The notes under the pieces are model-generated. The model saw only the letters and a list, made by a program, of their open reading frames with translations, ran no database searches and had not been told where the DNA came from. Positions 1-33,035 of a DNA stretch of 33,035 bases are shown one piece after another (within the stretch, counting starts at the first letter, position 1; the number at the start of each line of letters is the position of its first letter). The position numbers and the translations under genes are program-made. The stretch comes from Candidatus Uhrbacteria bacterium (GTDB lineage Bacteria; Patescibacteriota; Patescibacteriia; UBA9934; GWF2-40-263): contig JABITQ010000025.1 of the NCBI GenBank assembly GCA_018700535.1, forward strand, positions 1-33,035, in the 5' to 3' direction.

Positions 1-2
1 TC

Positions 3-107
3 GGGCTTTCTCCTGAGCATTTCAACAGAGTGAAGCATGAAAGGCTTCCAATGAGCAAAGCTGTCAGAGCTCGTATCCTGAAATATCTCGAGGACCACCC
101 AGCGTAA
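3..107 (+). CDS. C-terminal fragment of a truncated ORF (...GLSPEHFNRVKHERLPMSKAVRARILKYLEDHPA*)
   Basis: Open frame from window edge to TAA at 105-107, followed by a hairpin terminator at 129-176. Confidence 0.5.
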   Translation, partial: GLSPEHFNRVKHERLPMSKAVRARILKYLEDHPA

Positions 108-128
108 CGACGCTTCACCTCACCAAAC

Positions 129-176
129 AATACACTTCCGCCTGGAAGACTTTGTCTGGCGAGGTGTATTTTTTTA
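129..176 (+). terminator. Rho-independent terminator (AATACAC...GTGTATT + T7)
   Basis: Inverted repeat followed by T-tract. Confidence 0.7.
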
Positions 177-246
177 CTTCAATGCCTTCGTGGTCAAACA
201 AAAAACACCAGCTAGCCGATGTCTTTTGTGTGCTTGAATATTTGGT

Positions 247-486
247 TTACGCGATCTGTAAATGCGTCTTGATTCTTTCAACATCAGCTTCAATCGTACG
301 AACACATTCGACAGTGAAGTGACGCTCTTCATCTAAACGTTTAAGAATTACTGACTGTTGATCTAGTTGAGTACTCACTCTGTCTTCTACCGCAGTTAAA
401 TCAGACTTACTTGCCATGGTATCAAGCTTAGACTGATTGTCGATTACAACGGTAAGGATTTTATCGACTTGTTGCTCTAATTCCAT
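247..486 (-). CDS. Small coiled-coil hypothetical protein (79 aa)
   Basis: ORF; heptad-like sequence rich in L/I/V/E/Q; no family recognised. Confidence 0.6.
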   Translation of the reverse strand: MELEQQVDKILTVVIDNQSKLDTMASKSDLTAVEDRVSTQLDQQSVILKRLDEERHFTVECVRTIEADVERIKTHLQIA

Positions 487-539
487 ATGATCAAATATTC
501 ACACTGCAAACATGAAACGACCAGCGTTTCAAAAACGCA

Positions 540-2255
540 TTATCCAGTAGCCGCACTTCGCGCCTTTTCCTCTAACGCCCTTTGCTGAATCCTGTCTCTA
601 TTTGCACGAAGATTCTTTGCCGACGCAGACAACTCCCCCGCAATCCTCTCCTTATCTTTTATTTCTCTTAGCAATCTCTGCCCATCCATCAACATCTCAC
701 CAACGAACAATTCTGCATCTGACGGACGGATGGTAATAGTTACAGATGATTCACCCTCTTGTCGTTCAAGTTTCACCTCTTTTCCAATCCTGGTCACAAG
801 TGCGTACTCACCATCAACATTAATCTGATCCCCTTCTGACAAAATCGTATCCGCCTGCTCACGCTCAACCGTAAACCGATCAACCTTGCGCATCGCCCGC
901 GAACCAAACTGTGATAGCTGATACTCCTGCGTTCGCGGATTGTACAAATCTACTGTCCAGAGTTTTGGATCGTATGACGGATCAGCAAAATCATCGCGCC
1001 ACACGCGCACGCCATCACCACCCTTGAACCTTGCTGGATAATTCTGTTCAAGCTCGCTAAGCGCCATCTTAGCGACCATGATCTCCGCACGCTTCTCAGC
1101 GGCCTCTAAGTCCAGACCACGTGCCTGATGTTCAGACTGCTCCGATCGATCACTAGGTGTAGATGTTTGCTCAAACTCTGAAAGAGCACCCCGCGCAGTC
1201 TCCAAGTCAGAACGTGCGTCTGCAAGCGTAAACTCCGTCACCACCTCAGGCTTTGGTAGATGCTTCAAATATTCGCGGTCAGGCCCACTCTCCCCAATAT
1301 CCACAACGACAGCGGAGACATCATCAGCCTTTACACGACGTCGACCAGCCGGCCTTCCAATCAATGCATCTGTGCTGTTTTGGATATTGCGCTCGGTCTG
1401 CAGTGCTGATTGATCAGATGTCATGTGCTCTAAAATCTCGGAGTCTAATAACGTGTCGTGCACACCATCACCAGTAATCACAACGCGATCGCCAGGATTC
1501 ACATCGTATGCATCGACAGATACTTGCTCAGGCTTTTTTGTATACCCCACAGCCTCAGTCACAACTGATGACCGAAAGTATTGCTTGAGTCTTGAGTCGT
1601 GATCAAAATCCCCTTTGCCTCCTGGGTGCTGATCAAGCATCCGCATTTCTTCCTTTGTAATCTGACCATCCTTAAACCCTTTAACTAACTCAGAATCATC
1701 AACGGTTAACCTATGCAGTCGTTTATTTGCAACCAAGTACACACGACTGTCTCCCACATTCGCCACATATAATCGCTGTCCGCCTCCTGGAAGCTCGACA
1801 AGTTTTGTTGCTGACAACGTTGTTGCTGCCATCTTTCCTTTTAGCTCCCCCGCCTTTTGCTTAACGAGCGAATGCGCACGACGAACAGCGTTTTGGATTT
1901 GGTCGCGCACAAGCTGATCAACCAAAGCTTTCTTTCGATCCTCTGGCGCTCTTGATTTTACAATGCTCTCAATTTTCAAATCTAACTCCTCACCCAGATC
2001 TTCAAACAAGACTTCGGCTGTTACACGAGAGGCCATGTCTCCAGCCTCAAGCCCTCCGACACCATCAGCAACAACAAACAATCCCCTTTCAGGATTATTA
2101 ACTTTCGCGTCTTCGCATGCTTGTTTGCGCACCTCAGACCCTCTCCGAATTCTTCCTGTAATAGGATCTTCCCCGACATTCATCAGCGCCTCGCGCGACT
2201 CAGGTGCAGGTGCACGATCATGAACAGATGGTTGTTTTCTTGCGACGTCCAACAT
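540..2255 (-). CDS. PP2C-family Ser/Thr protein phosphatase with long C-terminal extension
   Basis: PP2C motifs: FVVADGVGGLEAGDMAS, ANVGDSRVYLV, GDRVVITGDGVHD, KADDVSAVVVDI. Confidence 0.9.
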   Translation of the reverse strand: MLDVARKQPSVHDRAPAPESREALMNVGEDPITGRIRRGSEVRKQACEDAKVNNPERGLFVVADGVGGLEAGDMASRVTAEVLFEDLGEELDLKIESIVKSRAPEDRKKALVDQLVRDQIQNAVRRAHSLVKQKAGELKGKMAATTLSATKLVELPGGGQRLYVANVGDSRVYLVANKRLHRLTVDDSELVKGFKDGQITKEEMRMLDQHPGGKGDFDHDSRLKQYFRSSVVTEAVGYTKKPEQVSVDAYDVNPGDRVVITGDGVHDTLLDSEILEHMTSDQSALQTERNIQNSTDALIGRPAGRRRVKADDVSAVVVDIGESGPDREYLKHLPKPEVVTEFTLADARSDLETARGALSEFEQTSTPSDRSEQSEHQARGLDLEAAEKRAEIMVAKMALSELEQNYPARFKGGDGVRVWRDDFADPSYDPKLWTVDLYNPRTQEYQLSQFGSRAMRKVDRFTVEREQADTILSEGDQINVDGEYALVTRIGKEVKLERQEGESSVTITIRPSDAELFVGEMLMDGQRLLREIKDKERIAGELSASAKNLRANRDRIQQRALEEKARSAATG

Positions 2256-2284
2256 AATGAATTCATTATAACAAAAACGCCGTC

Positions 2285-2695
2285 TTATGCAGACAGCGTT
2301 GCGTGTTGACTCTCAAGTTGCCGTTCGCTACTTGGAGTAAGTCTTACTGAAACCTTGTGAAATACGAGATGCAAACCAATCGCACTCATGGGAAGCAACT
2401 CTTCACTCCATTGCCGTGGAGACATGCGCGCCACAGTCAGATTGATGAAACCTGGATCGTCAGCATATTCAGATCTGACAACAAGTCCCTCAAGGTGTCT
2501 TCTGTGAGCCGTTGTCGCTACAACAGTTGTTTGCGTTCTGAAGTAGGCAGCAGGTAGGTGCGTCTTGATTCTCAGCGTTGACGCGCTCCCAGCAGGCGCG
2601 TAACCCTCGATGCGACTGAGTACACGCTCGATAAACCTTGGATTATCTGATAAATAATGAAGCCTTCGTCTTCCAGGAACAAGCGACATACTCAC
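2285..2695 (-). CDS. Hypothetical protein (136 aa)
   Basis: ORF with GAGGTGAG SD-like sequence upstream; no family recognised. Confidence 0.6.
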   Translation of the reverse strand: MSMSLVPGRRRLHYLSDNPRFIERVLSRIEGYAPAGSASTLRIKTHLPAAYFRTQTTVVATTAHRRHLEGLVVRSEYADDPGFINLTVARMSPRQWSEELLPMSAIGLHLVFHKVSVRLTPSSERQLESQHATLSA

Positions 2696-2765
2696 CTCTC
2701 TTGAGCAGCGACATTAAGACGTTTATTCAATATAGTCAACCTAAACAACTTCACGACAAACAAAA

Positions 2766-2787
2766 AAGGCGTCTCATTAGACGCCTT
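2766..2787 (-). terminator. Terminator hairpin containing the stop codon of the Kef-type gene
   Basis: AAGGCGTC-TAATGA-GACGCCTT followed by T-tract on minus strand. Confidence 0.8.
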
Positions 2788-4483
2788 CCATAATCTTCTT
2801 TAGCGCATTCCATTCTCGCTTTCCTGTTTTCTTCTTTCTTAAAATCTCAGAGAATTTCTTTCCACTAAGCGCGCTTGGCACGATCACATATGTTGCACCA
2901 AGCTTGTAACACTTCTCTGCGTCTTCAAACGTATGCACAGAGACAATAGACACTCCTTTGAACTTTCGACTCTTCAAGAATGTTAACAAAGACATGCTAA
3001 TCACCAAGTCTGGAATTGTTGAGACGATTAGCTTGGCGTGGTCGGCCTTTAGTTCTTCCAAAAAGTTTTCATCTCCAGCGTCGCCATACACAGACGGCTC
3101 CCCTGCTTCAGAAAGTTTGCGGATTACCTGAGGATCAAAATCGATAATCGTGTAAGGCTTTTTGAGTGTGCGTATTGTCTTGAGCAACTGCTTACCTGTG
3201 TAGTGATATCCGAACAAAAGGACAGAGCTCGCTTTGTGTGATCTAAGTCGCTCTATCGCCAACATATTGTCAGGCTCGAGCCACTTGAACATCCATTTAA
3301 TCTTTTCGTAAATGACTTCGTTGTGCTCGATCAAAAACGAACTGCCAGCAATCGTCACCAACCCTACCGCCGTTGTAAGCGCAAGTGCAGGCTCGCCAAG
3401 ATGTCCTGCTGCGATCCCTGCTGCGATAACGATAAATGAGAACTCAGAAATCTGCGCGACTGTGGTACCAGAGAGAAACCCTGTGCGCGGATGATAACCA
3501 AGCCCACGCATGATCAACATGACGATGAGCGGGTTTCCAATTAGGACGAATGCGCTAAAGAGTGCGGTTGGGATAATCGTTGCGGCAAAGCTTTCAAAGC
3601 TTAGTTGTGTACCCAGAACGATAAAGAAGATGATAAGGAAGAAATCTCGCAACGGTCTGATACGTGCGTTGATCTCGCGGTAGTACATTGAGCTTGAAAG
3701 CGTGACACCCGCAATGAGTGCTCCGAGCTCGATACCGAAACCAAGTGCGACCAACCCACCAGCGATCAAAAAGCACCAAGCGATTGAGAAGATAAGTAGC
3801 AACTCTTGAGACTTTGCCACGTAGCGCAATAGTCGTGGAACGATTTTGGCAGAGATAAACCAAAGCAGTGGGACGAGCACGATTGCCTTTGCCATCGTTC
3901 CTACCAATACTTGATCGAGTGTTGCACCACTTGAAAACCCACCGAGGGCTAGCAAGATTATCATTGCGATAAAATCTTGAACCAACAGGAACCCGACACT
4001 GATACGACCGTACAACGAGTCAAGATCCTCTTTGTCCATCAACAACTTGATGATGATAATGGTAGAGGAGAATGCGAACGCGATTGAGAGGTAAATCGCG
4101 GTGACAGGCTCAAAACCTAATAGCGTTGCGATGATGAACCCAGCAATAGATGTAAACAGCACTTGCCCCAACCCTGTCGCCGCTGCAATCCCACCAACAT
4201 CTTTTACATTGCGCCAGTTGAGCCCAAGCCCGACAGTAAACAACAAAAACGCAACACCGATTTCGCTCATGACATCAAACACTTCTGAGCCATGTGTGAG
4301 CGCGAGCACAGAAGGCCCGGCGATCATTCCTGTGATTATGTAAGCCAAAATAAGCGGTTGCTTAAATCGATACATCAGCATCGAAATCGCAGCCGCGATG
4401 ATAAGAACAATTCCAATTTGAAAAAAAAGTTCCTCCAATAACATAAGTGAAAACAGTATACCATTTGACACACATCTAAACAT
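2777..4483 (-). CDS. CPA2-family cation:proton antiporter (Kef-type) with TrkA-N-like C-terminal domain
   Basis: Multi-TM Na+/H+ exchanger-like region, then Rossmann-like region (VLLFGYHYTGKQLLKTI...TIIDFDP...VYGDAGDENFLEEL). Confidence 0.9.
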   Translation of the reverse strand: MFRCVSNGILFSLMLLEELFFQIGIVLIIAAAISMLMYRFKQPLILAYIITGMIAGPSVLALTHGSEVFDVMSEIGVAFLLFTVGLGLNWRNVKDVGGIAAATGLGQVLFTSIAGFIIATLLGFEPVTAIYLSIAFAFSSTIIIIKLLMDKEDLDSLYGRISVGFLLVQDFIAMIILLALGGFSSGATLDQVLVGTMAKAIVLVPLLWFISAKIVPRLLRYVAKSQELLLIFSIAWCFLIAGGLVALGFGIELGALIAGVTLSSSMYYREINARIRPLRDFFLIIFFIVLGTQLSFESFAATIIPTALFSAFVLIGNPLIVMLIMRGLGYHPRTGFLSGTTVAQISEFSFIVIAAGIAAGHLGEPALALTTAVGLVTIAGSSFLIEHNEVIYEKIKWMFKWLEPDNMLAIERLRSHKASSVLLFGYHYTGKQLLKTIRTLKKPYTIIDFDPQVIRKLSEAGEPSVYGDAGDENFLEELKADHAKLIVSTIPDLVISMSLLTFLKSRKFKGVSIVSVHTFEDAEKCYKLGATYVIVPSALSGKKFSEILRKKKTGKREWNALKKIMEGV

Positions 4484-4522
4484 ATAGTCGAATGGGGATA
4501 GTCTCAGCCAAAAAGGAGACTT

Positions 4523-5074
4523 ATGAGCAGATCGATTTTTCCACGGGAACGCCGATGGAGCACATGGCTCCGCTCACACATGCATCCCTCTGCATTGGTA
4601 AAGGCTGCAAACAAGCTCGAGGAGCTGGCTTACAGACTTGGTTTGACCTCATTTGTTCCAGCGACAGTCGACGTGCTGGTAACCGTCGAAACCAAAGAAA
4701 AGCTCGAAATTCTGATGGGGCTCTCAAGCGATGGAGAGAACAAGGGTCGATGGACACCTTTTGGTGAACGCATGTTCCGTGGTGACGAAGAACCACAAAC
4801 TCGTGCGATCATCATCATGTCTCGACTTGGACTTCAACTGCCTGAAACGCGCTTCGACCCCATTGGTGTCGTCAGTGCTCAGTGGCCACATGCCCACTAC
4901 CTGACCATCATGATTGAGCTGCGTATTACACCAGAAGAAGCAGCTCGCATCATCGCCACCAAGGAATACACCGAGCTTCAGCAATTCACTCTTAGCGACG
5001 CACTCATACGTGTCGACATGCCTGAAGCTTACAAACAGTGCGTGCGCAAATTGCGCGACCACACACTGCAATAG
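4523..5074 (+). CDS. Hypothetical protein (183 aa)
   Basis: GGAG SD 6 nt before ATG; followed by terminator GGGGACC..GGGTCCTC. Confidence 0.75.
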   Translation: MSRSIFPRERRWSTWLRSHMHPSALVKAANKLEELAYRLGLTSFVPATVDVLVTVETKEKLEILMGLSSDGENKGRWTPFGERMFRGDEEPQTRAIIIMSRLGLQLPETRFDPIGVVSAQWPHAHYLTIMIELRITPEEAARIIATKEYTELQQFTLSDALIRVDMPEAYKQCVRKLRDHTLQ

Positions 5075-5114
5075 CATCATGGGGACCTAAAAACGCGGGT
5101 CCTCATTTTATTAT

Positions 5115-5143
5115 TGACAAAACCTATTAATTGCCATAAATTC
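5115..5143 (+). promoter_or_regulatory. Promoter TTGACA-17-TAAATT
   Basis: Sigma70-type hexamers, 17 bp spacer. Confidence 0.75.
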
Positions 5144-5168
5144 ACTTCCTGGTTCAAAAGGAGCAGAG

Positions 5169-6110
5169 ATGAATTCCGTATTCACAAAGATTGTTCAAAG
5201 CTGGAATATGAAAGGTTCTGAGCGTCATGTGCGCTTTTTACTTCTACTGACTAGCATAGGACTGATCGTTGCAGATGTGGGGTTCGACCACCCATTGAGC
5301 GACACTACAAAATTTCTGTCGAGGCTTTGCCTTCTCCTCGGTTTCAAGCTGATCGTTGAGCAATTCTATGTCTTGCACGTCACGATTCAAGAGACTGACT
5401 CGTTTCGAGATGCGCTCGCAATACTTTGGGAGTCTTCGTGGGTCGCTCAAGAATCATACAGCGAGCTTGTGAACGTTCTTGCTGATGAAAAGCAGAGCAT
5501 TCAGACACTCGAACGAAAGGCCGAGCTCGAACGCATTGAAGCGCAGCAATTGCTGAAGCAGAAGATGGAGCGACTCAAGCATCGTGCGAGAAAGATCCTA
5601 CCTGATGTGAGCGAGAGTAAGATCACAATGGTTGCTGAGCAAGCAGTTGCGATGTCGCAAGAGCAAGCAAATGCACACTTTCGCAAATACAAGCAGCTCT
5701 CAGAGCTGGCCAAAAGCGCATCACTTTTCAGTGGTGAGGAACGCAAAATTTTCTCTGACCATCTGAGGCAAAGCCGGTTCGATGATGCTGTTCAAATGCT
5801 TCAAGATCGTTCGGAGCGAATCAATCTGATTGAGGAAGCGAAGCGTCTAGGTGTTGAATCATCCATTGACTGGAACACTCCCCTGACAGAACTCGCGCAG
5901 ATCCGTGCAACGATCAACGTTGCGCAGACGCGCGCAAGGCACCAAGCAAGACTCGACGTGCTGCGCGAACGTGTACTGAGTGACACAGGAAATGATCGGG
6001 GTGCTCATCTGGCAAATATTCAGCTTGCACAAGACGCCATTGGCAACGACCGCGATTTTCGTAAGGCAATACACCCAGTCGAGAGAACCTATGGAAATCA
6101 CACTCGCTAG
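5169..6110 (+). CDS. Hypothetical membrane-anchored coiled-coil protein (313 aa)
   Basis: Hydrophobic N-terminal segments then long charged helical region; GGAG SD. Confidence 0.8.
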   Translation: MNSVFTKIVQSWNMKGSERHVRFLLLLTSIGLIVADVGFDHPLSDTTKFLSRLCLLLGFKLIVEQFYVLHVTIQETDSFRDALAILWESSWVAQESYSELVNVLADEKQSIQTLERKAELERIEAQQLLKQKMERLKHRARKILPDVSESKITMVAEQAVAMSQEQANAHFRKYKQLSELAKSASLFSGEERKIFSDHLRQSRFDDAVQMLQDRSERINLIEEAKRLGVESSIDWNTPLTELAQIRATINVAQTRARHQARLDVLRERVLSDTGNDRGAHLANIQLAQDAIGNDRDFRKAIHPVERTYGNHTR

Positions 6111-6159
6111 ACACACCCCTTTATCGTACGGATAGAGGGGTTTTATTGTTATGGATCAA

Positions 6160-6188
6160 TTGACAACCCATTTTTGATCACATACGAT
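6160..6188 (+). promoter_or_regulatory. Promoter TTGACA-17-TACGAT
   Basis: Sigma70-type hexamers, 17 bp spacer. Confidence 0.75.
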
Positions 6189-6220
6189 CGAAGAGTCTTT
6201 AACCTAGAGCATGGAGACCT

Positions 6221-6670
6221 GTGCACCTTTTGCTCATCCTTCTGATCACAGCCCAAACGGCATTCGCAAACCCCACTGGCGACGCAGCTGTCACAATCGA
6301 ACAAACAGCCGACATTGAGCGCTGTGAGTTCATCGCGCAAATTGTGAAGCTCCAAATCAAACGCACTTCACTAGAGAGCAACCTACTCGCCGTTTGGGAA
6401 ACAAAACCAGAAGACGCCGAACAAGCGGCCATCCGCATGAGCATCATGGAAGAGCTCCGCGGCCGAATCGCAACTTTGGACAAGCAGATTTCGGTCATCA
6501 AGAGCGAGCTCAATTTGGTCGAGCTCAACCTGAAGACAACCATGAAGATCGAGCACCTTCGACCACTCGACAAGTTGGAGTGTGTCTATCGTGCCCACAA
6601 GCGCGAGGAAGAAGCGCGGAGCAAAGAAAAGGAAAAGGCAAAAAGTATGGCACCGACGCCAAAGCCTTAG
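6221..6670 (+). CDS. Small secreted coiled-coil protein (149 aa, GTG start)
   Basis: Signal peptide-like MHLLLILLITAQTAFA; GGAG SD; terminator after stop. Confidence 0.75.
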   Translation: MHLLLILLITAQTAFANPTGDAAVTIEQTADIERCEFIAQIVKLQIKRTSLESNLLAVWETKPEDAEQAAIRMSIMEELRGRIATLDKQISVIKSELNLVELNLKTTMKIEHLRPLDKLECVYRAHKREEEARSKEKEKAKSMAPTPKP

Positions 6671-6728
6671 TACTGACGCGACACTCATTTCCAACTGGAG
6701 ATGAGTGTCTTTCATTTGGAGATCTATC

Positions 6729-6757
6729 TTGACAAAATGGATAAAAAACACTATGTT
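6729..6757 (+). promoter_or_regulatory. Promoter TTGACA-17-TATGTT
   Basis: Sigma70-type hexamers, 17 bp spacer. Confidence 0.75.
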
Positions 6758-6800
6758 TCTGCCTTGCGCATTTATGCGTTAGAAGAAATAGGAGTGCAAA

Positions 6801-7373
6801 GTGCACACGATCTTTTACTGGCTCTCAGTCATTTTGATGGCTTTGGGTTTTGCCCCTTACATAAAAGCGATCGTCAAAGACGGTGCGCAACCAAAACGAA
6901 CCTCATGGTTTATCTGGTTGCTACTCGACTTGATTACCTATTCTGGGATGGTGGCGGCAGACTCGGTAAACGGACACATTCGTGTGGCCGTTCTCGGAGC
7001 CCTCGCGATCTCGATACTTTCAATCAAGTTCGGCAAGAATGGATGGACCAAGATCGACACATTGTCAGTGATTGGTGCAGCTCTCGCGATCGGACTCTGG
7101 AAGATGTTCGACAGCCCAACCGTTGGACTTGTCACATCACTGATCGCAACCATCATCGCCGCAATCCCAACATTCGAAAGCGGCTGGAAAACACCAGAGA
7201 AAGAAGACAAGCTTGGCTGGACCTTGTTCTGGCTCTCATGCATCGCAGCGACCATCGCAGCAGAGTCATGGGCACCAGAAGACTCCGCCCAACCCCTCAC
7301 ATTCCTATTCATCGAAAGTGTTATGATGTGGTTGCTATTTGTGCGACCACGGAAAAACACATCACCGCAGTAG
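6801..7373 (+). CDS. Integral membrane protein, possibly PQ-loop/SemiSWEET-like (190 aa, GTG start)
   Basis: Six or so hydrophobic segments; APYIKAIVKDGAQPKRTSWFIW resembles PQ-loop-type membrane proteins (tentative). Confidence 0.7.
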   Translation: MHTIFYWLSVILMALGFAPYIKAIVKDGAQPKRTSWFIWLLLDLITYSGMVAADSVNGHIRVAVLGALAISILSIKFGKNGWTKIDTLSVIGAALAIGLWKMFDSPTVGLVTSLIATIIAAIPTFESGWKTPEKEDKLGWTLFWLSCIAATIAAESWAPEDSAQPLTFLFIESVMMWLLFVRPRKNTSPQ

Positions 7374-7393
7374 CCTGAACCGCTGGAGAAACA

Positions 7394-7696
7394 ATGTCTC
7401 TTCTGAACATCTTTGACTCTATACCTTCGTACCTCTGGGTCGAACTCGGTGTCACGGTTGCAGCCGTTCTGTTGATCATGAAGTTCAAACACTTCGACAC
7501 AGCTGGCCTTGCCATGATGATAACTACTGGCTCATTCATTGCCATAGCAATCGTTGGTGGTCATATGTTCACCTCGTTCGCTGATCACTTGCTCGGTGTC
7601 TATCACGGCGACACTCACCAGCTGAAGATCATGGTCCACAACGCACTCTATATGGCTTGGGGCGGAGCGCTCATGCACTTCAAGCACATATTCTGA
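7394..7696 (+). CDS. Small membrane protein (100 aa), likely co-transcribed with preceding gene
   Basis: GGAG SD, 20 nt gap, three hydrophobic segments, terminator at 7710-7743. Confidence 0.75.
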   Translation: MSLLNIFDSIPSYLWVELGVTVAAVLLIMKFKHFDTAGLAMMITTGSFIAIAIVGGHMFTSFADHLLGVYHGDTHQLKIMVHNALYMAWGGALMHFKHIF

Positions 7697-7709
7697 CCCG
7701 CTCCCCCTC

Positions 7710-7743
7710 GCCCGCAACCGTACTTGGTAGCGGGCTTTTTTGT
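7710..7743 (+). terminator. Terminator GCCCGC...GCGGGC + T6
   Basis: Inverted repeat plus T-tract. Confidence 0.85.
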
Positions 7744-7788
7744 TTTCCACAGTTCCCTCTCTTCTTATTCGTCTATAATAAGATTCAT

Positions 7789-8865
7789 ATGGCACACTCG
7801 CACGAACACTCAAGCCACAAGAACATTGCGTCCGCACTGGCGCTTAACCTCTTTTTTGTTGTCCTCGAAATCATCGGTGGACTGCTGACGAACTCTTTCG
7901 CCATCTTGAGTGATGCGCTCCATGACTTTGGTGACACGATGAGCTTGGGGGTTGCTTGGTATCTTGAGCGGGTTTCTAAAAGGGGTAAGACGAGTACGTT
8001 CTCGTTTGGTTACCGTCGCTTCTCTCTTCTGTCTGCACTAATCAACAACCTAGTTCTTTTAATCGGTTCGACGTTTATCTTGTGGCAGGTTATCCCAAAG
8101 CTTTCTGATCCACACCACAGCAACGGTGCGGGAATGCTTGTGCTGGCTGTGTTTGGAATTGCGATCAACGGTTTTGCTGCGTTTAAGTTGCGTAAAGGAA
8201 AATCGATGAACGAGAAGAGTGTGTCGTTGCACATGCTTGAAGATTTGTATGGATGGGTCGTTGTCCTGGCGGCTGGTCTGTTGATTATGATCAAGGACAT
8301 TCACGTTATCGACCCTCTGCTCTCGATTGGAATCACTCTCTATATTCTCTTGAACGTTCTTAAGTCTTTGCGCGACACAATCAAAATCTTCCTCCAGGGC
8401 GTGCCGACGGATTTGAAGATTGGTGAGATTGCTAAAGACATCTTGGGAGTAAAAGGTGTGGAGGGTTTGTACGACATGAACCTCTGGTCTCTCGACGGTG
8501 AGCACAATGTGTTTAGTGCGCATGTGGGTGTGGAGTCTGGTGTAAAGGGCGAGAAGTTGTTTTCTGTAAAAAACGAGGTGAAGCACAAAGTGTTTGAGCA
8601 TGAAATCGACCACTTAACGATCGAGCTTGAACGCAGCAACGAACGCACTAAGCAAGAACGCATCGATGGACTTAAGGACATCAAGCGCATGCAGCGCGAA
8701 GAAATTACTGCAAAAGACCCGCGAACATTCATGCCAAAATCAAAAAAGGCCCGAGCGGCCTTAGTCCTTATAATCCTTTCCCTCTTTGTAACAGCGTTTG
8801 TAATCACTCCTGAATCTAATGACGCCGAGCAAGCCACACACGAGCATGAGGAGGGGTTGCGTTAA
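7789..8865 (+). CDS. Cation diffusion facilitator (CDF/CzcD-like) transporter
   Basis: MAHSHEHSSHKNIASALALNLFFVVLEIIGGLLTNSFAILSDALHDFGDTMSLG typical of CDF; internal ATG at 7789 preferred over 7657. Confidence 0.92.
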   Translation: MAHSHEHSSHKNIASALALNLFFVVLEIIGGLLTNSFAILSDALHDFGDTMSLGVAWYLERVSKRGKTSTFSFGYRRFSLLSALINNLVLLIGSTFILWQVIPKLSDPHHSNGAGMLVLAVFGIAINGFAAFKLRKGKSMNEKSVSLHMLEDLYGWVVVLAAGLLIMIKDIHVIDPLLSIGITLYILLNVLKSLRDTIKIFLQGVPTDLKIGEIAKDILGVKGVEGLYDMNLWSLDGEHNVFSAHVGVESGVKGEKLFSVKNEVKHKVFEHEIDHLTIELERSNERTKQERIDGLKDIKRMQREEITAKDPRTFMPKSKKARAALVLIILSLFVTAFVITPESNDAEQATHEHEEGLR

Positions 8866-8869
8866 CGAA

Positions 8870-8898
8870 TTGACATCGTTACGTGCCGCTGATATTTT
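8870..8898 (+). promoter_or_regulatory. Promoter TTGACA-17-TATTTT
   Basis: Sigma70-type hexamers, 17 bp spacer. Confidence 0.65.
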
Positions 8899-8969
8899 TA
8901 CATCTCACTGAGCTACTTATACTTAGTGACCCAACGCAACTGGGAATGTTGCACTGGTTAGGAGACAAC

Positions 8970-9242
8970 ATGTCTTTGCCTGAGGGATGGGTTGATCTAA
9001 TTGACCTTTCGAACCTTGAGGAGTTCCAAGCGGCTGTTCTTGCAGCACCCCAGAAGTGGGATAAACGCTCTGCGATGTACGATGTCAATGGACACATCGA
9101 GGTAAGACCCTTCACTCCAAAGTCGCAGCAGAGCGAGCGAGGAATTGGCGACTGGAGCAACGGAGTCAAAACGGACAACAACCTCTTGGCGATTTACTGG
9201 CCGAGGCACAAGTCGTGCAACAAAGACAATTCAGGTCTCTGA
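8970..9242 (+). CDS. Hypothetical protein (90 aa)
   Basis: GGAGACAAC-ATG; hairpin terminator at 9251-9303. Confidence 0.65.
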   Translation: MSLPEGWVDLIDLSNLEEFQAAVLAAPQKWDKRSAMYDVNGHIEVRPFTPKSQQSERGIGDWSNGVKTDNNLLAIYWPRHKSCNKDNSGL

Positions 9243-9250
9243 ACAGCACT

Positions 9251-9303
9251 GACTCCATGCAACGAAACATTCTTAAATGGGTTCGTGGCGTGGGGTCTTT
9301 TTG
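9251..9303 (+). terminator. Terminator GACTCCATGCaACGAA...TTCGTggCGTGGGGTC + T5
   Basis: Imperfect inverted repeat plus T-tract. Confidence 0.75.
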
Positions 9304-9336
9304 TTTTTTTGATAAATAGAAATGTGATTGTTTCCA

Positions 9337-9365
9337 TTGACTAAATCCTAAAAACCTTATAGTTT
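9337..9365 (+). promoter_or_regulatory. Promoter TTGACT-17-TAGTTT
   Basis: Sigma70-type hexamers, 17 bp spacer. Confidence 0.65.
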
Positions 9366-9404
9366 TTGGATTGCTCAATGAACATCTCTGGTTTGGAGAC
9401 TACA

Positions 9405-9833
9405 ATGCAAAAGATACTTCCCTTCCTTCTGCTTAGCCTAATGACCGCATGCTCGTCGCCGACAAATGTGTGCAACTCGATTGTTGGTCCTTTTGGTGGC
9501 GGCATGTGCGCGACAAACACACAGGCAACCGACGACCCCAGCGATCACTCAGAGGACGCAAGCATTATCGTGTTCGGTAAAGATGACTACGCTGACACAG
9601 GTGTTGCAGAAACGATTGAACTCGATCAAACCACCACCTGTGGTGGAGGTAGCGAGTTTTGCGACGAAGGCGAGGACATCCTCCCCTATACCTACATCGA
9701 CTACACCGAGATCCAAACCTGGTACATGTGCCCCACGGACGGATCCCCCACATTCCACGGCGGAGAGGAAGTGAGCGGGGTTGTAGTAATGGACGATGGA
9801 GCAATGTTAGAAGGTTGCTACGTGCTGATGTAG
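9405..9833 (+). CDS. Small lipoprotein (142 aa)
   Basis: MQKILPFLLLSLMTAC lipobox; GGAG SD. Confidence 0.8.
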   Translation: MQKILPFLLLSLMTACSSPTNVCNSIVGPFGGGMCATNTQATDDPSDHSEDASIIVFGKDDYADTGVAETIELDQTTTCGGGSEFCDEGEDILPYTYIDYTEIQTWYMCPTDGSPTFHGGEEVSGVVVMDDGAMLEGCYVLM

Positions 9834-9846
9834 CCCACGATACGTT

Positions 9847-9875
9847 GACCCGAGTGAATACTTGGGTCTTTTTTG
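9847..9875 (+). terminator. Terminator GACCCgAGT..ACTtGGGTC + T6
   Basis: Inverted repeat plus T-tract. Confidence 0.8.
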
Positions 9876-9909
9876 TTTATATATAGAAGAAAGCACTCAC
9901 ACTCATACA

Positions 9910-9938
9910 TTGACAATAACCAACAATTGGCGTATTCT
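9910..9938 (+). promoter_or_regulatory. Promoter TTGACA-17-TATTCT
   Basis: Sigma70-type hexamers, 17 bp spacer. Confidence 0.75.
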
Positions 9939-10012
9939 CCGCGGTCACCACGACTACCCCATTCAGCGGGTGCCCATTTTGGGAAAGCTGATTCTTGCAC
10001 ATGGAGCATTTG

Positions 10013-10402
10013 ATGCGATTCCTTCTTTGTCTTGCGATCGGATTGATGGGGACAGCTCAAGCAGCTGACTACCCCGGCCGTCACATGTTCACATCTCATT
10101 GGATCAACGACACCGCCTCGATCGAGCAATCACTGAGGCAGACCCCTTGGACTGAGCGCTGCGAGTTACGCAGATCGACCAGTCACACAGGCTTCAGTCT
10201 GCGAGCCAAAGTGGATGAGAAGGGGCAGCTGGTGGACCCGAAGGTTGTGGTCTTCACCATCATCGGTACCAGCACCGACGACGATCTTCTTGCCTGCGTT
10301 CTCAAGCAAGCACGTGCGCTCGAACCCCTTTCGGTAGAGGATGGATTCACCCCAGGCTACGAAGGTGCTGGAGACTTCACCTACCAATACTTCCTGCCCT
10401 AG
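10013..10402 (+). CDS. Small secreted protein (129 aa)
   Basis: MRFLLCLAIGLMGTAQA signal peptide; GGAG SD. Confidence 0.75.
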   Translation: MRFLLCLAIGLMGTAQAADYPGRHMFTSHWINDTASIEQSLRQTPWTERCELRRSTSHTGFSLRAKVDEKGQLVDPKVVVFTIIGTSTDDDLLACVLKQARALEPLSVEDGFTPGYEGAGDFTYQYFLP

Positions 10403-10404
10403 GC

Positions 10405-10470
10405 ACAGCCGTCCACCAACGAGGACCAAACGGGTCGCTCATCTCTGGTGGGCGGCTCTTGTTTTACAAT
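10405..10470 (+). terminator. Long hairpin terminator GCCGTCCACCA...TGGTGGGCGGC + TTGTTTT
   Basis: Inverted repeat plus T-rich tract. Confidence 0.75.
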
Positions 10471-10490
10471 TTCGCCATAAAGACGAATTT

Positions 10491-10558
10491 TTGAAAAAGA
10501 AACACCCCACCGATCAACGAGATTCCAGTAGGGGTTTCTCGCTGACGATGGGGCCAGC
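10491..10558 (-). terminator. Long hairpin terminator (copy A of a recurrent module)
   Basis: CCCCATCGTCAGCGAGA...TCTCGTTGATCGGTGGGG then TGTTTCTTTTT on minus strand. Confidence 0.8.
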
Positions 10559-10577
10559 TTGCGTATGGGATTGTTGT

Positions 10578-10850
10578 TCAGGGTGAGATTGTGTTGCCAC
10601 GAGGACCGTGAATCATGATCATTACCATGGCACCGTCCTGACGGATCATGCCACCCAAACCACGTACGATAGTTCGTGCACTACGACCAACCGAGTCGGT
10701 CGGTACGAGTGAGGTAATCGCGAGTCCGTAGGGACACCCCAACTCTTCTGCAACACGACTCTTGATCTCATCATCAGTTCGCGAAGTTTTGACAATTTCA
10801 CGAATAGCTCTCTTGATACCGTCGTCGCTTAAATCTGTCCATGCACACAT
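10578..10850 (-). CDS. Hypothetical protein (90 aa)
   Basis: AGGAGAGAAATC-ATG start at 10850; TTGACA-17-TATCTT promoter upstream. Confidence 0.75.
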   Translation of the reverse strand: MCAWTDLSDDGIKRAIREIVKTSRTDDEIKSRVAEELGCPYGLAITSLVPTDSVGRSARTIVRGLGGMIRQDGAMVMIMIHGPRGNTISP

Positions 10851-10896
10851 GATTTCTCTCCTAGTCAACGGGTGAAAGGTGAATTGCTGACAGATT

Positions 10897-10925
10897 AAGA
10901 TAGCATTAAATTGCCTTTTTGTCAA
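10897..10925 (-). promoter_or_regulatory. Promoter TTGACA-17-TATCTT
   Basis: Sigma70-type hexamers, 17 bp spacer. Confidence 0.75.
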
Positions 10926-11017
10926 TGTATTGAGGGTCAGAAGCAGGTGCATGCATTTACAAAACCAACAAAATATGTTGAACTCCCGCAGACCAACCAT
11001 GGTCTTTGGAGAATCCA

Positions 11018-11662
11018 ATGAGATCTATCATTGACGGCGTACCGTCAAATCTGTTCGCTGTCACCACCCGTGCGCTCAATGTAGTCCTGGGAGCTGACCC
11101 AACACAAGAGCGTCGAAGCATCTGCCTGATGTGTGCACGTGCTGATGATCACAAACAGGCGATTGTTACCTTGCTTGTAGGTGGCGAAGCAAATCGAGGA
11201 ATCCTCTCTGGGCTATTTGGTGAAGACCTCGCTTGGGCCGTGCATTGCATACGGTATGCAAGCCTCAAGCTGGCGTACCTTATAGCCAACCCTGATGCCG
11301 TCACATCTTTTGAGGGCGCAAACCCCGACGAAGATCTCTACGGTGGCGGTCTGCGGATCAAGAACAAGAAATTGTTCATCGTTCCCTCTGGCCTCAGCGC
11401 CGAAGGAGACCTGGTGGTGGGACTCCTTGTCGTCATCATGATTGGCGAGATCAACACCACCGAAGCGCGCGAAGTGGCAGAGAATGTCAGCGCGGAATGC
11501 CTAGCTTTGTTCGATGATACTGTAGTCGAAATCGAAGATTCCATTCCGGAATTCTCCTGCCCCATTTGCCGCTGCCCCAACACAACACATCACAAAACTG
11601 GTAACGACTCTAGTTACTTGGTCTGCAACGAATGTGGTCACTACGCCGCCTGGCGTTCGTAA
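11018..11662 (+). CDS. Hypothetical protein with C-terminal zinc ribbon (214 aa)
   Basis: CPICRCPNTTHH...YLVCNECGHYAAW Cys4 motif; GGAG SD. Confidence 0.75.
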   Translation: MRSIIDGVPSNLFAVTTRALNVVLGADPTQERRSICLMCARADDHKQAIVTLLVGGEANRGILSGLFGEDLAWAVHCIRYASLKLAYLIANPDAVTSFEGANPDEDLYGGGLRIKNKKLFIVPSGLSAEGDLVVGLLVVIMIGEINTTEAREVAENVSAECLALFDDTVVEIEDSIPEFSCPICRCPNTTHHKTGNDSSYLVCNECGHYAAWRS

Positions 11663-11672
11663 ACCACAACCA

Positions 11673-11745
11673 ACCGCCCCACGAGTAAGTCACCACCTAT
11701 CACGGTGGATCTACGACACCACTCTCGTGCGGGCGGTTTTTGTTT
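11673..11745 (+). terminator. Branched long terminator ACCGCCC-CACGAG..[CCACC..GGTGG]..CTCGTG-GGGCGGT + T5GTTT
   Basis: Nested inverted repeats plus T-tract. Confidence 0.8.
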
Positions 11746-11749
11746 ACCC

Positions 11750-11786
11750 AAACAAAAAAGGCGCAAGTAAATTGATTACTCGCGCC
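11750..11786 (-). terminator. Terminator GGCGCgAGTAA..TTACTtGCGCC + T6GTTT
   Basis: Inverted repeat plus T-tract on minus strand. Confidence 0.8.
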
Positions 11787-11890
11787 GCGTTAGGTGTGTG
11801 GTCAGTGTTGGGTCAGAGCCGTTCCATCCAATCGTAGTCGTGGTGAGTTGGTACTTATCGTTTATATTTGGACAGATTATCAACGTGAGA

Positions 11891-11947
11891 AAATAAAAAC
11901 ACCCCGCCGAAGCTACGAGTGAATTCTCGAACTTCATACGGGGTTCG
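11891..11947 (-). terminator. Long hairpin terminator ACCCCG..GAAG..GAG..CTC..CTTC..CGGGGT + T5ATTTT
   Basis: Inverted repeat downstream of 11967 gene on minus strand. Confidence 0.75.
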
Positions 11948-11966
11948 TTGTTTGCCCAAGGGCTAG

Positions 11967-12233
11967 CTAGGCCTTGGTACCAGACTCTTCCATCAGATAG
12001 AAGGTGGCTGTGATCTCGTACTGTTCTCCGCGACATTGACCACAACTACACGGAGTGGTGTCGAACGTCTTGAATTCGACCGCCATTCGTTCCATGCCCT
12101 CGCCTGGAAAATGCTCGCCCCAAATAGAGACGATCTCTTGCCCCGTGACCTTGCCACTAGAATCGTGTGACTTATCGAGCTCAACATCGACTCTCTTTTG
12201 ACCATTTTCCATGACAACTTCGAGGCTTCTCAT
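11967..12233 (-). CDS. Hypothetical protein with CSCGQC motif (about 88 aa; may start at the internal Met at 12212)
   Basis: ORF; TTGACA-17-TACCTT promoter at 12285-12313. Confidence 0.7.
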   Translation of the reverse strand: MRSLEVVMENGQKRVDVELDKSHDSSGKVTGQEIVSIWGEHFPGEGMERMAVEFKTFDTTPCSCGQCRGEQYEITATFYLMEESGTKA

Positions 12234-12284
12234 AAGATATCCCTATTGGTGCTGGTGTACCGATGCTCATCATCAGGACCAGCG

Positions 12285-12313
12285 AAGGTAGCAATAATCA
12301 AAGCTCATGTCAA
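12285..12313 (-). promoter_or_regulatory. Promoter TTGACA-17-TACCTT
   Basis: Sigma70-type hexamers, 17 bp spacer. Confidence 0.75.
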
Positions 12314-12328
12314 CCGTTTAGGTGTCAT

Positions 12329-12395
12329 TTTGAAAAAGAAACAACCCCACCGACAGCGAACCACCCGTAAGGTGTTTCTTGCTGACTGCGGGGTT
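12329..12395 (-). terminator. Long hairpin terminator (copy B of recurrent module)
   Basis: AACCCCGCAGTCAGCAAGAAACACC-TTACG-GGTGGTTCGCTGTCGGTGGGGTT then GTTTCTTTTT. Confidence 0.8.
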
Positions 12396-12405
12396 GAGCG
12401 TGCGT

Positions 12406-12702
12406 CTACATGAGTGCGTGGATGATCCCACCGATGACCAGGGCGCTCGTTGGTGCCGCAAACGCGTAAAAAATACGGCCTGTCACCGAGTCAAAAAAAT
12501 CCTCTGGATCTGGAATGTATTTGCTGGTCAGGAATGCAACAACGACTCCAAGCCCCATTGCCTGGAGAAATCCAATCGTCTGGATATGGAATGTCGTGAA
12601 GATGAACCAGTTCCAAAGCATCATGATGACAAAGCCAGAGTAGATGGCACTGACTGCATCAATGGCGGTGCTACAAGCGAAAATACCAAGAAGTACGACC
12701 AT
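12406..12702 (-). CDS. Small membrane protein (98 aa)
   Basis: Internal ATG at 12702 with TGGAGCAAGTC SD; the annotated ATG at 12744 lies within 10 nt of the predicted -10. Confidence 0.7.
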   Translation of the reverse strand: MVVLLGIFACSTAIDAVSAIYSGFVIMMLWNWFIFTTFHIQTIGFLQAMGLGVVVAFLTSKYIPDPEDFFDSVTGRIFYAFAAPTSALVIGGIIHALM

Positions 12703-12747
12703 GACTTGCTCCAGCAAGAGGGTGTGAAGTCTCCGTTGAGACATTGC

Positions 12748-12776
12748 AAGATGACATAGGATTAGGACTCTGTCAA
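12748..12776 (-). promoter_or_regulatory. Promoter TTGACA-17-CATCTT
   Basis: Sigma70-type hexamers, 17 bp spacer. Confidence 0.65.
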
Positions 12777-12880
12777 TAGATTGGTATGGGGCATCTACCG
12801 CTTCAGACCCTAAACACCCTCAACCGCACCCCGCAGAGAGCGCCTTGCGTCTCACTGCTCAGAGATGCGGTTTTTGATTT

Positions 12881-12956
12881 TTGGAAAAAGAAACAACGCA
12901 CCCACGATCAGCAGACGTTTACGCAAATGCGTGTTTCTGCTGACGTGAGTGCGCAA
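12881..12956 (-). terminator. Long hairpin terminator (copy C of recurrent module)
   Basis: GCGCACTCACGTCAGCAGAAACACGCA...TCTGCTGATCGTGGGTGCG then TTGTTTCTTTTT. Confidence 0.8.
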
Positions 12957-12957
12957 G

Positions 12958-13323
12958 CTAGGACTCAACCTCGGGTTTCTGCAGCTCTTGAGTGATTCCG
13001 AAACTTCGGAGAACAGCAGCCTCTGCCTCTGTGATAGGGCCAACTTCTTCCCATCCCCACTTCTTGTCACAGGTTCCACCTCCATAAGGCTCATGAAAAT
13101 CACCCTGCCTCTCGATGTACTCCACCCTCTTCGCAGCCGCAGCCTGCGGTTGCTGAGCAAGAGGCACTTGGTCCAGTGCGTAACCATACCAAGCGCCATA
13201 GTGTTCTGCGATGTTGAGATGGTCAGCTACTTCAGCAGCAGTACTAGCCACAACGTAACCGAGAGTCATTACCTCATCAACATCAGGGCCGGAAAAGCGT
13301 TTGGTAAGACGATAAAGCTTCAT
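12958..13323 (-). CDS. Hypothetical protein (121 aa)
   Basis: AAGAGAGGTGTC-ATG; promoter at 13382-13410. Confidence 0.75.
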   Translation of the reverse strand: MKLYRLTKRFSGPDVDEVMTLGYVVASTAAEVADHLNIAEHYGAWYGYALDQVPLAQQPQAAAAKRVEYIERQGDFHEPYGGGTCDKKWGWEEVGPITEAEAAVLRSFGITQELQKPEVES

Positions 13324-13381
13324 GACACCTCTCTTTTGTAATCGATTGTAACTGCCGCAGGGTTGTCAAAATGACTGGAGA

Positions 13382-13410
13382 ATCTATCACGAAAACAGCC
13401 TTTTTGTCAA
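13382..13410 (-). promoter_or_regulatory. Promoter TTGACA-17-ATAGAT
   Basis: Sigma70-type -35, 17 bp spacer. Confidence 0.6.
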
Positions 13411-13431
13411 TGGATGGAGGTGGGCGCTTAA

Positions 13432-13470
13432 AAAAGAAGAGACGCCTCGATGTATATCGGGGCGTCTTGC
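13432..13470 (-). terminator. Terminator GACGCCcCGAT..ATCGaGGCGTC
   Basis: Inverted repeat plus T-rich tract on minus strand. Confidence 0.75.
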
Positions 13471-13476
13471 GTGTGT

Positions 13477-13902
13477 CTAGCTTGTGAGACGTTTGATGGG
13501 AGAAATGATGCACTTGCTCACTGCCCACCAGATAGCCCTCAAGAACGTCGCGAGGGTAAGTGGAACGATGAACCCAACTCCGATCACTAGTCGAAACAAG
13601 AGCTGTCCTTTGCGAACGAAGACTTCGTTCCAAAGAAAGATCGGAGGGGCTATGTATGAATCTCCGTGAAGGAACCTTTCAGCAGTGCTCGATATACCCT
13701 GCATATTCAAGAAGATGCAAAGCATGAACTGCAACAGAACGACGCTGAAGACCCGATCAGGGATGTTGAAATTGTGACCATCTGCATACAGCATCAGAAA
13801 AGTGATGGCTATAACCAGATACATCCCCAAGGTAAACTGAAAGGTCCATTTGCGCCCCGCGTTGAGGGAACTGACTTGCTCAGCAGTGTAAGCAGAAGAC
13901 AT
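13477..13902 (-). CDS. Small membrane protein (141 aa)
   Basis: Hydrophobic segments; ATG at 13902 behind AAGAGGTGGTC SD; promoter at 13929-13957. Confidence 0.75.
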   Translation of the reverse strand: MSSAYTAEQVSSLNAGRKWTFQFTLGMYLVIAITFLMLYADGHNFNIPDRVFSVVLLQFMLCIFLNMQGISSTAERFLHGDSYIAPPIFLWNEVFVRKGQLLFRLVIGVGFIVPLTLATFLRAIWWAVSKCIISPIKRLTS

Positions 13903-13928
13903 GACCACCTCTTGTGTAGGTCGACGAT

Positions 13929-13957
13929 ATCGTAGCGAGGAACTATTGCTGAGTCAA
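13929..13957 (-). promoter_or_regulatory. Promoter TTGACT-17-TACGAT
   Basis: Sigma70-type hexamers, 17 bp spacer. Confidence 0.7.
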
Positions 13958-14000
13958 TGGAATATTCGTTGGGGTTTACCATTTATTCTGGGGTAACAAT

Positions 14001-14032
14001 AAAACCACCTAGCGAATTGCTAGGTGGTTTTA
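14001..14032 (-). terminator. Terminator of tRNA-Glu (AAAACCACCTAG..CTAGGTGGTTTT)
   Basis: 12-bp perfect inverted repeat with terminal T-tract. Confidence 0.85.
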
Positions 14033-14107
14033 TGGTGACCCCACGGGGAATCGAACCCCGATTTCCAGGATGAGAACCTGGCGTCCTAACCGTTAGACGA
14101 TGGGGCC
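14033..14107 (-). tRNA. tRNA-Glu (anticodon CTC), CCA encoded
   Basis: GGCCCCA acceptor, GTCTAACGGTTAGGAC D-arm, CCAGG-TTCTCAT-CCTGG anticodon arm, CGGGG-TTCGATT-CCCCG T-arm, TGGGGTC-A-CCA. Confidence 0.95.
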
Positions 14108-14133
14108 TTTCGGCCTATTTTTGTTGCGTCGAG

Positions 14134-14162
14134 ATAATAACATGATGGCTTTTGCGTGGCAA
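14134..14162 (-). promoter_or_regulatory. tRNA promoter TTGCCA-17-TATTAT
   Basis: Sigma70-type hexamers, 17 bp spacer. Confidence 0.7.
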
Positions 14163-14180
14163 GATCTAAACTCCCCACAT

Positions 14181-14209
14181 TTGACACACCCCACACAATC
14201 CGACATATT
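14181..14209 (+). promoter_or_regulatory. Promoter TTGACA-17-CATATT
   Basis: Sigma70-type hexamers, 17 bp spacer. Confidence 0.6.
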
Positions 14210-14229
14210 CCCCGTGGGGAAACCCAGGA

Positions 14230-14284
14230 GAACACACCTGTGACTTTTTCGCTACCGGTCACGTGAAGGGTGTGTTTTTTGTTT
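14230..14284 (+). terminator. Terminator ACACACC.GTGAC...GTCAC..GGTGTGT + T6GTTTTG
   Basis: Inverted repeat and T-tract about 20 nt after predicted TSS. Confidence 0.7.
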
Positions 14285-14314
14285 TGTTAAAACTTTTTGT
14301 GTTCAACAAACTTA

Positions 14315-14343
14315 TTGACCACTTTCAATATTTTACCTAAGGT
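14315..14343 (+). promoter_or_regulatory. Promoter TTGACC-17-TAAGGT
   Basis: Sigma70-like hexamers, 17 bp spacer. Confidence 0.55.
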
Positions 14344-14370
14344 CAGATTGTTCTTTCCAAGGAGTAGTCA

Positions 14371-14922
14371 ATGTTGTTTCTGCTGATGCTTGCATGTATT
14401 CATGCGACTCCGAGCGTGGTGACCAGTCCAGTTGCACAGATTGATTCAGACATCTCTGTGCATCATGAATCGTCACCGATTACAGGTGCAGAGTTTTCGT
14501 TTCTGATTTTGGTAGCACAGCAGTGCCCAATGCCGAGCGATGCGCGAGTATGCATTGCTTACATCACAACTGAGTACCCTCAAGATGAAGAACTAGAAGA
14601 GATCATCAAGCTTTTCTCTCGACATGAACAACTCAACGGAGAACACCTAGTTTACGTTCATGGATTCTACAATCACAAGGAAACCGTTTTCTTCCAAGGT
14701 GCTTACACACTCGATTGCAATCCAGCGAACCCATGCTCATTGCACGTAGACCTCAAAGCTGGCGCTGATGGACACGTCCTTATGACATCGTCCATGAGCA
14801 GAGAAACTCTCGAGTGGGAAATTATTGGGAGCAACATCTACCCAATCCAAAGAATACAGAAATTTCCTACACTTGATCAGCAACTACGCCAAGCCCCTGA
14901 GACAACACAAGCATCGCGCTGA
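14371..14922 (+). CDS. Small secreted protein, possible lipoprotein (183 aa)
   Basis: MLFLLMLACIHATPS signal/lipobox-like; GGAG SD. Confidence 0.8.
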   Translation: MLFLLMLACIHATPSVVTSPVAQIDSDISVHHESSPITGAEFSFLILVAQQCPMPSDARVCIAYITTEYPQDEELEEIIKLFSRHEQLNGEHLVYVHGFYNHKETVFFQGAYTLDCNPANPCSLHVDLKAGADGHVLMTSSMSRETLEWEIIGSNIYPIQRIQKFPTLDQQLRQAPETTQASR

Positions 14923-14947
14923 TGACATGTTGCCTCTGGGGTTTTTT
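14891..14947 (+). terminator. Terminator whose 5' stem lies inside the CDS end
   Basis: CCCCtGAGaCAACA...TGTTGcCTCtGGGG + T6. Confidence 0.75.
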
Positions 14948-14995
14948 AGTTTAAACAAAACAGCCCGCCCAGAAGCATCTGGACAGGCATTCGTG

Positions 14996-15520
14996 TTACG
15001 CGTGGCGCACAAGCCCCTTGGGATTCTTCACATCTTCAAAGACGGCAATCATCATTGCCATCAGGATTTCAGGGTCTCGACCGATGAACTTGTAGCTCAT
15101 ACCCCCTGTCTTGACGAGATGATGAGCATGGTCATCTTTCCAGACAGCTCTCGTCCATTCGAACTGGCAGATTGTTCCAAATTCGACATCGACCGAAATC
15201 TCAGCGATCATCTCAGCTGGACGAAGAATGCGTTGGTCAAGGTGCATTGTCCAACCATCCTTGTCCCTTGAAGCGTTGAGCCGACTTCTGATACCAATCG
15301 GCCACGGCGACGAGAGATCAACAACGACTTCATCACGTTTCATCATCCTCAGAGCTGGACTTGAATCGACAATTCCAGTCACCTGACTACGCACCGCATC
15401 TCTGCCCATACTTCCTTCAATCATTGTCTTGATCAGCTCAAAGACAGACTCACCCTCACTGAACAGATGCTTGGGATCTAGCCTGTAGAACACTTTTCCG
15501 CGTGGGAACATCTCGCCCAT
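14996..15520 (-). CDS. Hypothetical protein (174 aa)
   Basis: TAGGAGAAGAC-ATG; minus terminator GCCTGTCCAGATGCTTCTGGGCGGGC downstream. Confidence 0.75.
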   Translation of the reverse strand: MGEMFPRGKVFYRLDPKHLFSEGESVFELIKTMIEGSMGRDAVRSQVTGIVDSSPALRMMKRDEVVVDLSSPWPIGIRSRLNASRDKDGWTMHLDQRILRPAEMIAEISVDVEFGTICQFEWTRAVWKDDHAHHLVKTGGMSYKFIGRDPEILMAMMIAVFEDVKNPKGLVRHA

Positions 15521-15637
15521 GTCTTCTCCTATTGTGCCATATCTCCGTGTATCCTTTCAGATTACCGGCTGGTCACACATGTTGCCAAGGAGAGCCCTTG
15601 GTTCAAAAAAACTATCAGGGATCAGGATGCCGGTCAA

Positions 15638-15666
15638 TTGATGTTGCAGAAAACTAATGCTAGGCT
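15638..15666 (+). promoter_or_regulatory. Promoter TTGATG-17-TAGGCT
   Basis: Sigma70-like hexamers, 17 bp spacer. Confidence 0.5.
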
Positions 15667-15682
15667 CATGTTAGGAGGAAGC

Positions 15683-16108
15683 ATGAAAAAGCTCACAGTA
15701 TTTATTCTGGCCGCTTACCCCACAGAGAACTGGCTCCGTAGAACTCGACAGCGCAGAGAGCCGACTTTGTTTGAGTGGCTTGATGCCGAAGACATCGAAC
15801 TTTTCGAAGTGCAATGGGATGGTCGTATTGATGCGCTCATCAAAGCGTTCCGCAGGGGCGATCAATTCGTTGTCCGAGCAAGCAACTACATGAACCCAGA
15901 AGAGCGCTCCAACTTTAGGGGCAACCCCAAACCAGATTGGATGGGTGTCGTTGTTCGCACATGCGCTGCTCTCGGTATTCCAATCTTCTACAACGGACAC
16001 ATCATGCACCCAAGCCCTGTCAGAGACTACGACATTGAATGGAGTGATCACGGCAGAGGAAAAGATGAACTCATAGAAGCCCTGTCTCCATTCGTGGTGG
16101 AAACCTAG
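15683..16108 (+). CDS. Hypothetical protein (141 aa)
   Basis: AGGAGGAAGC-ATG; internal start preferred over 15638. Confidence 0.75.
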   Translation: MKKLTVFILAAYPTENWLRRTRQRREPTLFEWLDAEDIELFEVQWDGRIDALIKAFRRGDQFVVRASNYMNPEERSNFRGNPKPDWMGVVVRTCAALGIPIFYNGHIMHPSPVRDYDIEWSDHGRGKDELIEALSPFVVET

Positions 16109-16126
16109 AGCGTCTCAACATATACA

Positions 16127-16155
16127 TTGACAGAAACCTCTCTGTCGACTATATT
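16127..16155 (+). promoter_or_regulatory. Promoter TTGACA-17-TATATT
   Basis: Sigma70-type hexamers, 17 bp spacer. Confidence 0.75.
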
Positions 16156-16182
16156 GTCCCGGTCTTCAAAGTGGAGTTTCTT

Positions 16183-16554
16183 TTGAACAAACCGGTACTG
16201 GTCATCATCGACGACGACGATCAACTTCGCAAAGCAGTAAGTCGCATACTTGCGCGATGCGGATTCGATGTCCATGCATTCGACAATCCAGATGATGCTC
16301 TTCTATACATCGAAGAGAACCCGGAGTTCTCTGGTATCTTGTCTGATTTCGACATGGCATCAACTCGAAACGGCATTCAAGTGTTCCACGAGGTTCAACC
16401 GATCCTGAGTGGGAGACCGTTCGTTCTTCTCACCGGCACAGAAGATCTCGAGGAAAGGTATCCAGGACTTCCTTCTGAGTGCGTGGTCCGTAGAAAACCA
16501 TGTATCATCAAAAGCCTGCTACCTGATCTCCCGGCCCTGCCCCCGTCTGCTTGA
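16183..16554 (+). CDS. Stand-alone response regulator receiver domain (CheY-like; TTG start likely)
   Basis: VLVIIDDDDQLRKAVSRIL; SDFDM phosphoacceptor; VLLTG; RRKPC. Confidence 0.85.
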   Translation: MNKPVLVIIDDDDQLRKAVSRILARCGFDVHAFDNPDDALLYIEENPEFSGILSDFDMASTRNGIQVFHEVQPILSGRPFVLLTGTEDLEERYPGLPSECVVRRKPCIIKSLLPDLPALPPSA

Positions 16555-16566
16555 TGGGGGTCTTTT
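16532..16566 (+). terminator. Terminator CCCCC..GGGGG + TCTTTTGTT overlapping CDS end
   Basis: Inverted repeat plus T-tract. Confidence 0.7.
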
Positions 16567-16568
16567 GT

Positions 16569-16612
16569 TACACAAACAAAAGACCCCCCGTCGCCAAAGC
16601 TTCGGGGGGTCG
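16569..16612 (-). terminator. Terminator ACCCCCCGAAG..GGGGGGT + TTTTGTTT
   Basis: Inverted repeat plus T-tract on minus strand. Confidence 0.8.
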
Positions 16613-16636
16613 TGCGTTGAGGCCTGCGTTTGACCT

Positions 16637-17602
16637 CTAGTGTTCTTCGTCTCCTTGCACCTGTTTGGCCAGCAATCGATCAAACCTCGCTGAGAGCTCG
16701 GGAGATCCGGCACGAAACGAGCTGGCCATACAACGAAAGACAACAATGCTCACCCCATCAGCAACCAGAGCCTCCAAGCGATCAGACCAATCACCCACCA
16801 ACAAATCCCTGATCCTTCGCAAGGTATCAAGCAACCACGGATGCTTTTCTCGCGCTGAGCTAGAAACTGCCCACTGAAACAAAGTCCAGGTGTGTTCAAT
16901 ATTTCTGTTTGTAAGCACCTCAAGGATCCCGATCTGACACGATCTGTCTTTCACCTTCATGCTCATCATCTGCTGAACAAACTGGTCAACCTGCTCCGCA
17001 CGCATCACATTGATCAACTCAACGATTATGGCGCCATCACGCTCAGCATCTTCGTAAGATACAAGTCCAGTGAAAGTTTCCCTGAAAAGCTCGGACGCGT
17101 AATCAAGCACATCATCAGACTCAAGCCTGCTGATCATGTACCTGCGAGTCTCGTCGTCGAGGTTGCCGGTGTTGATCCGCTTGAGCATGACCGAGCTCGA
17201 GGCACACACATCGACAAACTGCTTCATGAGTTCAAAGTGCATGCTTCCACCAGCAATCACCGCTTCGACACTGGCATCATCTTGCAAAATGTATGATCCG
17301 TGAATCGCCAACGTGGCGAGCCTGAAATCATCGTCTGATGATTTCATCCACTCAGGATGTGTCACACAAGCCTCAGCGAGAACGAGTCCGCTCTCGTTGC
17401 GACCACTCTGACTAGTCACGCGCAACCCTGCAGATACACGAACTTCCCGCAGGTCACCATCAATCCTTTCACGGACGTACAAGTCGACATCCCCCACACG
17501 ATGATCACGGCCGTACACAATTGCGGCATAGGGCGTTTCAGCCCCGACAACCACAACGCTATTTTGACCAAACACCACTGCACGAAATCCTTCACTACCC
17601 AT
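16637..17602 (-). CDS. Hypothetical protein, paralog of 24122-24928 (321 aa)
   Basis: Shared motifs with 24122 product (LKRIN..LDDETRRYMIS..VLDYASELF vs LRRIK..LDQETRQCMIS..VVKYAAELF). Confidence 0.8.
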   Translation of the reverse strand: MGSEGFRAVVFGQNSVVVVGAETPYAAIVYGRDHRVGDVDLYVRERIDGDLREVRVSAGLRVTSQSGRNESGLVLAEACVTHPEWMKSSDDDFRLATLAIHGSYILQDDASVEAVIAGGSMHFELMKQFVDVCASSSVMLKRINTGNLDDETRRYMISRLESDDVLDYASELFRETFTGLVSYEDAERDGAIIVELINVMRAEQVDQFVQQMMSMKVKDRSCQIGILEVLTNRNIEHTWTLFQWAVSSSAREKHPWLLDTLRRIRDLLVGDWSDRLEALVADGVSIVVFRCMASSFRAGSPELSARFDRLLAKQVQGDEEH

Positions 17603-17685
17603 AACGACACCTCGAGCTTGTGGACTGTTCCACGATTTGAGTTTTTGAGATTCACATTGCTTCTCTATTTGTCTCCAAGCTTACT

Positions 17686-17736
17686 TAGACACAAGTAGAG
17701 AACGGCGAGTCGAATGTGTGCATTCGACTCGCCCGT
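17686..17736 (-). terminator. Terminator GGGCGAGTCGAATG..CATTCGACTCGCC
   Basis: Strong inverted repeat downstream of 17739 gene. Confidence 0.75.
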
Positions 17737-17738
17737 GA

Positions 17739-17945
17739 CTAGTGCCACCTGAGCATCGAGAGTATCGATGACCGAGTGTGCCCTGGCGGTGATGGCGATT
17801 TTGCCAGTTTGCGATTTGCAATCTTCCGCGCGCGTGTCTCGGCACGCTCCACGAGAGCCATGCCGATTAGTGCACACGCAAAAATGACCAAGACCCATGG
17901 ATGCTGAAGAAGCTGATCCACGCCGTGCTGAATAGGTTGATACAT
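17739..17945 (-). CDS. Small single-TM membrane protein (68 aa)
   Basis: HPWVLVIFACALIGMALVERAETRARK; promoter at 18018-18046; terminator downstream. Confidence 0.65.
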   Translation of the reverse strand: MYQPIQHGVDQLLQHPWVLVIFACALIGMALVERAETRARKIANRKLAKSPSPPGHTRSSILSMLRWH

Positions 17946-18017
17946 CCCGAATTCCCTTGTTTGAGTGATGGTGCTACTTGCACCAAGTGTACTACCTTAC
18001 CGAAAAGAGTACGGCAA

Positions 18018-18046
18018 AAAATAGCATTATTATTGATCTTTGTCAA
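18018..18046 (-). promoter_or_regulatory. Promoter TTGACA-17-TATTTT
   Basis: Sigma70-type hexamers, 17 bp spacer. Confidence 0.75.
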
Positions 18047-18058
18047 TGTATCGAAACT

Positions 18059-18083
18059 AAAAAACCCTCGTTTTGAGGGTTTT
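18059..18083 (-). terminator. Terminator AAAACCCTC..GAGGGTTTT
   Basis: Inverted repeat with T-tract. Confidence 0.8.
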
Positions 18084-18106
18084 CATTCTATCTATTTTTC
18101 TTCAAC

Positions 18107-20371
18107 CTATAGCTCAAACGCCCCAGCATCACACACCCCAAACCGCCCAAAAGATCGCTGGTCAGCAGTTACCACTACTCCACTTACATCCGTGCAATCC
18201 GCCGCTGGGATCATATCAACTGCCGCTGAACTGCGTCGAAGTGCGTGAGTTTTGGTTGGGCCACCGTTGTGTCCGAGTGACTTCATGTTTGCACTTACAC
18301 CAAACAAATCTCCGTTTACGACACTGACATTACAACCGGCATACTCATTAATAATCGAGTACCCCAACGTATTCACAACTCCAGATGATGCATAGCAATC
18401 AGCCATTCCTGTGCCTCCGTCACGGTTTTGATCCATAACCACTGCTTTGAGGTCTACGTTTGAAGTTCTGTGTCCAAAATATCCTCCTCCACTTCCTCCA
18501 CTATATATTCCCAACAGGTTCGACTCGTTCTCAGCAATTGTTACAAACGAGAGTGTGGCGTTAGAACCATTATAGATCCCGCCCCCAAGTTTACCTGCTG
18601 TGTTGCCGCTAATTGTTGTGTTCAAGGCAACAAGCTGAACATCACTGTGCACACCACCACCAAATTGCCCCGATGCATTGTGACTGATCTCAGAGTTGGT
18701 AATACTTAATTCGTTTTTATTGTATACCCCACCTCCGTAATTACTAACAGCGTTATTTCCAAAAATCGCCGCTGTATCAATTGTTACATACGCCAGACTT
18801 GAAGTAGATACTCCACCACCACTCACAGCAGCAATGTTGCCACCAATGGTTACGTCAGAAAGCGAATGTGTTCCGTTCCCAAGGGCAAGTCCCCCACCAT
18901 AATACCCAGATACATTTCCTGAAAAATCTGAGTTCTCAACTTCTGACAAACCACTAAGCGCTGCACCTCCACCTGAAGACGTTGCTGAGTTTCCGACAAA
19001 GACTGAGTCTACGATTCGCACAGAAGAGTACGCTCCGCTTTGCACTCCTCCACCACCGCGCGAACGATTTGCATCAAATACCAAACGTTCCAAAACAGTT
19101 CTCCCTGAACCTGCGAGCAAAATCCCTCCCCCAGGACCAACAGATTGGTTTCCTTTAAACATGGTATCTCGAATTGAGCCGGTGGATGCGCTTGAAATTG
19201 CTCCACCACCAATAGGCCCTGCTGCCACATTGTCTCTAAATTCAGAGTTGAATACCTGCATCTGATTAAAGATGTCTTGATAAATCGCTCCACCATTAAG
19301 TGACTCGTTGTGAGCGAATACAGAATTGTCGATATTTAACTCGGCAGCAGAAAAGATTGCTCCTCCTTTAGCCACAGAAATGTTTCGATCAAAATACACG
19401 CGCTCAAAATTTCCAACAGATGACGAGGACATCAGTGTGATCGCAGCTCCAGAACCCAACCTCGACACATTGTCCTGAAAGAATGAATCCCGAACATCGA
19501 CTCCTCCACGACCTACACGCAAACCTCCACCTCCACCTGCGGAGTTCATTCTGAATCCGCTATATGCAACATCAAGCGTGGCGTCTTCGTTGTAAACAGC
19601 CCCACCAGAACCAGTTGCATTGTTGCTTGTAAAATCTGTCTGCGTGATTGTGATCGATCCAAAATCTCCTCGGATCGCTCCACCATCATCAGACGCATTA
19701 TTAAACTCAAATTGACTTGCAACAATATCAACGACACCACCATTGTTAAAGATAGCTCCCCCATCTCCATAAGCAGAATTATATTCAAACATCGAATTGC
19801 TGACTGAAAGGTTACCTGTGTTCGCAACACCTCCACCCACACCAGGAACTCCAGCTGACCACATGGCCATGTTTCGCGCCACGACAACTGAATCAAGAAC
19901 GAGATCTCCGTTGTTCAAAACACCTGCACCAAATTCAGTACGTCCGTTTTGAATTGTCATGTCCTGAAGAATCAACGACGCACCTGGATGCACTTCAAAT
20001 GCTCTGTCTAAATATGACGCATCGATCGCCACGTTCCTAGATCCGTTACCAACAATACGTAGTGACCCCGTTGTATCCGTAATATCAAAATCTTTATACT
20101 CTTCATCTGTCGCACCACTTGTTAAGAGCACACGATACAATCCATCGTGTTTAAACGTAATAATGTCATCACCTGGGTTTGCATTCGCTTCCCGAATCGC
20201 AGACCTAAGTGTGCACCCATTCAAATTACAGGGCCACAGTTGATCTTGATACATCGTCACCTCATACGTTGCCGCACTTACTCCCTGGGCAAAAATAAAA
20301 GATCCAAGTAAAAGGATCGGGATAACAACGAATAAACTTAGGCGAGACACTGTGTGGTTGATCAACATCAT
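18107..20371 (-). CDS. Secreted parallel beta-helix protein, choice-of-anchor Q / PMP-repeat-like (754 aa)
   Basis: Signal peptide; CTLRSAIREANANPGDDIITF; many GGG(A/V)xxN repeats; C-terminal LGHNGGPTKTHAL..SAAVDMIPAADC..DQRSFGRFGVCDAGAFEL. Confidence 0.88.
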   Translation of the reverse strand: MMLINHTVSRLSLFVVIPILLLGSFIFAQGVSAATYEVTMYQDQLWPCNLNGCTLRSAIREANANPGDDIITFKHDGLYRVLLTSGATDEEYKDFDITDTTGSLRIVGNGSRNVAIDASYLDRAFEVHPGASLILQDMTIQNGRTEFGAGVLNNGDLVLDSVVVARNMAMWSAGVPGVGGGVANTGNLSVSNSMFEYNSAYGDGGAIFNNGGVVDIVASQFEFNNASDDGGAIRGDFGSITITQTDFTSNNATGSGGAVYNEDATLDVAYSGFRMNSAGGGGGLRVGRGGVDVRDSFFQDNVSRLGSGAAITLMSSSSVGNFERVYFDRNISVAKGGAIFSAAELNIDNSVFAHNESLNGGAIYQDIFNQMQVFNSEFRDNVAAGPIGGGAISSASTGSIRDTMFKGNQSVGPGGGILLAGSGRTVLERLVFDANRSRGGGGVQSGAYSSVRIVDSVFVGNSATSSGGGAALSGLSEVENSDFSGNVSGYYGGGLALGNGTHSLSDVTIGGNIAAVSGGGVSTSSLAYVTIDTAAIFGNNAVSNYGGGVYNKNELSITNSEISHNASGQFGGGVHSDVQLVALNTTISGNTAGKLGGGIYNGSNATLSFVTIAENESNLLGIYSGGSGGGYFGHRTSNVDLKAVVMDQNRDGGTGMADCYASSGVVNTLGYSIINEYAGCNVSVVNGDLFGVSANMKSLGHNGGPTKTHALRRSSAAVDMIPAADCTDVSGVVVTADQRSFGRFGVCDAGAFEL

Positions 20372-20428
20372 AATACAGCAAGTTAATTTGAAACGATTCT
20401 AACACAAAATTGATAAACTAAGTGTAAA

Positions 20429-20457
20429 AATTTAACAGCTTTTTCCCATTTTGTCAA
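20429..20457 (-). promoter_or_regulatory. Promoter TTGACA-17-TAAATT
   Basis: Sigma70-type hexamers, 17 bp spacer. Confidence 0.75.
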
Positions 20458-20483
20458 TGATTAATGCCATACTTTGTCACAAT

Positions 20484-20546
20484 CAAAAAACTCCACAATG
20501 TGAGCAACGGACACCCTCGTACAGGGGTCGTTGCTTTATTGTGGAG
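20484..20546 (-). terminator. Long hairpin terminator CTCCACAAT..AGCAACG..CGTTGCT..ATTGTGGAG + T6G
   Basis: Long imperfect inverted repeat with T-tract on minus strand. Confidence 0.8.
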
Positions 20547-20558
20547 CCTGGTTCTGAC

Positions 20559-21062
20559 CTAGTCACCTGTTGTGTGAGAACGATGCCCCCAACGCTCAAC
20601 CACCTTGGCTAGAAATGCTTCCCCCTTCTCAAGCATTGGTGCATCGCGTGTCGACACGTTGTCAGGAAGCCGAGCGCGGAGGAACCTTTGCTCAAACTGC
20701 TCAGTGACTTCTCTTGGAAGAGTGATGAACATCTCCTCGAGTCTCCTTGCATTCCTAGCTCGAAGCTCCATTGGGTAATCTGGATCGATGGCCCCTACAA
20801 AGAAGATGAGGAAGGTTCTCTGGTGATAATGCTTCAGCATCAAATACTTGAGTGGATCGTAGGGATGCTCGCCAGGCTCATCCACTGTGATGGTATCGGC
20901 AGGTTGAAGCCACATTCGAACATATGCATTGTCTCTGGTGGAAGGTGCTGTTTCAACCTTGCCATCAACCACCTCAAATAAATGAATCACGCCGTCGCGT
21001 TCTCGAACCGCCGCTCGACAAGCTCTTTCGTTGAACATTCCAATTCGACCTTGAACACTCAT
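20559..21062 (-). CDS. Hypothetical protein (167 aa)
   Basis: TTGGAGGCATTC-ATG at 21062; promoter at 21085-21113. Confidence 0.75.
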   Translation of the reverse strand: MSVQGRIGMFNERACRAAVRERDGVIHLFEVVDGKVETAPSTRDNAYVRMWLQPADTITVDEPGEHPYDPLKYLMLKHYHQRTFLIFFVGAIDPDYPMELRARNARRLEEMFITLPREVTEQFEQRFLRARLPDNVSTRDAPMLEKGEAFLAKVVERWGHRSHTTGD

Positions 21063-21084
21063 GAATGCCTCCAATTGGACTTAG

Positions 21085-21113
21085 AAAATATACTCGCGAA
21101 AGCGTTTTGTCAA
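21085..21113 (-). promoter_or_regulatory. Promoter TTGACA-17-TATTTT
   Basis: Sigma70-type hexamers, 17 bp spacer. Confidence 0.75.
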
Positions 21114-21133
21114 CCCATGTAGACCAAGAATGA

Positions 21134-21162
21134 TTGACCCAACATCACATCAATGCTAGTTT
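21134..21162 (+). promoter_or_regulatory. Promoter TTGACC-17-TAGTTT
   Basis: Sigma70-like hexamers, 17 bp spacer. Confidence 0.6.
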
Positions 21163-21218
21163 GACTTGTCATTTCATTTGACCCGCTTAGCTGAGGTTAG
21201 CTGAGGCTGGAGGCGCAC

Positions 21219-21893
21219 ATGCCCCTTATTGTTGGCATGAACATTCATGATTCTGCTGAGGTCGAGTGGCGAACAGCGTTAGGTGACGTGATCGAAAAGT
21301 TCACCATGTGGTTTTGGGGACTCAAGACCGACGACGTGACCTGCTTCTTTGCGCACGACCCATCAGTGCCCCCTGGCGCCGTTGCAACCTTCACCGTCGA
21401 GCTGTTGTTCAACAAAGACGGTAGATCATCCGAGCGACGCCATCAGTTCTCAAAGGAGCTTGGTGAGAAGCTTGAGATAGCCGTCCGCGAGATCCGCTGC
21501 AGACTTGATGACAAGCCCCCGAGCGACCTCGAAGCCGTACGTGTCGAGGTTGCCTGCAAGCCCTTTGACCACGAACACAATGGGTTCTACATCACACCAA
21601 AGCCCGACGAGACCAGCTCTGAAGATACCGAGCTTATCCAGTCTCTCTCAAAACGACTTGATCAACTGGAGATCACTCCACGTACACTCAAATGTCTGGC
21701 AGAATTCAAGCGCGCCAATCTGGTCTATGTCTGGCAGTTGGCACAGATGACTGAATCAGAGGCATTGAAAATTCCAGACTTTGGCAAAAAGTCGAAGAAC
21801 GAGATGATAGAGATTCTCGCCCAGATGGAATTGCGCTTTGGCATGAGTCTTCATGACATGCGCGATCAGCTCCCATCCACCCCCGAAGATTGA
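21219..21893 (+). CDS. Orphan protein with C-terminal RNA polymerase alpha-CTD-like domain (224 aa)
   Basis: LDQLEITPRTLKCLAEFKRANLVYVWQLAQMTESEALKIPDFGKKSKNEMIEILAQMELRFGMSL aligns to RpoA CTD; GGAGG SD. Confidence 0.85.
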   Translation: MPLIVGMNIHDSAEVEWRTALGDVIEKFTMWFWGLKTDDVTCFFAHDPSVPPGAVATFTVELLFNKDGRSSERRHQFSKELGEKLEIAVREIRCRLDDKPPSDLEAVRVEVACKPFDHEHNGFYITPKPDETSSEDTELIQSLSKRLDQLEITPRTLKCLAEFKRANLVYVWQLAQMTESEALKIPDFGKKSKNEMIEILAQMELRFGMSLHDMRDQLPSTPED

Positions 21894-21900
21894 CCTAGCT

Positions 21901-21938
21901 ACGGCCGTTCACCATCTGGTGGGCGGCTCTTTTGTTTA
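21901..21938 (+). terminator. Terminator GCCGttCACCA..TGGTGggCGGC + TTTTGTTT
   Basis: Inverted repeat plus T-tract. Confidence 0.8.
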
Positions 21939-21979
21939 GAACGATTCAATGTAAGTTAAAAAAGCTTTCGACCGATAGA

Positions 21980-22008
21980 TTGACAACTAAGTAATATTTA
22001 AGTAAAAA
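21980..22008 (+). promoter_or_regulatory. Promoter TTGACA-17-TAAAAA
   Basis: Sigma70-type -35, 17 bp spacer. Confidence 0.6.
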
Positions 22009-22057
22009 CTGAAGTCGTTGTATTCTCTGAATCTCGACGTCATCACTCGGAGCAATC

Positions 22058-22564
22058 ATGCACAAGCTGACCCATCTCATCTTCGCAATCCCTTTTCTGG
22101 CTTCATGTACCAGCGATTCGCCATCGACAGATTCGCCCACAAGCGAAATTCCATCATCCGCAAAGCTTGCGAACGTACCCAAGTCACTACAGGAGACCGC
22201 GACGTATTACTACGATAATACACCTGCATCCGAGCTTCCTGGCTACCAAGACTCGCTCGCAGCATTCATGGAAGTTCGTAGCGAAGTGATCTGCTTCGGT
22301 ATGCTCGAAAATGATCGTTGGACCGTGTTCCTACGCGACACTGACCCAGCTATCGTCACAGCTTCCATCTCAGACCCTTCTGATCACGATCTGTACATCG
22401 TCATCCGCGATATGCAATACCACTTGGGATGCAATACCATCGCAGTCTCTTCAAGCGGTAAGGAACTGAGGGTCTTTAGCGGAGAAGTGATGAGCATCTC
22501 GATTGACAACAGTATTGCTGTTGTCACATCACACCCAATGCTTCCGCAACAATTCCCGCTCTAG
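22058..22564 (+). CDS. Small lipoprotein (168 aa)
   Basis: MHKLTHLIFAIPFLASC lipobox; GGAG SD. Confidence 0.8.
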   Translation: MHKLTHLIFAIPFLASCTSDSPSTDSPTSEIPSSAKLANVPKSLQETATYYYDNTPASELPGYQDSLAAFMEVRSEVICFGMLENDRWTVFLRDTDPAIVTASISDPSDHDLYIVIRDMQYHLGCNTIAVSSSGKELRVFSGEVMSISIDNSIAVVTSHPMLPQQFPL

Positions 22565-22635
22565 TGCACACGGCACTCCTGCTCAAACGGCATCTCTAGC
22601 TTGGTGTCGTTTTTTGATACCCAACAAATACCAAA

Positions 22636-22662
22636 CAAAAATACTGACCCAAGTGATGGATC
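22636..22662 (-). terminator. Terminator TACTGATCC..GGtCAGTA + TTTTTGTTTGG
   Basis: Inverted repeat plus T-tract on minus strand. Confidence 0.75.
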
Positions 22663-22679
22663 AGTAGCGAGTCTGTGAC

Positions 22680-23288
22680 TCAGTCTGCGTCGGTTGTCTC
22701 CGCCAGCTTGGCGAATGCAAGACGTCTTCCAGGATTCAGAGGCCTCATGATGTGGTTCGCATTTCCTCTGTAGAAAGGAACGCGAAGGGTGAGTTGGCCG
22801 TAGAATAGCTCGTGGTATTCAGGCCCAACCTTCATGGATTGCACACACACAAATGCGTTCAGCACCTCCCCGTCAACGGTCTGGACAACAACTCTGTCAC
22901 CGTCTTTCAGGCGCTTGCCACCCAACGCAAATCGACGAGTTGCCTTGTCGTATTCGAGGGGCATTCCGGCACTTTTGAGATGCTCGGGGTCCCCGAGCGA
23001 ACTGCGAAAACTCACGATCATCCCCCGTGTCAATTCACATGTAAACTGAATGAAGTGGGCATGCATTTGGAAGTAGTAGCTACCCTCCCGACCATACCTT
23101 CCTGCCTTACCAGTCAAACGCACTTTATCGGCACACTGAATGACAATGTGCTTACCTGAGACAAACACATCCCCGATAACCCACGCGGTATTACCAGGCT
23201 GTTTACCCTCTTTACAATCAAAGATCCCGATTTGGGTGTGTCGTGCAAGTTCGTCTTCTGGTCGATCAGCAAATGCTGTATCCGACAT
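22680..23288 (-). CDS. Hypothetical protein (202 aa)
   Basis: CCAGGAGGAACAG-ATG at 23288; promoter at 23328-23356. Confidence 0.75.
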   Translation of the reverse strand: MSDTAFADRPEDELARHTQIGIFDCKEGKQPGNTAWVIGDVFVSGKHIVIQCADKVRLTGKAGRYGREGSYYFQMHAHFIQFTCELTRGMIVSFRSSLGDPEHLKSAGMPLEYDKATRRFALGGKRLKDGDRVVVQTVDGEVLNAFVCVQSMKVGPEYHELFYGQLTLRVPFYRGNANHIMRPLNPGRRLAFAKLAETTDAD

Positions 23289-23327
23289 CTGTTCCTCCTG
23301 GTGTAAATGAGAAATCATCGACAAAGC

Positions 23328-23356
23328 AAAATAATACACACAGATCGTTTAGTCAA
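23328..23356 (-). promoter_or_regulatory. Promoter TTGACT-17-TATTTT
   Basis: Sigma70-type hexamers, 17 bp spacer. Confidence 0.7.
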
Positions 23357-23379
23357 TACCTGAGATGCTCATGTCAACG

Positions 23380-23679
23380 TTATAAACGAAGTTTTATTTG
23401 GATCTGTATTGTTGATCCATCACGAATGGATTCTTTTTTTCTGATTTTTGCCTTGAGTGGCAAAACAAATGTCTTGGTTTTTGAATCTGGGAAGATTGAT
23501 GTGTTCCAGACAGAGCTCCCAACAGTTACCTCAACTGGTAACGACCCCCAACCGCGTTTTGCCTTTTTGAATCGTTCGTGAATGTCAGCGCTCATGTCTT
23601 TTGGTAAGCCTGCAAAAAACCACTTAGCAGGCCCATCGTACATCCAGACGTTTGAAATAAATGTAAATTTAGTTTTCAT
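23380..23679 (-). CDS. DUF1905-domain protein (YdeI-associated family)
   Basis: GPAKWFFAGLPKDMS..WGSLPVEVTVGSSVWNTSIFPDSKTKTFVLPLKAKIRKKESIRDGSTIQIQIKL matches the DUF1905 pattern. Confidence 0.8.
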   Translation of the reverse strand: MKTKFTFISNVWMYDGPAKWFFAGLPKDMSADIHERFKKAKRGWGSLPVEVTVGSSVWNTSIFPDSKTKTFVLPLKAKIRKKESIRDGSTIQIQIKLRL

Positions 23680-23690
23680 AACAGTCACTC

Positions 23691-23882
23691 TCAAAGAATA
23701 TGTTGCACACGCCCAACCTCCCCCGTATCAAGCCGCACCTTGATCCCACGCGGATGATCTCGTTTGCTCGTCAAAATATCTTGAACAAACCCTTGCGTTA
23801 ATTTCCCTGTACGCTGATCTGCCTTTAGGACGATTGCCACATAAAGACCAGAGCGTATGTTTGTTCGTTTTGTGTTAGGCAT
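23691..23882 (-). CDS. ywbE: YwbE family protein
   Basis: NIRSGLYVAIVLKADQRTGKLTQGFVQDILTSKRDHPRGIKVRLDTGEVGRVQHIL. Confidence 0.88.
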   Translation of the reverse strand: MPNTKRTNIRSGLYVAIVLKADQRTGKLTQGFVQDILTSKRDHPRGIKVRLDTGEVGRVQHIL

Positions 23883-24011
23883 AATTGTATTGTCTCTATT
23901 GCAATCTTACCCTTTTCCGACTTCTTCGAATAGAAACTCGAAGAAGCTCTTGTGCCGCAGATACAACACAAAAGAAGAAACACTTGCAGCTACTCAGCGC
24001 TAGCTCCCCTC

Positions 24012-24043
24012 CTCCTCATCGCGCTGATGAGGAGGTTTTCGTT
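24012..24043 (+). terminator. Terminator CCTCCTCATC-gcgc-GATGAGGAGG + TTTTCGTTTT
   Basis: Perfect 10+ bp inverted repeat plus T-tract. Confidence 0.8.
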
Positions 24044-24047
24044 TTCA

Positions 24048-24085
24048 AAACAAAAACCCCACCTTTCAAGAAGGTGGGGCCGCGT
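24048..24085 (-). terminator. Terminator GCCCCACCTT..AAGGTGGGGT + TTTTGTTTT
   Basis: Inverted repeat plus T-tract on minus strand. Confidence 0.8.
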
Positions 24086-24121
24086 GCGTTGGGGTTGTGT
24101 ACTTACCCCATGTTCGTTTTT

Positions 24122-24928
24122 CTAGAGGTTCAATCCGTCTCTGATCGACTCGACCGACATGCCTCCACGCTCCGAGAGTGCTTTGAACAATTCGGACGTT
24201 TGCGAAGGATCGCTAGGGAGGCGCCCTGCCATTTGGTCCATGAACTCGATGACGCTCTTTCGCGTCATGACCTTGATCAGCTCCAACATGAGTGTAAGGA
24301 ACCTCCTCAGATCATATGGGTCAAGCGCCCCATCGTTGATGCCATACCTCACTTGAAACAGCTCTGCCGCATACTTCACAACAGCTTCCTGAGAAAGCGC
24401 GCTGATCATGCATTGACGAGTCTCCTGATCGAGCTTTCTTGTATCTGCTCGTCTGACCGGCACACTTGCTTTTATTCGTCGAAGCAAGACATCACCCGCT
24501 CCTTCGCCAAGGCGATTGATGAAGGGCTCCATGAACACGAAGTCCATATTCCCATTCAAAACCACCCGCTCATTCGAGTCTTCCAAATATTCTTCAACAT
24601 GCCAGCTGATGAAAGAGCTGACGTCTGCCACATGACTGGCCATCGCTTCAGCGTCGACGAAATCGTCAATACTTGGATTCAGCCAACCGGCCTTGATGTC
24701 ACAGGCAGCGACAACGACTAGACCACCAAGACCTGTCCATTTGGTCGCCACCACACCAGCACCTGCAGGCACACGAGCCGCAACCAACTTGCTGCGAACA
24801 ACCCGTTTGATGAACAGATCGCTGTCTCCCGCCTTGTAGTGTTCAGGAGTCACGATCCCTGCATAGGGCTTGTTATCACCCTCAGTGATTATGACAACAA
24901 AATTTCGATTGAATACAGCAGAACTCAT
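24122..24928 (-). CDS. Hypothetical protein, paralog of 16637-17602 (268 aa)
   Basis: Protein motifs and 5' leader shared with 17602 gene. Confidence 0.8.
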   Translation of the reverse strand: MSSAVFNRNFVVIITEGDNKPYAGIVTPEHYKAGDSDLFIKRVVRSKLVAARVPAGAGVVATKWTGLGGLVVVAACDIKAGWLNPSIDDFVDAEAMASHVADVSSFISWHVEEYLEDSNERVVLNGNMDFVFMEPFINRLGEGAGDVLLRRIKASVPVRRADTRKLDQETRQCMISALSQEAVVKYAAELFQVRYGINDGALDPYDLRRFLTLMLELIKVMTRKSVIEFMDQMAGRLPSDPSQTSELFKALSERGGMSVESIRDGLNL

Positions 24929-24995
24929 CACCAACTCCGAGCTTGTGGAAGATCCACGTTTTGAGATTCACTTGCCTATTGAAAGAACACGGGGA

Positions 24996-25024
24996 AAACT
25001 AACATTGAGCAAAGGGATTGTCAA
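24996..25024 (-). promoter_or_regulatory. Promoter TTGACA-17-TAGTTT
   Basis: Sigma70-type hexamers, 17 bp spacer. Confidence 0.7.
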
Positions 25025-25034
25025 TGTAAGACCA

Positions 25035-25063
25035 TTGACAATAGTCCTGTAAATACATACAGT
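25035..25063 (+). promoter_or_regulatory. Promoter TTGACA-17-TACAGT
   Basis: Sigma70-type hexamers, 17 bp spacer; conserved at 26400. Confidence 0.75.
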
Positions 25064-25125
25064 CCTGGGTCTTCTAGCGGAAATTTTATCCACGTCGAAG
25101 ACAAGATCATTTCAAGAGGTGAACG

Positions 25126-26244
25126 ATGAGTGAGTCATTCGTTAAAAGCGTTGTGCGAGTTGGTGTTTTCCCTGGCAACAAACCTGGATTCTTCGGAGTC
25201 GTGACAGAGTGGGGCCAAAACACGGCAATGGTTCGACGTTTTGCCAGCGACGGTGCTGATGAGCACATCTCTGTGCCAAGAGCTACGGTGAGCATACAGA
25301 TGCTGCCCGGTGCTGGGCCACAAAGTGTCCTTTTCAATCACCTCACTTCCAAAGATGAGCACCTGGCAACTTTGAGCAGGCCAGAGGTGATCGTCACGTT
25401 AGCTGAACGCACCAAGCTCCTTACGCACCGTGAAAAAATGGAAGCAGTGATCCTTGCCGACGTTGTCAGACCGATCACGCTTGCGTTGATGGAAAAGATC
25501 AAGAATCCTGAACTGCGCCTTTGGGTACTCATAGACCCGCGAGTGAGCGATCTGGCATTGCACATGGCGGAAACTGCGAGCAAGGCAGAACTCTGCAATG
25601 CATCAATCAGGATGTACGGAGAATGTGTCAATGACAACGTGCAGCACCCCCACTGCTTCACAAGACTGAATACGTTTCTGGATTCGTTAAGATTCGAACC
25701 AGCTGAGCTGGAAAGGTTCTTCGCAACCGTGACAGTAGCTCCGGGCTCGGAAGACGTACACAATACCTGGGTGCGTTGCATGACAACAGGTCTGGCTCTC
25801 ACGTACTGCCGCTACCTTCAGCGCACCGGCGGTTCTCTTCCAGCACGTCTCCATGTTCTAGACGTTCATCTGCCGAGAACTGAAGAGGTGCGTAAAGTTC
25901 CGCTGACACCTGAACTGCTGTCCGGAATCCTCACTGACGATGCACCGATTGAAGTGATCCAGATGGTGCGCTATGGAATGACCCGGGATGCAGCGGTCAA
26001 GTTCCTGACGAGCAGTGACGCACGCGTCAATCTTGTCATGAGACTGACGGCCCTGTTGTTCTTGAGCAAACAAGCATTCTTCGACAGATGTCTATTAGAA
26101 CTACGAACGGTCATGAGCCCCATGGTTGCCCAAGCGGTAATCACTGCCGGGGACGCACATGCCAACCACGACGTGTTTGCGTATGGCGTGGATAAGCTCA
26201 GGGTTGAGTTTCAAAATCAGGCTTCACAACCTCCCTCCGAATAA
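25126..26244 (+). CDS. Hypothetical all-helical-looking protein, tandem paralog 1 (372 aa)
   Basis: Homologous to 26489-27595 over full length (VPRAT(V/M)SI; LR(L/F)WVL.DP.V.DLA..M; LTDDAPIEVI). Confidence 0.85.
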   Translation: MSESFVKSVVRVGVFPGNKPGFFGVVTEWGQNTAMVRRFASDGADEHISVPRATVSIQMLPGAGPQSVLFNHLTSKDEHLATLSRPEVIVTLAERTKLLTHREKMEAVILADVVRPITLALMEKIKNPELRLWVLIDPRVSDLALHMAETASKAELCNASIRMYGECVNDNVQHPHCFTRLNTFLDSLRFEPAELERFFATVTVAPGSEDVHNTWVRCMTTGLALTYCRYLQRTGGSLPARLHVLDVHLPRTEEVRKVPLTPELLSGILTDDAPIEVIQMVRYGMTRDAAVKFLTSSDARVNLVMRLTALLFLSKQAFFDRCLLELRTVMSPMVAQAVITAGDAHANHDVFAYGVDKLRVEFQNQASQPPSE

Positions 26245-26257
26245 CGTAGGAGGATTC

Positions 26258-26294
26258 ATAGCAGTTGGTACGACACCAGCTGCTATTTTGTTTG
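26258..26294 (+). terminator. Terminator ATAGCAG(T/C)TGGT-acg-ACACCAGCTGCTAT + TTTGTTT
   Basis: 12 bp inverted repeat. Confidence 0.85.
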
Positions 26295-26313
26295 CAGAGT
26301 TTTATTGAAGGTT

Positions 26314-26398
26314 ACAACAACCACCCCAAACCCCTCCTTCCCCATACGTAAAAGGAGGGGCCTCGGAGTCGGAATAGCTGTTCCGGCATAGTGGTTCC
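26314..26398. repeat. Partial copy of the palindromic repeat at 27666-27829
   Basis: ACAACCACCCC.AACCCCTCCTTCCCCA.AC.TAAAAGGAGGGG shared. Confidence 0.7.
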
Positions 26399-26399
26399 A

Positions 26400-26428
26400 T
26401 TGACAAAAACGTCAAAAATACATATGGT
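26400..26428 (+). promoter_or_regulatory. Promoter TTGACA-17-TATGGT
   Basis: Sigma70-type hexamers, 17 bp spacer; conserved at 25035. Confidence 0.75.
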
Positions 26429-26488
26429 CCCGGGTCTTCTAGTGGGATTTATCCATGTTGAAGATACAATCATTTCAAGAGGTGAACG

Positions 26489-27595
26489 ATGAGTGAAGTA
26501 TACACAGCACTCGCAACTACCACTGTGCTCATTGGGGATTCACCCAGTGGCAACCCCGACTTTTTCGGACAAGTGGTGGAGATCGACAGCATGTCGGCGT
26601 TGGTAAGCTGCATCATCTCCGATGGTGAATACCAGCTTGTATCTGTGCCAAGAGCAACAATGAGCATCAGGGTGATGGGTAGTGGAGGAAGTAGGCACAC
26701 ACTCTTTCACCACCTCACCAACAAAGGCTCTCATCTCAATACCCTGAAAGATCCGACCGTGATCACAAAGCTGGCCAAGAAGACTGGTCTGTTGGATGAT
26801 CGTGAGATGATGGAAGCAGTGTTGATCGCCGACGTATTGGACGTGGTTACACTTGCTCTGCTGAATGCCATCACAGATCCAGACCTGCGCTTTTGGGTAC
26901 TGACAGACCCAAGTGTAGATGACTTGGCTGCAGACATGAGAGGCATCGCGAGTAAACAAGAGGTTTGTGACGCAGCCATCAAACTCTACGAACAACTCGA
27001 TGGTGAACTCATAGGTAGGCCCCCCATCTACAAAACACTTCTCGCGTGCCTGCGCACAGTAGTGGAAGATCAAGATGAGATGGTGAGGTTTATCGAAACC
27101 GTCGTAGACTTTCAAGATTCGGAAATCATTCACAATGCCGTTGTGCGTGGCATGGATGAGAATCTTGCCTTGAGGTGCTACACATGTCTTCAGGCCAGTG
27201 GCAGCTCTCTGCAAACACGTCTGCTCATTCTGGAACACCATCTACCAACCATGGAAATTACAAGCCATGAAGCACTTGCTGTATTCCTTACCGATGACGC
27301 ACCAATCGAGGTGATCATCGCAGCTGCTGAGAAGATGAATCACCAAGTATCCTATTTGATCGTGTTGGATAAACAATCTACTTCTATCATGAGGATGGCA
27401 GCTCTATGGAGACTCAGCAAGTTTGAAAATCACCCAGAATTCCTCGTTGCCGCACACAAAAAGATGAGCCCTGAACTTCTCCAGGAAGCATTCGCAACTG
27501 TGGAAACACATGCCAATAGCGGTGTGTTTGCTGATGTAATAGCAACACTCAAGATCATGTCTGAAGCCCAGGCTTCAGACCCACCCTCCGCATAA
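26489..27595 (+). CDS. Hypothetical all-helical-looking protein, tandem paralog 2 (368 aa)
   Basis: Full-length homolog of 25126-26244. Confidence 0.85.
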   Translation: MSEVYTALATTTVLIGDSPSGNPDFFGQVVEIDSMSALVSCIISDGEYQLVSVPRATMSIRVMGSGGSRHTLFHHLTNKGSHLNTLKDPTVITKLAKKTGLLDDREMMEAVLIADVLDVVTLALLNAITDPDLRFWVLTDPSVDDLAADMRGIASKQEVCDAAIKLYEQLDGELIGRPPIYKTLLACLRTVVEDQDEMVRFIETVVDFQDSEIIHNAVVRGMDENLALRCYTCLQASGSSLQTRLLILEHHLPTMEITSHEALAVFLTDDAPIEVIIAAAEKMNHQVSYLIVLDKQSTSIMRMAALWRLSKFENHPEFLVAAHKKMSPELLQEAFATVETHANSGVFADVIATLKIMSEAQASDPPSA

Positions 27596-27606
27596 CGCAG
27601 GAGGTC

Positions 27607-27644
27607 CATAGCAGTTGGTACGACACCAACTGCTATTTTGTTTG
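27607..27644 (+). terminator. Terminator ATAGCAGTTGGT-acg-ACACCAACTGCTAT + TTTGTTT
   Basis: Near-identical to 26258-26294. Confidence 0.88.
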
Positions 27645-27665
27645 TGGAGTTTTGAACAAATTTGA

Positions 27666-27829
27666 AACAACCACCCCTAACCCCTCCTTCCCCACACTTA
27701 AAAGGAGGGGGATATGAGCAGACGTTTCGAATCTCTGTTCCGGTCCCCCGCCTTGTAATAACTAGGAAGGAGGGGTTAGCCGTTCGAGGCTCTGAGGAGC
27801 CCTCAGGCTCTCGAAGAGGGGTGGTTGTT
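27666..27829. repeat. Palindromic MITE-like repeat with terminal inverted repeats
   Basis: AACAACCACCCCTAACCCCTCCTTCC at one end; GGAAGGAGGGGTTAG and AGAGGGGTGGTTGTT at the other. Confidence 0.65.
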
Positions 27830-27849
27830 ATCGAAGTCAGAAATATTCT

Positions 27850-27885
27850 CAAACAAAATACGCACAACCCCGGTAAGGCTGTGCG
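27850..27885 (-). terminator. Terminator CACAGCC..GGTTGTG + TATTTTGTTTG
   Basis: Near-identical to 28496-28531. Confidence 0.75.
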
Positions 27886-27918
27886 TTGCGTATTCTTTGT
27901 CCGTCTATGACGACGGTG

Positions 27919-28428
27919 TCACTCCATCACATTGTCGAAGTACCTGCGTGCGAGATGCCACGGCAGGATGAGGGTCCTTGATGTGTACTTGTCAAAGACG
28001 AACGTCAGCATACACTCACGCTCATCCCCTTCAGCGCCACTTTCGAGATTGTCTCCCACGCGGAACTGCTGCGGAAGATTCGGATCATGGGTTGCCACAT
28101 GAAACATTGCTTCTGCAACATCGGTACCAAGACGCGTAAAACTGTGGGGTGAATTGTCATACCCCATAAATGATTCCAGGCTCACCGGCTGTGCAGTCAG
28201 CAAACGCTTGATGTCTACACAATCATCGAGCTCATGCCTTTCCTCTGCATCGCCTGAGACATGCAACCTGATGCTACATGCACCACCACCGTCTTCTCCA
28301 GCAAAGAATTCAACTTGAAACCTAATCCCTTCTCTACGTTCGAATTTGTTCACGAAGACAGGCTTGAGTCTCTTCATTCTGTCATCTCTGGGATCGAACT
28401 GAAAAACCTCTTGACTGGCACTGCCCAT
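27919..28428 (-). CDS. Hypothetical protein (169 aa)
   Basis: AGGAGAGATCA-ATG; terminator downstream. Confidence 0.75.
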   Translation of the reverse strand: MGSASQEVFQFDPRDDRMKRLKPVFVNKFERREGIRFQVEFFAGEDGGGACSIRLHVSGDAEERHELDDCVDIKRLLTAQPVSLESFMGYDNSPHSFTRLGTDVAEAMFHVATHDPNLPQQFRVGDNLESGAEGDERECMLTFVFDKYTSRTLILPWHLARRYFDNVME

Positions 28429-28495
28429 TGATCTCTCCTATGTGATCGACCTTAATCTCTCACAACTACTCCCACAGGTCAATCTCCTCACTCGG

Positions 28496-28531
28496 CAAAC
28501 AAAATACGCACAACCCCGGTAAGGTTGTGCG
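28496..28531 (-). terminator. upp terminator CACAACC..GGTTGTG + TATTTTGTTTG
   Basis: Inverted repeat plus T-tract; direct repeat of 27850-27885. Confidence 0.75.
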
Positions 28532-28545
28532 CTTGTCGTTACTTG

Positions 28546-29196
28546 CTACTTGCGCCACTGTCGGTCGCCGGCGTCGCCGAGACCTGGGACGATGAAGGCG
28601 TTTTCGTTGAGTTCGGGATCGATTGCTGTGACGTGGATCTTCACATCTCGGTGCTCTTTGTTCAAACGTGCAGCACCTGCATTTGCAGCGATGATTGCGA
28701 CATAGATGATCCTTTTGGCACCATGCTTTTTCAGGTGCGCCACTGCAGCGCAAGCTGAGCCTCCAGTCGCCAGCATCGGATCAAGTACGTAGCAGGTTGT
28801 TCCGCGTGAGATAACCTTGGGAACTTTGCTGCCTCTGAAGTTTGGTCGGTGTGTTTCTTCGTCACGATCCATGTCCATGTGCCAGACCAGCGCACCTGGG
28901 ATCATTTCTTGAAACGCACCAAGCATCCCCTGGCCAGCACGCATGATTGGAACGAAGGCGTGTGTAGACTCGAGAATGAAGGGAACCTGCGCACGCACCC
29001 CAAGAGGGGTCGTCACTTCCCCATTCTCGAGATGAAGACCCTCGAGCGCTTGGATTGCCATCATCATACTGAGGTGGTGCAGATACTGACGAAAAAGAAC
29101 GTTCGGAGTGTTCTCGTCGCGAAGCTTGCCCAGGAGCACTCGAGCAATCGGGTGCATGTTTATCGCAGCTTCAACAGACGGACGCATCGGACACAT
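28546..29196 (-). CDS. upp: Uracil phosphoribosyltransferase
   Basis: PIMRAGQGMLGAF, VLDPMLATGGSA, PGLGDAGDR motifs; start at 29196 behind GGAGAG. Confidence 0.93.
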   Translation of the reverse strand: MCPMRPSVEAAINMHPIARVLLGKLRDENTPNVLFRQYLHHLSMMMAIQALEGLHLENGEVTTPLGVRAQVPFILESTHAFVPIMRAGQGMLGAFQEMIPGALVWHMDMDRDEETHRPNFRGSKVPKVISRGTTCYVLDPMLATGGSACAAVAHLKKHGAKRIIYVAIIAANAGAARLNKEHRDVKIHVTAIDPELNENAFIVPGLGDAGDRQWRK

Positions 29197-29225
29197 GAAT
29201 CTCTCCGTAATTTGGATTCGGGTGC

Positions 29226-29254
29226 ATAATAGTCGATGTTCTAGATTCTGGCAA
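29226..29254 (-). promoter_or_regulatory. upp promoter TTGCCA-17-TATTAT
   Basis: Sigma70-type hexamers, 17 bp spacer. Confidence 0.65.
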
Positions 29255-29257
29255 AAC

Positions 29258-29290
29258 AAAAAACCCTCGATGATGTCGAGGGTTTTATTT
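29258..29290 (-). terminator. Terminator AAAACCCTCGA..TCGAGGGTTTT downstream of murF
   Basis: Inverted repeat plus T-tract. Confidence 0.85.
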
Positions 29291-29294
29291 TCTA

Positions 29295-30593
29295 TTATTC
29301 CCAACCTTCTCCTTGTCGCACCAGCAAATCATCAGCACGCAATGGCTCTGCCATTAAGTCCTTCACCACACGCTCCATGCGAGCACTTTGTGAACCCTTC
29401 ACCAACACAACATCGCCTTTATTAATCTCTCGATCAAGCCAACGCCCAGCCTCTACGGAATTTGTAAAATGATGCGTTTCTGTTTCAGGAATCCCCGCCT
29501 CAATCGCAGCACGACGCAAATCTTGCGCCATCTCCCCCACGGTCACAAGCACATCCACACCAACCTCTGCGGCATACATCCCGATCATACGATGCTCGTC
29601 CTCGGTGTACTGCCCAAGCTCAGCCATGTACCCAAGCGCAGCAATGCGTCGTGAGCTTTCTGCTGGAGAAAATTCTGCGAGCACATCGAGTGCTGCTTTC
29701 ATTGATGCTGGAGCTGCATTGTAACTTGAGTCGATAATGAGTGATCCTTTGATTCCAGCAAGTGGGTTCATGCGCCCAGGCTCGAACGTGATATCTGGAA
29801 TACCAGCCAAGATCTGCTCATTGCTCAACCCAAGGTGACGCGCAACGACGACTGCCGGAAGCACAGATGATGCACCGGAGCGCCCAAGAACATTTTCTAG
29901 TTGGATAACGAGAGGGTCGTGACTCTCTGCTTCTGTCGTGACAGACAGTGTTGAGAATACTTCCCCAGGCTCAAATGAGAAATCTTCTCTCGTATCTAAT
30001 GTGTAAGCAGTTGCCTGCAAATCAGCATTGGTTTGAAATCCATACGTGACGACAGGTGCAGATGCATGCTCTGTTAACCCCATCACCAACGAATCGTCGG
30101 CATTCATAACGCACAACCCTTCGCTGTCAGTCGCAGAGAGGATCTCTGCCTTTTCCTCCGCGAGTTGCTCAACAGATCGAAAGTACTCAGCGTGCACAGG
30201 AGAGATTCGTGTCAGCACACTCACTGAAGGTTTTGCCACATCTGTGAGATAGCTCATGTCGCCAGGGTGATCAACAGCGTATTCAAGAACAAATACCTCT
30301 GGCACGTTTATTGGTTTCATCAAGAGAATTCTGAGCCAACCAAGCACGGACTTACCAGGAGATGGTGCACCTAAAATAGTAAGCGGGACACCAAACTCGT
30401 TGTTGTAGTTTTTGTAGGTAGATCGCACGGTGTACTTTTCAGCCAAAACAGTAGCGATTGCATTGCGGGCGGAAGTCTTTCCGACAGACCCTGTCACAGC
30501 AACGATAATCGGTTTGTGCTCGGCAATAAGCTTTTGCGCTTTCTTTTTAATCTGTTTTTTGATGAAGTCTTTCATATCATTGTTATTCAACAC
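29295..30593 (-). CDS. murF: UDP-N-acetylmuramoyl-tripeptide--D-alanyl-D-alanine ligase (Mur ligase)
   Basis: VAVTGSVGKTSARNAI, YKNYNNEFGVPLT, IIDSSYNAAPASMKAAL, YMAELG; start may be 30575. Confidence 0.92.
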   Translation of the reverse strand: MLNNNDMKDFIKKQIKKKAQKLIAEHKPIIVAVTGSVGKTSARNAIATVLAEKYTVRSTYKNYNNEFGVPLTILGAPSPGKSVLGWLRILLMKPINVPEVFVLEYAVDHPGDMSYLTDVAKPSVSVLTRISPVHAEYFRSVEQLAEEKAEILSATDSEGLCVMNADDSLVMGLTEHASAPVVTYGFQTNADLQATAYTLDTREDFSFEPGEVFSTLSVTTEAESHDPLVIQLENVLGRSGASSVLPAVVVARHLGLSNEQILAGIPDITFEPGRMNPLAGIKGSLIIDSSYNAAPASMKAALDVLAEFSPAESSRRIAALGYMAELGQYTEDEHRMIGMYAAEVGVDVLVTVGEMAQDLRRAAIEAGIPETETHHFTNSVEAGRWLDREINKGDVVLVKGSQSARMERVVKDLMAEPLRADDLLVRQGEGWE

Positions 30594-32352
30594 TCCTCAC
30601 AGGAGGGATCTCAAAATACTGTAGCAGAAACTCGGCGATCTCCCCAAAGAGTGGAGCGGCCGTAGACTCAGCCCAGAAGACGTCCTTTGGATTGTCGATC
30701 CGGACTACCATTGCAAAACGTGGATCTTCAACCGGACCAAAACCTGCGAATGACCCAATAGTTGAATCCTGACTATATCCTCCACTGCTACTAGCAACCT
30801 GCGCGGTTCCGGTTTTACCGGCAATATAATATCCAGGCACACCAGCCTGTGTTCCGTGACCATGCTCAATAACTGAGACGAGCATTGCAGCAATCGTACG
30901 TGCAGTCGACGGCTGGATTACCTGTGCAAGATCTTGTGAACTATGCACTTCCACTGATCCATCGTCATAACGAATCTCATCGATGATCTGCGGTTTTTTC
31001 AAAACACCTCCATTTGCAAGCGCTGCATAAGCCATTGCCATCTGAAGCGGCGTCACCGTAATCCCCTGTCCGTAAGATGCCGTCGCGGCGTAAATCTCTG
31101 CACCGATATCAAGCGAGGCGATTGTCCCGGCAGATTCTGTATCAAGCTCAATCCCCGTCTGCACACCAAACCCAAATGCTTTTACGTAATCTACAAACGC
31201 ATCCATTCCCATCTGCCGCATCGAGAAGATCATCCCTGTATTAATCGAGTCTTCCAGAACTTTTGTCATATCAACCATGCCGTACACTTTGCTCTCGGCA
31301 TTCCGAATAGGTTTTGGCCAACCCTCAACCATTGAATACCCTTTGTCCTCAAACAAAGTCTGTGGGCTCACTGCATCGGCATCAATTGCTGCCGCCATAG
31401 TGATTGGCTTAAAAATTGACCCAGGCTCATACGCATAAAAAATCGCTGGGTTATTAAACGCACGAATGCTTTCTACCTCGTTATATGCATTTGGATCATA
31501 ATCAGGCGCCCCACACATCGCGAGCACACGCCCTGTTGCCGGCTCAATAATCACCACAGACCCTCCGTCGGCATCATGTCGCTTAACAGCCTCCTGCAAT
31601 GATGAGCAGGCCATGTATTGAATCGTGCGGTCTAGTGACAAGACAATGTCAGCACCATCGACAGCAGGCTCGAGCGATTGATCTGCCACCGCAATAAGTC
31701 TCCCTGAAATATCGCGTTCAGATAATAAAGACCCCTCCTTACCAGAAAGCAGCTCATCAAAGTGACCTTCGATTCCATACTTACCAGATTCTGATCCATC
31801 TTCGTTTGTCCCCAAAAATCCAAGCACGTGCCCACTCATCTCTGCCTCTGGATACAAACGTGTTGGTTCGCGCACAAACGCAACCCCATCAAAATCAAAC
31901 GCGAGGATTTCGTCTAGCATCTCATCCCCCACCTCTCGCATGATCGGCTCGTAAGGGTCTTCCGGCTGATCTATCCGTTCTTCAAACGCATCAATTTTTT
32001 CCTCATCCCAACCAAAGACTCCACCAAGCGCTTCAGCAACTTCATCTGGCTCCTCGATTAATCTTGGATCGGCATACACAAATGCCAGGCGATGATTTGT
32101 CGCCACCGCAACCAAGGTCTCGTCTTTTTCGTCGTGCACAAAGACGGTTCCTCTGTCAGGAACAAGTTGTTGCAATAACTCGTGCTGACCGCTTGCAAGC
32201 GCATTGTAAAAGCCATGGTTGATTACCTGCAACCAAAACAATTTAATGACAATGACGGACGCAAAAAGAATCGCTCCCCATCGCAGCGCTTCAAGACGCA
32301 CATCACGATCAGAGCCTCTCGTTGTTTTCCATTTTTTCTTTGTCTGTCTCAT
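30583..32352 (-). CDS. ftsI: Class B penicillin-binding protein (FtsI/PBP2-like)
   Basis: N-terminal TM; transpeptidase motifs SIFK, SIN, KTGTA. Confidence 0.92.
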   Translation of the reverse strand: MRQTKKKWKTTRGSDRDVRLEALRWGAILFASVIVIKLFWLQVINHGFYNALASGQHELLQQLVPDRGTVFVHDEKDETLVAVATNHRLAFVYADPRLIEEPDEVAEALGGVFGWDEEKIDAFEERIDQPEDPYEPIMREVGDEMLDEILAFDFDGVAFVREPTRLYPEAEMSGHVLGFLGTNEDGSESGKYGIEGHFDELLSGKEGSLLSERDISGRLIAVADQSLEPAVDGADIVLSLDRTIQYMACSSLQEAVKRHDADGGSVVIIEPATGRVLAMCGAPDYDPNAYNEVESIRAFNNPAIFYAYEPGSIFKPITMAAAIDADAVSPQTLFEDKGYSMVEGWPKPIRNAESKVYGMVDMTKVLEDSINTGMIFSMRQMGMDAFVDYVKAFGFGVQTGIELDTESAGTIASLDIGAEIYAATASYGQGITVTPLQMAMAYAALANGGVLKKPQIIDEIRYDDGSVEVHSSQDLAQVIQPSTARTIAAMLVSVIEHGHGTQAGVPGYYIAGKTGTAQVASSSGGYSQDSTIGSFAGFGPVEDPRFAMVVRIDNPKDVFWAESTAAPLFGEIAEFLLQYFEIPPVRSVE

Positions 32353-32365
32353 GGGTTTAAAACAA

Positions 32366-32397
32366 AAATAGAGCGGGGATAATCCCGCTCTATTTTA
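32366..32397 (-). terminator. Terminator AATAGAGCGGG..CCCGCTCTATT + TTTTGTTTT
   Basis: Perfect inverted repeat plus T-tract on minus strand. Confidence 0.85.
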
Positions 32398-32844
32398 CTA
32401 CAGCTCAGAGAAATCGTCTTCACCCACAACACGTCCTAAGTACGCACTGTTTTCTCCGGTGTTTTCATTGTTGATAATTCGGATCAATTCACCGTTCTGT
32501 GCCTCGTAGTCGGTAAACGTATATTTGTCCTTCACCTCGGTGACAGATTCACCAACCACCTCGGTTACCATCCCCGCATCCGCGTAGGTAAACTCGTACT
32601 CTTTGTTTTGATAAAGCACTGCCTCATCTTCTGCCTCGATCAACTCTTGGATCTTTTCAAACAACACAAGTTCGTCTTCGTCTGCAACAACTGAGATCAT
32701 GCGTTCTTCACCATCATCATACAACCAACGCATCTCTTGTCCTCCCTTAAGGGTGATGATCGCGTGACCGATATGAGTGAACGGCTCGTTAAAAACACTT
32801 GCCGACTGCCCTGGCTCTTTCGCTAAAAATTGTTCAATCGTCAT
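32398..32844 (-). CDS. Hypothetical protein, possibly DUF4178-like (148 aa)
   Basis: EYEFTYADAGMVTEV..YTFTDYEAQNGELIRIINNENTGENSAYLGRVV resembles DUF4178 (tentative). Confidence 0.6.
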   Translation of the reverse strand: MTIEQFLAKEPGQSASVFNEPFTHIGHAIITLKGGQEMRWLYDDGEERMISVVADEDELVLFEKIQELIEAEDEAVLYQNKEYEFTYADAGMVTEVVGESVTEVKDKYTFTDYEAQNGELIRIINNENTGENSAYLGRVVGEDDFSEL

Positions 32845-32936
32845 AGCTCCTCCATTTAGACTTAACGCAAGCGATTATACACAAGGTTTGAACACTTGAA
32901 AAGGGTTTATTTTATGCCTAAACACAGCCCAAAGCA

Positions 32937-32965
32937 TTGACACAAGCCCATTTTAATGGTAGTCT
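32937..32965 (+). promoter_or_regulatory. Promoter TTGACA-17-TAGTCT
   Basis: Sigma70-type hexamers, 17 bp spacer. Confidence 0.7.
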
Positions 32966-33023
32966 CCCTGGTCCTTAAACTGGACCATGCTACCTCAAAC
33001 CAGAACAACCAACCGGAGAGAAC

Positions 33024-33035
33024 ATGCCGAGAGCA
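33024..33035 (+). CDS. Start of truncated CDS (ATG CCG AGA GCA...)
   Basis: CCGGAGAGAAC-ATG behind promoter at 32937. Confidence 0.5.

What the first reader, a model, noticed from the sequence alone, without database searches (positions are those of the whole stretch)
21219..21893. Orphan protein carrying an RNA polymerase alpha-CTD-like domain
Residues about 145-212 (LDQLEITPRTLKCLAEFKRANLVYVWQLAQMTESEALKIPDFGKKSKNEMIEILAQMELRFGMSL) align without large gaps to E. coli RpoA CTD ([62 protein letters not shown]). Equivalents of the UP-element-binding residues R265, C269, G296, K298, S299 and E302 are retained; N268 is K. The N-terminal ~140 aa is not the RpoA assembly domain and matches nothing I recognise. 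It could be a regulator that binds UP elements or sigma/activators independently of core RNAP, or an alpha-CTD decoy.
Basis: partly seen in the sequence, partly recalled or inferred. Interest (0 to 1): 0.72.

Follow-up and report, generated by a model that had tools for sequence, protein, structure and literature searches.

The report
Stray RNA-polymerase alpha-tail domain on another protein
In a group of tiny bacteria whose RNA polymerase has lost the DNA-gripping tail of its alpha subunit, this protein carries such a tail as a separate piece; related genomes carry the same tail on several other unrelated proteins, so it looks like a promoter-reading part that has come loose from the polymerase and been reused.

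Summary
Confirmed: window 21219-21893 (+) encodes a 224-aa protein whose C-terminal third is a true RNA polymerase alpha-CTD (PF03118 E=7e-13; all 43 significant PDB hits are RpoA). DNA-contact residues R265, C269, G296, K298, S299 and E302 are kept; N268 is K. The N-terminal ~130 aa match nothing.

The single rpoA of this Uhrbacteria-like genome (248 aa) ends after the alpha-NTD, 3 bases before rplQ, and this protein carries the genome's only alpha-CTD. RpoA lacks the CTD in all 91 of 96 relatives where it was found. Most of the phylum outside the class (200 of 220 sampled) has the domain, normally in RpoA-length frames.

It is not simply a split rpoA. The N-terminus is not RpoA, the gene is far from rpoA, the sister species lacks it, and free alpha-CTDs resemble proteobacterial ones more than Patescibacteria RpoA ones. 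In 28 of 96 relatives alpha-CTDs sit on other proteins: sigma-region-4 regulators, tandem alpha-CTDs, one FtsK.

Best reading: a trans-acting DNA-binding, probably regulatory, protein using a detached alpha-CTD as minor-groove reader. Function is inferred, not shown. Loss of the CTD in Parcubacteria is already published; I found no report of its redistribution.

The parts
21209..21213 (+). Shine-Dalgarno-like GGAGG, 5 bases before the ATG
   Evidence: sequence read directly
21219..21893 (+). gene of 224 aa: unknown N-terminal domain + alpha-CTD
   Evidence: ORF list; only PF03118 match in the genome
21219..21593 (+). N-terminal domain, residues 1-125, no detectable relatives; low-confidence model suggests alternating strands and helices
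   Evidence: no Pfam/PDB match, no NTD match in 96 relatives nor in its own genome; AF2 without alignment, pLDDT 44
21594..21641 (+). acidic, Pro/Ser-rich linker, residues 126-141 (TPKPDETSSEDTELIQ)
   Evidence: sequence read directly; inference from composition
21642..21851 (+). RNA polymerase alpha-CTD domain, residues 142-211; R265, C269, G296, K298, S299, E302 kept, N268K; 3-residue insertion after L270
   Evidence: PF03118 E=7e-13; PDB RpoA matches; residue table
21852..21890 (+). C-terminal tail with MRDQLP, matched by VRDHLP and IRDQLP in two other free alpha-CTD proteins (L016, L022)
   Evidence: sequences side by side; blastp of target to the L016 protein 46% over 85 aa including the tail
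21903..21938 (+). terminator-like hairpin and T-rich tail after the gene (11 pairs)
   Evidence: 1 found, 1.3 expected by chance; position right after the stop codon

Best explanation
The gene encodes an accessory DNA-binding, probably regulatory, protein of a Uhrbacteria-like bacterium. Shown: its C-terminal domain is a genuine RNA polymerase alpha-CTD; the organism's own RNAP alpha subunit has no such domain; relatives carry similar alpha-CTDs on several unrelated proteins. Inferred: the alpha-CTD is a detached DNA reader that binds AT-rich minor groove through R265, G296, K298, S299 and E302, while the unknown N-terminal domain dimerises, binds a partner or senses something and so positions the protein at promoters or other DNA sites. 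The domain probably came from a proteobacterial-type RpoA and was spread by domain fusion within the class, after or together with the loss of the RpoA CTD. It would act in trans, not as an RNAP subunit.
For: alpha-CTD identity E=7e-13, no rival family. Six of seven classical DNA-contact residues kept; across free alpha-CTDs R265 is kept in 33 of 36 domain hits, G296 in 32, E302 in 29 (two of the 36 are repeats of the same protein). Only alpha-CTD in the genome. RpoA 248 aa, alpha-NTD only, followed by rplQ 3 bases later. None of the 91 RpoA found in 96 relatives carries a CTD match; 57 named RpoA loci of Uhrbacteria, Falkowbacteria and Magasanikbacteria end likewise, 227-296 aa. In the phylum sample the domain is found in 6 of 20 class members and 200 of 220 others, typically in frames of 303-376 aa on the rpoA contig. 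In relatives the domain is fused to sigma-70 region 4 regulators homologous over ~400 aa across families, which points to DNA or promoter reading. Most free alpha-CTDs (22 of 31) score best against Caulobacter or E. coli alpha-CTD; 5 of 31 score best against a Patescibacteria RpoA CTD. UP-element minor-groove binding by alpha-CTD: PMC2613000; R265: PMC3828302; free alpha-CTD binding promoter DNA and forming a complex with Spx in EMSA: PMC2801614.
Against: No biochemical data. N268 (DNA contact) is K, N294 is D, and there is a 3-residue insertion between helices 1 and 2. The primary sigma of this genome has L at the R603 position, so the D259/E261-R603 contact of E. coli (PMC5511352) is not available; D259 is Q in the target. 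The N-terminal domain is an ORFan without a usable structure model, so its role is a guess. The other genome of the genus lacks any alpha-CTD, so the protein is dispensable to the lineage. One relative has an alpha-CTD on FtsK, so the domain need not mean transcription.
Confidence: 0.55

Rival explanations
1. Detached alpha-CTD as a general DNA tether with no role in transcription: the domain supplies AT-rich or nonspecific DNA binding to a protein of other function (DNA handling, defence, chromosome organisation).
For: alpha-CTD appended to an FtsK translocase in G037; no shared gene neighbourhood among the carriers; sigma R603 contact residue absent in the genome's primary sigma.
Against: Much of the repertoire is fused to sigma region 4, which fits promoter work; the target's neighbours give no hint of a DNA-processing operon.
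Confidence: 0.27
2. Split rpoA: the CTD was cut off the genome's own alpha subunit and now works as a separate RNAP piece.
For: rpoA lacks the CTD and this is the only alpha-CTD in the genome.
Against: N-terminal part is not RpoA; locus unlinked to rpoA (C27 against C66); absent in the sister species and in most relatives whose RpoA is equally short; free alpha-CTDs score nearer to Caulobacter and E. coli than to Patescibacteria RpoA CTDs; several copies per genome on different proteins in others.
Confidence: 0.06
3. Mimic aimed at a host: the domain resembles a proteobacterial alpha-CTD and could act on host RNAP or host activators as a decoy or effector.
For: Similarity to proteobacterial alpha-CTD; cultivated Patescibacteria live on other bacteria (PMC12206443).
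Against: No secretion signal seen; the sigma-region-4 and FtsK fusions point to use inside the cell; hosts of Uhrbacteria unknown; similarity may only reflect where the domain was acquired.
Confidence: 0.05
4. Leftover of a mobile element or phage, with no current role.
For: Patchy distribution (28 of 96 relatives); ORFan neighbours around the gene.
Against: Intact ORF, Shine-Dalgarno and terminator-like hairpin; no PHROG match; only one weak phage hit, to the alpha-CTD alone, E=4e-3; none in viral contigs.
Confidence: 0.07

Closest known systems
C-terminal domain of RNA polymerase alpha subunit (PF03118, RpoA alpha-CTD; E. coli, Caulobacter)
   Same: Domain family, most DNA-contact residues, the LGM-type end of the domain, acidic linker in front
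   Different: Joined to a non-RpoA N-terminal domain, encoded away from rpoA, in a cell whose RpoA has no CTD; N268K, D259Q and a 3-residue insertion
Free alpha-CTD proteins of related Patescibacteria found here (L016, L022, L007, L056, L020; sigma-4 + alpha-CTD L004/L005/L010/L011)
   Same: Stand-alone alpha-CTD in a CTD-less-RpoA background; L016 and L022 share the R-D-x-L-P tail
   Different: Their N-terminal parts (a short shared module, coiled coil, sigma region 4, FtsK) are not detectably related to that of the target
Loss of alpha-CTD in reduced genomes (Tremblaya, Hodgkinia, Parcubacteria, some plastids; PMC8321222)
   Same: RpoA reduced to its NTD
   Different: That paper reports loss only; here the same lineage carries the domain on other proteins
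Spx-alpha-CTD complex of B. subtilis (PMC2801614)
   Same: A separate protein plus an alpha-CTD reading promoter DNA
   Different: There the alpha-CTD belongs to RNAP and the partner is separate; here the domain is fused to the partner

Membership tests
RNA polymerase alpha-CTD domain (PF03118) | profile score above curated cut-off | tested here: met
   48.6 bits against 23.8
RNA polymerase alpha-CTD domain (PF03118) | DNA-contact residues R265, N268, C269, G296, K298, S299, E302 | tested here: met
   six of seven kept, N268 is K
RNA polymerase alpha-CTD domain (PF03118) | sigma-contact residues D259/E261 and a sigma R603 partner (a functional feature, not needed for domain membership) | tested here: not met
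   D259 is Q, E261 kept; primary sigma has L at R603. Lowers classical UP/sigma function, not domain membership
RNA polymerase alpha-CTD domain (PF03118) | alpha-CTD fold | tested here: inconclusive
   AF2 without alignment gave pLDDT 60 and no meaningful Foldseek hit
RNA polymerase alpha-CTD domain (PF03118) | binds AT-rich DNA | not testable with these tools
   needs EMSA
RpoA (alpha subunit) | alpha-NTD (assembly domain) present | tested here: not met
   no PF01000 in this protein; the genome's only one is at C66
RpoA (alpha subunit) | full-length rpoA model score | tested here: not met
   67 bits against cut-off 302 for the best model; other models likewise below
sigma region 4 + alpha-CTD regulators of the same class | sigma-70 region 4 before the alpha-CTD | tested here: not met
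   no PF04545 in the target, present in L004, L010, L012, L021
short N-module + alpha-CTD proteins (L016, L022, L007, L056) | shared ~65-aa N-terminal module | tested here: not met
   profile of the four gives no hit to the target N-terminus
Tautomerase superfamily (considered for the N-terminus because of MP start and repeated strand-helix-strand pattern) | PF01361 match | tested here: not met
   no match at E<=10; family absent from 145 genomes of the phylum

The most novel reading that the evidence does not exclude
In this class of Patescibacteria the alpha-CTD function has been moved off RNA polymerase: the core enzyme keeps only the alpha-NTD, and promoter-upstream reading is done in trans by an assortment of separate proteins (this one, sigma-region-4 + alpha-CTD regulators, tandem alpha-CTD proteins), re-founded from a horizontally acquired proteobacterial-type alpha-CTD.
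Probability: 0.25. Interest if true: 0.75.

Novelty: new variant of a known kind. Interest (0 to 1): 0.55.

Why it matters
The alpha-CTD is the textbook contact between bacterial RNAP, UP elements and activators, and it is almost always discussed as a part of RpoA. A lineage that lost it from RpoA yet carries it on regulators and even a DNA translocase shows that the domain is a portable DNA reader, and it gives a natural system for asking what the alpha-CTD can do away from the polymerase. It also bears on how tiny-genome bacteria regulate transcription with a stripped-down RNAP.

Tried and rejected
Structure of the whole protein and of the CTD by AF2 without an alignment: pLDDT 44 and 60, Foldseek without a significant hit. 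The N-terminal model drew weak ferredoxin-like matches, which I do not rely on. Tautomerase idea for the N-terminus: no profile match and the family is absent from the phylum sample. Shared N-terminal module with L016/L022/L007/L056: those four resemble each other (leave-one-out clear for three, marginal for L022) but not the target. Close relatives by pattern scan: none in GTDB genomes or viral contigs. Phages: one weak hit, to the alpha-CTD only. Conserved neighbourhood: none. Split rpoA: see rivals. An HMM seeded with the target was used only to cut out domains, not as evidence of homology. Literature: nothing found on free alpha-CTD proteins in Patescibacteria; only open-access papers are held, so an earlier report may exist.

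Full report
OBSERVATION. The ORF at window 21219-21893 (+) is real: ATG start, GGAGG five bases upstream, 224 codons, terminator-like hairpin at 21903-21928. It is flanked by a divergent ORFan gene (20559-21074, -) and a separate gene from 22058, so it is probably monocistronic. Residues 137-201 match Pfam RNA_pol_A_CTD (48.6 bits, E=7e-13, cut-off 23.8) and nothing else at E<=1. NCBIfam gives only rpoA models, matching their C-terminal part, best E=9.8e-19, and all 43 PDB hits better than 0.1 are RpoA, the best being the Caulobacter-type alpha-CTD (one search names 9pfq, which shares the 7ye1 sequence, as C. crescentus RNAP). This is far from chance and is specific to alpha-CTD rather than to helix-hairpin-helix domains in general.

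THE GENOME'S OWN RPOA. The window lies in a 1.03-Mb, 98.6%-complete genome. Its single rpoA (contig C66, L002 1270-2016, -) encodes 248 aa and ends after the alpha-NTD with an acidic tail; rplQ starts 3 bases later, so there is no room for a CTD. The target is the only PF03118 match in the genome. RpoA relatives with names are Candidatus Uhrbacteria (closest 84% identity), Falkowbacteria and Magasanikbacteria; from general knowledge these belong to class ABY1 of the Patescibacteria in GTDB. Of 96 relatives, 91 have RpoA and none has an alpha-CTD attached (frames at most 312 aa and no PF03118 hit at the rpoA places). In 57 named loci RpoA ends at 227-296 aa (one further locus is cut off by the contig end). 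In a sample of 240 genomes across the phylum, 200 of 220 outside the class but only 6 of 20 inside have the domain; in the listed cases outside the class it normally sits a few hundred bases downstream of the NTD match, in a frame of 303-376 aa. So the loss from RpoA is characteristic of the class, while most of the phylum kept the CTD. Loss of the alpha-CTD in Parcubacteria is mentioned in PMC8321222, so this part is not new.

FREE ALPHA-CTDS. In 28 of 96 relatives PF03118 occurs on other proteins, read out. Types: (a) N-terminal region + sigma-70 region 4 + alpha-CTD (L004, L010, L012 and L021 by Pfam; L005, L008, L011, L013, L028 by eye), of which L155, L156, L161 and L162 are homologous over about 400 aa, across families; (b) tandem alpha-CTDs (L007, L020); (c) a short ~65-aa N-module + alpha-CTD (L016, L022, and in longer form L007, L056); (d) FtsK with an alpha-CTD after its gamma domain (L006); (e) others, including the target. 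The two other short proteins L016 and L022 share with the target a tail after the domain (MRDQLP, VRDHLP, IRDQLP), beyond the canonical alpha-CTD. The carriers have no common gene neighbourhood. Presence is patchy, and the other genome of the same genus has none.

ORIGIN. Pairwise scores put 22 of 31 free alpha-CTDs nearest to Caulobacter or E. coli RpoA, and only 5 nearest to a Patescibacteria RpoA CTD; for the target the scores are 144 against 83. The RpoA-attached Patescibacteria CTDs mostly have A at 269 and often A at 299, whereas the free ones mostly have C and S. A FastTree tree on ~60 columns agrees in outline but is too short to be strong, and the reference set is small. I read this as acquisition from a proteobacterial-type source followed by fusion and spread, more likely than splitting of the class's own rpoA.

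MECHANISM. Established: alpha-CTD binds UP-element minor groove (PMC2613000; R265 in PMC3828302), free alpha-CTD can bind promoter DNA and form a complex with a regulator (PMC2801614), and E. coli D259/E261 touch sigma R603 (PMC5511352). Shown here: the target keeps most of the DNA face, but the primary sigma of this genome has L at the R603 position (L165) and D259 is Q. Inferred: the protein is a DNA-minor-groove reader acting in trans, with the unknown N-terminal domain giving dimerisation or partner choice; the classical alpha-CTD/sigma handshake is unlikely. Whether the target sites are promoters is open; the abundance of sigma-region-4 fusions among its cousins favours promoters, the FtsK fusion warns that the domain can be used as a plain DNA tether.

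WHAT COULD NOT BE SETTLED. The N-terminal domain has no relatives in Pfam, PDB, its own genome, 96 relatives, or the scanned collections, and AF2 without an alignment gave unusable models. Selection and expression could not be tested because no close homologue exists. That the window contig belongs to this lineage is supported by its peptidoglycan gene at 29295-30593, whose best matches are 65% and 64% in two genomes of the same family.

VERDICT. Observation confirmed; interpretation partly supported. The finding is better described as one member of a set of detached alpha-CTD proteins in a bacterial class whose RNA polymerase lost the domain. New variant of a known kind; interest 0.55.

Noticed in passing
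L126, L138, L139 (RpoA tails; named Patescibacteria/Falkowbacteria records): RpoA of some class members ends in KKKRGRPKK, an AT-hook core, and others in Lys-rich tails (L123-L125, L127, L129, L132): the lost alpha-CTD may have been replaced by another minor-groove binder on RpoA itself.
   Followed up: partly
L158 1187-3664 (-), G037 contig C19: A full FtsK translocase (alpha, motor, gamma domains) with an alpha-CTD appended after the gamma domain.
   Followed up: partly
L004, L005, L010, L011, L012 and L155/L156/L161/L162: A family of regulators with N-terminal region, sigma-70 region 4 and alpha-CTD, conserved over ~400 aa across families of the class.
   Followed up: partly
L165 (primary sigma of the window's genome): Primary sigma region 4 ends ALEKIQANPLIEKLRDY, with L where E. 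[quoted passage not shown]
   Followed up: partly
window 25126-26244 and 26489-27595 (+); 16637-17602 and 24122-24934 (-): Two pairs of paralogous ORFan proteins (40% and 32% identity) around the target in a region of genes without Pfam matches.
   Followed up: no
window 18107-20371 (-): 754-aa exported-looking protein with Chlamydia polymorphic membrane protein (PMP) repeats.
   Followed up: no
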